Below are positions 1-64,000 of a stretch of DNA of 64,000 nucleotides, one piece after another (positions within the stretch are counted from its first letter, which is position 1; each line of letters opens with the position of its first letter). The notes below the pieces were generated by a model that worked only from the letters and a program-made list of their open reading frames with translations, made no database searches and was not told the origin of the DNA. This stretch comes from Nitrososphaera sp. GTDB lineage: Archaea > Thermoproteota > Nitrososphaeria > Nitrososphaerales > Nitrososphaeraceae. The DNA lies in assembly GCA_029263715.1 (NCBI GenBank), contig JAJUFP010000001.1:62001-126000 (forward strand), in the 5' to 3' direction. A program made the translations under genes and the position numbers.

Positions 1-19
1 CAAAATTTACAGCATTATC

Positions 20-112
20 AAATAACCTTATATACTTTGGTTCCCGTACCTGAACCGGGTTAAAGAAAGCCATGGATAAAGTGTGCATTAGTGTACATTA
101 TGCATGCAATCC
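20..112 (+). promoter_or_regulatory. Probable upstream region of the first gene
   Basis: AT-rich TATA-like sequence lies around 28-37. Further down, 82-108 contains direct and inverted TGCATT/ATGCA half-sites (TGCATTA, then TTATGCA, then TGCAAT) that resemble the elements found at 40.2-50.9 kb. The first coding start follows at 175. The distance from these half-sites to a clear TATA box is not resolved, so a regulatory role is only a possibility. Confidence 0.3.
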
Positions 113-174
113 ATCGCGCCTTTCTGTTCCTTGCATAACCTTGTTGACAACATAGAATACTGGGAGAGATTTGA

Positions 175-1593
175 TTGGCTGATAATTTCTGGGAAAATGT
201 AGATCAATACAGGAAGCTTGGTTTTGATCCAATCCGCTGGATATCTGCATGTTCAAACGAGGCAGACCCGTATGTATTGCGCAGTGCGCTGCAGGATGTA
301 AAAAGAAGCTCCGTAAAGGTTCAGCCTTCGTGGTTCGATCTGTTTTATCACATGGAAGGAAAGGAGCCAGAGCTTATCCGGCGGGTGTACGACCTTGCAA
401 ATCCTGCTGTGGATAGCGAAGTCGATGTCAAGCGAGCAGTCGCCCTGTTCCGGATCCAGTCAAATTTGGCCGAATCGGCCGGAACTCTGTCCAGCGTACT
501 TCAAAAGTTCTTGGGCAGCTTTCACAACAAAGTGTCTGTATCAAACGCCCAGGTCGCCCTGACGGAGCATCAGGACGCGCAGTTTGGGCTGTTAGATTAC
601 ATCAACCTTCACAGAGGCACCAAGGACGGCTACACGCCTGCAGTTACGTCGTGCACCCAGATCACCGATGTTGCAAAGGCGCCTGATGATGACGTCCATG
701 TAAGGATAGCCATGACTGCTGCCATCGAAACCCTCAACCTTCTTGGATGCGGAAATCCCTCGCTGTTCAAGTTCTTTCCGATATACGACGCGCCCTCAGA
801 GGAGATACTGGACAAGATAAGGATCAACCTTGACGCGTTTATGTCCCGCTACAACCTGGCCATGGAGGATTACAGCTCGCTTAAGCGCGGCCGGCTTTTC
901 TACGGGACCACGGCCTTTGCAACCACCAACAAGGAGACTCCAACAAAGTACGAGCAGGTAGAGGAGGGCATGGACATACTGCTTACCAACAAGTTCGGCG
1001 GCCTTGCGGCAGCAAGCCTGCACGCCCTTGCGATGATGGACCCGGCCAACGCGTCCAGGTTCGAGCAGGCAGGAGTTTCCATGGAAAGCATCACCCGGGC
1101 GCGGGATGAAGCCATGAAGAGCCTGACGGAGCCGCACTTTGCGCTTGGCAAGATAGTGTCCAAGTACTGCCCTGATTTCGGATCGCCTTTTGACAAAAAC
1201 AGCCACATCGCTGCCGTGTACCCGGGAGGGCCAAAAGGCATACTTGCCGTTGGCCTGCTGGCAGAGCTGACCAACTCGAGCCTCGTGATAAACGAACTTC
1301 CAATAAGGCATGAAGAGATATCCCGCCTTGCAACAATGGAATCATTGGTAGAAAACGCAACTGCTTCGCAGCATGGATGCCACATAATACTGGCGTCAAA
1401 GGACGTGTCTGCCCTTGTCGCAGAGGAGCTGCGGCAGCACCACTTTGCTCCAGAAAAAATAGGCTTTGTGGCAAAGAAGGGTGTGCCTTCCGTCGTCATT
1501 CAAAAGGACGCCAGCCAGTTCGTGGCTTCAAAGGCAAAACTTGCCCGGCTGACTTCGATTCCGGTGCCAAGCCAGCCCAAGCCGGCTGGTTAA
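175..1593 (+). CDS. SelD/AIR-synthase-like protein of unknown substrate
   Basis: A 472-residue soluble protein starting at TTG 175 after a purine-rich GGGAGAG. The middle (RLFYGTTAFATTNKETPT, about 240-257) followed by VEEGMDILLTNKFGG, and a C-terminal half with a glycine-rich AVYPGGPKGILAVGLLAELT segment and a closing IGFVAKKGVPSVVI strand, look like the two-domain fold of selenophosphate synthetase and AIR synthase (PurM/SelD/HypE superfamily). The N-terminal SelD Cys/Sec loop is not visible, so selenophosphate synthesis is unlikely. This is a family-level guess from pattern memory. HIT gene follows 26 nt downstream on the same strand. Confidence 0.45.
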   Translation: MADNFWENVDQYRKLGFDPIRWISACSNEADPYVLRSALQDVKRSSVKVQPSWFDLFYHMEGKEPELIRRVYDLANPAVDSEVDVKRAVALFRIQSNLAESAGTLSSVLQKFLGSFHNKVSVSNAQVALTEHQDAQFGLLDYINLHRGTKDGYTPAVTSCTQITDVAKAPDDDVHVRIAMTAAIETLNLLGCGNPSLFKFFPIYDAPSEEILDKIRINLDAFMSRYNLAMEDYSSLKRGRLFYGTTAFATTNKETPTKYEQVEEGMDILLTNKFGGLAAASLHALAMMDPANASRFEQAGVSMESITRARDEAMKSLTEPHFALGKIVSKYCPDFGSPFDKNSHIAAVYPGGPKGILAVGLLAELTNSSLVINELPIRHEEISRLATMESLVENATASQHGCHIILASKDVSALVAEELRQHHFAPEKIGFVAKKGVPSVVIQKDASQFVASKAKLARLTSIPVPSQPKPAG

Positions 1594-1619
1594 TATTCGC
1601 CTGATCCAAATACTGTCCA

Positions 1620-2048
1620 ATGCAAGATCCAGACTGCGTCTTTTGCAAGATTGTCGCCGGCAAGATCCGCGCCAGGGTGGTAAAACAAAACGAAAGAGCC
1701 ATGGCGTTTCTGGACGCATTTCCGCTGGCTGCCGGACACACCCTTATCATACCAAAATCACACTATGCCAAGATACAGGAGATGGACAGCCTCGACGCGC
1801 AGGCAGTGTTTGACCTGCTGCACAAGGTGACAGACGCAGTAGAGCTTGCCTCAAAAACAAACGCCAGCACGATCGCAATACACAACGGCCGGGAGGCCGG
1901 ACAGGAAGTGCCGCACGTCCACATACACATCGTGCCAAGAAGACGCGGCGACGGAGCGGGACCCATTCACTCCATGTTCAGAAGACCCCGCTTAACTGCG
2001 GAAGAGATGGACGCGATGCTTGACACGATCACTTCTAGACTTGGCTGA
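1620..2048 (+). CDS. HIT family (histidine triad) nucleotide hydrolase
   Basis: A 142-residue Hint/HIT-branch protein. The N-terminal CVFCKIVAGKI carries the Cys pair common in Hint proteins, and the C-terminal HVHIHIV (His99, His101, His103) is the histidine triad that binds and cleaves the alpha-phosphate of purine nucleoside phosphoramidates or dinucleotides. The length is typical of the family. It lies 26 nt after the SelD-like gene and is probably cotranscribed. Its last 57 nt overlap a convergent small membrane-protein gene. The physiological substrate cannot be read from the sequence. Confidence 0.9.
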   Translation: MQDPDCVFCKIVAGKIRARVVKQNERAMAFLDAFPLAAGHTLIIPKSHYAKIQEMDSLDAQAVFDLLHKVTDAVELASKTNASTIAIHNGREAGQEVPHVHIHIVPRRRGDGAGPIHSMFRRPRLTAEEMDAMLDTITSRLG

Positions 2049-2303
2049 CCTTGCCAAGATTCTGAACAGCAGCACAGGCGTCATCGATCTGACGTTTCCC
2101 TCTATCATGTGGCCGGAGACAAACATGGAAACGGCCAGCGTCCAAAGCAAAACACCTTCAATCAGATCTGTTTGAAGGCCGATGAAAAACCCCATTATCT
2201 TTGCCAGCCCTGCCACATAGACGGGCAGACCAGCAAGATGCAGAGCCCTGTTTGCCGGGTGCCTGTGGGTGTTCTTCAAAATCCTTGCCACGGCCCGGAG
2301 CAT
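1992..2303 (-). CDS. Small membrane protein, possibly Mpo1/DUF962-like
   Basis: A 103-residue protein with two hydrophobic segments (about 23-46 and 48-65). The sequence HRHPANRALHLAGLPVYVAG resembles the start of Mpo1-like/DUF962 membrane proteins, which have conserved HP.N...H..G residues. Its 3' end overlaps the convergent HIT gene by 57 nt. It sits 15 nt downstream of the HAD hydrolase on the same strand, so the two may form an operon. The assignment is tentative, because the overlap and short length leave room for a non-coding frame. Confidence 0.5.
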   Translation of the reverse strand: MLRAVARILKNTHRHPANRALHLAGLPVYVAGLAKIMGFFIGLQTDLIEGVLLWTLAVSMFVSGHMIEGNVRSMTPVLLFRILARSAKSRSDRVKHRVHLFRS

Positions 2304-2318
2304 GGCAATAGTGTAAAG

Positions 2319-3044
2319 TCATTTGATAATAATTTTTTCCACTAAAAGTGGGATCTCTGAGAGCCGGCTGGCCGTGTACGTTGGCTGCTCGCACTTTGAT
2401 ATCGGCTGCTGCAGCGCAAAAAGCGAATCGGTGGTCCTGATGGTGGTCATGCCAAGGCTGTTGGCCGGGCAGATATCGGTGTCAAGCCGGTCGCCAACCA
2501 TTATGCATTGGCCGGCATCCCGTTCTGCCTGCTTTAAGGCAAGCTGAAAGATGGCCGGATCCGGCTTTTTCAGCTTGACTATGCTAGAGATGACCATGAC
2601 TTTGAAGTACTTTTCAAATCCTGCGGACTTGATAAGGCCCATGATGTCTTCTGCCTGGTTGGCTATGATGCCAAGCTCGTGGTTGTCTGACAGCTTTTGC
2701 AGGGTGGGTTCTGCATCATCGGCGAATCTGAACAGGCTCTTTCTTGCCTGCTTTATCTCCAAGTCTATTCTGCGCAGCACCGGGTCGCCGTAGCCGGGCG
2801 GAAGCAAGGCCTTGCACAATTCGATAACCAATTCTCTTACGCCGCCATGCCCAATCTTGCGGTCACGGATTATGCTGTCCCGTACAGCGTGATAGTTTCT
2901 GATGTCTATCCGCGCGCCAAAACCATTGAGCAGCTCAAGGAACTTGGCATCAAAATGATTGATAAAATCCCATTCATTGACCAGCGTCTGGCCAAGATCA
3001 AAGAATATGAACGGGCTTGACTTCATCCCAAACTGCCCTTGCAT
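2319..3044 (-). CDS. HAD superfamily hydrolase
   Basis: A 241-residue protein with the HAD motifs in order: motif I FFDLGQTLV near residues 15-23 (the second Asp of the usual DxD is replaced by Gly), motif II IIANQ near 125, the motif-III Lys in KLKKPDPAIF, and motif IV GDRLDTDI. A helical cap lies between motifs I and II. Such proteins are usually phosphatases, but the DxG form of motif I is atypical for phosphatases and recalls dehalogenase or other HAD branches. The first Met or Met7 could be the start. Substrate unknown. Confidence 0.8.
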   Translation of the reverse strand: MQGQFGMKSSPFIFFDLGQTLVNEWDFINHFDAKFLELLNGFGARIDIRNYHAVRDSIIRDRKIGHGGVRELVIELCKALLPPGYGDPVLRRIDLEIKQARKSLFRFADDAEPTLQKLSDNHELGIIANQAEDIMGLIKSAGFEKYFKVMVISSIVKLKKPDPAIFQLALKQAERDAGQCIMVGDRLDTDICPANSLGMTTIRTTDSLFALQQPISKCEQPTYTASRLSEIPLLVEKIIIK

Positions 3045-3073
3045 GATTCGTTATTTTGTCTTTTGCGCAACTA

Positions 3074-4396
3074 TTACTGCTTTTCTGCACCAGCATCCAG
3101 GTTGCTTTTCTGCCTCTGCTGCGGCAGCATGATGTAAACGCATGCCGAGCCGCACATGGTGCAGGGAACATTGTTGCCGGGGTGCTGGCCTTCCCGTGTG
3201 TGAATGCGCTCTGCTTCTTCCGGGTTGATGGACAAAGCTATCTGCTTTTCCCAGTCAAGGGTGCGTCTTGCTTCTGTAATGGCCATGTCCCACTTGATGG
3301 CCTTTTCTCTTATCTTTACTAGATCGCCGGCGTGGGCGGCTATTCTATACGCCATCAGACCTTCCTTGACTTCCTCTGCAGTGGGCAATGCAAGATGTTC
3401 TGCCGGCGTCAGATAGCAGAGCAAGTCAACCCCCTCTGCTGCAGATATGGCAGCACCGATGGCGCTGGCAATATGATCGTATCCGGCCGCTACATCGGTC
3501 ACCAACGGGCCCAGAACGTAGTACGGGATATCCCCAACCAAGGACTTGGCCAGCCTTACGTTTGCGGCTACTTCATTTAACGGGACGTGGCCGGGGCCTT
3601 CTATCATGACCTGCACGTCTTTTTCATGGGCCTTCTTGGCCAGGCGTGAGACATTTATCATTTCAGCCATCTGTAACTCGTCATGCGAATCCAGTATCGA
3701 GCCGGGCCTCAGCGCATCTCCTAGGCTGAAGGTAACATCGTATTTCCTTGCGATTTCACACATGTAGTCAAAGTGTGTATAGTAGGGGTTTTCCTTTTCA
3801 TACTTGAGCATCCATGCAGCTGTAATAGTGCCGCCCTTTGACACGATGCCGCCATGTCTTTTCACCTTCAGAACGCGCTGGGCCAGCTCATTTGTAATGC
3901 CTGAATGTATAGTGGTGTAATCCACGCCGTCCTTGGCGTGTTTTTCAAATGCGTTTAGAAAGTCGTCTTCAGTGATATCCAGCGGATTCTTTTTTGCCAC
4001 TCCTACTGCATAGGCCTGGTATACGGGAACTGTGCCAAAAGTGATTGGCGCCGCTTCAAGCAATTTTTCTCTGATGAGGTCAAGATCGCCTCCATCCGAA
4101 AGATCCATGATTGTGTCGCCGCCGTACTTGACAGCAACCTTTGCCTTCGATATTTCCTCATCCAAATTCTGGTAGAGGGTCGACGTTCCAATGTTGACGT
4201 TGACCTTGGTTCTCAGTCCTCTGCCGATGCCAACCACCTTGATCTTTTGCTTTCTTGCATTATTTCTTGGAATGATGATGGAACCCTTGGCAACGCTCTG
4301 AATAAGAGAATCTAAACTGATATCCTCGTCCTTTGCAACCTGCTTCATCTCTTCGGTTGCAATGCCGCGTCTTGCGCTACTCATCTGTGTGGCCAT
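3074..4396 (-). CDS. thiC: Phosphomethylpyrimidine synthase ThiC
   Basis: A 440-residue radical SAM enzyme that rearranges aminoimidazole ribotide to hydroxymethylpyrimidine phosphate, the pyrimidine half of thiamine. The family core is intact (SDGGDLDLIR, TIHSGIT, GDALRPGSI, EGPGHVPLN), and the C-terminal cluster motif CTMCGSAC (Cys412, 415, 419) has the CX2CX3C spacing of archaeal and short bacterial ThiCs. It is divergent from the geranylgeranyl-reductase gene. The promoter region shows TATA boxes but no recognisable TPP aptamer, so regulation by a thiamine riboswitch is not supported here. Confidence 0.97.
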   Translation of the reverse strand: MATQMSSARRGIATEEMKQVAKDEDISLDSLIQSVAKGSIIIPRNNARKQKIKVVGIGRGLRTKVNVNIGTSTLYQNLDEEISKAKVAVKYGGDTIMDLSDGGDLDLIREKLLEAAPITFGTVPVYQAYAVGVAKKNPLDITEDDFLNAFEKHAKDGVDYTTIHSGITNELAQRVLKVKRHGGIVSKGGTITAAWMLKYEKENPYYTHFDYMCEIARKYDVTFSLGDALRPGSILDSHDELQMAEMINVSRLAKKAHEKDVQVMIEGPGHVPLNEVAANVRLAKSLVGDIPYYVLGPLVTDVAAGYDHIASAIGAAISAAEGVDLLCYLTPAEHLALPTAEEVKEGLMAYRIAAHAGDLVKIREKAIKWDMAITEARRTLDWEKQIALSINPEEAERIHTREGQHPGNNVPCTMCGSACVYIMLPQQRQKSNLDAGAEKQ

Positions 4397-4427
4397 TTTC
4401 TAGATCCGCAGGTATAATGAGGAAACA

Positions 4428-4547
4428 TCATTTAAAGGATCTGGGTTTTAGTGGCTTAGGATTCGGAGAAGACTTGCAGCCAGAAAATGACTGACTTTTC
4501 CGTCAGAATATGCTTGACGAGGCCATGCAACTCCAACACTTTAAATA
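4428..4547. promoter_or_regulatory. Divergent promoters of thiC and the geranylgeranyl reductase gene
   Basis: On the minus strand a CTTTAAATG TATA box at 4428-4437 stands about 32 nt before the thiC start. On the plus strand CTTTAAATA at 4539-4547 stands about 32 nt before the reductase ATG at 4579. Both spacings predict very short leaders. The roughly 90 nt between them contain no obvious palindromic operator. Confidence 0.6.
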
Positions 4548-4578
4548 GCGTTTTGAAGGCAATCGGCAATACTGGTAA

Positions 4579-6033
4579 ATGTCCGTTCAGAGAGATTATG
4601 ACATTATCGTAGCAGGCGGCGGCCTTGCGGGCATGATCGTCGCAACATCTGCTGCATATTACTCAAAGCAGTCACTGAAGATCCTTGTAATTGACAGGAA
4701 CACCTTTCCGACACTTGGCAAAAAGACCATCAGCGGCTGGGTCTGCGGCGACGCGGTGGGCAAGAACACCGTTGATTACATGACTGAAAGGATCCAGATC
4801 AAGTGGGGTTACCCGGAGATAGAGCACCCAGTCAAGGGCGTGGTGGCCTTCTCCCCTGACCATGAAACAAAGGTTGCCTTCGACGGCGAGGGCTTTATAC
4901 TCAACCGCAAGATGCTTCCGCAAAGGCAGCTCAAAGACGCGCAAAAGGCCGGCATCGAAATAAGGGAAAGGGTTGCGCTGCGGTCCGTCATTGTGGAAAA
5001 CAACACCGTGGTCGGTGTGGAAGGCGAGGATTTGGATAACAAGACCGTGTTCAAAAAAACAGCCAAGCTGGTAGTCGACTGCACCGGCGTGACATCTGTC
5101 CTGCGCACCAACCTGCCAATCAAGTCCTTTGTCGAGCGCAGGATAGACAGGGATGATCTTGAGGCAACAGGCAGGTACATCTACAACTTTGAGCAGGACG
5201 GCGAGGACAAGACATACTTTGATTCTGATTACTGCATCATACATCTGGACCAAAAGCTGGCTCCCGGCGGCTACGGCTGGGTCTTCCCCAAGGGCAAGAA
5301 CAAGGTAAACATCGGCCTTGGGGTGCAGCAGAAGGCCTTTGAAGCCCGTAACAAGGAGATGGGCGTTCGTCCAGACCTCAAAACCTTGATCGACGAGTAC
5401 GTGCAGGTAAACCCGGTCATAAAGAACCCGCGGCTTGCAGACGGCGAAATGGATGATGGAAACGCCTGGGGAACATGGCAGGTTTCAGTCAGGAGGCAGA
5501 ACGACTGCCTTGTCGCTAATGGCTACATACTGGTGGGCGACTCGGCATGGATGCCCAAGCCGCTGGACGCCGGAGGCATAGGGCCCGCCATCATCGCGGC
5601 CACCATAGCCGGCAAGGACGCTGTTGCAGCCATCCAGGCCAACGACACATCAGAGCGTGGCCTGTGGATGTACAACAAGCATTTCATCAACGATTACGGC
5701 TACAAGACTGCCGGCCTTGAAGTGTTCCGCAGGATGCTGCAGGGTCTTACCAACGACCAGATAAACTACGGCATGAAGCACTTCCTCTCCAAGATGGACA
5801 TCGACAAGATAACCAAGGGCGAGCATCCTGAATTCGGCACTGTAAGCAAGCTGGGCATGATGATAAGGGGGGCCATGAACAAGAAGCTGGCCGACGACCT
5901 GAGGTACTGCGCCAACATCAACAAGGTGCTGACAGAGCATTACTACAACTACCCGGAAACACCGGACGGTTTCCCTGACTGGCACAAAAAGTTGCACAGC
6001 CACCTTGCTGAAGCATTTGCCAAGTACAAATGA
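4579..6033 (+). CDS. Geranylgeranyl reductase family FAD protein
   Basis: A 484-residue flavoprotein. The N-terminal dinucleotide fold IIVAGGGLAGMIVATSAA (about 8-25), a Cys-containing SGWVCGDAVG loop near 50, and the late FAD motif ILVGDSAWMPKPLDAGGIGPAI (about 315-336) are those of archaeal geranylgeranyl reductases, which saturate the isoprenoid chains of archaeol-type lipids. It could equally be another isoprenoid reductase, such as a menaquinone-chain reductase. The ATG at 4579 follows a good TATA box. The next gene overlaps its stop by 4 nt, implying translational coupling. Confidence 0.85.
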   Translation: MSVQRDYDIIVAGGGLAGMIVATSAAYYSKQSLKILVIDRNTFPTLGKKTISGWVCGDAVGKNTVDYMTERIQIKWGYPEIEHPVKGVVAFSPDHETKVAFDGEGFILNRKMLPQRQLKDAQKAGIEIRERVALRSVIVENNTVVGVEGEDLDNKTVFKKTAKLVVDCTGVTSVLRTNLPIKSFVERRIDRDDLEATGRYIYNFEQDGEDKTYFDSDYCIIHLDQKLAPGGYGWVFPKGKNKVNIGLGVQQKAFEARNKEMGVRPDLKTLIDEYVQVNPVIKNPRLADGEMDDGNAWGTWQVSVRRQNDCLVANGYILVGDSAWMPKPLDAGGIGPAIIAATIAGKDAVAAIQANDTSERGLWMYNKHFINDYGYKTAGLEVFRRMLQGLTNDQINYGMKHFLSKMDIDKITKGEHPEFGTVSKLGMMIRGAMNKKLADDLRYCANINKVLTEHYYNYPETPDGFPDWHKKLHSHLAEAFAKYK

Positions 6034-6365
6034 CTTCGCAATACGCCGGCTTTCCAGTACATGAAACCATTGAACTAAAAGATGTAGCTGACATAAGGCC
6101 AGCCGTCGACAGGATGGTTGAGGCCTACGAGCGATTCAACCATGAAGGCAAATTCAGCTACCGCATCCTGCTTCCGCGAGGCGAGAAGCTGACCGGAAAG
6201 GCAAAAAAGCTAGGCCACACTTTCCAGGGTGAGTTTGTTCTTGGCCTACGCAAGCGCAACCTTGTGCCGGTGATCCGGGAATTAAAATACGTACACGACG
6301 ACAGCCATTACGGATGGCTGCTGGCAAGCCCGCAGGTGTTTGACAGGTTTGAAGGCCGCGCCTAG
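6030..6365 (+). CDS. Small conserved protein coupled to the geranylgeranyl reductase
   Basis: A 111-residue soluble protein with no motif I recognise. Its ATG overlaps the reductase stop codon in ATGA, so it is very probably translated with it and may serve the same pathway. It is rich in basic residues in the second half (GEKLTGKAKKLGH, GLRKRNLVP), with no membrane segment or cysteine pairs. Its stop overlaps the convergent PAP2 gene by 4 nt. Function unknown. Confidence 0.7.
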   Translation: MTSQYAGFPVHETIELKDVADIRPAVDRMVEAYERFNHEGKFSYRILLPRGEKLTGKAKKLGHTFQGEFVLGLRKRNLVPVIRELKYVHDDSHYGWLLASPQVFDRFEGRA

Positions 6366-7102
6366 GGCTGCAGGCCGCTCTGCGCCTTGTCTTCTTTGCC
6401 CTTAAACCGCGACAGCTGGAAAGGCTGCCATATCTTCATGGCATTGCTCAAGGCCACAGAAACTATTACGCCAAGCAAAAAGCCACCAACAAGGTCCGTT
6501 GGATAGTGCTGCTGGACGTAGACGCGGGTTATGCCTATTATTATTGGAAAGGCCCAGATGGCGTAGCCGGCAGCCTTGGACCTCCTGTAAAGCGCATACC
6601 CGACTAGGAACGCCAGTGCGGTGGCCCTTGAGACATGACCTGAGGGGTAGGACAAGTCCATGGCAAAGGGGGCAAGGCTATCGCTTTCAATTCCAAAGTT
6701 CTCTGGGAGCTCCAGAGCTGGCCTGAATTCGTAGGGCGGGATGGGCCTTCCAACAAAAGGTTTCATGTACATCACGATGATGGCAAGGATGACGATCGCT
6801 ATGAGAAATATCATGCCTGTCTTTCTGGTGCGCCGGATTATCGTGAGGATGATGGCCAGGATGAGCAGGACGCTGACATCGCCCATGGTGGTGACGGTTA
6901 TCATCAGCGCGTCAAGGCCCGGATTTCCTTGAATCGACTCGGCAAATCTGTTCACCGCGTCGTCCGGCGCGTTGACCCCTACCGCTGCAATTACAGCGCT
7001 GAACGCTACGAATGCTGCGATGAACGCCGCAAATAACGGCGATCTTGTGCGGAAAAGCCAGGGAGGACGCACTTCTGCGTACAATCGATAAAAGGGCGGC
7101 AC
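6362..7102 (-). CDS. PAP2-family membrane phosphatase
   Basis: A 246-residue integral membrane protein with six likely transmembrane helices. All three phosphatidic-acid-phosphatase motifs are present: KPFVGRP (motif 1, about 122-128), YPSGHVSRA (motif 2, catalytic His, about 160-168) and RVYVQQHYPTDLVGG (motif 3). Members dephosphorylate lipid phosphates or isoprenoid diphosphates. The closeness of a geranylgeranyl reductase makes an isoprenoid diphosphate or archaeal lipid phosphate a reasonable but unproven substrate. It is transcribed toward the small gene at 6030 and meets it tail to tail. Confidence 0.93.
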   Translation of the reverse strand: MPPFYRLYAEVRPPWLFRTRSPLFAAFIAAFVAFSAVIAAVGVNAPDDAVNRFAESIQGNPGLDALMITVTTMGDVSVLLILAIILTIIRRTRKTGMIFLIAIVILAIIVMYMKPFVGRPIPPYEFRPALELPENFGIESDSLAPFAMDLSYPSGHVSRATALAFLVGYALYRRSKAAGYAIWAFPIIIGITRVYVQQHYPTDLVGGFLLGVIVSVALSNAMKIWQPFQLSRFKGKEDKAQSGLQP

Positions 7103-7165
7103 CGTTGCCGTTTAATTGTTTTCCCCAACAGAGATCTTATTAAGATAGTCTTCTATACAATATGC

Positions 7166-7441
7166 ATGTCTACTGCCTTTTTGGTCTTTTACAAATACAG
7201 GTCCATGAGCACAGATGATGCTCAGAAAGCCAGCAATGAATGGCGGGAGCTGAAAAAGACTCTGCCGGAAGACGTGGAACTGATAGGCGAGTACAACCAT
7301 GCGTGGGGGACGGAGTACAACGGCTTTCTGCTCTTCCAAGCAGAGAGCGCGGATTCGTTCTTTGACTGGTGGTCTGGCTTTAAGGACAAGATTCGGTGGT
7401 ACGTCGAAAAGACCCACACCATAGTGGCAAGGAAACGGTAA
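7166..7441 (+). CDS. Small soluble protein, ferredoxin-like (DUF3303-like) fold
   Basis: A 91-residue protein beginning with the beta strand TAFLVFYKY, a helix around 19-31, then ELIGEYNHAWGTEYNGFLLFQ and the aromatic patch FFDWWSGFKDKIRWYV. The strand-helix-strand order and the W-W pattern resemble small dimeric alpha/beta-barrel proteins of the DUF3303 type, which are common in Thaumarchaeota. No catalytic residues can be assigned. It stands alone, with an AT-rich stretch just upstream. Confidence 0.6.
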   Translation: MSTAFLVFYKYRSMSTDDAQKASNEWRELKKTLPEDVELIGEYNHAWGTEYNGFLLFQAESADSFFDWWSGFKDKIRWYVEKTHTIVARKR

Positions 7442-7575
7442 GAAGATCTGAACTTTAGTACCTTGTTAGTAAACGGCTTTACTACACCATGGTATCGCGC
7501 AATCCACTTGCCAGGCGCAATTTCATACGGGCAGATTTTCCAATAGCCACGTTTCCAGAATAGAGATCCATACTT
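7442..7575. other. Short intergenic stretch, nothing recognised
   Basis: 134 nt between convergent genes. No hairpin longer than a few base pairs, no tRNA signature and no open frame of interest were seen. Confidence 0.4.
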
Positions 7576-7803
7576 TCAGGCTGTCTTGTAGCCCTTCAGG
7601 TCGCTGAAGGGTAGACTCAGAAACACCTCTGAGCCGTTAAAGCCCTCTACATATGATTTCGGCACCTTGTACTGGCGACTGGCACCCTGCATGATGACTA
7701 TGTCGCCCTCCGTTATCTGGATGACGTTGCCGACGTCCAGCATGTCTTTGGATCTCACATTCTTGTGGATTATTCTATCCCAGTTCAAGACCGCTTCTGA
7801 CAT
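7576..7803 (-). CDS. Small PRC-barrel-like protein
   Basis: A 75-residue protein of beta-rich pattern: IHKNVRSKDMLDVGNVIQIT, then DIVIMQGASRQYKVPKSYVEGFNG and EVFLSLPFSDLKGY. This order resembles PRC-barrel or DUF2171-type domains, which sit in stress proteins and RNA-processing factors. The gene begins after an AT-rich region (7804-7860) able to hold its promoter. No partner gene suggests a role. Confidence 0.6.
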   Translation of the reverse strand: MSEAVLNWDRIIHKNVRSKDMLDVGNVIQITEGDIVIMQGASRQYKVPKSYVEGFNGSEVFLSLPFSDLKGYKTA

Positions 7804-7960
7804 ACGACTTCAATATTTAGATACCACAAACAATTACTTAAAAATATCGATAATAAAAGAATAAAATAATGTGGTTTCTACACTGATTATCTTGTGATAT
7901 GTAAAAAACAATTTCATGCATCGAGCAGTTATTATACTCTGAAGAACAAGAAAAGCATGT

Positions 7961-8365
7961 TTGGAAGCGGATCATACCTATGAAGAGTCACTGAATATTG
8001 TGTTCTCTAGGATCTTGATGGCTTCTTCCAGCGTCAGGTCCGTAAGCCTGATAGCCCCCACCGGAAAGATTCGCCGGTTTGAAATGAGAGAAGACGTCAA
8101 CCTGCTGCTGAATCCGTTTCAAATGGGGGATCTGGTCAATGCGGCAAACGTGGCCGCTTCCTCGTTTTACAAATTCCTTCCAAAGCTCGGGGTATTGCGG
8201 TACATGTACCTTGACTTTGAGAACCTGCATGCATTGGTCTTCCCGATGCCTGACCACAACGTGCTTCTTGTAACGATAGAAAAGATAGAATCTTCTGTTC
8301 CGCGGATGATAGATTTTATCCAGCGCTTGCTCGAGAAGGAAGGACTTGTCTACACCACTTCTTGA
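7961..8365 (+). CDS. Conserved protein, possible roadblock/LC7-like fold
   Basis: A 134-residue protein whose start is uncertain: TTG at 7961 gives a short N-terminal extension, and an internal ATG near residue 20 is possible. Strands VSLIAPTGKIRRF and HNVLLVTIEKIES flank a helix, similar to the small roadblock/longin folds linked to Ras-like GTPases and frequent in Thaumarchaeota. No GTPase gene is adjacent. The product is soluble and has no cysteine motif. Function unknown. Confidence 0.5.
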   Translation: MEADHTYEESLNIVFSRILMASSSVRSVSLIAPTGKIRRFEMREDVNLLLNPFQMGDLVNAANVAASSFYKFLPKLGVLRYMYLDFENLHALVFPMPDHNVLLVTIEKIESSVPRMIDFIQRLLEKEGLVYTTS

Positions 8366-8508
8366 GTCCGGAATTTATCTGATGGCAGATTCCCAAAACA
8401 CGGCTTGGTGCTTTTCTTTGGTCGGGTCTTGATATCCAAAAATAGGCAAAATCAAACAACCCGGGTTGCGGTTTTTTCAATTCGTCTGCCATAACAAGAA
8501 ACAAATAG

Positions 8509-9174
8509 TTGGCAGGTGCCAGAAAGGAGAAATTGTATACTCTGTTAATGGTTATTGGAGGGATTCTCTGGTCCCTTGCTTACATTCTCATCATATGGCA
8601 AGGATTCAAAGATAGAACGTATGCCATGCCAATGGCCGCCCTGTATGCAAACATTTCTTGGGAGGCGATATTCTCTTTCCTTCATCCACATTCTCCTCCT
8701 CAGCTTTACATAAACTACGTTTGGTTCTCATTGGATGTTTTGATCGTATTTCAGTTCCTAAAGTTTGGAAGGCCCGAGTTTCCAAAATTCTCGGCCAAAC
8801 AATTCTATTTCGTGTTCTCTTTCGGGCTAGCACTGGCTTTCTTTGCTGTGCTGTTCGTCACCTATGAATTTGAAGATTGGCAAGGCGCGTACGCGGCATT
8901 TGGACAGAACCTGATGATGTCTGTTTTGTTCATAGCCATGTTCCTGAGCCGCGATAGCCTGAGAGGGCAATCATTTAACATCGCCCTTTTGAAAATGCTT
9001 GGAACAGGGGTCAGCAGTCTTGCATTTTACCTCTACCAGCCCATCTCACAAGGGTCTTTTCTTATGCCTTTCCTCTACGTCTCCATATTTGCTTGCGATG
9101 CCGTGTACACCGGCTTGGTATATCAAAAGTACAAGGAACAAAAGATTCCCATCTTCAAGCGTTTAAGAAACTAA
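8509..9174 (+). CDS. Candidate integral-membrane terpene cyclase (Pyr4-like)
   Basis: A 221-residue protein with about seven transmembrane helices, starting at TTG 8509. The segment FKDRTYAMPMAALYANISWE (33-52), then SFLHP, WFSLDVLIVFQFLKFG and the final-helix FACDAVYTGLVY match the pattern I know from the fungal and bacterial Pyr4/PaxB-type transmembrane terpene cyclases. There a Glu in NxxWE (here Glu52) and an Asp in the last helix (here Asp197) are essential acids. This points to protonation-driven cyclization of an isoprenoid. Substrate and even activity are inference; a small unknown gene follows 3 nt downstream. Confidence 0.6.
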   Translation: MAGARKEKLYTLLMVIGGILWSLAYILIIWQGFKDRTYAMPMAALYANISWEAIFSFLHPHSPPQLYINYVWFSLDVLIVFQFLKFGRPEFPKFSAKQFYFVFSFGLALAFFAVLFVTYEFEDWQGAYAAFGQNLMMSVLFIAMFLSRDSLRGQSFNIALLKMLGTGVSSLAFYLYQPISQGSFLMPFLYVSIFACDAVYTGLVYQKYKEQKIPIFKRLRN

Positions 9175-9177
9175 TAT

Positions 9178-9657
9178 GTGCAAAATAAAACAGACGTTCG
9201 TACCTATATAGAGCTCCCGCATCTGCTCTCGTCTTGCCAAGCCGTAAGGCAACTTTGTGTGGTTGTTGCAATATGCGCCAAGTTATTATATTTCGATGTA
9301 CTGTATAGTACATTGGCCAAGGCATTCCCCATCATCTATGACAGGGAACGAGCGAGAAAGGCCTTCGATATCCTGCTTATCACAAGAGAACAGGAGATGA
9401 AGCAACTTGCTGCTGATATAGGCTATCCAGCTGCCGGCGACGGTTGGCAAGAAAAGATACTGCTTTTCTGTCTTGATGTAGACAAATGCTTTCAGGAACT
9501 GTCTCAACCGGAGATGGCGGACCAAGAAATTTACAAATGCATGACTCTTTTGAGAATGATGGCAAGAGACAGACCCCTGGTAGAACTTCAAAAAATCCAA
9601 GATCTGGCATACAACATAGCCAACGATTTCAAATCGTTGTACGAGCAGCAGAGATGA
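9178..9657 (+). CDS. Unknown helical protein downstream of the cyclase-like gene
   Basis: A 159-residue, mostly helical protein with a GTG start at 9178, only 3 nt after the candidate terpene cyclase, so the two are probably cotranscribed. The region 25-45 is hydrophobic (CVVVAICAKLLYFDVLYSTL) and may be buried or weakly membrane-associated. Several cysteines are scattered without CxxC pairing. I do not recognise the family. Confidence 0.5.
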   Translation: MQNKTDVRTYIELPHLLSSCQAVRQLCVVVAICAKLLYFDVLYSTLAKAFPIIYDRERARKAFDILLITREQEMKQLAADIGYPAAGDGWQEKILLFCLDVDKCFQELSQPEMADQEIYKCMTLLRMMARDRPLVELQKIQDLAYNIANDFKSLYEQQR

Positions 9658-9771
9658 ACAGCTAGCTCTCTGAACATAGAAAAGATTCCCCGGGATATCC
9701 CGTTTACAGTATTCGCGGTTGTCTATGCGGGTGCTTAAGGCAAATGATGATCCCGACAAATCACGTCTGTG

Positions 9772-10020
9772 CTACTCTTTGCCGCCCTGCTCTTCAATAA
9801 CTATCAGCGTATTGGTAGAAATTATGTTGGGTATTCTTCTGATGGTAAGGGTAATGACGCTGTTCATGGTCTCCAAGTCTTTTGATCTTACCTTGACAAA
9901 AATGTCGTGTATGCCATACGTTCCTCTAACTTCCATGACATCAGGCACCTTGGCGATTTCACTTATGATGTCATTCTCCGTTCCGCTCCTGCAATGCAGA
10001 AAAACGTAGGCCGTTGGCAT
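9772..10020 (-). CDS. Stand-alone Lrp/AsnC ligand-binding (RAM) domain protein
   Basis: An 82-residue protein consisting only of the regulator-of-amino-acid-metabolism domain: TAYVFLHCRSGTENDIISEI, then VRGTYGIHDIFVKVRSKDLE and a final strand NTLIVIE. It has no helix-turn-helix, so it cannot bind DNA by itself in the Lrp manner. Such proteins may modulate full-length Lrp partners or sense small molecules as oligomers. No regulator gene is adjacent. Confidence 0.85.
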   Translation of the reverse strand: MPTAYVFLHCRSGTENDIISEIAKVPDVMEVRGTYGIHDIFVKVRSKDLETMNSVITLTIRRIPNIISTNTLIVIEEQGGKE

Positions 10021-10207
10021 TTAGAAACTTGTCCATAGTTATTTGCTTTAAACAGTATTTAGCCTTTCGCGGGTTTCCGTTTTTGTTAAATCTCTTAGAA
10101 ATTGTTTTTAATTTTTGCCAGACCATTCGCAGCTTCCTGGTGTTGTTATGGTGCCGTTAACAATTCAGATGGTCCATCTTATTAGAAACTTCCACAATAT
10201 TTTTCAC

Positions 10208-10402
10208 ATGACGGAGTATAAGGGGAGCTGTTACGGATGTGGTGCGGAATTTGCCGTTTCGTCAGACGCACCGGTCCCGCTTTTCAACAGGAAAGGCGAC
10301 ATCCTTGACTGGCCGGTCTATGTGTGTAGTAAGTGTGGCATGGTAAATCGATATGCCAAATTCAGCAGCAAAGGGAACATACTTTTTGCACTTCCAGAAT
10401 AA
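10208..10402 (+). CDS. Small zinc-finger protein with two CxxC pairs
   Basis: A 64-residue protein from ATG 10208. CYGCG near the N-terminus and CSKCG about 37 residues later form a likely zinc-binding pair of knuckles around the segment FNRKGDILDWPVYV. In-frame starts further upstream (ATG 10148 or TTG 10115) would add an N-terminal tail with no recognisable features. Probably a nucleic-acid or protein-binding zinc ribbon. It is convergent to the last gene of the SUF operon. Confidence 0.6.
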   Translation: MTEYKGSCYGCGAEFAVSSDAPVPLFNRKGDILDWPVYVCSKCGMVNRYAKFSSKGNILFALPE

Positions 10403-10428
10403 ACGTCAATTCTGGAGATTTTTGATGA

Positions 10429-10773
10429 TTAGCCGAGATTAGCAGATCTGCATTGCGGACAGAGCTTGGGTTCCTCTGCATCTGCAAACCAGGAGACGAC
10501 GCCGCAGTCCTTGCAAGACCTGGTCACAAGGTCGGTCATTATCTTGTAGTAGCGCGTGTTAAAGTTCTGGGCTATGGGCCGAAGAAAGCCAGAACCTTCC
10601 ATTTCAAGAAGGATGTCTTCAAAGTCCAGCACGTCTAGGTTCATTGGTCTGTACCGGTCCATCTGGTTGAGGTAGCCGAGTATCTCGTCGTTAGAAAACC
10701 TGATGTCGGTGTCGTTGAAATTCTCTGAAATTATCTTCCGTATGTCCTGCCTGTTAACCTTCAGTGTGGACAT
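10429..10773 (-). CDS. Zinc-ribbon protein at the end of the SUF operon
   Basis: A 114-residue protein. Residues 1-75 are helical and resemble a winged-helix-like fold (RQDIRKIISENFNDTDIRFSNDEILGYL...). The C-terminus carries a four-cysteine zinc ribbon (CKDCG ... CPQC, about 87-107). It starts 3 nt after the sufU stop codon, so it is cotranscribed with the iron-sulfur genes. Its role there is not known; a regulatory or scaffold-associated function fits the position, but this is inference. Confidence 0.65.
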   Translation of the reverse strand: MSTLKVNRQDIRKIISENFNDTDIRFSNDEILGYLNQMDRYRPMNLDVLDFEDILLEMEGSGFLRPIAQNFNTRYYKIMTDLVTRSCKDCGVVSWFADAEEPKLCPQCRSANLG

Positions 10774-10776
10774 GCC

Positions 10777-11205
10777 CTAAAGTGCTCTAGAGTCTTCTGC
10801 CAGCTTTTTGGCAGAGGTCGGATCTCTGTCGGCGTAGTACTTGACCATGCCCAGCTTGAGCACCTTTAACGACAGCAATGCACACTTGATCCTTGCCGGA
10901 CCCAGGTTTGTCAGGCCGATGTTTTCCAGTATGTCGTCCTTGGTCAGGTCCTTTACCGACGTCAGCTGCTTGTTCATCACCATCTCTGTGAGCATGGACG
11001 CGCTGGCCTGGCTTATGGCGCAGCCCCTTCCCTCAAACTTGATGTCCCTTATCTTGTCGTCTTCGATCTTCATGTGGATGTCGATCTCGTCGCCGCACAG
11101 CGGGTTGCTATCGTGTATGCTGACATCCGCGTTTGGCATCTTGCCCTTGTTTCTGGGGTTCCTGTAGTGATCGAGGATTATCTCCCGGTAAATGTCATCG
11201 CTCAA
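10777..11205 (-). CDS. sufU: SufU/IscU-type iron-sulfur scaffold
   Basis: A 142-residue protein of the IscU/SufU family. It opens with YREIILDHYRNPRNKG and has conserved cysteines in NPLCGDEID (Cys37), FEGRGCAISQASAS (Cys62) and ARIKCALLS (Cys about 108), the residues that hold a nascent cluster or zinc and receive sulfur from the cysteine desulfurase. It overlaps sufS by 4 nt, so the desulfurase and its sulfur acceptor are translationally coupled. Gram-positive SufU acts as zinc-dependent sulfur acceptor; which role applies here cannot be told. Confidence 0.95.
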   Translation of the reverse strand: MSDDIYREIILDHYRNPRNKGKMPNADVSIHDSNPLCGDEIDIHMKIEDDKIRDIKFEGRGCAISQASASMLTEMVMNKQLTSVKDLTKDDILENIGLTNLGPARIKCALLSLKVLKLGMVKYYADRDPTSAKKLAEDSRAL

Positions 11206-12449
11206 ATCTTGAACAGCCTCCTTGCCTCGTCCAGTGCACCAATCAATGCGTCGACCTCCTCTTTTGTGTTGTAAATATAAAAACTTGCCCTTGAAGTTGC
11301 GGCAACATCAAGGCGCTCCATCAGCACCTGGGCACAGTGATGGCCGGACCTGATGGCGATGCCGTGATCGTTCATTATGGTCGCCAGGTCGTGGGGGTGT
11401 ATATCACCGATGTTAAAGGACACCACGCCGCCCCTGTCCATGGGGTTTGGAGGGCCGTATATCGTTACCCCCTTTACGCCGCCTATCCTGTCCAGCGCGT
11501 ACCTGGTGATATCGATTTCATGATCCCGCACCCTGTCCATGCCGATGTTGTTCAGGTAATCTATTGCGGCCGCAAAGCCAATGACGTCTGCAATGTTTGG
11601 AGTGCCGCCCTCAAACTTGTACGGAAGATCGTTGTACCTTGTCTCGTACTTGTGGACTTCTTTTATCATGTCGCCTCCACCTATGAACGGCGGCATGTTT
11701 TCCAGTATCTCGCGTTTTACGTAAAGTATGCCCACGCCGGTTGGGCCAAGCATCTTGTGGGCTGAAAAAGCCAGAAAATCGCAGTCCATCTTCTGGACGT
11801 CTACCGGCATGTGGGGGACTGACTGCGCGCCGTCTATAAGGACGGGTATTCCTCTTTCATGGGACATCTTGATTATGTCGTTGACCGGAGTGATGGTGCC
11901 AAGGACGTTTGACATCTGGCTTACAGAAACGAGTTTAACCTTCTTGCTGTCAAGGTGCTTCTGGTACTGATCCATCTTCAGGTAGCCGCTATCGTCGACG
12001 CCGATGTACTCTAGCTTGGCGCCCTTCTCCTGGGTCAGGATCTGCCATGGCACGATGTTGCTGTGATGCTCTATCTCCGTGATGACTATTTTGTCGCCCT
12101 TGCCGATGTTCGCACGGCCCCAGGCATATGCGACCAGGTTGATGGCTTCAGTTGTGTTGCGGGTGAATACGATCTCGTCGGTAGACCGCGCGTTGATGAA
12201 CTTGGCAACCTTTTGCCTAGTACTTTCGTACGCTGCCGTGGCCTCCTCTGCCAGCTGGTGGACGGCCCGGTGTATGTTGGAGTTGTAATTCATGTAATAA
12301 TCGTGGATGGCGTTAATGACTGCCAGCGGTTTTTGAGTCGTTGCCGCATTGTCCAAGTAGATGAGTGGCTTGCCGCTATCCAGCTGCCGCTTGAGTATGG
12401 GGAAATCCTTCCTAATTTTTTTAACGTTGAGAAGACCCTTCTGCATCAT
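11202..12449 (-). CDS. sufS: Cysteine desulfurase SufS
   Basis: A 415-residue PLP enzyme that releases sulfur from cysteine for cluster assembly. Visible family marks are YLDNAATTQKP near the N-terminus, HRAVHQLAEEAT, the PLP-lysine region SAHKMLGPTG (about 229-238), and the active-site Cys in RSGHHCAQ (about 371-378), in the short loop typical of group II (SufS) enzymes. It sits between the Rieske gene (2 nt upstream) and sufU (4-nt overlap), in a single tight operon. Confidence 0.97.
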   Translation of the reverse strand: MMQKGLLNVKKIRKDFPILKRQLDSGKPLIYLDNAATTQKPLAVINAIHDYYMNYNSNIHRAVHQLAEEATAAYESTRQKVAKFINARSTDEIVFTRNTTEAINLVAYAWGRANIGKGDKIVITEIEHHSNIVPWQILTQEKGAKLEYIGVDDSGYLKMDQYQKHLDSKKVKLVSVSQMSNVLGTITPVNDIIKMSHERGIPVLIDGAQSVPHMPVDVQKMDCDFLAFSAHKMLGPTGVGILYVKREILENMPPFIGGGDMIKEVHKYETRYNDLPYKFEGGTPNIADVIGFAAAIDYLNNIGMDRVRDHEIDITRYALDRIGGVKGVTIYGPPNPMDRGGVVSFNIGDIHPHDLATIMNDHGIAIRSGHHCAQVLMERLDVAATSRASFYIYNTKEEVDALIGALDEARRLFKI

Positions 12450-12451
12450 AA

Positions 12452-12772
12452 TTAATCTAACTTGATATAAATTCCGTTGTCCTGTATTTTAACCTTGTAA
12501 GTTTTAACCGGCACGGTAGCCGGCAGGTTTTGTGGAACGCCGTCTTCAAGCTTGAATATCGATAGATGCAGCGGGCAGGTGACCGTCTTTTCATCTTCGT
12601 TTAGAAATCCTGTTGACAGGTCTGCATCTGCGTGGGTGCATATCCTATCGGTTGCAAAAACCTGGTTTCCTGCCTTAGCTATCAGTATCTTCTTGCCATC
12701 ATGATCAAAGTCCAGCATATCCCCACTTTTCAAGGATTTGGCATCGCATACCCTTACCCAGTTTTCCGGCAT
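12452..12772 (-). CDS. Rieske [2Fe-2S] ferredoxin-like protein
   Basis: A 106-residue soluble protein with both Rieske motifs: CTHADADL (CxH, about 45-52) and CPLHLSIF (CxxH, about 66-73), giving the two-Cys, two-His ligand set of a [2Fe-2S] cluster. It resembles the ferredoxin components of dioxygenases and the NirD family rather than membrane Rieske proteins. Placed between sufD and sufS with gaps of 6 and 2 nt, it probably supplies electrons to, or is a test client of, cluster assembly. The role is inferred. Confidence 0.93.
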   Translation of the reverse strand: MPENWVRVCDAKSLKSGDMLDFDHDGKKILIAKAGNQVFATDRICTHADADLSTGFLNEDEKTVTCPLHLSIFKLEDGVPQNLPATVPVKTYKVKIQDNGIYIKLD

Positions 12773-12778
12773 AGCAGA

Positions 12779-14191
12779 CTACCTGTACTTGTAATGCTTT
12801 TCAAACAGGTCCTGCGTCTCGCGGTACCTGGATTTCTCTACTTCAAGTATCTGCTCCATCGCCTCGTCGGTCTTGAGCATGAGCGACCTGCCCTGCCACT
12901 TGTTCTCGATGAGGTAGTTGATCCACGCCCTGATGGTGGGGCCCATCTTCCTTGAAAGCGGTTCAAGGAAACCGGAAACTATCTCGCGCTTGGCGCCCTC
13001 CCTGCTTAAGCCCCTCGTGGTGAGGTAAAAGATCTGGTTCTCGTCCATCTGGGCCACCGAAGCCGAATGTGTGGCCCTGACCTCGTTGGTCTCGATCTCA
13101 AGGCCAGGGATGGAGTCTGATTTGGCCCCCCTGTCCAAGAGTATGGCATGGCCTGCCAGGTAGGACTCGGTTCCCTTGCCGTCCTTGCTTATCTTGATCA
13201 TGCCTTTAAACAGAGACTTTGACGTGTCTTTGAGAACCGACTTGACCTGCACCTTGCCTCTTGAAAACTGGCCGTTGTGGATAAGGTTGGAAGTAATATC
13301 AAACGACTGGTTGTCGTCGCCAAAGACGATCTCCACGTCCTCGCCGGTTGCTCCTTGTCCCTTCATTATGCTGTCTGTCTTGTACCGCGACAGCAACCCG
13401 CCGAACAGTCCGACGTACCATGACATCTTGGCGTCCCTTTCCACAAACGCCTTCCTGTTTGAAACGCAGACCGCGTTGCCGGCCATCGCCTGTAATGTGA
13501 CTGTCTCCAGGTGCGCGTTGGGCCTGACCCATGTCTCGATAAGTTCAAAGTGCGCCTGCTGCACTTCTGGCCTGGCTGTGGCCGGCGAGTAAACCTCCTG
13601 GACTATGGTGGCCTTGGATCCGGTCTCTGCGACAAAGATGTTCCTTGATACTGCAGAAGACCCATCGTCAGCAAGGGAGTTGATTATCCTTATGGGTTCC
13701 TCTACAACCACGTTGCGCGGGATGTGGACAAAAACTCCTGACTGGAAGGCAGCGGACTCGAAGGCAAGGAACTTGTCGTCGTAATTGAGCATGTTTGCTT
13801 CCATGTGGGATTTGATGATGTCGCCGTACTTTGAGATGGCGTCTTTGATGCCGGTTACGATCACACCCTGACTGGCATGGGTCTGCTGGAGAAACACCCT
13901 GCTTGCGTCGGACCCTATCTGAAGCATGCCGGTCTCCTTTTCCAGCTCTTCAAGCCTGTCTGACAGGTCTTTGCTAACCTGCTGGCTGGCTGCTTCCAGC
14001 GAAAAATGGACGTTCTGCGGCTTGATCTTGTTTACGTCGGAATACTTTGAATAAAGCGGAGATACCTCTGATGGCAGCGCCATGAACCTGGAAAATGCCT
14101 GCCTTCGGGCGTCTGTAAGCCATGATGGCTCGTTAACAGCGATAGAACCGACTTGGCTGTCGGTTATGGCTGCTAGTGTTGTTGTCGACAT
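12779..14191 (-). CDS. sufD: SufD-type FeS assembly protein
   Basis: A 470-residue member of the SufB/SufD beta-helix family. The C-terminal core reads RATHSASVAQMDENQIFYLT and RGLSREGAKREIVSGFLEP, equivalent to the SufB region but lacking its cysteine-rich features. SufD partners with SufB and the ATPase SufC in a scaffold complex. It lies 30 nt downstream of sufB. Note that sufC is not found anywhere in the window, so the ATPase must be encoded elsewhere if the complex is complete. Confidence 0.95.
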   Translation of the reverse strand: MSTTTLAAITDSQVGSIAVNEPSWLTDARRQAFSRFMALPSEVSPLYSKYSDVNKIKPQNVHFSLEAASQQVSKDLSDRLEELEKETGMLQIGSDASRVFLQQTHASQGVIVTGIKDAISKYGDIIKSHMEANMLNYDDKFLAFESAAFQSGVFVHIPRNVVVEEPIRIINSLADDGSSAVSRNIFVAETGSKATIVQEVYSPATARPEVQQAHFELIETWVRPNAHLETVTLQAMAGNAVCVSNRKAFVERDAKMSWYVGLFGGLLSRYKTDSIMKGQGATGEDVEIVFGDDNQSFDITSNLIHNGQFSRGKVQVKSVLKDTSKSLFKGMIKISKDGKGTESYLAGHAILLDRGAKSDSIPGLEIETNEVRATHSASVAQMDENQIFYLTTRGLSREGAKREIVSGFLEPLSRKMGPTIRAWINYLIENKWQGRSLMLKTDEAMEQILEVEKSRYRETQDLFEKHYKYR

Positions 14192-14221
14192 GCTTGATTC
14201 ACCAAAAAATCCGGGTTTTGT

Positions 14222-15622
14222 CTAGCCGACAGAACCTTCCATCTCGAGCTTGACGAGCCTGTTAAGCTCGACGGCGTATTCCATCGGGAGTTCTTTTGTG
14301 AACGGTTCTATGAATCCGCCGACTATCATGGACAGAGCATCGGACTCGGAGTAGCCCCTTGACATGAGGTAAAAGATCTGGTCTTCGCCTATCTTGCCGA
14401 CCGTTGCCTCGTGGGTGATGGTGGCGTCATCCTCGTTTACCTCGATGTACGGGTACGTGTCTGTTCTGGATATCTCGTCAAGCAAGAGCGCGTCGCATCG
14501 GACGTTGGACTTGACGCCGGTGGCGCCCTTTGCCACATGCAATAGGCCTCTGTATGTGGTCCTGCCGGATTCCTTGCTGACGGACTTGCTGGTGATCCTA
14601 GAAGTGGTGTTTGGCGCCAGGTGCACTGCTTTGGCTCCGGCATCCTGGTGCTGGTCCTTGCCAGCAAAGGCAACGGAGACAACCTCGGCATGGGCTCCCT
14701 TGCCCAGCATGTATACGCCAGGGTACTTCATGGTCAGCCTGCTTCCTATGTTGCCGTCGATCCACTCGACCTTGGCGTTTTCGTAGGCGTACGCCCTCTT
14801 TGTGACAAGGTTGTACACGTCCTTGCTCCAGTTCTGGATGGTTGTATAGCGGATCTTGGCGCCCTTCTTGGCGATGAGTTCCACGACTGCGGAATGAAGC
14901 GATTCAGTCGAGTACACCGGGGCAGTGCAGCCTTCGATGTAGTGAACTTCGGCGTTTTCATCAGCAATGATAAGCGTTCTTTCAAACTGGCCGATGTTCT
15001 CCGCATTGATCCTGAAATACGCCTGCAGCGGAAGGTCCACCTTCACGTTGGGCGGGATATAGATGAACGAGCCGCCGGACCAGACCGCGCTGTTCAGTGC
15101 GGCAAACTTGTTGTCCTCTGGCGGGATGACCTTTCCGAAATGCTTCTTGACAATCTCGGGGTACTCCTTGACCGCGGTATCGGTATCGACAAAAATGACG
15201 CCCTTCTTTGCCAGGTCTTCTCTGAGGTTGTGGTACACCACCTCAGACTCGTACTGGGCGCCTACCCCTGCCAGGAACTTTCTTTCGGCCTCCGGGATGC
15301 CCAGCTTCTCAAAGGTGTTTCTGACCGAGTCCGGGACATCATCCCAGCTCTTGCTCTGCTTTTCGGCAGCCTTGGCATAGTAGTATATGTTCTGAAAATC
15401 GATCTTGGACAGATCGCCACCCCATTCTGGCATGGGCTTGCTCATAAAGACCTCGTAAGACCTGATCCTAAAGTCCCTCATCCAGTCTGGCTCGCCTTTC
15501 ATTTTGCTGATCTCTTCGACCGTGCCCTTGGAAAGGCCCTTCTTGCTAAGGTAAACGTAAATCTCTGTAGGGTCCTTAAAGTCATACTTGCTATAATCCA
15601 TATTCAGGTCTTCTGCAGTCAT
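14222..15622 (-). CDS. sufB: SufB FeS scaffold protein
   Basis: A 466-residue protein with the SufB marks [34 protein letters not shown] (conserved Cys near 235), [19 protein letters not shown] and the C-terminal [17 protein letters not shown]. SufB is the main cluster-assembling subunit of the SufBCD complex. It is the first gene of a six-gene operon (sufB, sufD, Rieske, sufS, sufU, zinc ribbon). A strong TATA box (15647-15660) 26 nt before the ATG indicates a leaderless transcript. Confidence 0.97.
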
Positions 15623-15646
15623 GATACAAGGTATAACGCTGTTATG

Positions 15647-15660
15647 TTTTATATATATTT
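15647..15660 (-). promoter_or_regulatory. TATA box of the SUF operon
   Basis: The minus strand reads AAATATATATAAAA about 26 nt before the sufB ATG, which predicts transcription beginning at or next to the start codon. There is no Shine-Dalgarno sequence in the short leader. Confidence 0.75.
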
Positions 15661-15697
15661 TCCACCAACTTTGGGTGGATTTAAGAATTTGTACAAC

Positions 15698-16087
15698 CTA
15701 ATTCGTTATTCGTCCATCATTCTTGGACGAATTTTTCAGCTCCAGCGCGCCCTTTCTCACCAAAGTCTGCACGTCCGATGGCAGGTCGTCCATCTTTATC
15801 TGGCCTGTTTTCAGCATCTCAAGGACCTCCCTTACGGTGCTTGAATTATCGTGGTTAACGGAAACCCTGAACTCAAGTATGTTCTGGGCTGTCTTTGCCC
15901 CAGACACCCACAGGAGCTCTTCGATTCTTGCCTTGTTTATGGCCAGCTTTTCAGAGTACTGCCTGAAGGCCTCGTCGTTGTGTTCCTGTATTGCCTTTGT
16001 CGCCATCTTGGCCAGCAGGCTGGACTGGCCTTCCAGCAGGTCTATCCTCAGCCGGATGTCTTTTTCAGCGCGCAAACACTGAAACAC
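15698..16087 (-). CDS. Helical protein of unknown function
   Basis: A 129-residue, mostly alpha-helical protein with likely coiled-coil stretches (about 5-55) and a charged tail rich in Asn, Ser and Lys. The GTG start lies 14 nt after the stop of the Nudix gene, so the two probably share a transcript. The segment STVREVLEMLKTGQIKMDDLP looks like a short protein-binding helix hairpin. No cysteines or enzymatic motif were recognised. Confidence 0.55.
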   Translation of the reverse strand: MFQCLRAEKDIRLRIDLLEGQSSLLAKMATKAIQEHNDEAFRQYSEKLAINKARIEELLWVSGAKTAQNILEFRVSVNHDNSSTVREVLEMLKTGQIKMDDLPSDVQTLVRKGALELKNSSKNDGRITN

Positions 16088-16101
16088 CGCAGAATGGGGC
16101 T

Positions 16102-16560
16102 TTATTCATTTTGATGCCTGCGCTTTGTAGACCAAAATGTGCCGCCAGAACCTCTCCAGCGCCGGTAATCCTGCAGTATCTGGTAATGGTCAAAGGCAAG
16201 TTCGCTCTTTATTTTTTCAACGTCTGCGATATCTATCCATTCTATGCTGGCTGCGTCGTCTGCCGCCTTGGCATCGTGACTGATGATGATTCCAATGAAC
16301 ACGACCGTCATCACGTGCTTTCGTGGGTCCCGTTTTGGATCGGAATAAACGCCAAGTATCTCGATGGGCTCAATTTCAAGGGATGTCTCTTCCATTATCT
16401 CCCTTTTGGCGGCATCCTCCACCGTCTCACCTTCATTGACAAAGCCTCCCGGCAGGGCAAGGCGGTTGGCAAAGGGCTCCTTCTTCCTTCTTACCATCAG
16501 GACCTTGGGGCCGTTCTGCATTATGACATCGACGGTGGGCGCAGGGTTGCGGTAGCTCAT
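16102..16560 (-). CDS. Nudix hydrolase (ADP-ribose pyrophosphatase-like)
   Basis: A 152-residue protein with a complete Nudix box at 38-60, GGFVNEGETVEDAAKREIME followed by E and T, matching GX5EX7REUXEEXGU. The proximal NRLALPGGFV and the distal insert with SDPKRDPRKHVMTVVF are typical of ADP-ribose or nucleoside-diphosphate-sugar hydrolases. It probably clears toxic or signalling nucleotides. Located 37 nt upstream of it, on the same strand, is the radical SAM gene. Confidence 0.9.
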   Translation of the reverse strand: MSYRNPAPTVDVIMQNGPKVLMVRRKKEPFANRLALPGGFVNEGETVEDAAKREIMEETSLEIEPIEILGVYSDPKRDPRKHVMTVVFIGIIISHDAKAADDAASIEWIDIADVEKIKSELAFDHYQILQDYRRWRGSGGTFWSTKRRHQNE

Positions 16561-16597
16561 ACACAGATGTCTGATGGAAATTGGGTATTAACGGTTC

Positions 16598-17536
16598 TTA
16601 CGATACATAACTTAGAAGGGATGTCTGTCCAAGGCAGGACTTGTCGATGTTCTTTGGGCAGATATGCTTTGGAAAATCAAAACTCATCCCCCTTTCTAGG
16701 ATCATGGACTTTAGCCTGCCAAGTGTCCTGTCCTGATAGCTGCTGTCTGCAGAGACGTAGTTTGCGTCCAGCGGTTCTTCAAACCTAAAGATCTGCTTGT
16801 ACTGCTCAACAACATCAAGCCCAAGAATTTTGAATGTCATCTTCATCCTCTCCCAGATGTCGGTTCTCAGCCTGAGGATGGCTCCAAACACGTTGCTCAC
16901 GCCTGCCTCCTTGCAGCAATCCACCACCCTCTGAAGTTCACTGTCGTTGTCAGTTACAAGCGGGATTATGGGGTCTACATTAACGCCGCAGCACACTCCA
17001 GCATCAGAAAATTTCCTGATGACATCAAAGATCCTGTTGGCCGGCGGCGTTCCCGGCTCTACTGCCCGTCTTATTTTTTCGCTGCAAGTTGTTATGGACC
17101 AAACGATAAAGCAGTTGTGCCTGTATCTGGCATGGAGTTTCAGGTCCCGCTCGATTATGGCAGACTTGGTAAACACATAGTATGGTGCATTGTATTTCTG
17201 CAGCACCTGCACACACTTTCTTGTCAGGCCGTACCTGATCTCTGCCGGCTGGTATGGGTCCGTGGCCGAGGATATCATGACTGGGTCTATCTCACCGTGC
17301 TTCCAAGATGCCATCTCTTTTTCAAGGATTTCTGCAGCATTGATCTTGGCATAGATCCTGTCGTAGAATTCCGGCGCCCACTCGTACGTTGCGTAGCAGT
17401 ATGCGCAGCGATGCTGGCATCCCTGGTACGGGTTGATTGTCAGGCCGGTGTGCCCCTTTACTACAAACCGATGAATTATGGACTTGCTGCTCTTTGATTC
17501 GTACTCTGGGGCAGCGCTGTACCATAACTCCGGCAT
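16598..17536 (-). CDS. Radical SAM protein of the SPL family
   Basis: From ATG 17536 the product is 312 residues. The [4Fe-4S] motif CQHRCAYCY sits near residues 39-47, preceded by INPYQG, and is followed by SSATDPYQPAE, the layout of spore-photoproduct-lyase-like (Rv2578c) radical SAM proteins. These are found in many organisms that make no spores and have no known substrate. An upstream in-frame start at 17701 would overlap the divergent gene at 17651, so the internal ATG is preferred. The last residues carry two more Cys (HICPKNIDKSCLG). Confidence 0.88.
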   Translation of the reverse strand: MPELWYSAAPEYESKSSKSIIHRFVVKGHTGLTINPYQGCQHRCAYCYATYEWAPEFYDRIYAKINAAEILEKEMASWKHGEIDPVMISSATDPYQPAEIRYGLTRKCVQVLQKYNAPYYVFTKSAIIERDLKLHARYRHNCFIVWSITTCSEKIRRAVEPGTPPANRIFDVIRKFSDAGVCCGVNVDPIIPLVTDNDSELQRVVDCCKEAGVSNVFGAILRLRTDIWERMKMTFKILGLDVVEQYKQIFRFEEPLDANYVSADSSYQDRTLGRLKSMILERGMSFDFPKHICPKNIDKSCLGQTSLLSYVS

Positions 17537-17650
17537 GCTAAACCGCGTGTTGTGCAACGTAATAAGGGATGACACACCTGTATGGGAGGGGGTGTTTGGC
17601 AGTCTCTGGCGTTTGGCAAACTTTAAGTAATTTGTACTTCTAGTCGAGAC

Positions 17651-18229
17651 ATGGTCAGCACGTACACCGTCGAGGGTCTTATCCGAGACGAGAAACGTCA
17701 ACCTGTGGCAAACCTTTTCGTCGAAGCTTTCGACAGCGATTTCGGGTCTTCAGACGACTACCTGGGCAATACCTTCACCAACAGGCAGGGTCTCTTCAAG
17801 ATAAAATTCAAGGAAAAGGCCTTTAAAGGCAAGTATGAAATCCTGGAAAAAAACCCGGACGTTTATCTGGTCATCAGCGACGATTACGGCGTGGTTAAAA
17901 AGACCGAGATAAAAAGCCGCCCACGAAACGGGGTTTTTAAATTTGATGTTGTGATAAAGGACGAAAAGCCGTTTTATGACCCTTACGCAAACTCTACGCA
18001 GAGGATGCTTACCCTGTTTACCGCAGCAAGCGATACCGCGAATATCTCGCAGGTCAACCCCAACTGGACTGGCGCGCTGCTACTGCGGTCAATTACAAGC
18101 TGGCTGCACTATTCCGATCCCCGCACTGGCAAGATTTACGGGTATCCCGGGCCGCAGGTGATTGCAAGGCCAAAAGAATTTCCCAATCATGACCATACGA
18201 TTCCATGGAGGAGGACTGCCAAGAAATGA
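17651..18229 (+). CDS. Transthyretin/carboxypeptidase-regulatory-like protein
   Basis: A 192-residue protein. Residues 4-100 form a beta-sandwich pattern (YTVEGLIRDEKRQPVANLFV, NTFTNRQGLFKIKF, KFDVVIKDEKPF) like transthyretin-like or carboxypeptidase-regulatory domains. The remainder, with several tryptophans and GYPGPQV, is unfamiliar. There is no signal peptide. Its end overlaps the start of the GMC oxidoreductase by 25 nt, so the two are almost certainly made together and may form a complex. Confidence 0.65.
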   Translation: MVSTYTVEGLIRDEKRQPVANLFVEAFDSDFGSSDDYLGNTFTNRQGLFKIKFKEKAFKGKYEILEKNPDVYLVISDDYGVVKKTEIKSRPRNGVFKFDVVIKDEKPFYDPYANSTQRMLTLFTAASDTANISQVNPNWTGALLLRSITSWLHYSDPRTGKIYGYPGPQVIARPKEFPNHDHTIPWRRTAKK

Positions 18230-20739
18230 TACACGGGCTTGAAAAGATTCGCGACCGGCGCGAAGCCTATACCATGGTAAACCATGACATTGTTGAAAAT
18301 GCCGATGTCTGCGTCATAGGCTCGGGGGCGGCAGGCGCCATAATCGCAAGCAAGCTTGCCCTTGAGGGCAAGTCTGTTGTCCTGCTGGAAAAAGGTGGCT
18401 ACTACGATGCCGAGGATATGAACCAGCGGGAGATAGAGATGATCCCACTTCTCTGGAAGAACGGCGGCGCCACATTTACAGACAACCTGCGCATGCTGGT
18501 GGTGCAGGGTCAGTGCCTTGGTGGCTCAACGGTGATAAACGACGCCGTCTGCTTCAAGACGCCGCAGATAACCCGAGAGCAGTGGCGGCAGATGGGCGCC
18601 AACATATCCGACGAGGTGTGGGACGGGGCTCTTGACGAGGTCTGGACCAACATAAACGTAAGCAAGGTCAAGGATTTTGAGCTGAACGAAAACAACAAGA
18701 TGCTAAAACGTGCCTGCGAGCAGAAGGGGTACATCTCTAGCAGCAACGACAGAAACTGCAAGGACTGCATGCAGTGCGGCTTCTGCCACCTTGGCTGCCA
18801 TTACGAGACAAAGCAGGACATGCTTGTCACATACATCCGGCAGGCTGTGAGAAATTCTGATGCCAATATCCGCATTTACTGCAACTGCTCTGCAGAAAGG
18901 ATAACCTACGACGAAGGCGTGGTCGATGGTGTCGAAGGCGACTTTGTGGACAGGGCCACCGGCAGCGTGAAATTCAAGATCCGGGTAAACGCAAAGGTGG
19001 TTGTTGTCTCTGCCGGAGCCATAGCATCCTCCCAGATATTGCTCAAAAACGCCATTGCCCTGGACCGGGCTGGCAAGGGCCTGACCTTCCACCCGGCCTC
19101 GTTTCTCCTTGGCAGGTTTGACAAGCCGATAAACGCCTACGACGGCATACCCATGGGATTTACCTGCCACCAGTTTGGAGTCACCAACGGCGTCAGGGAC
19201 GGCGGCTTTTTGATAGAAAGCATATTCCTTCCAATACTGCAGTTCTCATTGGGGATCCCGTCCTTCTTTGAGAACCACCAGCTCTTGATGAAGGATTACA
19301 TCTATTACACCATGGCCGGCGTGATGATCCGCGACGATCCGACCGGCACGGTGACGCTGACTGCCACCGGCAACCCCAAGGTTCACTACGATCCCTCAGA
19401 CCGGGTGATGAAGGATTTTGCAAGGGGTTTGCGGACCCTTGCAGAGATGTGGTTTGACGTCGGTGCAAGGGAGGTTATTGGCGGACACCGCGACATTCTA
19501 AAGCTGGAAAGCAAGGCCGATATCGACAAACTGATAAGGGCAGTCGAGGCCAATCCCGACGGGCTGACTATTGCCTCGGCCCACCCGCAGGGCGGCAACA
19601 GGATGGGCGACGACCCGGCTACATGCGTGGTAGACTCTAACTGTCAGGTGCACGGCTTTTCAAACCTGTTTGTCTGCGACGCCAGCGTGTTTCCCAACGC
19701 CGTTGGCGTGAACCCGCAGGTGACGGTGATGGCCCTTGCCACGATGACTGCCAACTACATCAACAAGAACTGGAAGAATTTTGCAAAGGTAGCCCTTGTA
19801 TCAAGGGAGGGCGAGGCCTGTTCACTAAAGCAGCCCATGTACTGCCTGTCGTCAAGGCTTGAGACCATGTTCAACAGGGAGGAGAGCAGGATGCCCGTCG
19901 AGACCATGATAAACGCAGCGGAAGGAAGCCCGGATGCCTGGTCGTTTGACAAAAAAGAGATGATGATATACAACAACAGCCACTGGAAGGGCTTCTTTGC
20001 CGTTGACCAGGATATCGCAACGATGGCCGTCAGGTACTTTGGCGGCTTTTGGAAACGATTCTTTATCAAGGATGGCAAACTTGCAGGCGTAACCCATCCA
20101 TACGATGCTCCGGTTTACGCCGATAACGTGCCGGAGATGATGGACCATCCCAGGTACGGAAAGGTTGTGTACCTGAAATACACGAGCCCGGAATTTGCCA
20201 TGTTCTACGATCTGCTCAAGATAGTAGACAAGGACACGATCCTTGGCAAGGCCTTCTTTGGCGTGCCACCAAACGGCAACCAGATACTGGTCTTTAGCAT
20301 GTCCCGCAAATACAACGTCGACTTTATGACCGAAACGGACCACGAAAAGATATACACCGAACACGGCAGGGCGCCGGAGCTCGATAAGGTGCTTGGCCGG
20401 TGGACCGGCAGGCTTGTGTCAGACAGTGCCCAGACGCCTCACGTGCAGACTTTTACATACACCAAGGACAATTTTGGCAAACTGCAGATGCAGTACGTCT
20501 TTGGCGGGTTGCTGAGCGGCATATCGCGCGTCACGCTGACCCCTGAGCAGATGTACATGTACGACTTTACCAGCTGGCACGACGAGGTAAGGACGGTCAC
20601 CGACGACTTTATGGTGGGCAAGTGGTGCTCTCCTCCCACCAAGATTCCGCTGGACTTTGGTCCAAGCTTCCTAAGCGTGGAGGACGTACCAGAAGGAAAG
20701 CGGTTCTGCCTGCGCTTTACGCTCAAGCGCAGGATGTGA
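18205..20739 (+). CDS. GMC-type FAD oxidoreductase with a C-terminal extra domain
   Basis: An 844-residue flavoprotein. The dinucleotide fold VCVIGSGAAGAIIASKLALEGK (33-54), the GMC signature GGSTVINDAVCFKTP (about 109-123) and the C-terminal ASAHPQGGNRMGDDP ... NPQVTVMALA (about 463-512) identify the glucose-methanol-choline family. A Cys-rich insert CKDCMQCGFCHLGC (about 188-201) is typical of long-chain alcohol oxidase or cholesterol-oxidase-like members. After about residue 520, some 320 residues follow that are not part of GMC enzymes; near 720-780 they look lipocalin-like (RWTGRLVSDSA). Substrate unknown; a lipid alcohol is plausible. Confidence 0.85.
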   Translation: MEEDCQEMIHGLEKIRDRREAYTMVNHDIVENADVCVIGSGAAGAIIASKLALEGKSVVLLEKGGYYDAEDMNQREIEMIPLLWKNGGATFTDNLRMLVVQGQCLGGSTVINDAVCFKTPQITREQWRQMGANISDEVWDGALDEVWTNINVSKVKDFELNENNKMLKRACEQKGYISSSNDRNCKDCMQCGFCHLGCHYETKQDMLVTYIRQAVRNSDANIRIYCNCSAERITYDEGVVDGVEGDFVDRATGSVKFKIRVNAKVVVVSAGAIASSQILLKNAIALDRAGKGLTFHPASFLLGRFDKPINAYDGIPMGFTCHQFGVTNGVRDGGFLIESIFLPILQFSLGIPSFFENHQLLMKDYIYYTMAGVMIRDDPTGTVTLTATGNPKVHYDPSDRVMKDFARGLRTLAEMWFDVGAREVIGGHRDILKLESKADIDKLIRAVEANPDGLTIASAHPQGGNRMGDDPATCVVDSNCQVHGFSNLFVCDASVFPNAVGVNPQVTVMALATMTANYINKNWKNFAKVALVSREGEACSLKQPMYCLSSRLETMFNREESRMPVETMINAAEGSPDAWSFDKKEMMIYNNSHWKGFFAVDQDIATMAVRYFGGFWKRFFIKDGKLAGVTHPYDAPVYADNVPEMMDHPRYGKVVYLKYTSPEFAMFYDLLKIVDKDTILGKAFFGVPPNGNQILVFSMSRKYNVDFMTETDHEKIYTEHGRAPELDKVLGRWTGRLVSDSAQTPHVQTFTYTKDNFGKLQMQYVFGGLLSGISRVTLTPEQMYMYDFTSWHDEVRTVTDDFMVGKWCSPPTKIPLDFGPSFLSVEDVPEGKRFCLRFTLKRRM

Positions 20740-20814
20740 GCGCCAGACGTCAAAACTGTGCAATACTGTCTGATGTACTGCTGACAGACCAAATGCTAAT
20801 AAAAAAATGTGGAG

Positions 20815-21657
20815 TTATGAAGTATCAACTACTTCAATAACGCCATTCATTGTTGTGGGATGGTACTCGCAATAGTACTCTATCATACCTGTTGAAGTTG
20901 GCCTGAACATCACCTGACCGGATTCGCCAGCTTCGATATCGCCGCTTGATGCAAGTTCCTCTCCGTCTTCTGATTCAATAATGAACTCGTGTTCTTCATC
21001 GGTTGGGTTCTGGACCGTTATCGTATTGTCAGAATTGGCCATAATCTTTAATGTTGGATTGATTTCGTTGCCGACCATCCATCTGTAGGTTTCATCTATT
21101 TCTTGTGCAGACAGCTGAACAGCGGTTGGGGTCGTGCTCGCCGGAGGTTCTTCGCTAGGCGTTCTGGGGTGAAATACCGTGCCGTAGACCGGGGAGCTTC
21201 CAAAATGATTGTCAACCATTTCCGGACCTATCATGATGGTTATTACCTCGTTGTTCATCACCTTGATGTCAACGGGGACATTGTCAACATCTCCCTCCCT
21301 CATTGAGACGGTGGCCGTGCCAGTAATGCTATGAACATTGTTTTCAAACGAGTGCTCGGTTACAGACAGATTGGACATGGTATGCGTGTGCGCGGCTGTT
21401 CCGTCGGGCATAACCATGTTCATCCTGACCATGAGGGAAACACTGTCTTCAGAATTTATGCGCAGTACCCAGTAGCCGGACTGGATCCAAGCTGGCTGAC
21501 CGTCTTCAAGCTGGATGCTCGCTATTTGGCCTATCCGCATCGTAGATGTGTTCTGAGCCGATGCGGCTGTCGGTGAAATAAAAACCAAGGCAGATACCAA
21601 GAATGCCGCAGTGCTGGCCGCATATGAAATGTGCCATTTACGGTTGGCAACTTTCAT
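20815..21657 (-). CDS. Secreted cupredoxin-domain protein
   Basis: A 280-residue exported protein from ATG 21657. A signal peptide (hydrophobic about 9-28, ending in ASAQ) is followed by a beta-rich central domain with several His and Met residues, then a Pro/Thr linker and a C-terminal plastocyanin-like domain. Blue-copper ligands are visible as His in EEHEF and CEYHPTTM (Cys, His, Met). Many such copper proteins act in the electron transport of ammonia-oxidizing archaea. A TATA box (about 21680-21690) makes this ATG better than the upstream TTG at 21669. Confidence 0.87.
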   Translation of the reverse strand: MKVANRKWHISYAASTAAFLVSALVFISPTAASAQNTSTMRIGQIASIQLEDGQPAWIQSGYWVLRINSEDSVSLMVRMNMVMPDGTAAHTHTMSNLSVTEHSFENNVHSITGTATVSMREGDVDNVPVDIKVMNNEVITIMIGPEMVDNHFGSSPVYGTVFHPRTPSEEPPASTTPTAVQLSAQEIDETYRWMVGNEINPTLKIMANSDNTITVQNPTDEEHEFIIESEDGEELASSGDIEAGESGQVMFRPTSTGMIEYYCEYHPTTMNGVIEVVDTS

Positions 21658-21829
21658 TGTATAGTACAAGGCGACAATATTTAAAAGAGTTTCATGAATT
21701 CGGAAAAACTGCTAAAATGCTAGACTTTGGCAAATTTGATTTCTTGCCGTGTTTGTTTACGTAAATCCCGTAGTGGCAAACGATTGATTCAAGCCAATAT
21801 GTAGCATCATTTCTGAGCATTCAAAAAAT

Positions 21830-22198
21830 TTAGAGTTGTCTCACTCCGTACACCGGTGAGACTACTACCAACGAGCTTCCATTTCCAGCAGCTTCTTCTA
21901 CAGCACTGATCAGATCTTCGGCCTTGTTGGCGTCAACGATGGATACGATTGTCCTTCGCTCCGAATTCCTTATCTCTGCAGTCCCTGTTCCCTTGTTGAT
22001 GTCTATCTTGAACTTGTGATCGCATCCGCATCCTTTCGCTTCGTAGATGGTGGCCTCTGCATTCATCTTTTCTATGGCATGCGTTGCATACTCGCACAAT
22101 TCTGCCGGCACTACAAACTCTAGCCTCATCTTGGTTGCCTGCTTTTTTGCAACTAGCTCTTCGGTGGTTTTTTCAAGTTCGAAATCCATTCGAGCCAT
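21830..22198 (-). CDS. Divergent PII-like protein
   Basis: From ATG 22198 the product is 122 residues. The pattern KMRLEFVVPAELCEYATHAI, KGCGCDHKFKI, then RRTIVSIVDANKAEDLISAV and the final SSLVVVSPVYGV matches the ferredoxin-like strands and the closing strand of PII (GlnB/GlnK) proteins. The T-loop is replaced by a short Cys-containing turn and a typical uridylylation Tyr is absent. It may be a PII-like sensor of another ligand. A TTG start at 22243 exists but is less likely. It shares a direction with the RHH gene upstream. Confidence 0.5.
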   Translation of the reverse strand: MARMDFELEKTTEELVAKKQATKMRLEFVVPAELCEYATHAIEKMNAEATIYEAKGCGCDHKFKIDINKGTGTAEIRNSERRTIVSIVDANKAEDLISAVEEAAGNGSSLVVVSPVYGVRQL

Positions 22199-22253
22199 TG
22201 ATGGTGCTTTTGCTTCGGTTGCTAATAATACCCCCACACGCAACTACACGGCG

Positions 22254-22823
22254 TTACACAGACGTTCTTAGAAACATCTTTAGCTCTATCGTCCCCTCGG
22301 TTATTTTGCGCTCAGGAACCATGTTGAAATATGAATCCAGGGCATAGGAAAAGGCCTCTGCAAGCATCCTTGACCACTTGGCGCCGTATTTGTGGTTGAA
22401 CACCAGCCGAAGGTACCCGTTGCCGTCCTCTTCGTGTTTAAAGGAGGAATACATGCCGGCCCTCAGAGCTATGTTGCCAAACACGAACTTGACAAACTCT
22501 CTGATATCGTGGGCGATGTTGTATTCCAGGAGCATAGAATTCCAGATCTCTTTGACCATTGTCGTCAGCCAGCGCACTCCATCCCTTTCATCCATCTTTT
22601 CCAGTATCAGCGAGTAGATTTTGGATGGGATGACCATGCATTCCAGTTCCTCGGCACACTTGTAAAACGTGACATACTTTGATAATACTTCGCAAACCTT
22701 GGCGTTAAGGCTCAGGCCGTCCTTCTCCGCTTCGTACTTTAATTCTCTTAACATCTTGCTGTCTATGGCAAGGGTGATGTTGTCCCTTCTAGTTCTGCTA
22801 TTAGGCGCCATAGTCGAGATCAT
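22254..22823 (-). CDS. Ribbon-helix-helix-like protein with an unknown C-terminal domain
   Basis: A 189-residue protein. The N-terminal RRDNITLAIDSKMLRELKYEAEKDGLSLNAKV pattern (about 12-44) is a strand followed by two helices, as in ribbon-helix-helix DNA-binding proteins. The remaining 140 residues are a helical domain with aromatic clusters that I do not recognise. It could be a sensor-coupled regulator. ATG 22823 is used; Met6 is an alternative. The gene at 21830 lies 55 nt downstream and may be its target or partner. Confidence 0.55.
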   Translation of the reverse strand: MISTMAPNSRTRRDNITLAIDSKMLRELKYEAEKDGLSLNAKVCEVLSKYVTFYKCAEELECMVIPSKIYSLILEKMDERDGVRWLTTMVKEIWNSMLLEYNIAHDIREFVKFVFGNIALRAGMYSSFKHEEDGNGYLRLVFNHKYGAKWSRMLAEAFSYALDSYFNMVPERKITEGTIELKMFLRTSV

Positions 22824-23105
22824 ACGATCTTGTACCGTGTTGGAATGATATAAGCAGGTTTTTCATTATAGCGTTAGAAGTTCGCAATTAATGCGACAGG
22901 TATACTACAGTTGTTATAATTATCAAACAAACGGATCGGCTTTACTGAAAATCTTTCTACTGGAGTAGAAACACAAAATTCCTTAGGTAACGGCGGATAT
23001 GTTTTGCAATCCTTGGAAGACATTTGCAAATTCTTACAACCGTCTTTTAAAGCCGTGGGGGTTGCAAAGTATAGTCTTTTATCTCTGCACAACAGGAGGA
23101 AGGAC
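22824..23105. promoter_or_regulatory. Divergent intergenic region with a promoter and ribosome-binding site
   Basis: About 280 nt separate the RHH-like gene and the dehydrogenase. TTTTAAAG at 23046-23053 may be the TATA box of the plus-strand gene. AGGAGGA at about 23094-23100 is a strong Shine-Dalgarno immediately before ATG 23106. A plus-strand frame reaching back to 23004 has no family similarity before 23106. No stable RNA was seen. Confidence 0.5.
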
Positions 23106-23981
23106 ATGAAAATCGGGTTGATAGGCCTTGGTCTCATGGGCTCAGCTATGGCAAGGCGGCTGATAAGCCAGGCCCACGAACTCACGGTTTACAATCGCGA
23201 CAGTTCCAAGGCCAGGCAGTTTTCAGACAAGGCCTTTGTTGCCTCAAGCCCTATGGAGGTTGCCTCCAGATCTGATTTCGTGATAACCGTCGTTACCGAC
23301 TTTTCTGCCGCAAGCCAGGTGATGGTTGGAGATAACGGCATAATCCAATCCAGCAGCAAGCCGGTGGTGGCAGACGCAAGCACCATCGCACCGTCGCAGT
23401 CAGAATATCTTGCGCTAAACCTGAGGAAGAACGGCATAGAAATGCTTGGCATGCCGGTGATGGGCGGACCTGCCGCAGCCGAGGCCGGGGAACTGATTCC
23501 GATGGTGGCTGGAAGCCGGCAGGCCTTTGAGCAGGTGCAAAGCGTGATTCAAGATCTGGGAAAGCAGGTCTTTTACATCGGAGAAAAGGATGGAACTGCC
23601 AACGCCATCAAACTTGCCCTGAATCTGAACATCGCGCTTATAGCCACCGCCGTGTCGGAGGGCATAACCCTTGTCCGGGGGTGCGGCATAGATCCATCAA
23701 AATTTGTCCAGATACTCAACTCCACGTATTTTAGGACCGGGCTGTCTGAGAAAAAGGGGCCAAAGATGGTGCAGGATGATTTTGCACCATCGTTTCACCT
23801 AAAGAACATGCTCAAGGACCTCGAGCTGGTCACAAGCACGGCCCAGGCTGCCGGGATCTCGCTTCCAAGCACTGCAATAGCGCAACAGATCTTTAGGGCC
23901 GCAAACAACAGCGGATATTCTGAGATGGACTACACTTCCATCTGCGCGTTTCTTGCACAAATAAACGGGCTGAAAAAATGA
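23106..23981 (+). CDS. 3-hydroxyisobutyrate dehydrogenase-like beta-hydroxyacid dehydrogenase
   Basis: A 291-residue NAD(P)-dependent oxidoreductase starting at ATG 23106, with MKIGLIGLGLMGSAMARRL (GxGxxG nucleotide-binding fold), the substrate loop MPVMGGPAAAEAGEL and the catalytic Lys region GTANAIKLALNLN. Members act on 3-hydroxyisobutyrate, tartronate semialdehyde, glyoxylate or succinic semialdehyde. The start is chosen from the Shine-Dalgarno sequence and the family N-terminus. The PAC2 gene overlaps its stop in ATGA, so they are coupled. Confidence 0.9.
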   Translation: MKIGLIGLGLMGSAMARRLISQAHELTVYNRDSSKARQFSDKAFVASSPMEVASRSDFVITVVTDFSAASQVMVGDNGIIQSSSKPVVADASTIAPSQSEYLALNLRKNGIEMLGMPVMGGPAAAEAGELIPMVAGSRQAFEQVQSVIQDLGKQVFYIGEKDGTANAIKLALNLNIALIATAVSEGITLVRGCGIDPSKFVQILNSTYFRTGLSEKKGPKMVQDDFAPSFHLKNMLKDLELVTSTAQAAGISLPSTAIAQQIFRAANNSGYSEMDYTSICAFLAQINGLKK

Positions 23982-24697
23982 AGCTGAACATACTGAAAGG
24001 TATCAAGGCAAAAGAATTCACAGTGTTTGCGTCGCTTCCTGATATGGGCCGGGTAGGCGGGCTTGTGTCTTCCTTTCTGTCGCAGAACCTAAAGACAGAG
24101 CCTGTTGCAGAGATAGTATCCGGCGACAAGCCCTGGGTGTCGTACGCCGACGGCGTGGTAAAGAGCGTAAGCGACGTCTACAAAGTCTATTATGACAAAA
24201 AGCGTGAGCTTCTGATATTCACCGGCGAGTCGCAGCCGCAGGATCCCGGTCAGCTCTACACGCTATGCAACATGTTTTTGGATTATGCCCAGTCTGTCGG
24301 AGAGATCCGGCGACTGTACGGGGCCGGTGGCTATCTCAGAGAACAGCTGACCGGCGCGCCCAGAGTCTGCGGCGTTGCAAACAAGCCAGAACTAAAGAAG
24401 CTGCTGGCCAGGGCCGGGATCGACCTGGTGGGCTCCGAGATCACCACCATCACGTGGTTCAACGGGTTGATACTGGGCCTTGCCGGCGAGCGGGGCATCG
24501 ACGGCATCGGCCTGTTCGGAGAGATCGCCGAGACCACGGTGCCGCAGCCGCTGGCAGCAAAGAGCATCCTGACGGCGTTTTCAAAACTTGAAAAGATACC
24601 CCTTGACACAAAGGCCCTTGACCGGCAGTACGACTCGATACTTGAAGAGATACAGAAAAAGAAAGAGCCATCCAAGTATGGCCCGGGCATAGGCTAG
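23978..24697 (+). CDS. PAC2-family protein (proteasome assembly chaperone-like)
   Basis: A 239-residue member of the PAC2 (DUF75) family: FASLPDMGRVGGLVSSFL near the N-terminus, the typical RLYGAGGYLREQ and GVANKPELKKLL in the middle, and ITWFNGLILGLAGERGIDG, followed by GLFGEIAE. Eukaryotic PAC2 and archaeal PbaB-like proteins assist proteasome assembly. Whether this one does is unproven. Its start overlaps the dehydrogenase stop by 4 nt, and it ends tail to tail with the tRNA-binding protein gene (4 nt overlap). Confidence 0.87.
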   Translation: MKLNILKGIKAKEFTVFASLPDMGRVGGLVSSFLSQNLKTEPVAEIVSGDKPWVSYADGVVKSVSDVYKVYYDKKRELLIFTGESQPQDPGQLYTLCNMFLDYAQSVGEIRRLYGAGGYLREQLTGAPRVCGVANKPELKKLLARAGIDLVGSEITTITWFNGLILGLAGERGIDGIGLFGEIAETTVPQPLAAKSILTAFSKLEKIPLDTKALDRQYDSILEEIQKKKEPSKYGPGIG

Positions 24698-25038
24698 TGA
24701 ATGGGGGCTCCCGGCGGGGCGTCCTCTGTTATTGTCAGAAAGACGGGCCTTCCTTCTGGACCGTCTGCTGCCAAAAGCATGCCGTTTGAAGTCATGCTGC
24801 CTATGGTTCGCGGCTTGAGGTTTGTGCACATAACTACAGTCCTTCCAACAAACTCTTCGGGCTTGATCCACAGGGCTGCACCAACCGCGACTTCACGTTT
24901 TTCACTCCCAATGTCGACGACGGCCTTGAACACCTTTTTCATGCCCGGTATGCTTTCGGCGCTTAGCACCTTGCCAATTTTCAGCTGGACTTTGGAAAAC
25001 TCTTCAAACGTGATAAACTCAGGACCGGATTCGTTCAT
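24694..25038 (-). CDS. Stand-alone tRNA-binding domain protein (CsaA/MetG-beta-like)
   Basis: A 114-residue OB-fold protein: VQLKIGKVLSAESIPGMKKV, then VAVGAALWIKPEEFVGRTVVMCTNLKPRTIGSMTSNGML and LLAADGPEG. This is the C-terminal tRNA-binding domain of methionyl-tRNA synthetase and of CsaA. As an isolated protein it may bind tRNA in trans with MetG or act as a chaperone. It lies 24 nt downstream of the SDR gene on the same strand. Confidence 0.92.
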   Translation of the reverse strand: MNESGPEFITFEEFSKVQLKIGKVLSAESIPGMKKVFKAVVDIGSEKREVAVGAALWIKPEEFVGRTVVMCTNLKPRTIGSMTSNGMLLAADGPEGRPVFLTITEDAPPGAPIH

Positions 25039-25062
25039 ACTGCTCTCAAACTGCCGGGGGTA

Positions 25063-25872
25063 TTAATTTGATTGTCCGTGGATCCTCTTGGCGATCTCTG
25101 CAAAAAACATCCTGTCTGGGATAAAGGGCCGTAGTCTGGCACCCAACCTTTCCCTTCCGGAGCCGATGATGTACCGGGGCTTTGGATCGGAAGAAGCGAT
25201 TGCCTCGAAGATGTAGTCGGCAACGACAGAAGCCGGCAGCCCCTTGGGGACATCATGAAGGTATCTTCTGTACGCGTCTGCAAACCTAGAATCCTTGATC
25301 ATCGAGACTTTGGATTCTGTCAGGGAATGTATGCTGGTGTCAACCACTCCGGGGTTGATGTTGACCACTTTGATGTTTGTGTTCCAAAGCTCCATCCTCA
25401 GTGCGTCAGAGATGGCCTCAAGGGCATGCTTGGATGCACAGTACGCTCCCACCAGTGGAAGGGAGATGAGGCCAGCAATCGAGCTGACGTTTACTATCCT
25501 GCCCTGGTTCTGTTTAAGCATGTAGGGCAAGACCTTCTTGGTAAGCCCCACAAGGCCAAAAAAGTTGGTCTCAAACTGGATCCTGATGCTTTCCATGGAT
25601 ATGTCTTCAACGGCCCCCGGCTCGACGTAGCCTGCGTTGTTGACCAGGCCGTATATGCGGTCTGAAGAAGCAAGTATCGACTCTAAAACAGCATCAAACC
25701 TTTCAGGCTTTGTAATGTCAAATTCAACGGGTGTATAATTTTCTGCATTTATGGATTTCAGTGCATCGTAATTGCGGGCAAGGCCAAAAACCCTGTAGCC
25801 TGAGCCTGCCAGCCTGATAACCGCGGCCTTCCCTATACCGCTTGATGCACCTGTAACAATGACGGTTTTCAA
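25063..25872 (-). CDS. Short-chain dehydrogenase/reductase
   Basis: A 269-residue classical SDR. TGASSGIGKAA (7-17) is the cofactor motif, NNAG the structural motif (about 80), and Ser138-YCASK (about 151-155) the catalytic Ser-Tyr-Lys. The closest known pattern is oxidoreductases acting on lipid or steroid-like alcohols, but no substrate can be claimed. It has a short helical C-terminal extension (RLGARLRPFIPDRMFFAEI). Downstream is the tRNA-binding protein gene. Confidence 0.93.
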   Translation of the reverse strand: MKTVIVTGASSGIGKAAVIRLAGSGYRVFGLARNYDALKSINAENYTPVEFDITKPERFDAVLESILASSDRIYGLVNNAGYVEPGAVEDISMESIRIQFETNFFGLVGLTKKVLPYMLKQNQGRIVNVSSIAGLISLPLVGAYCASKHALEAISDALRMELWNTNIKVVNINPGVVDTSIHSLTESKVSMIKDSRFADAYRRYLHDVPKGLPASVVADYIFEAIASSDPKPRYIIGSGRERLGARLRPFIPDRMFFAEIAKRIHGQSN

Positions 25873-26009
25873 TTGGAAAATTCAGGAGTAAAGTACTATA
25901 TGATTACTCGGATTTTGTACAAATGAAAACTATGACGGCTTTTCGCATGATAATCTGGCCGTCAAGGCTATCCTAACTTTTTTAAATTCTGAAATGTTAA
26001 TACAAATGC

Positions 26010-26082
26010 ATAATACCCTAAGCAGGCAAGGCCCTGTCCTTGGCATGGAAGATACAGCTCCTTTGGGGCAGGGCCCTTTTCC
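26010..26082 (+). ncRNA. Candidate structured RNA, copy 1
   Basis: GGCCCTGTCCT (26030-26040) pairs with GGGGCAGGGCC (26065-26075) over 11 base pairs (two G-U) around a 24-nt loop, and a T-run follows at 26077-26080. A TATA-like TTTTTTAAATT (25977-25987) lies about 25 nt before the proposed 5' end. The stem shares its sequence plan with copy 2 at 26349, and the differences keep pairing. The strand, ends and even transcription are inferred. Confidence 0.5.
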
Positions 26083-26101
26083 ATAACTCTTTTAATTCAT
26101 A

Positions 26102-26254
26102 ATCACCTAGTATTTCTACGTCAAAACCAGAATACCGGAGGTACCGACATCCAGTACTGAAGGACAAGGAAGTAGACGGGTTGATGCGTTACTTTAATCT
26201 CAACAGTTACCTTGAACTACTGTTCTTTTTGAAGATAATACACCATGAGGGCTG
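26102..26254 (+). pseudogene. Possible decayed open frame
   Basis: A plus-strand frame of about 50 codons reads YRRYRHPVLKDKEVDGLM, then RYFNLNSYLELLFFLKII, and ends at a TGA near 26254. It has a protein-like composition but no normal start codon in its first half, and stops surround it. It may be a remnant of a lost gene or an unread coincidence. I do not recognise the family. Confidence 0.2.
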
Positions 26255-26324
26255 ACAGGTTGGTTTTCGTCAGGCAGTAACAAAGTTACTACATGTTTAA
26301 TAACTATAATGCTGTTCTATAATT

Positions 26325-26400
26325 ATAAGCCAACCATATCCCAAAACCGGTCCTGTTCTCTGGTCTCTCCACCATTGCCAAGAACAGGACCTTTCGCAAT
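26325..26400 (+). ncRNA. Candidate structured RNA, copy 2
   Basis: GGTCCTGTTCT (26349-26359) pairs perfectly with AGAACAGGACC (26381-26391), an 11-bp stem with a 21-nt loop that can itself close TGGT/ACCA (26361-26374). A TATA-like TGTTTAATAAC (26294-26304) lies about 25 nt before the proposed 5' end. The stem matches copy 1 with paired substitutions. The strand and ends are inferred. Confidence 0.5.
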
Positions 26401-26429
26401 TCAAGCCTGAGTCACGATTGAAGCACTGG

Positions 26430-26465
26430 TCAGCACGTCGTTGGAATATTTTTTCCAAGTGCTGA
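26430..26465. terminator. Long hairpin beyond the nnrD stop codon
   Basis: TCAGCAC (26430-26436) pairs with GTGCTGA (26459-26465), and inside it TTGGAA (26441-26446) pairs with TTCCAA (26453-26458) around a TATTTT loop, with a 4-nt bulge GTCG. It stands about 20 nt past the end of the nnrD gene, so it may act at the 3' end of that transcript, or may belong to the RNA region. Confidence 0.35.
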
Positions 26466-26486
26466 TAGCTCGCTTTTACACGATGA

Positions 26487-27350
26487 TTATTTGATTATCA
26501 CGTCGAACTTTTTCATGGCCTGCGGCAGGTCATCTACAAGGTCCTCGGCAGTCATGTGCAGGCCCACGCGCTTGAATGTCAGGTTCCCTGCCAGGCCGTT
26601 AAAGTATACTGCCAGCAGCGACGCCTCAAATGGCTCCATTTTGGGCAAAAGTCCTGCAGTGAGGCCCGACAGCACGTCACCGGTGCCGCCAACTGTCATC
26701 GCACAGTTGTGGGTCTTGTTTATTCCGACCTGCTTTCCATCTGAAACGACGTCGGTGGGCCCCTTCAGGAGGATGGTTATTCCGTATTCTCTGGCCATGG
26801 CCTGCACGTTTGATATCCTGTCTTTTTCCGTCGTTCCCGGGTCCTGGCCGAAAAGGCGGCGGTACTCTCCGGCATGTGGCGTTACCACGGTGTTTGTGTT
26901 TTTTATCTCGCCAAGCACTTCCGGTATCAGGGCCGACGCATCCAGCAAAATTTTGGTTTTCAAATCCTTCAGTTTTCTGATAAGTGCGATCATCGCCTCC
27001 GGGTTTGCAAGGCTCATGCCCATTCCGATGGCAGCGGCGTCCGGTTTTTTAGGAAGCATGGCGGCAAGCCTGTTGGCCGCGCCGACGGTGAACCTGTCGT
27101 CAGGAAGCGGGAGGGCTATGATGGCCGGCGAAAAAGAACGCACCTCGACAATTATGGAGCGGGGCACCGCCGTGTAGACAAGGTCGGTTCCGGATCTGAG
27201 GGCCGCCATGGATGCAAGCAGCGGCGCGCCGTGGTAGAACCTGCTACCTCCAGCCACCAGGATCGTGCCGTTGTCGCCCTTCTTTGAAGTCGATCTGCGG
27301 GGCGGAGTCAATTTCCTGGCTAGCGGCAGGTTGATGGTTAGAACGTGCAC
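26487..27350 (-). CDS. nnrD: ADP/ATP-dependent NAD(P)H-hydrate dehydratase
   Basis: A 287-residue ribokinase-fold enzyme that repairs hydrated NAD(P)H. GDNGTILVAGGSRFYHGAPLL (near 26-46), TPHAGEYRRLFG and the anion-hole motif MTVGGTGDVLSG (about 219-230) are the family marks. The fused epimerase domain found in many homologues is missing, so the epimerase must be separate if present. It is transcribed toward the RNA-like intergenic region. Confidence 0.92.
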   Translation of the reverse strand: MHVLTINLPLARKLTPPRRSTSKKGDNGTILVAGGSRFYHGAPLLASMAALRSGTDLVYTAVPRSIIVEVRSFSPAIIALPLPDDRFTVGAANRLAAMLPKKPDAAAIGMGMSLANPEAMIALIRKLKDLKTKILLDASALIPEVLGEIKNTNTVVTPHAGEYRRLFGQDPGTTEKDRISNVQAMAREYGITILLKGPTDVVSDGKQVGINKTHNCAMTVGGTGDVLSGLTAGLLPKMEPFEASLLAVYFNGLAGNLTFKRVGLHMTAEDLVDDLPQAMKKFDVIIK

Positions 27351-27386
27351 GGCAGTAGGACAGTAAAAGCCAAAATATAAAGAGCT

Positions 27387-28817
27387 TCAGCCCGGCTCGG
27401 CATGTATGGTAACAATGGAACCCGGATACTTGGCACGGATCTGCTTTTCAATCTCCGTGACCAGTTCGTGAACCTGCTCTATGGTCTTGGGGCGATCCGA
27501 TGAAAATACACAGTCTATGTCTATCTTTAGCATGTCGTCGTCGGTTCTAAAAGTGGCAATCCTGCCCACGCGCTGGATCTCGTTCTGCCCAAGCACTATG
27601 CTTTTTATGGAATTCTGGATCTCTACATCCGATACCGGCTCGATTCCAGCAACATGCGGCATCAACGGCTCAAGATGCACTGTGATGTTGTCCACGTCTT
27701 TTATCTGGGTCTTGATAGAGTCCTCGACGGCGTTGGCAATCAGATGCGCCTCGCTGAGGGTTGCAGACCTGTTGACCTGGATGTGAAGGGAGATCTCTAG
27801 CTTGCCGTTGTTCTCGATCCTTGATACTATGATGTTGTGCACGCCCTTTACGCCACTGACCCGTGCGGCTGCCCTTTCTATTATGGACTCAAGGGGGATG
27901 TCCGGGCTGTAGGAGGGCTCGAAGTGGACCGTTATGTTGTGCAGCATCTCCGAGCCGTCAGTGCCGGCCGAAGAAAGGCTTGCGGCTATGTTTTGCTCCA
28001 CCTGCGCGCTGATCTCATGCGCTTTCTCAAAACTGATGTCTGCCTTCATGCCTATGGTGACCTCGACAAAGGTCTCCCGTCCTACCTTGCGCATCTTGAC
28101 GTCCCTGCAGTCAAGGACGCCTTCTGTGCCGGCAGCGGCATGCCGCACCCTTGCAACAAGGCTTGGGGAGATCCTGTCTGTCAGGTCGACGGCGTTCTGG
28201 TAGGCAAACCTGCTGCTCAAGTAGGCCAAAAGCACACCCAGTATGACTGCCGCCACAGAATCGCCAAGGTGGATTCCGACCGTGACAAGCCAGAGGCCTG
28301 CCAGCGCTACTGTCGTCGAGGCAAAATCCGCAACGGCGTGGTACAGATCTGCCTTTAAAGTCGAACTTCCTGAACCGATTTTTTTGTAAGCCCTCCTCAG
28401 GATGGATATCCTAAAGACATCGACAGCCAGGGTGTAAATGACGGCAGCAAATCCGACGGTGCCTGGATTTACAAGCAGTGGAGTCGATGACGCTATGCGC
28501 AGAGAAGCCTCGTAAATGAAGAAAACGGCAACAAAAAACAACGCAACGCCGCCGATAAAACCGCCCACGGTCTCTATCTTTCCATGGCCGTAGGTGTGAT
28601 CAACGTCCCTTGGCTTTGAGGCAAGGTTGGACGCGATTATCAGAACCGCAGTGACCACTGCATCAAGCAGGGCATGGTTGCTGTCGGTAAGCAGCGCCAG
28701 GCTGTTGGTAGCGATGCCAGAAACAAATTCAAAAACAAAGACCGACGCTATGGCCAGTAGAGATAGGTACAGCGTATTCTTACGGAGCCTGATGCTGGCT
28801 GCAGCTGACCCTGCCAC
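27387..28817 (-). CDS. Cation diffusion facilitator with three C-terminal domains
   Basis: A 476-residue metal-proton antiporter-type protein. Six transmembrane helices (about 10-205) carry metal-site residues in TDSNHALLDA (helix II) and DLYHAVADF (helix V), and HTYGHGK lies between II and III. After the membrane part come three successive ferredoxin-like cytoplasmic domains (about 225-305, 310-385 and 395-476), each ending in an ITVHFEP, ITVHLEP or VTIHAEP strand. Canonical CDFs have one. Substrate probably Zn, Fe, Mn or Co. Divergent placement: TFB lies just upstream on the same strand. Confidence 0.93.
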   Translation of the reverse strand: MAGSAAASIRLRKNTLYLSLLAIASVFVFEFVSGIATNSLALLTDSNHALLDAVVTAVLIIASNLASKPRDVDHTYGHGKIETVGGFIGGVALFFVAVFFIYEASLRIASSTPLLVNPGTVGFAAVIYTLAVDVFRISILRRAYKKIGSGSSTLKADLYHAVADFASTTVALAGLWLVTVGIHLGDSVAAVILGVLLAYLSSRFAYQNAVDLTDRISPSLVARVRHAAAGTEGVLDCRDVKMRKVGRETFVEVTIGMKADISFEKAHEISAQVEQNIAASLSSAGTDGSEMLHNITVHFEPSYSPDIPLESIIERAAARVSGVKGVHNIIVSRIENNGKLEISLHIQVNRSATLSEAHLIANAVEDSIKTQIKDVDNITVHLEPLMPHVAGIEPVSDVEIQNSIKSIVLGQNEIQRVGRIATFRTDDDMLKIDIDCVFSSDRPKTIEQVHELVTEIEKQIRAKYPGSIVTIHAEPG

Positions 28818-28882
28818 GACTTTAAAACTCGATATGCAGATTTCTATATAGGTCTTGCCGCTGAAAAAGGGTGGATTGGAAC

Positions 28883-29788
28883 CTAGTTCATCAGCAGATC
28901 CTGACGACTCTTTAGGTTCTTGTATCTGTTCCTGACAGTCACTTCGGTTACGCCTGCTGCTTCTGCAATGTCTGTCTGAGTCTTGTTCTCTCCGGTTTCA
29001 AGGCAGGCCAGGTAAAGCACTGATGCTGCAAGTCCCATGGGGTCCTTGCCTGCCGACATGCCATTCTTTATTACTTCCTGCATTATGTTTACGGCAAGTC
29101 TCTTGGTCTTTTCGCTCAGGTTGGCCTTGCTTGCCACTCTGGCAATGCATTTCATCGGATCTATCTGCGGTATCTTGAGGTCCAGCTCAATCACCACCAG
29201 CCTGTACATTCTTGCCAAGTCCTTGCGTTTGACGTTGCTGATTTCAGCAATGTCCTTGAGCGTTCTTGACGCACCTGTTTCTCTGCATGCAATGTACACG
29301 GCCGCACCTAGGGTGGCAGAGATTGTCCTTCCCCTTACCAGGCCGCGTTCCTGGGCCTTTCTGTAAATGTATGCGGTCTTTTCTACGGCTGCTTCGGAAA
29401 GCACGAGCTTGTCCTTTAGCCTGTCCAGCTCGCTGAATGCTTGCCTCAGGTTCCTGTCCGTCGGCGTATGAGCCTGAGTTCTAAAATCCCATGTCCTCAG
29501 TCTGTCCATGGTCGTCCTCATGGTGCCTTCAATCAGCCGACCGCTGGCGTCCTTGTCTGTCTTGCCGATTATCGTTGACAGGCCCATGTCGTGGCGTGCA
29601 AGGGAGCTTGGAATTCCGGTCCTTGCCCTGTCGTCCACTTCCTGGAACGTAAACGCGCGCCATTCTGGCCGCGTCTCCTGGATCTTGTCTGAAATCACCA
29701 GGCCGCAGTTCTGGCAAATAATCTCCCCAGACTCCGGGTCTGTGACCGTCAGATCATGCCTACACGAGGTAATTAACGACGTCTTCAT
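28883..29788 (-). CDS. tfb: Transcription initiation factor TFB
   Basis: A 301-residue TFIIB homologue that recruits RNA polymerase to TBP-bound promoters. The zinc ribbon uses Cys9, His11, Cys25 and Cys28 (SCRHD ... IICQNCG), then the B-finger region and two cyclin folds; repeat 1 contains YIYRKAQERGLVRGRTISATLGAAVYIACRETG and repeat 2 the AGVTEVTVRNRYKNL recognition helix. Thaumarchaeota carry several TFBs; which promoters this one serves is unknown. An AT-rich region lies upstream. Confidence 0.97.
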   Translation of the reverse strand: MKTSLITSCRHDLTVTDPESGEIICQNCGLVISDKIQETRPEWRAFTFQEVDDRARTGIPSSLARHDMGLSTIIGKTDKDASGRLIEGTMRTTMDRLRTWDFRTQAHTPTDRNLRQAFSELDRLKDKLVLSEAAVEKTAYIYRKAQERGLVRGRTISATLGAAVYIACRETGASRTLKDIAEISNVKRKDLARMYRLVVIELDLKIPQIDPMKCIARVASKANLSEKTKRLAVNIMQEVIKNGMSAGKDPMGLAASVLYLACLETGENKTQTDIAEAAGVTEVTVRNRYKNLKSRQDLLMN

Positions 29789-29990
29789 ACTTTCTAAAAT
29801 TCAATGTTATTATCGTGTTCCAACCTAATAAAGAATATGATAATCAACTATATAGAACAAATCGACTACAGGTGATTCAAATAGTATCGAATTTAGGCAG
29901 TTTTCCAAATAATTATAATAAATTGATTTTTCTATTAATAATTGCTATTGTACAAAATTGCATGTAAAACCTGTTTTTACCGCCTAACGC
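29789..29990. promoter_or_regulatory. AT-rich promoter region of tfb
   Basis: About 200 nt, strongly A/T-rich, with several TATA-like runs (for example AATAATTATAATAAATT near 29908-29924 and ACTATATAG near 29848). One or more probably serve the tfb gene on the minus strand. No RNA or open frame was recognised. Confidence 0.5.
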
Positions 29991-30401
29991 TTACTGTAAG
30001 CTGTATAGCGAAACCGGGATTCGGCTATTGACGTGGGAGTCTTCAACGGCCCGCAAAAACTCCGAAACTTTGGAAGGCCTTGATTTTATCTTGCCCACGA
30101 CGTTGACCGGCGAATAGGGTAGTATTCTGTCATTACTTATGGGTGTCTTGCCATAAAAAAAGCAGAGCGCGCTGCCTTCCGGCCAAAAGGCCACATCAAA
30201 CAGATCAACTTCAGAGACTGCATTTTCCTCATCCATCTTTATTTCCGTCGGTTCAGAGTAAAGTTCGTCACCCCATCTGTTTATGATGATCTTGAGTGGC
30301 AGGTTTTTGATTATTGCATCAACGGTACGCGGAGACCGTGAGTCGTCCAGCTCTATGGTGACTTTTAAGTTGGAGAATTCCAGAACAACGGACCGCTTCA
30401 A
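29991..30401 (-). CDS. Cyclophilin-like fold protein (TM1367-like, DUF369 type)
   Basis: A 136-residue protein with a beta-rich order RSVVLEFSNLKVTIELDDSRSPRTVDAI, then LKIIINRWGDELYSEPTEI, then VAFWPEGSALCFFYGKTP. The N-terminal strand-turn-helix and the WPEGSALCFFYG motif match the TM1367-like cyclophilin-fold family, which lacks the known prolyl-isomerase active site. Its start overlaps the hjc stop in ATGA, so the two are translated together. Function unknown. Confidence 0.75.
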   Translation of the reverse strand: MKRSVVLEFSNLKVTIELDDSRSPRTVDAIIKNLPLKIIINRWGDELYSEPTEIKMDEENAVSEVDLFDVAFWPEGSALCFFYGKTPISNDRILPYSPVNVVGKIKSRPSKVSEFLRAVEDSHVNSRIPVSLYSLQ

Positions 30402-30901
30402 TCCTTGAGTCCTCCGTTCTGAAACGGCATGGGGATGTCAGGCAAGTTTATCTCTATGGCCTTGCTGCCGTTTATGGCAAAAGTCCTTCCTTCATAGGTG
30501 CACTTGATCACAGGAAGCGGGTTCATGCCTTCCAGCATGTCGGCGTTTTTGTAATATTCAACCAGCCGGCGCTGCTCATAAACAGTCTTGTTCTTGCGCC
30601 TGAACCTCTTTTTGCTCATGAACTTGAATGCAAAAACAACGTGGCGGTTGGGGTAAACGCCAAACATGTTCCGTACGACGAGGCATCGCTCTATCTGGTC
30701 CTGCGGGACGTACAGGATGTCTCCTGTGCCTGACTTGGCTTCTATGGTAAAAAGTATGCCCTTCTCATTGTTGACGGCCACGATGTCCGGCAATCCGGTG
30801 CTTGAACCGCCAAGTCTCCTTGCATACCACTTGCTATCGTTGAACCGCTGGACCAGGGTATACTCGTAATTGTAGCCTCTGCTGCGACGGATGTTGCCCA
30901 A
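30398..30901 (-). CDS. hjc: Holliday junction resolvase Hjc
   Basis: A 167-residue archaeal endonuclease that cuts four-way DNA junctions. The motifs are RRSRGYNYEYTLVQRF (catalytic Glu13 in YEY), GGSSTGLPDIVAV with the metal-binding Asp about 39, and TIEAKSG, the E-x-K motif (about 52-57). About 45 C-terminal residues extend beyond the usual 120-130 residue core. It is divergent from translin, and upstream of the cyclophilin-like gene with a 4-nt overlap. Confidence 0.95.
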   Translation of the reverse strand: MGNIRRSRGYNYEYTLVQRFNDSKWYARRLGGSSTGLPDIVAVNNEKGILFTIEAKSGTGDILYVPQDQIERCLVVRNMFGVYPNRHVVFAFKFMSKKRFRRKNKTVYEQRRLVEYYKNADMLEGMNPLPVIKCTYEGRTFAINGSKAIEINLPDIPMPFQNGGLKD

Positions 30902-30975
30902 CTATCAGGCATTTATCCGTCCAAGCTATAAAGTTTGTCGGAAGTCTTTTATTGAAACCCAGAGACCGGAATGCC

Positions 30976-31605
30976 ATGCCAGCAGTTGATATACAGAGTT
31001 CCCTTGCGGAGATAGACACGGGCCTCAAGGACATACAGGAAAGGCGGGAAAAACTGATCAAGCGGGGCCGTGACGCGGTGATACTGTGCAGCAAATCCAT
31101 CATATCTCTGCATCAGGGCAGCATGGATGAGGCGGCAGGCAACATGGACCAGGCACGCGTCATTATTGAAGAGCTGCGGTCCTTTGCAAAAGAAGATCTC
31201 TACAAGTACGTGGCAGTGGCAGAGCAGGAGCTGGTTGAGGCCTACGCACTCAAGGCAGTGATTAATGGCCTGCCCATACCTGCCATGTCTGAATTGAACG
31301 TTTCCGGGCCGTCCTACCTTACCGGACTGCTTGACTGCATCGGTGAAATAAAGCGCCTTGTTTATGACAGGATGCGCTCTGGCAACGAGAAGGACGCTGA
31401 AGCGCTGTTTGCCCTCATGCAGGAGGTCTACGGCGCGCTGTACCCCTTTGCCGTCTACGACAACATAGTCAGCGGCCTTAGAAAGAAGCTGGATGTGGCC
31501 AGAATCATGATAGAGGATATCCGGGCCGTTGTCACCGAGGAGAAGCGGCGCAGAGCCATGATCGACGCATTCGACGAATTTGAGAGGAAGTTTGCAAAAT
31601 CCTGA
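30976..31605 (+). CDS. Translin-family protein
   Basis: A 209-residue all-helical protein from ATG 30976 (a TTG at 30952 would add eight residues). It has the translin/TRAX pattern IQERREKLIKRGRDAVILCSK in helix 1-2 and EEKRRRAMIDAFDEFERKF at the end. Archaeal translins are small-RNA- or single-strand-nucleic-acid-binding octamers, sometimes with RNase activity from TRAX-like acidic residues. Divergent from hjc and 54 nt upstream of tatA. Confidence 0.9.
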   Translation: MPAVDIQSSLAEIDTGLKDIQERREKLIKRGRDAVILCSKSIISLHQGSMDEAAGNMDQARVIIEELRSFAKEDLYKYVAVAEQELVEAYALKAVINGLPIPAMSELNVSGPSYLTGLLDCIGEIKRLVYDRMRSGNEKDAEALFALMQEVYGALYPFAVYDNIVSGLRKKLDVARIMIEDIRAVVTEEKRRRAMIDAFDEFERKFAKS

Positions 31606-31659
31606 AAGGCACGTCAAGTTTTAAATTCCGGTCACGGGCTAGAGAGCACGATCCTCTGG

Positions 31660-32013
31660 ATGCTTACGTTTGATGTAATGATGAACAACATCGCCGGCTC
31701 GGAATGGATCATCATCGTGCTCCTTGCCCTGATCCTGATATTTGGGACCAAAAAGCTTCCGCAGTTTTCAAGAACAATTGGCCGGGCTGTTGGCGAATAC
31801 GAAAAGGCAAGGCAGACCTTTAAAAACGAGATGCAGGAAGCTTCAGAACGGGCAAAAAGAGAAGCAGGGATCAGCAAGACGGTGCATGTCACGGCTCCCG
31901 TTGCAACGGAAAGGGAAAAGCTGGAGGTAATAGCTACCTCGCTTGGAATAGATCACCTTGGCAAGACAGACGAGGAATTGCGTTCCATGATCTCGCAAAG
32001 GATGAACACCTGA
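31660..32013 (+). CDS. tatA: Sec-independent translocase component TatA
   Basis: A 117-residue protein with one transmembrane helix (SEWIIIVLLALILIFGTKKLP, about 14-34), the conserved Phe-Gly hinge in IFGTKKLPQFSR, and an amphipathic helix before a charged tail (to about 80), as in TatA/Hcf106 proteins, which form the pore for folded proteins. TatC is not in the window. It could be exporting cofactor-containing proteins such as the cupredoxin. ATG 31660 is chosen; ATG 31678 or 31681 would also work. Confidence 0.92.
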   Translation: MLTFDVMMNNIAGSEWIIIVLLALILIFGTKKLPQFSRTIGRAVGEYEKARQTFKNEMQEASERAKREAGISKTVHVTAPVATEREKLEVIATSLGIDHLGKTDEELRSMISQRMNT

Positions 32014-32025
32014 AATTTTCTAACA

Positions 32026-32034
32026 CTTAAATAC
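32026..32034 (+). promoter_or_regulatory. TATA box of the glutamate dehydrogenase gene
   Basis: ACTTAAATAC at about 32025-32034 sits 24-31 nt before the ATG at 32057, as expected for a leaderless or nearly leaderless transcript. It lies between the stop of tatA and gdhA, so gdhA has its own promoter. Confidence 0.65.
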
Positions 32035-32056
32035 GCTATTCCTGTAGCAAAAGGCC

Positions 32057-33322
32057 ATGTCCGAGTCGCAAAACGCAGCCATCAATCCGTTTGAGACAGC
32101 ACTCAAACAGCTTGATGAAGCAGCTAAATTAATAAATCTTGACAAAGGATTACACGAGGTTCTAGCACACCCAAAGAGGGTACTCACCGTTTCATTGCCT
32201 GTCAAAATGGATAATGGCGAGATCAAGGTCTTTACTGGGTATAGATCCCAGCACAACGATGCCCGGGGCCCGTACAAGGGCGGCATCCGTTACCATCCAC
32301 AGGTTACCATTGACGAGGTCAAGGCCCTGTCCATGTGGATGACCTGGAAGTGTGCTATTGCTGATATTCCCTACGGTGGCGGCAAGGGCGGCATCATCTG
32401 CAATCCTAAAGAAATGTCTGTCGGAGAACTGGAAAGACTGACAAGAAGGTACGCTTACGCCATCGCCGACATCATTGGTCCAAGGACCGATATTCCGGCC
32501 CCTGACGTTTACACTGGCGGCAGGGAGATGGCCTGGATAATGGATACCTATTCTGCATTGAAGGGTAACTACGTCCAGCCCGAAATCATTACCGGCAAGC
32601 CTTTGGCAGTAGGCGGCTCACTGGGAAGAAACGAGGCTACCGGAAGAGGTCTTTCCTTTACCGTCAGAGAGGCTGCAAAGAAGCTAAAGGTCAACATGAA
32701 GAACACGACGGTCGCAGTTCAGGGATTTGGAAACGCCGGCCAGTTTGCCTCGCAACTGGTCGAAGAGTTGGGGGCAACTGTTATCGCGGCTTCTGACTCG
32801 CAGGGCGGCGTCTACAACAAGAACGGAATCAACGTCGCATCGTTGAGGAAGCACAAGGAAAAGACACGGGCCGTTGGAGGATTCTCCGGCACCAAGTCTA
32901 TAACCAACGAAGAGCTGCTGGAACTTGACTGCACTATCCTGATTCCGGCTGCTCTTGAGAACCAGATCACTGCCAAGAACGCCGGCAACATCAAGGCCAA
33001 GATCGTCGCAGAAGCGGCCAACGGTCCGACGACACCTGAAGCAGACGATGTGCTTTACAAGAACAAGATACTGGTGATCCCGGATGTCCTAGCCAACGGT
33101 GGCGGAGTAACCGTTTCGTACTTTGAATGGCTGCAGAACCTGAGAAGGGACTACTGGACAGAAGACGAGGTCAACCAGCGGCTTGACAAGAACGTTACCA
33201 AGGCCTTCCTGGACGTCTACGAGACACACGAGAAATACGGTGTGAACATGCGCAAGGCCAGCACTGTTCTGGCTGTCAACCGTGTGGTAGAGGCCATAAA
33301 GATAAGGGGCTTGTGGCCTTAA
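32057..33322 (+). CDS. gdhA: Glutamate dehydrogenase
   Basis: A 421-residue enzyme interconverting glutamate with 2-oxoglutarate and ammonium. PYKGGIRYHPQV near 76-87, the catalytic-Lys region PYGGGKGGIICNP (about 107-119), IPAPDVYTG and the cofactor fold TVAVQGFGNAGQFASQLVEELGATV (about 218-242) match family 1. It is a main ammonium-linked step of an autotroph's nitrogen metabolism, and it has its own TATA box. A short AT-rich tail follows. Confidence 0.97.
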   Translation: MSESQNAAINPFETALKQLDEAAKLINLDKGLHEVLAHPKRVLTVSLPVKMDNGEIKVFTGYRSQHNDARGPYKGGIRYHPQVTIDEVKALSMWMTWKCAIADIPYGGGKGGIICNPKEMSVGELERLTRRYAYAIADIIGPRTDIPAPDVYTGGREMAWIMDTYSALKGNYVQPEIITGKPLAVGGSLGRNEATGRGLSFTVREAAKKLKVNMKNTTVAVQGFGNAGQFASQLVEELGATVIAASDSQGGVYNKNGINVASLRKHKEKTRAVGGFSGTKSITNEELLELDCTILIPAALENQITAKNAGNIKAKIVAEAANGPTTPEADDVLYKNKILVIPDVLANGGGVTVSYFEWLQNLRRDYWTEDEVNQRLDKNVTKAFLDVYETHEKYGVNMRKASTVLAVNRVVEAIKIRGLWP

Positions 33323-33369
33323 AAAACTCCTCTTTTTTGTTTTTTAAAAAGTAAAAAAGTTTTGTTGGC

Positions 33370-33720
33370 TTACTCTGTGCTGAACGAGTGTCCGCAAGAG
33401 CAGCTCTTTGTCACGTTGGGGTTGTTGATCTTAAAGCCGGAACCCATCAGGCTCTCAATGTAGTCGATGTTGGCGCCCTTTAGGTACCTCTGGCTGTAAC
33501 TGTCGATCAACAGCTTGACACCGTTCTGCTCAAGAATGCTGTCATCCTCGTCGGGCTTTTCCTCAAATCCCATGCCGTATGACAGGCCGGAGCAGCCACC
33601 GCCTGTGACGTATACTCGAAGATACAGGCCGGTATTACCTTCCTGCTTCATGAATTCGGCAACCTTCTCAGCTGCCTTTGGGGTTATTGTTACCGATTGT
33701 GCTTGTTGAGCGCTTTCCAT
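33370..33720 (-). CDS. A-type iron-sulfur carrier (IscA/HesB/ErpA-like)
   Basis: A 116-residue protein from ATG 33720. The three cluster-ligand cysteines are in RVYVTGGGCSGLSYG and KSCSCGHSF (Cys-x-Cys), the standard A-type pattern. It can deliver or store [2Fe-2S]/[4Fe-4S] clusters and likely works with the SUF operon at 10.4-15.6 kb, although it is not linked to it. An upstream frame to 33771 is possible but a TATA box at 33738-33750 about 25 nt before ATG 33720 favours the shorter form. Confidence 0.93.
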   Translation of the reverse strand: MESAQQAQSVTITPKAAEKVAEFMKQEGNTGLYLRVYVTGGGCSGLSYGMGFEEKPDEDDSILEQNGVKLLIDSYSQRYLKGANIDYIESLMGSGFKINNPNVTKSCSCGHSFSTE

Positions 33721-33737
33721 TCTGATTGAAATTGACT

Positions 33738-33750
33738 TTTTAAATATAAT
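33738..33750 (-). promoter_or_regulatory. TATA box of the A-type carrier gene
   Basis: The minus strand reads ATTATATTTAAAAAG, about 25 nt before ATG 33720. It decides the start codon in favour of 33720 over a longer frame beginning at 33771, because that frame would begin upstream of the predicted transcript. Confidence 0.6.
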
Positions 33751-33813
33751 AAGTTTTTCCCACGTCAACAACTGAAAAAAGTGAAAAAGTATTGTAAAAT
33801 ATTGGGGCCGGAT

Positions 33814-34551
33814 TTAAGGCTGGGCTTCCTTCTTTTCTTCGGCCGGCTTTTCCTCTTTCTTTTCTGGCTGCGGAGCAGCATAGTTCTCTACGAACTTGAG
33901 GTTCTTGACGGCCGGCACGAACTTGAAGATGTCGTTGGCTACAGCTCTTTTGATTATCTGGAGGCCTTCTGCCAAGTATGCTTCTTCTGGAAGCGTGATC
34001 TCTAGGTCCGAGCCTGAAAGGTTGAACTTGAGCTTGTTGTCCTCGATGCCCATCCTCCTCTTGATAAGGGCGGTTACCTTCTCGTTGTCGGTCTCTAGTT
34101 TCTTGACCACGTTTACATCGTAAAGCAGCACCCTGCCGGCCAGCCTGTGGTTGAAGTCGATTTGGACCCTTCCTGAGCCGACGTACCGGACAACGCCTGT
34201 CCTGTCTTCCAACTCGACAATGTCTCCAACGCTTACCTCGTCGGCCTTTTCTCCCAGCTTGCGCTGCGGGATCATCCTTACCTTGTTGGGGTCTCTTTCG
34301 CCAAACCCCTTGTCTGGAGTGACCTCGACGTTGAGTTTGTCGCCCACGTTGGCGTTGGCCAGGGCCTCGTCAAGGCCCTTTAGGACCCAAGCCTCGCCGA
34401 CGGAAACAAGCCTCGGTTCGTATTTGCGGGTTGAATCGTAATGATCGGTCTTTTTCGCGTCTTCTTCGCGCGTGGTTTCAAAGACCTCGTTAGTGTCTTT
34501 AACTCTAGCAGTATAATCTACCAGTATGAGAGAACCCTTTTCCAAAGTCAT
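33814..34551 (-). CDS. FKBP-type (SlyD-like) peptidyl-prolyl isomerase
   Basis: A 245-residue protein from ATG 34551. The FKBP core (KGSLILVDYTARVKDTNEVFE, then VLKGLDEALANANVGDK, GFGERDPNKV, and FNHRLAGRVLLYDVNV) encloses an inserted flap, as in the archaeal long-type FKBPs with a chaperone IF domain. After about 160 a second domain follows, ending in a Lys/Glu-rich tail (PEKKEEKPAEEKKEAQP). It probably helps fold cytosolic proteins. A TATA box (34574-34582) 24-31 nt upstream supports this start over ATG 34563. Confidence 0.92.
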   Translation of the reverse strand: MTLEKGSLILVDYTARVKDTNEVFETTREEDAKKTDHYDSTRKYEPRLVSVGEAWVLKGLDEALANANVGDKLNVEVTPDKGFGERDPNKVRMIPQRKLGEKADEVSVGDIVELEDRTGVVRYVGSGRVQIDFNHRLAGRVLLYDVNVVKKLETDNEKVTALIKRRMGIEDNKLKFNLSGSDLEITLPEEAYLAEGLQIIKRAVANDIFKFVPAVKNLKFVENYAAPQPEKKEEKPAEEKKEAQP

Positions 34552-34573
34552 GAAAACCGACACGGTTTTTACC

Positions 34574-34582
34574 TTATATTAA
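34574..34582 (-). promoter_or_regulatory. TATA box of the FKBP gene
   Basis: The minus strand reads CTTAATATAAGG. The expected transcript start about 24-26 nt downstream falls at or just before ATG 34551, implying a leaderless transcript from the internal ATG. Confidence 0.6.
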
Positions 34583-34619
34583 GCTTAACAGGATTGAAAA
34601 AAGTAGTAAAAAAGGCACC

Positions 34620-35765
34620 CTAGTTGAGTGCTTTGAGTCTGTCCAGCGCCACGGACGTGGCTTCTGGGTTGGCCTTTATACCGGTCATGTTCATGGCAGC
34701 CGCTATCGATGACAGCGTCCTCATGACATGGTACCTGCTGACCTCGCCCATGCTGCCTACCCTGAAGACCTTACCCTTCAGATCGCCAAAGCCGCCGGCC
34801 ACCAGGACCTTGAATTCTGAAGACAGCAGCCCGCGGAACTTTTTGTCGTCCATTCCCGGCAAATAGTTTACAGCGATGACCACGTTGCTTCTGGCATCGG
34901 GGTTGGCAAAGGGAGTCAGTCCCATGGCGTTGAGGCCGGCATAGAACGCGTCGGCGCAGACCCTGTGGCGTCTTATTCTGGCGTCCATGCCTTCTTCCAG
35001 TATGATGTTAAGCGCCTCCCTGAAGGCGTAGTAAAGTGGTAAGGCCGGCGTGAACGGCGTCTCGTTGTGTTCCTCGTAGTACTTGAAGTAGCGCTTGAGG
35101 TTGAGGTACTGGGTCGGCGGCGGGTTTTCCTGCATGTACTTTTTGGCCCGCGGGCCGATGGATATGGGCGAGACTCCCGGCGGCGCGGCAAGAGCCTTCT
35201 GCGATGCAGTTACGCAGATGTCTATGTTCCACTTGTCTACTGGAAGCTCGTCTCCGCCAAGCACAGAGACTGCATCAGCGATAAAGAATGCCCCCTTGTT
35301 GCTGGCCAGCTGGCCAAGTTTATCCATGTATCTGATGGTCGTGCCAGTCGAGGTTTCGTTGTAAACGGCATACAGGGCCTTGATGTCTTTGTGCTGGTCA
35401 AAGGCCTTCTCATACTCCTCAAAGGGCGGATTCTGTCCAAACGGAGCCTTGATCCTTATTGCCTGGCCGCCCCAGCTGTCGATGAGGTCTGCAAGCCTGG
35501 TGCTGAACTCTCCGTTGACCGGGATCAAAGCCTTGTCTCCCTTCTTGATCAGGTTGACTACCGAGGCTTCAACTGCGCCGGTACCTGACGTGGTCAGCAG
35601 AACAATGTCGCTGGCTGTCTGGAAGACCTTCTGCGTCTTTTCGTAAATCTCTTTGTACAATACACGAAAATCCTCACTCCTGTGGTTTATTACAGGCGCA
35701 AGCATCGCGTTCATTACCCTGTTGGGCACGTTGGTTGGACCCGGAAGCATAACGAGGTATTCCAT
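34620..35765 (-). CDS. Alanine-glyoxylate / serine-pyruvate-type aminotransferase
   Basis: A 381-residue class V aminotransferase. The N-terminal LMLPGPTNVP, the SGTGAVEASV loop, IADAVSVLGGDELPVD and the PLP-lysine region CVTASQKALAAPPGVSPI (Lys about 189) match the SPT/AGT branch. It interconverts alanine/serine with glyoxylate or a related keto acid. Convergent with nothing and divergent from the M24 peptidase, whose own start lies 90 nt away. Confidence 0.93.
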   Translation of the reverse strand: MEYLVMLPGPTNVPNRVMNAMLAPVINHRSEDFRVLYKEIYEKTQKVFQTASDIVLLTTSGTGAVEASVVNLIKKGDKALIPVNGEFSTRLADLIDSWGGQAIRIKAPFGQNPPFEEYEKAFDQHKDIKALYAVYNETSTGTTIRYMDKLGQLASNKGAFFIADAVSVLGGDELPVDKWNIDICVTASQKALAAPPGVSPISIGPRAKKYMQENPPPTQYLNLKRYFKYYEEHNETPFTPALPLYYAFREALNIILEEGMDARIRRHRVCADAFYAGLNAMGLTPFANPDARSNVVIAVNYLPGMDDKKFRGLLSSEFKVLVAGGFGDLKGKVFRVGSMGEVSRYHVMRTLSSIAAAMNMTGIKANPEATSVALDRLKALN

Positions 35766-35855
35766 AATCGGGGAAACGAGTCCCTGATCCGATATTTAAA
35801 TCAACAAGAAAAATGGTGGCAACGTTTTATAGAACTGAAATGTCGTATCCCAGTC

Positions 35856-36920
35856 ATGAAAGAGCGGCGGTCCAGAATTCTTCGTCACGCAGCCGACCTA
35901 GGCTGCAATGTAGTGGCAGCCTTTGAGCCAGAAAACGTGTTCTACCTCACCGGCTTTTGGGGGGAGGCCATCGCCGTCTGCACCGAGGGCGGCACAAAAC
36001 TGATCGCACCAAAACTGGAATATTCAAGGGCCAAACAGTCATCCGTTGATTGCGAGGTAATCCCCACTGAAAGGGGGAGCGAGCTCATATCGTCTTTTGC
36101 CGCGCAGACAAAGGCAAGCAGGGTCTGCACTGACTGCAGCGACTATTCCGCCGTCGAGCAGATAAGAAAGCAGAACGGCAACATAGTGACGGACACCGAA
36201 CCGTTCTTTCAGACGCGCAGGATAAAAGACGAAGGCGAGATCCGCGTCATAACCCACGCCTCGCACATACTTGACAGGCTTTACGAGATATGCACCGAGG
36301 AGATCAAGCCCGGCGTCTCTGAGCGGGAGCTGCAGGCCAAGCTGATATACGAGGCCATGAAGATAGGAGCCAACCCGCCGTCGTACAAGTCGACCCTTAA
36401 CCCGCTTATAATAGCCGGCGGACCAAACGGAGCGCTTCCTCACGCCGAGGTCACCGACAGAAAGTTTCGAAAGAAGGACATGATAGTCGTCGACCTGACC
36501 CTTAGGCACGCCGGCTACATAGCCGATGCCACGAGAACCTTTGCTCTGGGGACACCAAGCCAAGAGGCAATGCATGTCTATGAAATAGTCAAAGAATCGC
36601 AGAAGGCCGGCCTTCAAGCTGCCAGACCTGGGGCTACCTGCGGAGATGTCGACGCAGCCTGCAGAGACCTGATAGATGAGCAAGGCTTTGGCAAATACTT
36701 TATCCACTCCACCGGCCATGGAATCGGGCTTGACGTCCATGAGCCTCCATGGCTTCGCACAAAAAACAGCGAGGTGTTGCAGACGGGTATGGCAGTCACC
36801 GTTGAGCCTGGCATATACCTGGAAAACAAGTTTGGCGTGAGAATCGAGGACAGCATCATCATAACAGGCGGCAGGCCGAAGATCTTGAACAGGTTTACAA
36901 AAGACCTCGTCGTGCTCTGA
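35856..36920 (+). CDS. M24-family Xaa-Pro aminopeptidase-like protein
   Basis: A 354-residue protein from ATG 35856, with a creatinase-like N-terminal domain and a C-terminal pita-bread fold. The five metal ligands are visible: VDLTLRHAGYIADATRTF (two Asp), HSTGHGIGLDVHEPP (His), VTVEPGIY (Glu) and RIEDSI (Glu). It removes N-terminal residues before proline or acts on dipeptides. A longer upstream frame to 35682 overlaps the divergent aminotransferase and lacks homology, so it is not used. TATA-like ATATTTAAATC lies about 60 nt upstream. Confidence 0.92.
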   Translation: MKERRSRILRHAADLGCNVVAAFEPENVFYLTGFWGEAIAVCTEGGTKLIAPKLEYSRAKQSSVDCEVIPTERGSELISSFAAQTKASRVCTDCSDYSAVEQIRKQNGNIVTDTEPFFQTRRIKDEGEIRVITHASHILDRLYEICTEEIKPGVSERELQAKLIYEAMKIGANPPSYKSTLNPLIIAGGPNGALPHAEVTDRKFRKKDMIVVDLTLRHAGYIADATRTFALGTPSQEAMHVYEIVKESQKAGLQAARPGATCGDVDAACRDLIDEQGFGKYFIHSTGHGIGLDVHEPPWLRTKNSEVLQTGMAVTVEPGIYLENKFGVRIEDSIIITGGRPKILNRFTKDLVVL

Positions 36921-36954
36921 ATACATAAGAACTGGCTAGACCAATAATTACCAG

Positions 36955-37980
36955 ATGAAAAGGGCGGCAGCCATTGCAATAACAATAGCTGCACTTGCGG
37001 GTTTCTCGCCTGCATTTGGACAGACCTTCCAGGAAGAACTTTACTTTTACCCGGAGGTTCCAACGCAGGCCAGCAACGTTGTTGCGCACATTTTACTGAC
37101 TGCTCCCACACCGTGCCATGAAGTAACGCTGCAAGACTTCAAACTGTCAGACAGCGAAATTTCACTAAATGTTGAAGTAAATCCGCCTCCACCAGAAACT
37201 GTATGCATCCAAGTGCTCAAGCAACATTCGCTGACGCAGGAAATTGGCCAGCTTGATGCCGGTGCATACACCGCGCGGCTGTACGTTAACGGCCAAGAAA
37301 AAACCTCCACCAAGCTGTATGTGACAGAGTACGACGTGGCAGTGCTGGCAACCGGCAAGTTTACCGATGAGCAGGGCGGCTTGAACCTGGTTGGCGAAGT
37401 ACAAAACACCGCGAATAAGTCTATCCGCCTGACAAGAATCGATGTCTCGTTTTTCGAAGGAGATCAGCTGCTAAGAGAAGAGCAGGCGTACACCACGATG
37501 ACCATCATAACCCCCAACATGACCTCGGGATTTAGCATGCCGCTGAATCCGGACCTGCAGGACAAGGAATACTCGGTTCGGGTTACGTCCTATGAAGTTG
37601 CAGAGGAACCAGAAAGGGCGCTGCGGCTTGTAGTCGAGCCGGCAACCAAGGATGGTTACGGCATGGTATCCGGCCAAGTCCATAACGGAGCAGATAGGGA
37701 CGCAAAGCAAGTCAAGATAGTCTGTGCCATTTACAAAGAAGGGCGTGTTATAGACTCGATTTTTGGGTACACAAATCCGCCGGATATACCCGCCGGCCAG
37801 AGCGCGGGTTTTGAAGTATTGACGCATTACAAGACTTCAGAATTCTTGCCAAGCTGCAATGCAGAGGCGCAGGGGCTGGCTGCTTCAGAAGTGCAGGTCG
37901 TGCCGGAGTTTCCCGTCACTATCCTGTCGCTGGCAGCATCACTTGGCATCGCTGTCTATCTGTTTAGAAAAAGACTTTGA
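36955..37980 (+). CDS. Exported beta-sandwich protein with a PEF-type C-terminal sorting signal
   Basis: A 341-residue protein with a signal peptide (about 2-23, ending in AFGQ), a body of repeating beta-rich segments (EVQNTANKSIRLTRIDVSFFEGD and SGQVHNGADRDAKQVKIVCAIYKEG are paralogous FxLYD-like repeats), and a C-terminal VPEFPVTILSLAASLGIAVY helix followed by basic FRKRL. This PEF-x-helix-x-basic layout is an archaeosortase recognition tail. The protein is likely attached to the surface; its ligand is unknown. Confidence 0.85.
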   Translation: MKRAAAIAITIAALAGFSPAFGQTFQEELYFYPEVPTQASNVVAHILLTAPTPCHEVTLQDFKLSDSEISLNVEVNPPPPETVCIQVLKQHSLTQEIGQLDAGAYTARLYVNGQEKTSTKLYVTEYDVAVLATGKFTDEQGGLNLVGEVQNTANKSIRLTRIDVSFFEGDQLLREEQAYTTMTIITPNMTSGFSMPLNPDLQDKEYSVRVTSYEVAEEPERALRLVVEPATKDGYGMVSGQVHNGADRDAKQVKIVCAIYKEGRVIDSIFGYTNPPDIPAGQSAGFEVLTHYKTSEFLPSCNAEAQGLAASEVQVVPEFPVTILSLAASLGIAVYLFRKRL

Positions 37981-37983
37981 CAT

Positions 37984-40245
<2,262 letters not shown>

Positions 40246-40271
40246 CTAAGACATAATAAAAAAACTTTGTA

Positions 40272-40285
40272 CGCAGTGCAATGCA
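40272..40285. promoter_or_regulatory. TGCATTGCAATGCA-like element upstream of cdc48
   Basis: CGCAGTGCAATGCA differs by two bases from the perfect palindrome at 40942 and lies immediately upstream of the AT-rich TATA region (40251-40266) of cdc48. It is part of the series of related elements at 40.3-50.8 kb. Confidence 0.5.
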
Positions 40286-40380
40286 AAGAATTTTCCTAGT
40301 TGGACGACATGGCTGACTCAAGTTTATGGCAAGACCATGATTCTGACTTAGCCCCCCGTCCTGGTTGATTTTATGCGTTT

Positions 40381-40914
40381 TTATTTTACAACATGCAGCA
40401 GGTCTTTGGGGCCGCGGGTTATCTTGTCGGAGGGTTTTTCGTTGGGGTATCCTATGGGAAGCATGGCCACGGGCCTGTGCTCCTTTGGCAGGCCCAGTAT
40501 CTCTGAAACCTTTTTTTCGTCAAAGGCTCCGACCCAGACGGCGGTCAAGCCCAGCGCGTAAACCGTCAATTGGGCATACGCCGCGGCTATGGTGGCATCC
40601 TGCACAGAAAACAGATCGGATCTCTTGCCGTACTTGAATGAAGAACGGGAGGCGTTGGCGCAGAATACCAGAAGGAGGGGCGCCTCTGCTATGAACTCCT
40701 GGTCATGGGCGGCGGCAACCAGTTCCCTTTTTGTCTTCTCGTTGATTATCTGGTAGACCTCAAATGTTTGCAGGCCGCCGGAGGAAGGAGCCATGTCGCA
40801 TACCTCAAGGATCCTGTCAAGGGTTTCTCTGTCAACCTTGTTGCTTTTGAATGAACGAATAGACCTTCGCCTGCTTGCCAGCTGCAGAAATGATTCTGAC
40901 ACGGGTTTTTCCAT
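40381..40914 (-). CDS. Nitroreductase-family FMN protein
   Basis: A 177-residue flavoprotein: SRRSIRSFKSNKVDRETLDRIL (FMN phosphate binding, about 14-37), DMAPSSGGLQTFEVYQI (about 40-56) and GLTAVWVGAFDEKKVSEIL with final RGPKDLLHVV. Such proteins reduce nitro groups, quinones or flavins and some dehalogenate or cleave C-C bonds. Divergently transcribed from the ferredoxin oxidoreductase operon, with a palindrome in between, so both may answer the same signal. Confidence 0.92.
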   Translation of the reverse strand: MEKPVSESFLQLASRRRSIRSFKSNKVDRETLDRILEVCDMAPSSGGLQTFEVYQIINEKTKRELVAAAHDQEFIAEAPLLLVFCANASRSSFKYGKRSDLFSVQDATIAAAYAQLTVYALGLTAVWVGAFDEKKVSEILGLPKEHRPVAMLPIGYPNEKPSDKITRGPKDLLHVVK

Positions 40915-40941
40915 ATCTGCATTTTACTTAAACCCCAAGAG

Positions 40942-40955
40942 TGCATTGCAATGCA
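40942..40955. promoter_or_regulatory. Perfect 14-bp palindrome TGCATTGCAATGCA
   Basis: The sequence equals its own reverse complement. It sits between the divergent nitroreductase (start 40914) and ferredoxin oxidoreductase (start 40979) genes. Variants occur at 40272, 44054, 47758, 49489 and 50809. A dimeric transcription factor site is the simplest reading. Confidence 0.65.
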
Positions 40956-40978
40956 AAGCAATCCACCGGGATTAATTA

Positions 40979-41893
40979 GTGACTGCAGACAATGTTAACT
41001 GCATGATGATCTCAGTCTGCCTGCTTGGAAGGGGCGGGCAGGGCATCAAGTCGGCAGCCCACATCTTGGGGACTGCCGCTTTTCTTGGCGGCCACTACGT
41101 TCAGGATCAGCCGCTGTACGGCGCCGAAAGGAGGGGAGGTCCTGTGACGGCATTCATAAGGCTTTCAGACGAACCAATACTGGACAGGGGGCCTGTTACT
41201 GATCCGCTGCTGATGGTTGTGGCCGATGACTCGCTTCTTGAAGATCAGCTTAAAGACTTCAATGTATCAGAAGACACGGTATTGTTTGTCAATACTTCAA
41301 AAAATGTTGATCACATCCGCTCAAGGTATGGCATCTCAAACCAGCTTGTGCTGTCAGATCTTTCTTTGATGGCCGAAGAGGTCCTAGAAAGCCCGGTGGT
41401 CAGCGCCGCCGTGGCCGGGGCGACGTCCCGGCTTTTGAATCAGGATTTTGGGGATCTTAAACAAGCTGTAATGCTGGAGCTGAGAAACATCGGACTGGAT
41501 CAAAAAGAAGCAGAAAAGAACCTTCTCCTTGCAAGGAAGGCATACGATTCTGTCATGCCAGTTAAACTGCCGGAGGCAAAAAAGGAAGCCCGGGAGCCTG
41601 CCTTTGTCGAACTGGTGTACCACGGACCTGAAGCATCCACCTGCAGCATCACCTCACCTGGAAATTCGCAGACTCGGCGCGTCGGCGACTGGGCGCGTCT
41701 AAAGCCGTTGATAGATTATGACGAATGCACAAAGTGCAGGATCTGCTTCGTCTACTGCCCGGACAGCGCCATAACAATTGGCACTGACGACTATCCGCAC
41801 GTGAACTATGACGCCTGCAAGGGCTGCGACATATGCTACACCGAGTGCCCGGTCAAGGCTATCTCGCTAGTGAGGAGGGACGAAAAGGCTTGA
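40979..41893 (+). CDS. porGD: 2-oxoacid:ferredoxin oxidoreductase, fused gamma and delta subunits
   Basis: A 304-residue fusion. Residues 1-205 are the gamma subunit (CLLGRGGQGIKSAAHILGTAA, then YGAERRGGPVTAFIRL), and the C-terminal part is a two-[4Fe-4S] ferredoxin-like delta subunit with CTKCRICFVYCPDSAI and CKGCDICYTECPVKAI. The enzyme oxidises pyruvate or a related 2-oxoacid to acyl-CoA and reduces ferredoxin. First gene of the operon with alpha and beta; GTG 40979 start. Overlaps the alpha start by 4 nt (TTGA). Confidence 0.93.
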   Translation: MTADNVNCMMISVCLLGRGGQGIKSAAHILGTAAFLGGHYVQDQPLYGAERRGGPVTAFIRLSDEPILDRGPVTDPLLMVVADDSLLEDQLKDFNVSEDTVLFVNTSKNVDHIRSRYGISNQLVLSDLSLMAEEVLESPVVSAAVAGATSRLLNQDFGDLKQAVMLELRNIGLDQKEAEKNLLLARKAYDSVMPVKLPEAKKEAREPAFVELVYHGPEASTCSITSPGNSQTRRVGDWARLKPLIDYDECTKCRICFVYCPDSAITIGTDDYPHVNYDACKGCDICYTECPVKAISLVRRDEKA

Positions 41894-43128
41894 AACAGCT
41901 TCTGACCGGCAACGCATCGGTTGCAACCGCGGTCAGGCTCTGCGGCGTTGATTACATACCGGCGTACCCGATAACGCCTCAGACAGAGATAATCGAGCTT
42001 TTGTCACGGTGGATAGGTGATGGCAGTATGGACGCAAGGCTAGTGATGATGGAGTCGGAGCATTCCATGATAACTGCCGCCGGAGCCGCGTCTTTGGCCG
42101 GCGCAAGGACGTTTACGGCCACCTCAAGCCAGGGACTTCTCTACGGCTTTGAGATGCTGTACAACCTTGCTGGTTGGCGCGTCCCTGTCGTCATGGCAAA
42201 CGTCTCAAGAGGCGTCGCCTCGCCCATCACCCTTGAGCCGGATCACAACGACGTGCTATCGGCCCGTGACAGCGGGTTTCTGCAAATCCATGCCGAGACC
42301 TGCCAGGAGGCCCTTGATTCGGTGATCATGGCCTATATGATGGCCGAGGATAGCCGGGTAAAGCTGCCAGCAATAGTGAACCTTGACGGCTTTTACCTTT
42401 CATACACCCGCGAACCGGTTCAAGTCCCGCAAAAAGAGCAGGTCCTGGAGTTGCTGCCGGAATACCGGCCGACAGCCGGCTACATGAGTGCCCAGAACCC
42501 GATGTCGGTGGCCGTCGCCGTGCTGGATGGCAGGGCATATTCTTATTTCAAGTACCAGATGCACCTTGCGTCTTTGAACGCCCTTGACGTGCATGAAAGG
42601 GTGTCAGGGGACTTTGAGCGAGTCTTTGGAAGAAAGTACGATGTAGTGGAGGGCTTTATGCTTGAAGATGCCGATTACGTCATAGTCATGACCAACTCCC
42701 TTACCACCACTGCTAGGGCCGCGGTAAAGGAGATGCGCAGTCAAGGAAGCAAGGTCGGTCTTGTCAGGATAAGGCTGCTTCGGCCGTTTCCCCGCAAGGA
42801 GGTGGCCCAGATGCTTGCCGGCAAAAAAGGCGTCGCAGTCTTGGACCAAAACATATCGATAGGAAGCGGCGGCATACTTTATCCTGAAGTCACAAGCGCG
42901 CTGTACCATAGAAGCGACCGGCCGAGCAAGGTCATTTCGTTCATTGGCGGCCTTGGAGGCAAGCACCTTGGTGTGGCGGAGTTCCGGCACATGATCAAGG
43001 TTACAGAAGAGTCTGTCAGAGAAGACCGCCAGCCGCTGCAAAGCATACTGCTTTTCACCGATTCCGACTGGGGCAAGGTCAAAGAGATGCTCAAGACGGC
43101 CGGAAAGCGGGAGGTGCCAGAACAGTGA
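41890..43128 (+). CDS. porA: 2-oxoacid:ferredoxin oxidoreductase, alpha subunit
   Basis: A 412-residue subunit from TTG 41890. VDYIPAYPITPQTEIIELL (about 19-37), the CoA- and TPP-interaction segment SSQGLLYGFEMLYN and VVMANVSRGVASPITLEPDHND match pyruvate:ferredoxin oxidoreductase alpha. An upstream in-frame ATG at 41833 lies inside the delta region and its translation is not family-like, so it is not used. It overlaps the beta subunit start by 4 nt. Confidence 0.93.
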   Translation: MKQLLTGNASVATAVRLCGVDYIPAYPITPQTEIIELLSRWIGDGSMDARLVMMESEHSMITAAGAASLAGARTFTATSSQGLLYGFEMLYNLAGWRVPVVMANVSRGVASPITLEPDHNDVLSARDSGFLQIHAETCQEALDSVIMAYMMAEDSRVKLPAIVNLDGFYLSYTREPVQVPQKEQVLELLPEYRPTAGYMSAQNPMSVAVAVLDGRAYSYFKYQMHLASLNALDVHERVSGDFERVFGRKYDVVEGFMLEDADYVIVMTNSLTTTARAAVKEMRSQGSKVGLVRIRLLRPFPRKEVAQMLAGKKGVAVLDQNISIGSGGILYPEVTSALYHRSDRPSKVISFIGGLGGKHLGVAEFRHMIKVTEESVREDRQPLQSILLFTDSDWGKVKEMLKTAGKREVPEQ

Positions 43129-44042
43129 CCAAGACGATAAGGGATCTGCCGATTGAGGAAAGCCTGACTTCTGGAACCATGCTGTGCGCCGGCTGTGGCG
43201 GAGCGCTGCTTGTCAGGATATTTGAAAAAGTGCTTGGACAGAACGTGGTAACGGTCAACGCTGCTGGCTGCATGAGCATGCTGTCTGTCTTTCCCCTGAC
43301 GCCGTTCAAGTCCTCGTGGTTCTACGTGGCCATGGCATCGGCTCCGGCCGCAGCCCAGGGGATAAGGGACGCCCTGGACATGCTGATAAAGAAGGGCAAG
43401 ATAAAGCCAGAAAACGACCTGAAAGTAGTCGTGGTGACCGGCGACGGCGCGGCCTCCGACATCGGGCTTCAGGCAACATCCGGAGCGATGCACCGGAAGC
43501 TGGACTTTTACTACCTGGTCTACGACAACGAGGGCTACTCAAATACTGGTTTTCAGGCGTCCGGCTCCTCTCCGTACGGATCTTCGACAAAGACCACACA
43601 TCCTTCTGCAATGACTCCACAGGGTACCATTCTTGACAAAAAGGATCTCTTTGAGATATGGAGGGCGCACAAACCTCCGTACATTGCAACCATTTCGCCG
43701 GCGTACATAGCAGACATGATGCGCAAAATAGACAAAGCTTCGCAATTTGCTGGCCCCAAACTCTTTATCGCGCATTCACCTTGCCCTCCTGGATGGGACA
43801 TCGATTCTGATGCCGTGATAAGGCTTGCCAAGATGGCAGTTGAAACCGGAGTCTGGCCGCTAAAGGAAGCAGTAAACGGCGAGGTTGCGCATTCTTTTGT
43901 GCAAAAGAAGCGCCGGCCCGTCGAGGAGTACCTAAAGATGCAGGGTAGGTTTGAGCACCTGTTCAAGCCGACAAGGCAGGAGCAAGTCCTGCAGACCATA
44001 CAGGGCAAAGTCGACGAGTACTGGGCCAAGGTCGTCAAGTGA
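43125..44042 (+). CDS. porB: 2-oxoacid:ferredoxin oxidoreductase, beta subunit
   Basis: A 305-residue TPP-binding subunit from GTG 43125. MLCAGCGGALLVRIFEKVL holds two cluster cysteines, NAAGCMSML another, and VVTGDGAASDIGLQ ... YDNEGYSNTGFQASGSSP is the GDG...N TPP/metal motif. C-terminal AHSPCPPGWD supplies the fourth Cys. The pattern favours pyruvate (PorB) over 2-oxoglutarate. It completes the three-gene operon. Confidence 0.93.
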   Translation: MTKTIRDLPIEESLTSGTMLCAGCGGALLVRIFEKVLGQNVVTVNAAGCMSMLSVFPLTPFKSSWFYVAMASAPAAAQGIRDALDMLIKKGKIKPENDLKVVVVTGDGAASDIGLQATSGAMHRKLDFYYLVYDNEGYSNTGFQASGSSPYGSSTKTTHPSAMTPQGTILDKKDLFEIWRAHKPPYIATISPAYIADMMRKIDKASQFAGPKLFIAHSPCPPGWDIDSDAVIRLAKMAVETGVWPLKEAVNGEVAHSFVQKKRRPVEEYLKMQGRFEHLFKPTRQEQVLQTIQGKVDEYWAKVVK

Positions 44043-44053
44043 TAACATTGTAG

Positions 44054-44067
44054 TGCATTGCAGTGTA
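44054..44067. promoter_or_regulatory. TGCATTGCA-type element upstream of the CBS gene
   Basis: TGCATTGCAGTGTA differs from the perfect palindrome at 40942 by two bases. It ends about 8 nt upstream of the TATA-like ACTTAAATA (44076-44084), which lies 25-30 nt before the GTG at 44107, so it is placed like an activator site. Confidence 0.55.
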
Positions 44068-44106
44068 TTCTGCCTACTTAAATAAAAAAATCTGATATGT
44101 GCAGTT

Positions 44107-44889
44107 GTGTCAATAGAATCCAAGCTAAGCAGTCTGAGGGTGGGAAATTACATGAGCAAGCCGGTCTTCACAGCCAGTCCGGATACCAGTTTTGCAGATG
44201 CCATATCTACAATGGCTGCCAAAAACATCGGCAACCTTGTTGTGGTGGAAAATGAAAACCCTGTGGGCATTCTTACAGAGCGGGAGATACTCCAGTACCT
44301 GTACATGAGCAAGACGGTTCCAAACAAGCCTATACAGTATGTCCTTACAGCCAAGTTTGCAAGGCTGACGCCGGACACAAGCATACTGGATGCAGCAAAG
44401 ACCATGATCTCAAAAAAGTCGCGTCTTTTGGTGTTTGACAAAGCAGAAAAGCTGACAGGCATAATCACGGCGTCTGATATGGTGAGGGCTTTTCTTGTAA
44501 CCGGCAGAAATCCTTCCCTGAAGGGGTTTGTGACTGGCAAGGTTTACTCGCTGCATACAAACAACACCATCCTCAATGCAGTCAAGATCATGTTTAAAAG
44601 AAGGATAGGAAGCGTGCTAGTAACAGCAGATGGCGGCCCTTATGGTATCTTTACCGAAAGGGACCTGCTGAACAAAGTCCTGACCAAAAATGTCGATGTT
44701 GAAGAGCGGGTAGGGGATTACTGCGTTCATCCAGTCATAACGGGAAAGCTGAGCATGGGTGCAAAGGGTGCAAGCGAACTGATGATGGCTAACAAAATAA
44801 AGCGGCTCCCGTTGACGTCAAGGGGCAAGATAGTGGCGATCGTGACGGCAAGGGATCTTGTCGAGGCATTCCAAAAAGGGTTCCGGTGA
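44107..44889 (+). CDS. Four-CBS-domain protein
   Basis: A 260-residue protein made of two Bateman modules (four CBS domains, about 14-70, 75-130, 145-200 and 205-258). Each repeat shows the hydrophobic ILTERE or GIFTERD and IVTARD edges. CBS pairs bind AMP, ATP, NAD or SAM and so sense energy or methyl-donor status. No catalytic domain is attached, so it probably acts by protein binding. GTG 44107 follows a good TATA box. Confidence 0.9.
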   Translation: MSIESKLSSLRVGNYMSKPVFTASPDTSFADAISTMAAKNIGNLVVVENENPVGILTEREILQYLYMSKTVPNKPIQYVLTAKFARLTPDTSILDAAKTMISKKSRLLVFDKAEKLTGIITASDMVRAFLVTGRNPSLKGFVTGKVYSLHTNNTILNAVKIMFKRRIGSVLVTADGGPYGIFTERDLLNKVLTKNVDVEERVGDYCVHPVITGKLSMGAKGASELMMANKIKRLPLTSRGKIVAIVTARDLVEAFQKGFR

Positions 44890-44900
44890 TATGCGGCTGT

Positions 44901-45125
44901 TCATGATGTGGATTGCTTGAGGAAAATGTGCCCCTTTTCCGTGGTGATCAAAACGCGCCGCTTTTCATCGTAGTGCAGAAGACGCATATCCACGAGTGCA
45001 GAAGTGTGCCTCCTTAACTGCGCGTACGATATGGACAATGCATCCGCGACCTGTTTTTTCGTTGCACCTTCCCTTGCCAGCGAAAGTATCTTGATGTAAA
45101 GCGCGGTCTCGCCAGAATCGCCCAT
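44901..45125 (-). CDS. Winged-helix DNA-binding protein
   Basis: A 74-residue protein from ATG 45125: YIKILSLAREGATKKQVADALSISYAQLRRHTSALVDMRLLHYDEKRRVLITTEKGHIFL is a complete winged helix with the wing KRRVLITTEKG. It is similar to small archaeal transcription regulators. A longer frame begins at 45164 inside the CBS gene. It starts 7 nt after the stop of the four-CBS gene at 45133, and is the last gene of a three-gene operon. Candidate regulator of the nearby TGCATT-type elements, untested. Confidence 0.8.
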   Translation of the reverse strand: MGDSGETALYIKILSLAREGATKKQVADALSISYAQLRRHTSALVDMRLLHYDEKRRVLITTEKGHIFLKQSTS

Positions 45126-45132
45126 GGCAGCA

Positions 45133-45993
45133 TCACCCGTGTGCGGCAAGGGCCCGTACAACATCAGTCTTTGTCACGATGCCGGCAAGTTTCTTGTTTC
45201 TATTTACCACTGGCAGACCGCTTATCCTGTTTCTTAGCATGATATAGCCTGCATCTGCCAGATCAGAATCTTGGGTGATTGTGATGGGGTCTCTGGTCAT
45301 CACATCGGTGGCGACAAACACTGCCTTTACGCCTGTAGGTATGTACCATTGCTGCTTCTTTTTTGCAACCATGTCCTCCCTTGTGGTCCAGTAACTTCCA
45401 ACCGTGCCTGTGCCAAAAATCGCGCTGACCGGAAGCAGGTCGCGCGTTGTAACGATGCCTACTGCCTGGCCTTCCTTTGCAACAATTATCCTGGAAACCT
45501 TGTGGTTGTTCATTAGGAGCATGGCCATGTGTATGGGTTCGCCGGGAGCCATGGTGAGAACCTTCTTCGTCATGAATTCCTTGACCAGGTGCTCGCCTGC
45601 AAAGTGCCTGACGTAAGCATCCATCAGATCCGTCTTTGTGATCACTCCCTTCACACTGCCGGCTTTGTCAACCACGACCAGGGAGCTTATGCCCTTGTCC
45701 AGCATCAGCTTGGCGCAGCGTCTCAGGTCGACATCTTCATCTACTGTCACCGGGTTTTTGCTCATCACTTCGTCTACTGTTATTTCGTCGATGCGTCTGG
45801 AAGGCACTTCCCTGTACAGAAAACGTGCAATGTCTTTTTCAGTCAACAGTCCTAATGGCTTATCCTGCTTTGCGACTACCACCCTGCTGATGTTGTACTT
45901 GAGCATGATGTTTCTAGCATCAAGAATAGTCTTGCCAGGTTCCACGGTAATGGCCTTCCACATCGCGTGCTTTGCGTCAAGATTCACATACAT
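45133..45993 (-). CDS. Four-CBS-domain protein
   Basis: A 286-residue protein from ATG 45993, beginning MYVNLDAKHAMWKAITVEPG. Four CBS domains follow (about 9-60, 75-130, 140-195 and 225-280), with an insert around 195-225 containing aromatic WYIPTG. It lies 16 nt after the upstream two-CBS gene and 7 nt before the winged-helix gene, so the three make one transcript. A longer frame to 46116 overlaps the upstream gene. Confidence 0.88.
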   Translation of the reverse strand: MYVNLDAKHAMWKAITVEPGKTILDARNIMLKYNISRVVVAKQDKPLGLLTEKDIARFLYREVPSRRIDEITVDEVMSKNPVTVDEDVDLRRCAKLMLDKGISSLVVVDKAGSVKGVITKTDLMDAYVRHFAGEHLVKEFMTKKVLTMAPGEPIHMAMLLMNNHKVSRIIVAKEGQAVGIVTTRDLLPVSAIFGTGTVGSYWTTREDMVAKKKQQWYIPTGVKAVFVATDVMTRDPITITQDSDLADAGYIMLRNRISGLPVVNRNKKLAGIVTKTDVVRALAAHG

Positions 45994-46009
45994 GCGGCGC
46001 AAAAGCTCC

Positions 46010-46468
46010 CTAGGCTTGCTCAATGAGCGCAAATCTTGACATGGCCGCAAGGGTCGGATCTTTTTTGTTCTCTTCATACATGCGCTTTGCCAAGTCTGTC
46101 GCCGTGACCATTCCAAGCAATGTGTTGTCCCTGACTATGGGGAGCCTTCTGATGCGGTATTTTGTCATTATCAAGGCTGCATCGTAGATGTATGCTTCAG
46201 GTCCCACGCTTATGAGAGGTTTGGACATTATCTCCGATGCTGTAATTTTTTTGGGGTCTCTGTCAAGGGCCACAACCTTTCTCACGATATCCCTTTCGGT
46301 AACGATGCCGATTGGCCGGTTATTTTGGTCGACTACTACCACCGAGCCCTTGCCACTTTCGTTCATCTGCTTGGACACATCGCTGACTGCCGTGGACTCA
46401 TTTGTGGTCTGCAATGGAGGAGGCGTCATTATCCGTTCGACCATCGTTGTCTTGTCGTCGCCGCCCAT
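46010..46468 (-). CDS. Two-CBS-domain protein
   Basis: A 152-residue protein with a Bateman pair (about 10-65 and 75-130), RPIGIVTERDIVRKVVALDRDP and TLLGMVTATDLAKRM at the domain ends. A strong Shine-Dalgarno AAGGAGGG lies just upstream (about 46480-46487 on the minus strand). First gene of a three-gene operon with the four-CBS and winged-helix genes. Ligand and partner unknown. Confidence 0.92.
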   Translation of the reverse strand: MGGDDKTTMVERIMTPPPLQTTNESTAVSDVSKQMNESGKGSVVVVDQNNRPIGIVTERDIVRKVVALDRDPKKITASEIMSKPLISVGPEAYIYDAALIMTKYRIRRLPIVRDNTLLGMVTATDLAKRMYEENKKDPTLAAMSRFALIEQA

Positions 46469-46791
46469 CTCAAAATCGCCCTCCTTGTGTGGCTATGTTG
46501 TACCTCTGTTCTAACAAAAGCCTGCCTATCGTGATATGCGAGCTTTTAGAACTCATAAGACAGTAAAGACTTACTTTGTATTTAACTATGCGTACACCGC
46601 CCATTGCATATGACGCAAAACCTTGCATCGTAGGTATTTTTCATCTTCTGAGGCCGTGGGATCTGCCGTCATCGCAAGCAAACTAACTTGCTGGACTAGT
46701 GCGTCTTTCAAGATCCATATCGTGGCATGTATGCAGATTCTTGCACTGCACGCCTATCTTTTTATCAATAGGTGCAGGATACCATAACGCA
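46469..46791. promoter_or_regulatory. Divergent intergenic region of the CBS and stress-protein genes
   Basis: 323 nt. The minus-strand ribosome-binding site is at 46480-46487. A TATA-like TTGTATTTAAC lies near 46577-46587. CATTGCATA (46602-46610), TTGCATCG (46623-46630) and TTGCACTGCA (46741-46750) are half-sites of the TGCATT family but not spaced like the palindromes. No RNA or frame with family similarity was seen. Confidence 0.45.
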
Positions 46792-47253
46792 TTGAGCGAA
46801 AAAGAATTCTCCAAGATACTCGTGCCGATAGACGGATCTGAGATGTCAATGCAGGCAGCCAGCTTGGCCTTGCGGGTTGCAAAAAGGTACGATGCAGAAG
46901 TGATCGTCCTGCACGTGGTGAACATCGACCAGTACCTGCAGTCCATTGGTGTGTACCGGCTGTCCTACCCGGAGCCCATAAAGAAGAAAGTTGAGGAAGC
47001 CAAGAATGAAGCAGCAACGTGGTTCAATGAAATACAAAGAAACGCCGAGCAGAACAAGGTCAGGACGAGGTTTGAAGTCATTGACACGCCGCTGTCTGTG
47101 GTGGGGGCGATAGTGAACTTTGCAGAGCAGCAAAAGGCAGACCTTATCATCATTGGCACCCGGGGCCGGTCTGGGTTTACAAAACTGCTTCTTGGAAGCG
47201 TCGCCTCCGGCGTGGTCACCTATGCGCCTTGTCCTGTGCTGGTTGCCAAGTGA
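46792..47253 (+). CDS. Universal stress protein
   Basis: A 153-residue UspA-like protein from TTG 46792. The early KILVPIDGSEMSMQAASLAL (about 8-27) and the ATP-binding loop IIIGTRGRSGFTKLLLGSVA with the closing VVTYAPCPVLVAK are intact, including the G-x2-G-x9-G(S) motif. It probably binds ATP. It sits between CBS-domain genes that also sense adenine nucleotides. An upstream in-frame start at 46699 lacks homology and is not used. Confidence 0.9.
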   Translation: MSEKEFSKILVPIDGSEMSMQAASLALRVAKRYDAEVIVLHVVNIDQYLQSIGVYRLSYPEPIKKKVEEAKNEAATWFNEIQRNAEQNKVRTRFEVIDTPLSVVGAIVNFAEQQKADLIIIGTRGRSGFTKLLLGSVASGVVTYAPCPVLVAK

Positions 47254-47259
47254 CTTTAA

Positions 47260-47700
47260 ATGAAGCAGGTCGTGCTTTCAAAGCAACAGCTTTCTATCCT
47301 CATAGACGAATGCATCGTCGATGTACAGAACAACAGGGGCATGAAGATACAGTCCCTTGGCAACCTGTTTCGGTCCGTGGGCATGATAAATAAGGACAAT
47401 TCCTTGATTGCTCTGTCCTCTCCGCTGACCTCTGCTGGAATGGTGGTATCATGGTTTGGCACCTCCGGCGTTATGTCGATGCTCACGCCGGACGTCAGGC
47501 AAAAGTACGAGCGTCTGCTGGACCAGTCTAGCAAAGAGCTTGTAGACCTGCTCAAATCACTTAAAAACGAGTTGTGCGTGCGCAGAAAGGAGCGGGCCGC
47601 GGAGATAATAAACATCATAGCAAGGCTTGATGCCCTTTGGATAAGATTGGATGAGGAGATAAACCTTCTAAAAGTCTCCCAGCCAGAACTTGAGACTTAG
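47260..47700 (+). CDS. Unknown helical protein
   Basis: A 146-residue protein 6 nt after the universal stress protein gene, so probably cotranscribed. A mixed N-terminal half (SIGNLFRSVGMINKDNSLI, residues 28-46) is followed by a long helical C-terminal half (about 75-140) with heptad-like spacing. I do not recognise the family. No membrane segment or metal motif. Confidence 0.55.
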   Translation: MKQVVLSKQQLSILIDECIVDVQNNRGMKIQSLGNLFRSVGMINKDNSLIALSSPLTSAGMVVSWFGTSGVMSMLTPDVRQKYERLLDQSSKELVDLLKSLKNELCVRRKERAAEIINIIARLDALWIRLDEEINLLKVSQPELET

Positions 47701-47757
47701 CTGTTGCCCTGTGAATACGTCTGCAACGTACGCAATTTCCAGTGGATAAGAGTGTGT

Positions 47758-47776
47758 TGCATTACACTGTAATGCA
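47758..47776. promoter_or_regulatory. TGCATT-type palindrome upstream of the CBS gene
   Basis: TGCATTACA, one base, TGTAATGCA is a perfect 9-bp inverted repeat. The halves match the TGCATT/AATGCA arms at 40942 but are spaced by seven bases. It ends about 13 nt before the TATA-like CATATAACG (47790-47797), which is 24-31 nt before the GTG at 47821. Confidence 0.6.
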
Positions 47777-47820
47777 GGGCAGTCCAGCAGCATATAACGA
47801 AACACGAACACGTCTTTATC

Positions 47821-48297
47821 GTGTCAGCTGAGCGAAACATAAAAGACGTGCCTGTCCGCGAGATAATGAGCAGCAATCTTGTTGTAATAGATTGTGATAA
47901 CAGTGTTTTTGAGATAGCAAAGACCATGGCAGACAAGCAGGTCAGCTCCGTAATTCTGGTGGACAGTGGCAAGCCGGTCGGCATCCTGACTGAGCGCGAC
48001 CTTGCGCGCCTTGTCTGCGCCAAAGACCTTGTTGCAAGCAAGACTCCCGGTACGGCGATAATGTCTGCACCGGTGATAACGGTGAACGAGGACACCACCC
48101 TTGAAGTGGCCGCTGTAGAGATGGTCAAAAACAGGGTAAGGCACCTTGCAGTGGAAGACGAACAACACAAGGTGATCGGGTTTATCACCGTCACCGACAT
48201 TGCCATGTTTGTTGGAAGAGAGATCCTTGGTAAGGAACTGACCGTTCTTGAAGCTATCTATAAGTTTGAAGAGCCGCGTGAAGAAATCCAATCCTGA
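47821..48297 (+). CDS. Two-CBS-domain protein
   Basis: A 158-residue protein from GTG 47821 with one Bateman pair (about 14-70 and 78-135) and a short helical tail (TVLEAIYKFEEPRE). DSGKPVGILTERDLARLV and HKVIGFITVTDIAMFV are the domain edges. Leaderless with the TATA box at 47790-47797. Part of the CBS group at 44-48 kb, and transcribed toward the radical SAM gene. Confidence 0.92.
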   Translation: MSAERNIKDVPVREIMSSNLVVIDCDNSVFEIAKTMADKQVSSVILVDSGKPVGILTERDLARLVCAKDLVASKTPGTAIMSAPVITVNEDTTLEVAAVEMVKNRVRHLAVEDEQHKVIGFITVTDIAMFVGREILGKELTVLEAIYKFEEPREEIQS

Positions 48298-48379
48298 AAA
48301 GCCGGCCAAATCGAAGTCGATAATCAAGTATGTGCTTTGCCAAACCTGACATTACAAAGCTACAAGAACCTGTCTGAAA

Positions 48380-49438
48380 TTATGCGAACCTAAAGTTGAA
48401 CAGCGGCTCTTTTAACTGGCCTATGATTGGAATCTGGTAACCGCATTTGCTGCAGCGATTGTTCTTGTCAAGCTCCCATTTGGTGATAAATGCGCCAAAC
48501 CTTCCAACAACCATGCTGTTACATCCCGGGCAGTAGGTATGGGACCATTTGTGTCCAGGTACGTTTCCAACGTAGACGTACCGCAATCCTGCACTTTTTG
48601 CAACCTCGTAATGCTTTTCTAGCATCTCTATAGATGTCGGGGCATAATCCATCATCTTGTAATCCGGATAAAATCTCAGGAATTGAATGGGCATGTCCGG
48701 ACCAAGCTCGTCGTAAACAAACTTCGCCAACTTCTTTGCTTCTTCAAGGTTATCGCCTACCTCCGGTACGACCAGATCCGTAAGTTCGATGTGGATGTTG
48801 GTTTTGTCCCTTATCTCCCTGATGGTGTCAAATATGGGCTGGGGATCGGGTATCCCGATATACCTTCTAACAAACTTTAGTTCCGCATTTCCCTTGAAAT
48901 CAACGGTTATACAGTCTAGAAATTCTTTCATCATGCCAACGCTTTCAGGAGTGCCGTACCCGTTTGAAACAAAAACATTGAATAGGCCTTTCTTTCTGGC
49001 CAGCACACCGCAGTCCCTTGCAAATTCCAAAAAGATGGATGGCTCGTTGTAGGTGTACGCTACTCCTTGACAATTGGTTTTCTGGGCATTTTCTACCACT
49101 TCACGGGGATTCATATCCACCCCTTCGACCTTCCGTCTCTGACTTATGTCAAAATTCTGGCAAAACTGGCACATGAAGTTACAACCCGTTGTGGCGATGG
49201 AATACACCCAGCTGCCGGGAGCATAATGCATTACAGGCTTTTTGCCGATAGGGTCAACGTTGGCAGCGATGACCTTGCCATAAACAAACAGGAACAATCT
49301 ACCATCTACGTTTCCTCTTATGCCACAAAAGCCGATCTTTCCCTGCGGTATCTTGCAATACCTTGGGCAGGCAGTGCACTTTACCCTGTCCCCTTCCTTT
49401 ACATACAATACTGCTTCTTTCCCGGCTGCCTGCGACAT
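48380..49438 (-). CDS. amrS: AmmeMemoRadiSam-system radical SAM enzyme (AmrS-like)
   Basis: A 352-residue radical SAM protein. Cluster motif CNFMCQFCQN near 84-93; upstream CTACPRYCKIPQGKIGFCG, and a C-terminal CPGCN ... CSKCGY that may bind a second metal. These are the marks of the AmrS family, which is often linked to Memo and AMMECR1 proteins, whose genes are not seen in this window. The substrate is unknown. It is divergent from the SAM synthetase gene, with a repeated element in between. Confidence 0.92.
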   Translation of the reverse strand: MSQAAGKEAVLYVKEGDRVKCTACPRYCKIPQGKIGFCGIRGNVDGRLFLFVYGKVIAANVDPIGKKPVMHYAPGSWVYSIATTGCNFMCQFCQNFDISQRRKVEGVDMNPREVVENAQKTNCQGVAYTYNEPSIFLEFARDCGVLARKKGLFNVFVSNGYGTPESVGMMKEFLDCITVDFKGNAELKFVRRYIGIPDPQPIFDTIREIRDKTNIHIELTDLVVPEVGDNLEEAKKLAKFVYDELGPDMPIQFLRFYPDYKMMDYAPTSIEMLEKHYEVAKSAGLRYVYVGNVPGHKWSHTYCPGCNSMVVGRFGAFITKWELDKNNRCSKCGYQIPIIGQLKEPLFNFRFA

Positions 49439-49488
49439 TGGTAGATGGATCGTTTATTTATTATAAGTCTTGTATGGTTGCAGTCGGG

Positions 49489-49506
49489 TGCATTGCATCC
49501 ATTGCA
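49489..49506. promoter_or_regulatory. TGCATT-type element between amrS and the SAM synthetase gene
   Basis: TGCATTGCATCCATTGCA contains the direct half-sites TGCATT and TGCATCCATTGCA. The latter repeats with one change upstream of hypF (50809). It lies about 20 nt upstream of the TATA box (49453-49467) of the minus-strand gene and about 45 nt upstream of the plus-strand start. Confidence 0.55.
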
Positions 49507-49552
49507 GAAATGTGATCATGCCGTCCGATAACCTTATTTCATTTAAGGAAAG

Positions 49553-50770
49553 ATGAACTTCGTGGATAGTAGAATCGTTGTTGAACCGCTGAACGTTATG
49601 CCTGTTTTTGGCCGGCGGTTTGAGATCGTGGAAAGAAAGGGTATCGGCCATCCAGACACCATGTGCGACTTGTTGATGGATGAAATTTCAACAGAGCTAT
49701 CCCGGCTCTACCTGAAGGAGTCTGGACGGGTTCTGCATCATAATCTGGACAAAGCCATGCTGGCGGCAGGGCAGAGTGAAAATCGTTTTGGGGGCGGCAA
49801 GATCACCCGTCCCATGAAGCTGATACTTGGCGACAGGGCCACTTACAGGGATGGTGATCATACCTTTCCCATCGAAGAGATTGGAGCAAAGACGGCCGTT
49901 TCATGGTTTGAAAGGAACCTGAGGTTTGTCAAGAAGGAGCATATCGAGTTTGAGTTTGTAATAGGTACTGCTTCACCGGAGCTCCAGTCTACACTTAAGC
50001 CGCATAATGGCGCAGCTATGGCAAACGATACCTCTGCCCTTGTAGGATATGCCCCGCTAACCAAGACCGAAACAGCGGTACTGGAAACCGAGCGGTACGT
50101 AAATTCGGGCAAGTTCAAATCCGAATTTCCGGAATCCGGGGAGGACGTAAAGGTAATGGGGTTCAGAGATGGCCACAGCTTGGATATTACTGTAGCCATG
50201 GCCTTTGTTGATGCATATGTAAGTTCAGAGGCCAGCTATTTTCAAAGGAAAAAAGAGATGCATCAAGCGATAAAAGAGTTTCATGATGAAAAAGGCTACT
50301 TCAAAGACACGAAAATTGTCATCAACAATCTGGATAAATCTGGCATTGGCGCAGATGGCCTTTATCTGACTGTTTTAGGAACCTCTGCTGACAGTTCGGA
50401 TTCCGGCCAGGTAGGACGAGGAAACCGGGTCAACCAAGTGATCTCGTTGATGAGGCCGTCGGGCTCTGAAGCGGCGGCCGGCAAGAACGCGGTCAGTCAT
50501 ATCGGCAAGATATACAACGTGATGTGCTTTTCCATGGCAGATGAGATCTATCGCAAAGTAAGCGGGATTGACGAAGTGTCTGTATGGATGTACAACACGA
50601 TAGGAAGTAAAGTGAACGAGCCAAGAGCAGTAATTGTACAGCCGATAGGTGTCAATGAAAATGACCGCGAAAGAATAACAAAAGAGATAGCAATGGTGGT
50701 ACAAGACAACCTTGCAAACATGGGCCGGTTTTGCGAAAATCTTGTTACAGGCAAATTTATGGTGGCATAG
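49553..50770 (+). CDS. mat: S-adenosylmethionine synthetase, archaeal type
   Basis: A 405-residue enzyme making S-adenosylmethionine from ATP and methionine. EIVERKGIGHPDTMCDLL near the N-terminus, HHNLDKAMLAAGQSENRFGGG, KVMGFRDGHSLDITVAMAFV, and LTVLGTSADSSDSGQVGRGNRVN match the archaeal MAT family. ATG 49553 follows a purine-rich AAGGAAAG. It may supply SAM for the adjacent AmrS and other radical SAM proteins. Confidence 0.97.
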   Translation: MNFVDSRIVVEPLNVMPVFGRRFEIVERKGIGHPDTMCDLLMDEISTELSRLYLKESGRVLHHNLDKAMLAAGQSENRFGGGKITRPMKLILGDRATYRDGDHTFPIEEIGAKTAVSWFERNLRFVKKEHIEFEFVIGTASPELQSTLKPHNGAAMANDTSALVGYAPLTKTETAVLETERYVNSGKFKSEFPESGEDVKVMGFRDGHSLDITVAMAFVDAYVSSEASYFQRKKEMHQAIKEFHDEKGYFKDTKIVINNLDKSGIGADGLYLTVLGTSADSSDSGQVGRGNRVNQVISLMRPSGSEAAAGKNAVSHIGKIYNVMCFSMADEIYRKVSGIDEVSVWMYNTIGSKVNEPRAVIVQPIGVNENDRERITKEIAMVVQDNLANMGRFCENLVTGKFMVA

Positions 50771-50808
50771 CAACCAAAGACCGGATTGCACGTATCTTTG
50801 TGCCAAGA

Positions 50809-50821
50809 TGCATCTATTGCA
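50809..50821. promoter_or_regulatory. TGCATCTATTGCA element upstream of hypF
   Basis: TGCATCTATTGCA differs by one base from TGCATCCATTGCA in the amrS/mat region. It ends about 14 nt before the TATA-like GTTTATAATA (50836-50845), which lies about 30 nt before the hypF start. It extends the TGCATT-type series to the hydrogenase-maturation genes. Confidence 0.55.
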
Positions 50822-50873
50822 AACCGTTGGTAGGAGTTTATAATAGCAGCCTGACAATTACAGCCTGCCAAAT

Positions 50874-53147
50874 TTGCTTGCCAAGATAGTCATCGGCGGA
50901 ATCATCCAGGGAGTTGGCTTCCGGCCTTTTGTTTACCGGCTGGCCACTGCTAACAAACTGGCTGGATTTGTTAGAAACCGCGGAGATGCAGCCGCCGAAA
51001 TAGTGGTGCAGGGAAAGGAGCAAGACATCGACCAGTTCCTTTCAGAAGTCAAGGAAAAAAAGCCGGTGCTGGCACGTTACGACGGCTTTGTCGTAGAAAA
51101 GACAAACAAAGAAGAAAGATTCAACGGCTTTTCCATACTTGCCAGCAATGAAAGCCACGAATTTTCTGGCTCTGTCATTCCACCTGACATTTCTATCTGC
51201 GATCGGTGCATCGAAGAATTGCAAATGCCACAGAATCGCCGGAACCGTTACCCCTTTAACACGTGCACCGAATGCGGCCCGCGCTTTACTATAACCGAGG
51301 CGCTGCCCTATGACAGGGTAAACACAACAATGAGTGAGTTCGACCTCTGCAGGGATTGCAGCGCCGAATACTGCAACCCGCTGGACAGAAGGTTCCATGC
51401 AGAAACCATATCATGCGGGGCTTGCGGACCACAATTATCCATTACCGACAGCAAGGGAACGACCATCGACAGCGCGGATCCTCTTGGCCTTGCCGCAAAG
51501 TTGCTGGAGGAAGGCTCGATAATCGCCGTCAAAGGCATTGGCGGCTTTCATGTAGCAGCATCCGCGCTCAACTCTAAGGCCATCGCCAGGCTTCGGGAGA
51601 AGAAAAACCGGAAAAACAAGCCCTTTGCGGTCATGGCAAAAAACGTCGAGTCGGCAAGAAAATTTGCAATCGTTGACAGCGTTGAAGAAAAGCTGCTCCT
51701 GTCGTCTGCAAGGCCCATCGTGCTTTTAAAAAAACGCGATGATTGCTTTCTTTCACCGCTGATATCCCCCCAGCTTCACAACATTGGGGTAATGCTGCCC
51801 TACACTGCCATGCACATCTTGCTCCTTGATAAACTGCCCAGTCCTGCGCTGGTGATGACAAGCGCAAACCCAAGCAGCATGCCGATGGTCAAAGACAACG
51901 ATGAGGCCTTCAGACAGATGGATTTCGTGGACTATTTTCTTGTACACAACCGGCAGATTGCAGTGCGGTGCGATGATTCAGTCGTGCGGGTTAATTGCGG
52001 CAAAGCAAACGTGGTCAGGCGTTCACGGGGCTACGTTCCAACTCCCATCTACCTGAAAAGCCAGTCCTCCTGCATTCTTGCCCTTGGAGCTGAGCTTAAC
52101 AACACATTCTCTGTCTTGGTGAACAACAAGGCTTTCATGTCGCAGCACATCGGTGACGTTGAAAGCGTTGAGACGTACCAGTTTCTTAAAGACGCTGTCC
52201 GGCATATGGCCGGCATGGTCAATGCAAGGCCAGACACAATAGCATGCGACTTGCACCCGACAATGCACACGACAAGGCTGGCCCATGCCATGGCCGGCTC
52301 TGATCTCCGCCTTGTCCAGGTACAGCACCACCACGCGCATGCGGCATCTCTGATGGCAGAGCATGGTGTTGATGAGATGATAGGAATTGTTTGTGACGGG
52401 GCCGGCTACGGTCTTGATGGAAAAGTCTGGGGCGGAGAGGTACTTTGCTGCAACAAGCAGGGTTTCAAGCGGGCCGGGCATCTGGCCGAGCAGCCGATGG
52501 TGGGCGGAGACCTTGCCACCTGCTATCCACTGAGGATGGTTGCCGGCATACTCTACGGCAAAGTCGATGGGTTGGATGAATATCTCCATTCAAAATCAGG
52601 TCATTTTCCTGGCGGCAGCAGTGAAGTGCAATTCGTACTGCAAAATTTGAGCAAGTCAGCCATGATGACTACAAGCACTGGCAGAATACTGGACGCTGCT
52701 TCCGCCCTCCTTGGGGCTTGCTATGAAAGGACGTACGAAGGTGAGCCGGCCATGAAGCTAGAGTCTTTGGCCGTGGGTGGAAACGATCTCAGAATCAAGC
52801 CAAGGATTGACAAAGGCGTGCTGGACACGACCTTTCTTTTGCAGTATGTATACGAAAACAGAGGCAGACATTTGCCAAGAGACCTTGCCTATTCGGTTCA
52901 CTCTTACATAGCCAGGGGGCTTGCAGAGATTGCATGCAGCCAGTCGCGCAGCACGGGAATCAAAGTCATCGGCTTTTCAGGCGGCGTTGCCTACAACGAG
53001 CTTGTTACCCGGTTGCTGAAACAACAAGTCGAGTTGTCTGGTCTGCAGTTCCTGCAGCATGAAAGCGTGCCTGCCGGCGATGCCGGTATTTCATTGGGCC
53101 AAGTTTACGTTGCCAGCATGCACGATAACTTTGATGAAGACTTATAG
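50874..53147 (+). CDS. hypF: Carbamoyltransferase HypF
   Basis: A 757-residue enzyme that makes the cyanide ligands of the [NiFe] centre from carbamoyl phosphate, transferring to HypE. Acylphosphatase domain with IIQGVGFRPFVYRLA (about 9-23), two zinc-finger blocks (CDRCIEEL ... CTECG; CRDCSAEYC ... CGACGP), a YrdC-like domain (about 195-370), then a Kae1-like domain with QVQHHHAHAASLMAEH (about 481-496). Start TTG 50874; TTG and ATG alternatives exist. First gene of the hyp cluster. Confidence 0.96.
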   Translation: MLAKIVIGGIIQGVGFRPFVYRLATANKLAGFVRNRGDAAAEIVVQGKEQDIDQFLSEVKEKKPVLARYDGFVVEKTNKEERFNGFSILASNESHEFSGSVIPPDISICDRCIEELQMPQNRRNRYPFNTCTECGPRFTITEALPYDRVNTTMSEFDLCRDCSAEYCNPLDRRFHAETISCGACGPQLSITDSKGTTIDSADPLGLAAKLLEEGSIIAVKGIGGFHVAASALNSKAIARLREKKNRKNKPFAVMAKNVESARKFAIVDSVEEKLLLSSARPIVLLKKRDDCFLSPLISPQLHNIGVMLPYTAMHILLLDKLPSPALVMTSANPSSMPMVKDNDEAFRQMDFVDYFLVHNRQIAVRCDDSVVRVNCGKANVVRRSRGYVPTPIYLKSQSSCILALGAELNNTFSVLVNNKAFMSQHIGDVESVETYQFLKDAVRHMAGMVNARPDTIACDLHPTMHTTRLAHAMAGSDLRLVQVQHHHAHAASLMAEHGVDEMIGIVCDGAGYGLDGKVWGGEVLCCNKQGFKRAGHLAEQPMVGGDLATCYPLRMVAGILYGKVDGLDEYLHSKSGHFPGGSSEVQFVLQNLSKSAMMTTSTGRILDAASALLGACYERTYEGEPAMKLESLAVGGNDLRIKPRIDKGVLDTTFLLQYVYENRGRHLPRDLAYSVHSYIARGLAEIACSQSRSTGIKVIGFSGGVAYNELVTRLLKQQVELSGLQFLQHESVPAGDAGISLGQVYVASMHDNFDEDL

Positions 53148-53174
53148 GCATGGATGCAGTTTCATTTTCCAAAA

Positions 53175-53486
53175 ATGTGTTTGGCCTTTCCCGGAAGGGT
53201 TGTGGAGGTAAAGGGGGATTTTGCAAAGATCGACTTTGGTGGGGGCACCACCAAGGACCAGATCAATATATCGCACGTTTCGGCAAAGGAGGGGGATTAT
53301 GTCCTCATCCACGCTGGGTATGCAATACAGGTGCTGGACTTGGAAGAAGCTGAAAACATGTTGAGGTACTGGCAGACCAACGTCAGCTGGAAGTGCGAAA
53401 GATGCGAAATAGTCGATGAATGCTCCATGGGTGCGATAGTCAAAGACATCAACTTCAAGAACAAGGCCAGCTTCAAGGTGAAATAA
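53175..53486 (+). CDS. hypC: Hydrogenase maturation factor HypC with a Cys-rich tail
   Basis: A 103-residue protein from ATG 53175, beginning MCLAFPGRVVEV, so the essential Cys2 is right after Met1. HypC hands the Fe(CN)2CO unit from HypD to the large subunit. Canonical HypC is about 75-90 residues, and this one continues with an extra segment (about 70-103) containing SWKCERCEIVDEC, perhaps a zinc or cluster site. The stop lies 2 nt before the hypD GTG. Confidence 0.92.
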   Translation: MCLAFPGRVVEVKGDFAKIDFGGGTTKDQINISHVSAKEGDYVLIHAGYAIQVLDLEEAENMLRYWQTNVSWKCERCEIVDECSMGAIVKDINFKNKASFKVK

Positions 53487-53488
53487 CC

Positions 53489-54601
53489 GTGGTGCTTGAA
53501 GGCTTTCGCGATCCGCAGCTGGCCAAGAAGATCAGCGACAAGATCCACGAGTACGCAAAAGAGATAGACGAAGACCTGCTTTTCATGCATGTCTGCGGCT
53601 CGCATGAATGGACCATCTCCCACCATGGCGTACGCTCGCTGCTGCCGGAAAACGTGGAGATAAGGTCCGGCCCCGGATGCCCGGTATGCATCACACCGGC
53701 AGACGATATCGACACGGCAGTCCAGCTGGCGCAGGAAGGCAAGTCGATCCTTGCCTACGGTGACATGTCCAGATCAAAAGGATCCAAAGGCCTGAGCGTT
53801 CTTGACACAAGGCCGTCAGGCGGCGATGTGCGAATAGTTTACAGCATACACGATGCCGTCATCACCGCAAGAAAAGAGCCAGAAAAAGAGTTCGTGTTTT
53901 TTGCGGTGGGCTTTGACACCACCGCACCGCCCACCGCGTATGAAATCCTGCAGGGGCTGCCGCCCAACCTGTCTCTGATACTGTCTTATCGGTACATGCC
54001 GCCCCTGGTTGGATCCGTGCTAAAATCTTCGGTCTTGGGAATCGACGGCATAATCAACCCGGGCCACTCCTCGACAGTGACCGGCATGAAGCCATACTAC
54101 CCGGACTTTTTGGAGACAAGAAAGCCCGAGGTCTTTTGCGGCTTTGAGCCCATAGACGTCTTGCTTGGAATACTGATGCTGATGCGGCAACTAAAAGAGG
54201 GCAAGCCGAAGCTTGAAAACGAGTACACAAGGTCCGTCACCTGGGAGGGAAACGTTGCGGCCCAGAGCTCCCTTGACAAGGTCTTCGACCTTGCCGAAGG
54301 CTATGTCCGGGGTGTGGCGCTTATCCCGCAGTCTGGCTTTGCACTAAAAGAAAAGTACAGAAACCTTGATGCATACGAAAAGTACGGGCTCAAAAAGAAA
54401 GGCACCAACGAACAGTTTATCCCCGGCGCAAGGTGCGGTGAGGTAATACTGGGGCTGTGCGAACCGACGGAATGCCCGCTGTACATGAAGGAGTGCACGC
54501 CACAGACACCCAAGGGTCCGACGATGATCTCCCTTGAAGGAACCTGCAAGATCTGGGCAGAGCACCGCGTTATAACGTCCATAAAAAGCAGCAAGAAATG
54601 A
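53489..54601 (+). CDS. hypD: Hydrogenase maturation factor HypD
   Basis: A 370-residue [4Fe-4S] protein that assembles the Fe(CN)2CO group. Visible cysteines are HVCGSHEW (Cys about 35), GPGCPVCITP (65-75) and the C-terminal GARCGEVILGLCEPTECPLYMKEC. The central GFDTTAPP and NPGHSSTVTG complete the signature. Start GTG 53489 or GTG 53492, both 2-5 nt after the hypC stop. Together with hypF and hypC it forms an operon; hypE is separate at 57588. Confidence 0.96.
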   Translation: MVLEGFRDPQLAKKISDKIHEYAKEIDEDLLFMHVCGSHEWTISHHGVRSLLPENVEIRSGPGCPVCITPADDIDTAVQLAQEGKSILAYGDMSRSKGSKGLSVLDTRPSGGDVRIVYSIHDAVITARKEPEKEFVFFAVGFDTTAPPTAYEILQGLPPNLSLILSYRYMPPLVGSVLKSSVLGIDGIINPGHSSTVTGMKPYYPDFLETRKPEVFCGFEPIDVLLGILMLMRQLKEGKPKLENEYTRSVTWEGNVAAQSSLDKVFDLAEGYVRGVALIPQSGFALKEKYRNLDAYEKYGLKKKGTNEQFIPGARCGEVILGLCEPTECPLYMKECTPQTPKGPTMISLEGTCKIWAEHRVITSIKSSKK

Positions 54602-54621
54602 TCAAATGAGGAGTTCTCGGC

Positions 54622-55314
54622 ATGGCGTTTTTTATCGGCAACAGCTTTTGCAGACTCTGCCAAACCAGCGAAGATCAACTGGTCGACGAACTTGTGATGT
54701 GCTCAAAAGGCCTTTTGGCCAAGGGTCTGTCCTTTCCTGCAAACGCCCTCCAAAGTGCCAGGCTGCCCGGCTCAAGTGCGATCTGGATGCTGTGCGCAAA
54801 TGTTGAACAGGGACAGGCCTTCAAGATAGACATCGGCGATCCTGTACGTCAGATCTCCGGGTATGACAAAAACGAGATCTCGCTGCACGCCAGGATATAC
54901 CACCTGAGGCCAGATGTAAACGCGATATGCCACACCAGAAATCCGTATACTGTCTATGCAACCCTTGATGGGCCGCTGGAGAAGGTTCACGGCGAAGCGG
55001 CACTGATACTTGGCGATATACCCCTCATCGACAATGATCTTGATTGCGAATCGGTGACAAGGGCAAGCGTTGGCGAGCCCCTGCGGCCGATAAGGACTAT
55101 CATTTTGAAAAGAAAAGGCGCCTTGGGGCTGGGCGCATGCATCCATGAGGCCCGCGCCTTTGTAGAGATACTTGAGGAATGGGCTATGTTCAAGATGTTT
55201 GCCCGGATGCATGGGTCGTCTCTGAACGTTCTGACCCTTGAGCAGCTGAGAAGTCTGGGTGCCCGCTATGCACGGTCTATAAAGTTTGGAGGCCGACAGT
55301 CTCCTGTCCGCTGA
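54622..55314 (+). CDS. Class II aldolase-like protein lacking the zinc histidines
   Basis: A 230-residue relative of L-fuculose-phosphate aldolase/adducin. RPDVNAICHTRNPYTVYATL (about 96-115) aligns with the zinc site CHIHNPYT of the paralogue at 59256. Here the second His is Arg106, and the NHGAIG motif is KRKGALG, so two of three zinc ligands appear lost. The catalytic-type Glu85 is kept. It follows hypD by 20 nt and has a CRLC pair at the N-terminus. Probably a non-catalytic or repurposed protein. Confidence 0.8.
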   Translation: MAFFIGNSFCRLCQTSEDQLVDELVMCSKGLLAKGLSFPANALQSARLPGSSAIWMLCANVEQGQAFKIDIGDPVRQISGYDKNEISLHARIYHLRPDVNAICHTRNPYTVYATLDGPLEKVHGEAALILGDIPLIDNDLDCESVTRASVGEPLRPIRTIILKRKGALGLGACIHEARAFVEILEEWAMFKMFARMHGSSLNVLTLEQLRSLGARYARSIKFGGRQSPVR

Positions 55315-55357
55315 CGGCCGAAAGGAAAATTACACGTGATGTGTCTTTGCAGGCTGC

Positions 55358-55750
55358 TTGGCATCCATCAAAACGATCCTTGTTTTTGGCAACCCGCTAG
55401 TAAAAAAGGACAGGCTTCCCCTGATGCTGATGCCAGAGTTAAGAAAAGCCTTCCCCCAGATTGAGTTCAAGGAATTTGATGCAGTTGAAGACCTGCAAAA
55501 GGAAGGCAAAATTCTCTACATCCTAGACTCTGTTGAGGGGATAGATCAGGTCGAGGTGATAACAGACATTGACATGCTGCAAGTCAACAAGATCTATTCG
55601 GTCCATGATTTTGACCTTGCTTATTCACTGAAGCTTTTGAAAAAGATGGACATGGTAGATAAAGTCGTGATATTTGGAGTGCCAATGAAGATAAGAAAGG
55701 ATCAGGCCGTCAGGCAGCTCAAACAAAAGATCGGTTCCATTTTATCCTAA
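55358..55750 (+). CDS. Hydrogenase maturation protease-like protein (HycI/HyaD family)
   Basis: A 130-residue protein from TTG 55358. LVFGNPLVKKDRLPLMLMPEL (about 8-28) matches the family opener with GNPL, ILYILDSVEGID (near 52) carries the second acidic ligand and YSVHDFDLAYSLKL (about 79-92) the His of the nickel-sensing site. The acidic residue normally after GNPL is shifted to K-K-D. The enzyme is expected to cleave the C-terminal tail of the hydrogenase large subunit. Its 3' end overlaps the large-subunit gene by 32 nt. Confidence 0.8.
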   Translation: MASIKTILVFGNPLVKKDRLPLMLMPELRKAFPQIEFKEFDAVEDLQKEGKILYILDSVEGIDQVEVITDIDMLQVNKIYSVHDFDLAYSLKLLKKMDMVDKVVIFGVPMKIRKDQAVRQLKQKIGSILS

Positions 55751-57008
55751 GAAAGTGGCTGGCGCAGCTCAGGCAGGGGTCATATGCCCTTACCACCTTC
55801 TCAAGCTCGTGGTGTATGTCGTGCTTGGGCATGTCAAGTATCTGAGGTATAACCAGCGCGATGTCCTTTTCCATCTTTATCTGATTCTGGGCGGTGGGTA
55901 TCACGAAATTGGCGTACTTTACCTTGCCGTCGCCGTCCAGCTCAAGCATGTGATAAAGGGTGCCCCTTGGAGCCTCGATAACTCCGATGCCCCTGCCTTT
56001 CCTTGACCTGACGGCAGGAGGCGATTCTTCTTTGAATTCGTTTTCCTCAAGCATCTGGATTGAATGGTCTATGCAATGGAGTATCTCTATGGCCTGGGCA
56101 AGGTTGTTATGGTAAATGTTGTACGAAGGAAACACACTCAGATACTTTGGTATGTCCTTTCTGGTGTTCCTGTGCAAGGAATCCTTGTTCAGGTTCATCC
56201 TTGCCAGGGCGCCGACCATGAACTCGTCGCCCTTGAACTTGAAGCCTGTTGCCTGAGAATAGGGGATCACGACGCGGCTGAGATGATCCCAGTAATCCTC
56301 CTCCTTTATCACGGTACCATCAGAGCTCCGTATCTCACCTTCAAGAAAGCTATAGTCCTTCGTCACAAGGGCCACAAAGGTCGTCTTTCTGTTGAAGGCA
56401 AAGTCGCAGTCATAAAAGATCTTGATCAGGTCAAGAACATGATCCCTGGCGCTTTTCAACTCCTTGATCATAACCTTGCAGTCTTCCTTGGACGGAATGT
56501 GGGAAAACGAGCCGATCCGCTCGTACGTGGCGTGGATTGCCCTTCCGGCCACCACCTTGGAGAGGTTGTTGCCGGCGCCCTTGACTGCAAAGGCCTGTTT
56601 AACCAGCTGGTCCTTGGACTTGTCAAATTCAAAGACCGAATCGACCTTGAAGATGTCCGGCAGGCAAAAGAAGTACAGGTGCATTGCATGGTCCCTTATC
56701 ATCATGCCATAGACTGCCAGCTTCCTCAGCAGTTCCGTCTGGGGGGATGGCGTTATTCCAAGACACTTTTCGACGGCCTCTGTGCTGCATGTCAGGTGCG
56801 CTATGCTGCACGTGCCGCAAATTCTGGAGACGAACTGGGGCACGCTAACAAAATGCCTGTTTCTGACCGCCTGCGTGTAGAAACGCTTGTTCTCGCTTAT
56901 CTTGAGCTTGACGTCCTGGACCTTGCCGGCCCTCACCTTTACTTCAAGATCTGCATGACCCTCTGTCTTGCTTATCTGCTCGATGTTGATGTCAAGGCTG
57001 TCATGCAT
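55719..57008 (-). CDS. [NiFe]-hydrogenase large (catalytic) subunit
   Basis: A 429-residue protein with both nickel motifs: SRICGTCSIAHLTCS (L1, RxCGxCxxxH, about 61-75) and AYDPCLSCASH (L2, DPCxxCxxH, near 408-418), so the four Cys ligands are present. The early KTEGHADLEV keeps the conserved Glu. The final residues FLRIKWNRSFV beyond the L2 His form a short tail that a maturation protease would remove. The pattern favours a soluble group-3-like enzyme. Operon with the small subunit (8-nt overlap). Confidence 0.95.
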   Translation of the reverse strand: MHDSLDINIEQISKTEGHADLEVKVRAGKVQDVKLKISENKRFYTQAVRNRHFVSVPQFVSRICGTCSIAHLTCSTEAVEKCLGITPSPQTELLRKLAVYGMMIRDHAMHLYFFCLPDIFKVDSVFEFDKSKDQLVKQAFAVKGAGNNLSKVVAGRAIHATYERIGSFSHIPSKEDCKVMIKELKSARDHVLDLIKIFYDCDFAFNRKTTFVALVTKDYSFLEGEIRSSDGTVIKEEDYWDHLSRVVIPYSQATGFKFKGDEFMVGALARMNLNKDSLHRNTRKDIPKYLSVFPSYNIYHNNLAQAIEILHCIDHSIQMLEENEFKEESPPAVRSRKGRGIGVIEAPRGTLYHMLELDGDGKVKYANFVIPTAQNQIKMEKDIALVIPQILDMPKHDIHHELEKVVRAYDPCLSCASHFLRIKWNRSFV

Positions 57009-57486
57009 GGACTAAGCCAAACTCCTTGAGATACTGGTCCAGCTTCGACAGAAAGAACTTCTCGTCCATGGGGCAGCCAGAAATGAAATCATCCACCTTT
57101 ACTACATCGGAGAGCTGTGACACCTTTTCTCTGTGCTCAAACCTGTCCAGTATGAACTGGATCTCCTCCTTCGTTGACTGGTCAAAAAAGTTCCGCTGGT
57201 TGGCCGGCGCGCCGGTGCAGGCGCAGCTGCCTATTGCGACCAACTTTTTGCAGTTCTGCCTTATCTTCTTGACTGTTTCTTCTTCCTTTTTGTTTGAGAT
57301 TGCTCCCTCGACAAAGGCAATGTCAAGGTCCGTCATGTCGTTTCTGCCCTTCAGGGTTCTAAAGTATCGGAAATCCAGGAGGTCCCTCCACTCAAAGAAT
57401 TTCTCGTTCATCAATTCTATGAAAACCATGGTGCTGTCCTCGCAGCAGGTAAAGGAGAACCAGCCGACCCTTAGCTTCCTTGACAT
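57001..57486 (-). CDS. [NiFe]-hydrogenase small subunit
   Basis: A 161-residue protein with the small-subunit fold. Cysteines are Cys14 and Cys15 (SFTCCEDST), Cys79, Cys88 and Cys90 (GSCACTG), and Cys138 (GCPM). The proximal [4Fe-4S] cluster normally uses a CxxC, a GxC and a GCP Cys. Here the first pair is CC-ED-S, with no second Cys at the usual place. It matches short group-3 small subunits with a single cluster. It starts upstream of the large subunit and overlaps it. Confidence 0.92.
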   Translation of the reverse strand: MSRKLRVGWFSFTCCEDSTMVFIELMNEKFFEWRDLLDFRYFRTLKGRNDMTDLDIAFVEGAISNKKEEETVKKIRQNCKKLVAIGSCACTGAPANQRNFFDQSTKEEIQFILDRFEHREKVSQLSDVVKVDDFISGCPMDEKFFLSKLDQYLKEFGLVHA

Positions 57487-57587
57487 CCGATAGGTTTCAT
57501 CGCCTTCCTGTATTTAAGATTCATGCGAGCAGTCAACAATACAGTTACTCAAAAACATGATATAATCATCAGCCGCTTTTCTGTCTT
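57487..57587. promoter_or_regulatory. Divergent promoter of hydrogenase and hypE genes
   Basis: Between the small-subunit start (57486) and hypE (57588) lie TGTATTTAAG (about 57509-57518) and ATATAATCAT (57561-57570), plausible TATA boxes for the two directions. No TGCATT-type element was found here, unlike upstream of hypF. Confidence 0.5.
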
Positions 57588-58640
57588 ATGCAAAACTCAG
57601 TGACTCTTGCCCATGGTGCCGGTGGAGTCGTGATGCAGCGCCTGATAAAAAACAGCATGCTGAAGCATTTTTCCAACCAAAATTTCGAGGTCCCTTTGGA
57701 GGCGCTGGACGATGCCGGAGTCGTCGATGGCATAGTCTTTACTACTGATTCGTACACCGTCAAACCGATATTCTTCCCGGGCGGCGACATTGGAAGGCTG
57801 TCAATAGCCGGAACAGTCAATGACATTGCTGTCATGGGAGGCGAGCCTATTGCCCTGTCCAGCGGCTTTGTGATAGAGGAGGGCTTTTCCATGAACGATC
57901 TGGAGAGGATCCTGCAGAGCATGACGGACACATGCGAGGAGGCCGGCGTAGGCGTCCTAACCGGCGATACAAAGGTCGTGGAAAGGGGCGCGCTGGACAA
58001 GATAATCATAAACACTTCTGGCATAGGAAAAAGAAGCGACGCGCTGGACCGAAATCTTGAGGTTGTCAGAAAATACCGGACAGACTTTAATTCATCTTGG
58101 CTTTTGGACTCTAACGTAAGGAGCGGGGACAAGATAATAATCTCCGGCACGCTTGGAGACCATGGCACTGCGATAATGTCAGCAAGGGGTACCTACGGCT
58201 TTGAGACAGACGTGAAATCAGACGTTGCTCCACTGAACAAGATGTTGCGAAAAGCCCTTGACGTTGGTGGAATAGTGAGCATCAAAGATCCCACCAGAGG
58301 CGGGCTTGCAAACCTGCTCTATGAATGGGTAGAAAAATCCCGTGTGGGAATCTTGGTCAGAGAAGACCAGATCCCGGTAAAGGAGAACGTCAAGGCCGCC
58401 CTGGGATTTCTTGGGATGGACGTGCTTGAAATCGGTAACGAGGGCAAGGTCTGCATGGCCGTCATCGCCGAAAAGGCAGACGAGGTCCTGCAGGCATTGA
58501 GGGAGACAGAAAATGGTAGGGATGCAAGAATAATCGGAGAAGCAACAGACGAATTCGATGTTGTGGCACTTGAAACTGCGATTGGTGGCAAAAGGATCGT
58601 CTCTCAGCCTGCCGGCGATCCCATACCAAGAATATGCTGA
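57588..58640 (+). CDS. hypE: Hydrogenase maturation factor HypE
   Basis: A 350-residue PurM-like ATP-dependent dehydratase that converts HypF-delivered carbamoyl to thiocyanate on its terminal cysteine. AHGAGGVVMQRLI (near 8-20), GGDIGRLSIAGTVNDIAVMGGEP (about 65-87) and the ending PIPRIC, the C-terminal Cys in the family's PRIC, are all there. Separate from hypFCD by the hydrogenase genes and in the opposite orientation to the structural genes. Followed by two small genes. Confidence 0.96.
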   Translation: MQNSVTLAHGAGGVVMQRLIKNSMLKHFSNQNFEVPLEALDDAGVVDGIVFTTDSYTVKPIFFPGGDIGRLSIAGTVNDIAVMGGEPIALSSGFVIEEGFSMNDLERILQSMTDTCEEAGVGVLTGDTKVVERGALDKIIINTSGIGKRSDALDRNLEVVRKYRTDFNSSWLLDSNVRSGDKIIISGTLGDHGTAIMSARGTYGFETDVKSDVAPLNKMLRKALDVGGIVSIKDPTRGGLANLLYEWVEKSRVGILVREDQIPVKENVKAALGFLGMDVLEIGNEGKVCMAVIAEKADEVLQALRETENGRDARIIGEATDEFDVVALETAIGGKRIVSQPAGDPIPRIC

Positions 58641-58649
58641 GGGAAAGGC

Positions 58650-58922
58650 ATGTTCAGAGACGTTCCTTCAGAAAATATCCGCCGGCGGCTTGTGTGCAAA
58701 GTCTGCAAGTTTGTAAGCGAGGACATACCGGCGCATCATGGCAAGCCCATGGTCTGGAGCCTATCGGGGTCATTTAGAAAGATTGAATACCTCAAATGCC
58801 AGGTCTGCGGCCATACAATAGAGATGCCACAGCACTGCAACACTACCATGTTTTATTCAGAAGCAGCATATGGCGATCTGCCGGACCCGACAAAATCTGA
58901 GCGACCAGATGAGGAAGAGTAG
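58650..58922 (+). CDS. Small zinc-motif protein downstream of hypE
   Basis: A 90-residue protein with CKVC (about 16-19) and CQVCGH (about 50-55), then IEMPQHCNTTM and an acidic tail. The two CxxC pairs look like a zinc ribbon, and the added His/Cys/Met residues could bind nickel or zinc. It starts 10 nt after hypE. HypA and HypB (nickel insertion) are not in the window, so this may serve metal delivery. That role is a guess from position. Confidence 0.6.
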   Translation: MFRDVPSENIRRRLVCKVCKFVSEDIPAHHGKPMVWSLSGSFRKIEYLKCQVCGHTIEMPQHCNTTMFYSEAAYGDLPDPTKSERPDEEE

Positions 58923-58924
58923 AG

Positions 58925-59254
58925 TTGCCGCCCCCTGAATGGCATGCAAGGTTTGCGCTGCAGATGCTGGAAATTGCAGCCGTGCAAAAGAACGCCTGGG
59001 TTGCATGCCATGCCGTCTTGCGGGCATTTGAAGAGGTAATAGATGCATACTGTGCGCAAGATGGACTGCACTTCCACGACGACTATCCTGTTGAAGCATG
59101 GAAGAAAAGAACGGAGTGGCTGCACAGTTCAAGGCCAGACCTGCTGCAAGACTGGAACCGCCTTTCAAGCCTGTGCGCGCAGGTTGCCGCAGGCCAGCAT
59201 GATGCAGTTTTGCAGATGCTTGCCATTACAAGAAATAGGTTGGACAAGTTATGA
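58925..59254 (+). CDS. Small helical protein, hydrogenase cluster
   Basis: A 109-residue helical protein from TTG 58925, 2 nt after the zinc-motif gene. It has HARFALQMLEIAAVQKNAW, DGLHFHDDYPVEAWKKRT and a conserved-looking CAQVAAGQHDAVLQML helix. The helical pattern resembles PaREP1/HEPN-like proteins, but the RxxxxH motif of HEPN nucleases is not visible. Several His residues (HFHDD) could bind metal. It ends tail to tail with the aldolase gene. Function unknown. Confidence 0.5.
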   Translation: MPPPEWHARFALQMLEIAAVQKNAWVACHAVLRAFEEVIDAYCAQDGLHFHDDYPVEAWKKRTEWLHSSRPDLLQDWNRLSSLCAQVAAGQHDAVLQMLAITRNRLDKL

Positions 59255-59255
59255 C

Positions 59256-59897
59256 TTACGGCAGCCCCTTTAGGACGGCAAGGCATCTTGCCCATTCCTC
59301 AAGCAGGTCTACCTGGAATCTGGCTTCATGGATGCACCTGCCAATTCCAATGGCGCCGTGATTGAGAAGTATTATCACACCAGCCGACTTCGGTTCGAGG
59401 CGGCAGGCCATACCCACGGCCCTGCCAAGGGCCTTTGATCCAAGCTGTCTGTATTCAATTGCAACCGGATTGCCCAGAACCTTGGGGAATTCTATTGGGG
59501 GTTTGTCTGCCAGTGTGTAGATGCCATCGATATCTGTTGGAGCCAGCTTTGAGGCCAGAAAGAATCCCTGCGTATAGGGGTTGTGGATGTGGCAGACCGC
59601 GTTGATGTCTGGCCTGACTTTGTAAACCTCAGTGTGAAAGGGCATCTCTATCGTGGGCCTGAGGCTGCCGTGCACGACGTTTCCGTCAAGGTCTATCAGC
59701 AGCAGGTCGTCCGGCACAAGATGCGATCTTGGATATCCGGACGGAGTTATCCAGATCCTCCCTGGCTGGTCGGACCTGAAACTGTGGTTTCCTCCGCCGA
59801 CTGAGACCATGCCTTTTGAAAAGAATGTTCTGACACAGCTCACCAGCTCCTGCTTGAAAAAATTCTCGTTGTATACGCTGCAGGCCTTGCAAGACAA
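59256..59897 (-). CDS. Class II aldolase/adducin family enzyme
   Basis: A 213-residue zinc-dependent aldolase-type protein. The zinc ligands are His103 and His105 (INAVCHIHNPYTQG) and His180 (LLNHGAIGIG), and the catalytic Glu84 (PTIEMPFH) is present. Family members include fuculose-phosphate aldolase and ribulose-phosphate epimerase. It begins 10 nt after coaBC and is probably the last gene of the CoA operon. Compare with the degenerate copy at 54622. Substrate unknown. Confidence 0.88.
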   Translation of the reverse strand: MSCKACSVYNENFFKQELVSCVRTFFSKGMVSVGGGNHSFRSDQPGRIWITPSGYPRSHLVPDDLLLIDLDGNVVHGSLRPTIEMPFHTEVYKVRPDINAVCHIHNPYTQGFFLASKLAPTDIDGIYTLADKPPIEFPKVLGNPVAIEYRQLGSKALGRAVGMACRLEPKSAGVIILLNHGAIGIGRCIHEARFQVDLLEEWARCLAVLKGLP

Positions 59898-59906
59898 CTG
59901 GACAGT

Positions 59907-61172
59907 TCATTCTGCAGCGTCTAATTTAAGGACTAAGTGTTCAGAGACAATCTCAAGGAGCTTTCTGGCCACCGCGGTCTTGCTGTCAAGGGGGATGTGA
60001 GCGATCTTTTTGTTCCTGTCTATCACCAAAACCTCGTTTCTGTCAGAACCGGCCTCAGAACCCTTTCTCCCAAGATCGTTGGCCACCACCAGATCAGCGT
60101 CTGATTCGACGAGTTTTTTGTAGGCCTTTTCTGCCAGCTCTGAATCTGAAACATTGTAATCCGCCTTGAACGCCACAAGGAAGGTGTTTTTGGAGATCTT
60201 TTTGACCTCGTCGATGATCTTTTTTGTCGAGACCAGTGAGAGGTCCAGCCTGCCGGCCCTCGTGTCGACCTTTTCGGGAGACTTTGTTGCAGGCGTGTAA
60301 TCTGCAACTGCGGCGGCCATTATGGCAACGTCGTAGTTCCTGCCAAGTTCTGAAACAACAGCGTCGTGCATCTCTTGGCTGGTTGTAACCCTGATGGTTC
60401 TAACGCCGTCGGCGTCTGCAGTGCCATGGCCATAGACGACGGTGACGTCTGCACCCATGGCTTGAGCCTGCCTTGCAATTGCAAAACCCATCTTGCCGGA
60501 GCTAAGGTTGGTTATGACTCGGATCGGGTCAATGTACTCTACGGTGCTTCCGGCAGTGATCAGGATCTTCTTGCCTGCAAGGATTCCGGGGCCGCTGATG
60601 ATGCTGATTGCTGCGTCTAAAACCAGCTCCGGCTCGGCTACCTTTGCCTTTCCCTCTTCGACGTTTGGTTCTACAAATCTGATGCCGTACTCCTTCAGCT
60701 TTTTTACGTTTTGCTCGATGAACTGGTTTTCGTACATCGCTTCGTGCATGGCCGGAGCAATTATGATGGGGATCTTTGATCCCAGGGCCACGCTCAGAAC
60801 CGAGGTGACCGGCGTGTCGTCTATGCCGTTTGCTGCCTTGCTGATGGTGTTTGCAGTGCACGGATACACGATTATGATGTCTGACATGCCATGGTCTGCA
60901 AGCCTGATGTGTTCCAGATCTCCGGTCAGCCTGGTAATCACGTCGTTGCCGGTGGCCCACTTCATCATGTCAGGATGCAGCAACATCGACGCCGTGGACT
61001 CGGTCATGACTGGATGAACATCCGCGCCATGCCGCATCAAAAGCCGGGCAAGATCTATGGCGCGGTACGCCGCCACGCTTCCGGTGATGCAAAGCACGAT
61101 CTTTTTTCCCTTGAGCTCGCTTCCTTCGGAGCCGGTTATCTCCTTGGATGGGTGTTCTGGCCTGCCGCTCAT
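59907..61172 (-). CDS. coaBC: Bifunctional phosphopantothenoylcysteine synthetase/decarboxylase CoaBC
   Basis: A 421-residue bifunctional enzyme making phosphopantetheine. N-terminal flavin domain CoaC (about 20-185) with IVLCITGSVAAYRAIDLARLL, the His and PAMHEAMYENQ motif. C-terminal CoaB domain (about 195-421) with ILITAGSTVEYIDPIRVITNLSSGKMGFA and the IMAAAVADYTPAT and LVANDLG blocks. It overlaps panB by 4 nt. It is downstream of the pantoate kinase pathway, consistent with archaeal CoA synthesis. Confidence 0.96.
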   Translation of the reverse strand: MSGRPEHPSKEITGSEGSELKGKKIVLCITGSVAAYRAIDLARLLMRHGADVHPVMTESTASMLLHPDMMKWATGNDVITRLTGDLEHIRLADHGMSDIIIVYPCTANTISKAANGIDDTPVTSVLSVALGSKIPIIIAPAMHEAMYENQFIEQNVKKLKEYGIRFVEPNVEEGKAKVAEPELVLDAAISIISGPGILAGKKILITAGSTVEYIDPIRVITNLSSGKMGFAIARQAQAMGADVTVVYGHGTADADGVRTIRVTTSQEMHDAVVSELGRNYDVAIMAAAVADYTPATKSPEKVDTRAGRLDLSLVSTKKIIDEVKKISKNTFLVAFKADYNVSDSELAEKAYKKLVESDADLVVANDLGRKGSEAGSDRNEVLVIDRNKKIAHIPLDSKTAVARKLLEIVSEHLVLKLDAAE

Positions 61173-62017
61173 TTGCGCTCCTTCTTCCTTAATCTGTCAA
61201 GCTCTTCCGGGCTTATGTGAAATGTGTTCTGCTCCCCTGGAAATCTGGATGCCTTGACATCCTGCGTGTATGCCGAGATGGCATCAAAGATTGACTTGGA
61301 AAGCTCGACGTAACGCTTTACAAACCTGGGCTTGATGTTTTCGTATATCCCAAGCATGTCATGCAGCACAAGGACTTGGCCGTCGCAGCCCACTCCGGAG
61401 CCGATGCCTATGGTTGGAACGGAGACATTCTTTGTGATGATCTCGGCCACCTCGCTGGCCACCATTTCAAGAACGATGCTAAACACTCCCGCCTTTTCCA
61501 GGGCCTTTGCATCCTCAATAAGCCGTGTTGCAGACTCGGCAGTCCTGCCCTGCAGTTTGTAGCCCTCCCAGAGTGATGCCGTCTGCGGCTTTAGGCCGAT
61601 GTGGCCCATCACCGGAATACCTGCATCCACTATGGACCGGATCTTGTCGGCAATCTCCATCCCGCCTTCCAGCTTGACGCAGTCGCAGCCGGCCTTGATG
61701 AACCTGCCGGCGTTTTCAATGGCCATACTGGTGCTGGGCTGGTACGAGCCAAAGGGCATGTCGCCTACTATCATGGGGCGCTTTGCCCCCCTGGCGACGG
61801 CGCCGCAGAACACAAGCATCTCCTCCATACCAATGTAAAGCGTGCTTGGGTAGCCAAGGACGACCATGGCCGCGCTGTCGCCGACCAGAAGCACGTCGGC
61901 GCCGGCCCTGTCGGCGATGAGCCCAGAGCAATAATCGTAGGCAGTAAGGACAGCTATCTTTTCCCTTCCTTTCATGGCGACAAGGTCGTTTACCGAGATC
62001 TTTTTCCGCTCTTGCAA
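61169..62017 (-). CDS. panB: Ketopantoate hydroxymethyltransferase PanB
   Basis: A 282-residue TIM-barrel enzyme making ketopantoate from 2-ketoisovalerate with methylenetetrahydrofolate. VLTAYDYCSGLIADRAGADVLLVGDSAAMVVLG (Asp45-type ligand), MPFGSY, CVKLEGG and PVMGHIGLKPQ (Glu ligands) are intact. It immediately follows the phosphopantothenate synthetase gene and overlaps coaBC by 4 nt. The ketopantoate reductase step is not encoded in the window. Confidence 0.96.
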   Translation of the reverse strand: MQERKKISVNDLVAMKGREKIAVLTAYDYCSGLIADRAGADVLLVGDSAAMVVLGYPSTLYIGMEEMLVFCGAVARGAKRPMIVGDMPFGSYQPSTSMAIENAGRFIKAGCDCVKLEGGMEIADKIRSIVDAGIPVMGHIGLKPQTASLWEGYKLQGRTAESATRLIEDAKALEKAGVFSIVLEMVASEVAEIITKNVSVPTIGIGSGVGCDGQVLVLHDMLGIYENIKPRFVKRYVELSKSIFDAISAYTQDVKASRFPGEQNTFHISPEELDRLRKKERK

Positions 62018-62803
62018 CTAGGCTTTGCTCCTTATGATCTTAAGCGATTGTGCGAGATTTTTCTTGTTGTTAAATCTGTTCACAATTCTTGCCAGCGATT
62101 TTCTGTCGCGGCCTTTCAGCATGCGCGCCTGTTCTATCAGCGCCGGCATGGCCCTGACTAGGTTGTCGACGATGGTGATATGGGCTGCCATGGCAGTTCT
62201 AGACCGCGGGTTTAGGTCCACGGTTATGACCTTCTTGCCCATCTTTACCAGGGCCTCGGTCCTGTCACCGTCTTCAAGGGGCACGAACACGGTATCGGCC
62301 ATGAATATGCCTTCGGGGTCGACTCTTCTGCGCTCGCTCTGAAGTTCCGGGATCCTGGCCGATGCTCTGGGCCCCACGCCAAGAACCTTCTTTGCACCGT
62401 GCTTCTCAAGCTCGGCCTTGATGGCGCTTTCTCGCTCTTCGGTCCTGTAAAACAGGTTCACCTCAAGGCCTGCGCCGGTTACCTCGGACAGCTGGACTGC
62501 TTCTTTTGGGCACAATGCTGCAGCATTGCCGTTTATTGAAAGCACGGGATGATCTGACAGCAAGAGCAGTGCTGCTGCGGCCTTGATGGCCTTTCTGGCA
62601 TGGACCGTTGTCTTTTCGCCCAAAAGATAATCAAAGGCCTCCCCCCTTCCATGGGCAATCAGGCCCTCGGGGACTACAAGCCCTTTCTTAAAGCCGTCGA
62701 CAAGCTTTTCTCTGGTATAAAGCGACTTGGCGCGGGGATGATCTGCTGGGATGGCGATTTTTTGGCTCAGAGCAACCTTGCTCCTCTGTCGTCTATGTTG
62801 CAA
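62018..62803 (-). CDS. 4-phosphopantoate-beta-alanine ligase (archaeal phosphopantothenate synthetase)
   Basis: A 261-residue enzyme of the archaeal PPS family that joins phosphopantoate with beta-alanine. HPRAKSLYTREKLVDGFKKGLVVPEGLIAHGRGEAFDYLLGE (about 22-63) and the late VDLNPRSRTAMAAHITIVDNLVRAMP match. It replaces bacterial PanC and CoaA together with pantoate kinase. TTG 62803 makes it overlap the kinase gene by 37 nt; a later start would shorten the N-terminus. Confidence 0.93.
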   Translation of the reverse strand: MQHRRQRSKVALSQKIAIPADHPRAKSLYTREKLVDGFKKGLVVPEGLIAHGRGEAFDYLLGEKTTVHARKAIKAAAALLLLSDHPVLSINGNAAALCPKEAVQLSEVTGAGLEVNLFYRTEERESAIKAELEKHGAKKVLGVGPRASARIPELQSERRRVDPEGIFMADTVFVPLEDGDRTEALVKMGKKVITVDLNPRSRTAMAAHITIVDNLVRAMPALIEQARMLKGRDRKSLARIVNRFNNKKNLAQSLKIIRSKA

Positions 62804-63690
62804 ACAAGAAGCGTGCCGCCAAATCCGCTCAAGACTTCTGCAGCCTCGTTGGCGCGATCTTTTGGCACGAGGGTAAACACCGTCTCGCCAAAAAGCGCAA
62901 CGCTTGCTTCAAAGCCCTTGGCCCTGAGAGCCCTGACGGGGCTTCTGGTTTTCCCATCGGTAAGGCCAAGCATATCTGCAAACTCGTACGACATCTTCAT
63001 AAAATCATCGACGCTCCTTGACTCAGATAGTTTGCCAAGCATGCGGCCGCCAAGGCCGTCTATTGATTCAAGACGCTTGGCAAGAAAAGACTTGGTAGAG
63101 ATGGGCGCAAGGCAGAGGACAACTGCCTTGTAGCCGTCCAGCGCAATCTTTTCAACGGCGCCAATGCCCGGCGCGCCAATGCCGGTGCGCATCTCAAAGC
63201 CACCGGCGAATTCTGCGATAACAGTGCCAAGGCCCGTCCTGCAGGCAATCTCTGCCCTGTGGGCCAGCTGTGCGGCTTCAACGGTGCTCAACTTTGAGCC
63301 AAGGGCCTCGTTTAGAGCATAAGAGAGGCTCAGGGCAGCTGCGCCGCTAGAGCCAAGGCCAAAACCAACTGGCATGTCGATATCGTGTTCTACCTTGACA
63401 AAATACGGCCTGTCAGCATTGCTGAGGTAGTGGTCAACAACCCACTGCGAGACTTCGGCCTTTTGCGGTTTTACAAGCCTGCCGTTTATCCATATCTCGG
63501 AACCAGACCTTCCTTCATAAACATAAACGGCGGTTGATATGCCCCTGTCTATGGAAAAGCCAGCGCCTCTAGAACCTTTGTAAAGCGGGTTGTGCTCTTG
63601 TTTGTTGGCAGTTTCAAAGAACCCCGTTATATGGCCTGGACTAAAAGCTCTGGCTACAGCTAACGGGACCGTTATCACCGCTGATGCCAT
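62767..63690 (-). CDS. Pantoate kinase
   Basis: A 307-residue GHMP-fold kinase that phosphorylates pantoate, the archaeal alternative to pantothenate kinase. The N-terminal AVARAFSPGHITGFFE and the glycine-rich phosphate loop MPVGFGLGSSGAAALSLSYAL (about 107-127) match the family. First gene of the operon pantoate kinase, phosphopantothenate synthetase, panB, coaBC, aldolase. A TATA box on the minus strand (63714-63724) lies 24-34 nt before ATG 63690. Confidence 0.93.
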   Translation of the reverse strand: MASAVITVPLAVARAFSPGHITGFFETANKQEHNPLYKGSRGAGFSIDRGISTAVYVYEGRSGSEIWINGRLVKPQKAEVSQWVVDHYLSNADRPYFVKVEHDIDMPVGFGLGSSGAAALSLSYALNEALGSKLSTVEAAQLAHRAEIACRTGLGTVIAEFAGGFEMRTGIGAPGIGAVEKIALDGYKAVVLCLAPISTKSFLAKRLESIDGLGGRMLGKLSESRSVDDFMKMSYEFADMLGLTDGKTRSPVRALRAKGFEASVALFGETVFTLVPKDRANEAAEVLSGFGGTLLVCNIDDRGARLL

Positions 63691-63713
63691 TTAGATGTTT
63701 ATAACTGGCAGTC

Positions 63714-63745
63714 AATATAAAAATAATGTTTAATTAGTTTAAATG
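63714..63745. promoter_or_regulatory. Divergent promoters of the CoA operon and the regulator at the edge
   Basis: The minus strand reads ATTTTTATATT at 63714-63724, the TATA box of the pantoate kinase gene. On the plus strand TGTTTAATTAGTTTAAATGG (63727-63746) contains TATA-like sequence for the partial gene starting at 63760. Confidence 0.55.
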
Positions 63746-63759
63746 GATTTATACAATTT

Positions 63760-64000
63760 ATGGCTAGATACGTAAGGCGCCTCCAGCAGATTGGAAGCAG
63801 CATCCTGATCTCGCTGCCAAGCGAGTGGATCAAGAACAACAACCTGAAGAAGGGAAGCATAGTTCCCATAGATGTCAATCGCGATAACAGCATCTCCATA
63901 TTCCCGTCAGAAGGTGCTTCTGAAAAGGTCAAGGAGGTGATCATACCATACTCGCCGGCGTCCATGGATTCCCTTGTAAACCAGGTTTACGGCGCATATC
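63760..64000 (+). CDS. AbrB-domain/PhoU-type regulator, 5' part only
   Basis: Partial, truncated by the window end. The first 80 codons begin MARYVRRLQQIGSSILISLP and continue SEWIKNNNLKKGSIVPIDVN, a SpoVT/AbrB-like DNA-binding domain followed by the start of a second domain (VKEVIIPYSPASMDSLVNQVYGAY). This order is typical of the archaeal phosphate-uptake regulators with a C-terminal PhoU domain, but the PhoU part is outside the window. Confidence 0.7.
   Translation, partial: MARYVRRLQQIGSSILISLPSEWIKNNNLKKGSIVPIDVNRDNSISIFPSEGASEKVKEVIIPYSPASMDSLVNQVYGAY

What the first reader, a model, noticed from the sequence alone, without database searches (positions are those of the whole stretch)
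26030..26391. Two paralogous hairpins with covarying 11-bp stems in a gene-free region
Copy 1 pairs GGCCCTGTCCT (26030-26040) with GGGGCAGGGCC (26065-26075); copy 2 pairs GGTCCTGTTCT (26349-26359) with AGAACAGGACC (26381-26391). The 5' arms differ at two positions (C to T), and both changes are compensated in the 3' arm (G to A), turning C-G into T-A pairs. The two G-U pairs of copy 1 become T-A pairs. Loops are 24 and 21 nt and unrelated, each copy is preceded by a TATA-like run, and no protein gene explains them. That is what a conserved small-RNA pair or structured cis element would show.
Basis: seen in the sequence. Interest (0 to 1): 0.68.

Follow-up and report, generated by a model that had tools for sequence, protein, structure and literature searches.

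The report
Family of small hairpin RNA genes
The two hairpins look like two members of a previously undescribed family of tiny RNA genes, each with its own promoter and an 11-base-pair hairpin, scattered through soil ammonia-oxidising archaea of the genus Nitrososphaera, a group in which I found no small RNAs described in the papers searched.

Summary
In detail: both hairpins exist at the stated coordinates. Alone they are weak (copy 1 is no more stable than shuffled sequence), and two copies cannot prove covariation. The evidence comes from relatives. The window is from a Nitrososphaera archaeon. A degenerate pattern, then a covariance model, then promoter motifs uncovered some 16 further units: more in this genome (contigs 3, 7, 9, 10) and in five congeners. 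Each is an archaeal TATA promoter, usually 41-53 nt of spacer, then an 11-bp GC-rich hairpin with a variable 19-42 nt loop. Stem sequence drifts while pairing is kept: 99% of cells pair, 8 of 11 pairs show double changes. The TATA motif is strand-specific and much stronger than controls. Hairpins with G-U wobbles have the promoter on the strand where they form. In two congeners the whole promoter-plus-hairpin block (~120 bp) aligns as one unit. Best reading: a multi-copy family of ~75-90-nt small RNA genes; both window copies lie on the + strand (TATA 25978-25986 and 26294-26302). No transcript has been shown. Rfam has no match. Target-pairing function is inference only.

The parts
25971..25988 (+). 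Promoter P1 of unit 1: TCCTAACTTTTTTAAATT (BRE-like + TATA TTTTTTAAA at 25978-25986)
   Evidence: Same class of promoter 41-53 nt before hairpins in this genome's contigs 3 and 7 and in G007; position-weight search
26005..26082 (+). Predicted small RNA 1 (start inferred ~25 nt after the TATA centre; end inferred at CTTTTCC)
   Evidence: Inference from promoter spacing; no transcript data
26030..26075 (+). Hairpin copy 1, 11-bp stem with two U-G pairs, 24-nt loop
26083..26097 (+). Promoter P2: ATAACTCTTTTAATT, conserved together with the small reading frame in G007
   Evidence: 72% identical DNA block 26081-26242 in G007
26103..26255 (+). Small conserved reading frame (..YRHPVLKDKEVDGLMRYFNLNSYLELLFFLKIIHHEG*), start codon unclear; not part of the RNA family but lies between the copies
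   Evidence: Relatives in the genus; no Pfam or NCBIfam match
26294..26302 (+). TATA box of unit 2: TGTTTAATA, 55 nt before the hairpin
   Evidence: Score 7.2, within the member range 3.2-9.7; best minus-strand alternative 1.1
26324..26400 (+). Predicted small RNA 2 (ends inferred)
   Evidence: Inference from promoter spacing; no transcript data
26349..26391 (+). Hairpin copy 2, perfect 11-bp stem, 21-nt loop; can also fold on the minus strand

Best explanation
The two hairpins are two members of a multi-copy family of small RNA genes in Nitrososphaera. Each gene has its own BRE/TATA promoter; transcription is predicted to start about 25 nt before the hairpin and to give an RNA of roughly 75-90 nt with a short single-stranded 5' part, an 11-bp GC-rich stem and a variable, pyrimidine-rich 19-42 nt loop. 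SHOWN by sequence: the promoter-spacer-hairpin anatomy, its repetition, strand agreement, and pairing kept while sequence drifts. INFERRED: that they are transcribed, and their ends. SPECULATIVE: that the stem protects the RNA or binds a protein while the 5' segment and loop, which differ from copy to copy, pair with different target mRNAs, as sibling trans-acting small RNAs do.
For: Further units found in three ways: pattern plus stem check, covariance model R2 (new hits G015:2091460 E 1e-4, G007 C109 E 4e-4, G015:168173 E 1e-3, G000 C10 E 5e-3, G007 C66, G014:487054; E-values rough), and promoter motif alone (C7:27456, C9:114557; also G015:788k). Promoter-to-stem distance is 41-53 nt in the well-formed units. 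AT content peaks only at -60 to -41 (0.73-0.78), and the 9-nt TATA motif scores 112.8 against 61 on the mirror side and 71-81 in shuffles. In 12 distinct stems 99.2% of cells pair, 8 of 11 pairs have double changes, 0/500 shuffles reach this, and slid controls pair 27-58%. In A5 there are 13 G-U cells against 1 A-C cell, on the strand that carries the promoter. The descriptor finds only the targeted loci and nothing in ~660 kb of untargeted stretches. In G014/G015 the whole ~120-bp promoter+hairpin block aligns at 73-74%. Contig 3 carries three such units in tandem.
Against: No transcript data. Part of the set was chosen with criteria that favour paired stems, so the covariation figures are inflated; the units found by promoter alone are few. 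Some promoter-motif sites have no hairpin (P2, C3 10532 and 11922, several weak class-B hits). U-tracts after the hairpin are short and inconsistent, so 3' ends are uncertain. Copy 2 keeps an unexplained inverted similarity to copy 1. No target or function was tested.
Confidence: 0.66

Rival explanations
1. The hairpins are only transcript-end (terminator- or stability-type) hairpins of very short promoter-driven transcripts or leader peptides, and the RNA itself has no function of its own.
For: Copy 1, C3u1, C3u2 and G011 (minus reading) are followed by 4 U; the promoter lies close upstream.
Against: Most units lack a U-tract (G015a-c, G014, C9, C10, G007), and archaeal termination correlates with U-tracts (abstract of PMC8716108, seen). 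No reading frame is evidently shared between units (by inspection). Stem length and position are constant where a terminator would vary.
Confidence: 0.16
2. Dispersed small mobile element (MITE- or REPIN-like) carrying a promoter; the hairpins are its ends and have no regulatory role.
For: Units are scattered and lineage-specific; the nnrD-SDR spacer is 32-79 bp in six congeners but 614 bp here; the two window copies share 16/18 in inverted order.
Against: No target-site duplication was seen by eye. The hairpin is at one end of the unit, not both. Only two near-identical copies exist in the genome. Copies are strongly diverged with compensated stems. Copy 2's promoter is on the + strand.
Confidence: 0.12
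3. DNA-level palindrome: an operator or cruciform bound by a regulator.
For: GC-rich inverted repeats sit near promoters.
Against: Loops vary from 19 to 42 nt, so half-sites do not keep a fixed helical phase. Wobble positions follow the promoter-bearing strand, which DNA would not care about. The repeat lies downstream of the predicted start site.
Confidence: 0.05
4. Chance hairpins.
For: Each hairpin alone is near chance expectation.
Against: Family, consistent promoter spacing and covariation.
Confidence: 0.01

Closest known systems
Archaeal intergenic small RNAs with their own promoter (as reviewed in PMC3432209, listed, not read in full)
   Same: Intergenic, own promoter (BRE/TATA), short, stem-loop, no shared reading frame
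   Different: No transcript shown; sequence matches no Rfam family; several divergent copies per genome, some in tandem
Sibling (multi-copy) trans-acting small RNAs of bacteria (from general knowledge)
   Same: Several copies with a conserved stem and different single-stranded parts, some in tandem arrays
   Different: Archaeal promoter; no target known; the CUCC enrichment of loops is only suggestive (7 of 18, p 0.03, post hoc)
REPIN/MITE elements
   Same: Paired palindromes in intergenic DNA, one inverted similarity
   Different: Few, diverged copies; hairpin at one end only; dedicated promoter at a consistent distance

Membership tests
Archaeal small RNA gene (generic) | Own promoter on the same strand at a consistent distance | tested here: met
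   41-53 nt in the well-formed units; TATA motif 112.8 vs 61 mirror and 71-81 shuffled
Archaeal small RNA gene (generic) | Conserved RNA secondary structure with compensatory changes | tested here: met
   99.2% of cells paired, 8/11 pairs with double changes; ascertainment bias noted
Archaeal small RNA gene (generic) | Does not code for protein | tested here: inconclusive
   No shared reading frame in the units by inspection; no formal test of coding
Archaeal small RNA gene (generic) | A discrete transcript is made | not testable with these tools
   Needs RNA-seq or Northern blot
Known Rfam RNA families | Match at or above the gathering score | tested here: not met
   0 matches in the window; best sub-threshold hit 19.5 bits vs 60.2 needed
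C/D box small RNA | Box C (RUGAUGA) and box D (CUGA) | tested here: not met
   No UGAUGA in 26005-26082 or 26324-26400 (read directly); no Rfam match
MITE / REPIN | Inverted termini, target-site duplication, multiple near-identical copies | tested here: not met
   No further near-identical copies; no duplication seen by eye; inverted similarity only 16/18
Intrinsic terminator | Hairpin immediately followed by a U-run | tested here: not met
   U-run of 4 in a minority of units, absent in the rest

The most novel reading that the evidence does not exclude
A genus-wide family of sibling small RNAs in ammonia-oxidising archaea, with a constant stem and variable pyrimidine-rich loops and 5' segments, that regulates different mRNAs in trans: the first such regulator set in this lineage.
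Probability: 0.3. Interest if true: 0.75.

Novelty: new member of a known kind. Interest (0 to 1): 0.62.

Why it matters
Post-transcriptional regulation in ammonia-oxidising archaea, major soil nitrifiers, is little explored; the literature searches found no small RNA described in Nitrososphaera. Here is a concrete, multi-copy, testable set of small RNA genes, some in genomes whose sizes match the cultured species, with predicted promoters, strands and ends.

Tried and rejected
(1) Terminal inverted repeats of a mobile cassette: suggested by the 18-nt inverted similarity; dropped as main reading after the promoter evidence put copy 2 on +. (2) Covariance model R1 from the two copies: found only themselves in 70 family genomes, which would have wrongly ended the case; a two-sequence model is too narrow. 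(4) Plasmid DNA search: no match. (5) Syntenic comparison at nnrD-SDR: the spacer differs between lineages, so there is no orthologous copy to compare. (6) Promoter P2 first read as belonging to a minus-strand RNA; direction corrected because it is conserved with the small reading frame and because a site of the same class in contig 3 precedes a leaderless reading frame at TATA distance. (8) Alignment A4 held one mistyped arm and was replaced by A5.

Full report
WHAT WAS CHECKED. Taken alone they prove little. Stems of 11 bp or more that allow G-U occur 32 times in this window and 16-32 times in shuffles. Copy 1 folds no better than shuffled sequence and copy 2 does. The two copies are nevertheless related: an 18-nt stretch matches 16/18 in inverted order, which 2 of 400 shuffles of the region reach. 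Between them lies a small conserved reading frame with its own promoter, so the region is not gene-free. The window comes from a Nitrososphaera-type archaeon (related loci bear that name).

WHERE IT LIES. The hairpins sit between nnrD and a short-chain dehydrogenase gene. In six congeners these genes are 32-79 bp apart; here 614 bp. In G012 and, with contigs broken, in G007 and WS208 other genes follow nnrD. The spot therefore differs between lineages, and there is no orthologous copy for a direct comparison.

THE FIRST SEARCH FAILED AND WHY. A model of just the two copies (R1) found nothing else in 70 genomes of the family. A looser pattern with degenerate arms, followed by a check that the outer bases also pair, turned up clear hairpins: contig 9 of this genome, G004 and G011, and a 10-bp one on contig 3. 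A promoter-like motif found beside copy 1 occurs 12 times in this genome against 2 for the reversed control, four of them on contig 3. There, three tandem units each hold a promoter, ~47 nt of spacer and a hairpin. One stretch of 36 nt, stem arm plus promoter, is 86% identical between copy 1 and contig 3.

INDEPENDENT HITS. Model R2, from eight hairpins, was run on 18 genus genomes. Beyond its training set it hit G015 (three or more places), G007 (two), G014 and contig 10 here. Their surroundings had not been used to find them, yet each has a TATA-like promoter on the same strand, mostly 40-50 nt before the hairpin. G015 and G014 share GTTAATCGAGTTTTTTATA. Contigs 9 and 10 share TGTACACCWACTGRTTATA. 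G007 C66 has CCTAACTTTTTTAAATT, identical to copy 1's promoter. Searching by promoter alone in sampled stretches then exposed further hairpins whose stem sequence had drifted: contig 7 (CCTGTCCCTC/GAGGGACAGG), contig 9 (TAGGCCCACCC/GGGTGGGCCTA) and G015:788k. The promoter-to-stem distance is 41-53 nt in the well-formed units. Not every promoter-motif site has a hairpin.

STATISTICS. Twelve distinct stems: 99.2% of cells pair, 8 of 11 pairs changed on both sides, never reached in 500 shuffles, slid controls 27-58% paired. This figure is inflated because some members were chosen for pairing. Less biased support: the TATA motif upstream scores 112.8, against 61 on the mirror side and 71-81 in shuffles. 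The hairpin descriptor finds nothing in ~660 kb of untargeted stretches and 0-1 per 400 kb in shuffles. In G014/G015 the block of homology is the whole ~120-bp promoter+hairpin unit. Non-Watson-Crick cells in alignment A5 are 13 G-U to 1 A-C on the promoter-defined strand, which points to RNA rather than DNA as the selected form.

STRAND OF COPY 2. Its stem is a perfect palindrome. The inverted similarity to copy 1 would suggest the minus strand. The TATA score (7.2 on +, 1.1 on -; members 3.2-9.7) and the spacing put it on +, the strand of copy 1. I favour +; the inverted similarity stays unexplained.

HOW IT PROBABLY WORKS. Shown: gene-like units with promoter, spacer, hairpin. Inferred: transcription from about 25 nt before the stem, RNA of ~75-90 nt. 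Speculative: the constant stem stabilises the RNA or binds a protein, and the variable 5' segment and pyrimidine-rich loop pair with target mRNAs. CUCC, complementary to ribosome-binding GGAG, is in 7 of 18 loops (p 0.03, one of several motifs tried), so this is a hint only.

WHAT IS KNOWN. Rfam has no match. The papers searched hold no small RNA described from Nitrososphaera; only open-licence papers were searched. It is therefore best filed as a new family of a known kind, archaeal promoter-driven small RNAs, pending transcript evidence.

Noticed in passing
window 26103-26255 (+): Unannotated small protein family (YRxPxYxDxEVDGLMRYFxLxxYxELLxFLK), ~50-65 aa, up to several copies per genome in Nitrososphaera, no Pfam or NCBIfam match; in this window and in G007 there is no ordinary start codon after the predicted transcription start.
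   Followed up: partly
window 25873-26486: The nnrD-SDR junction differs between lineages: 32-79 bp in six species, a 614-bp spacer here, nitroreductase/DUF488-like genes in G007 and WS208 (contigs broken), another gene in G012.
   Followed up: yes
window 26430-26465: A further palindrome (TCAGCAC..TTGGAA..TTCCAA..GTGCTGA) just downstream of nnrD, possibly its transcript-end hairpin.
   Followed up: no
window 25936-25965: GACGGC..GCCGTC hairpin in the SDR upstream region, after another TTTAAAAAAGTTAGGA motif read on the minus strand.
   Followed up: no
L350 / G000:C9 near 34.4 kb: A second, even stronger hairpin (GGGTCCATCCCCC..GGGGGATGGACTC) directly follows the family hairpin.
   Followed up: no
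L345 about 1187-1400 (G000:C6 near 51 kb): CRISPR-like array with repeat GTTTGAATCGAACTATGATAGGATTGAAAG.
   Followed up: no
G000:C9, C10, C7, C3 and C1 (L350, L352, L347, L342, L340, L351): A conserved promoter word TGTACACCWACTGRTTATA, perhaps a regulator site or a TFB-specific promoter, precedes several units.
   Followed up: partly
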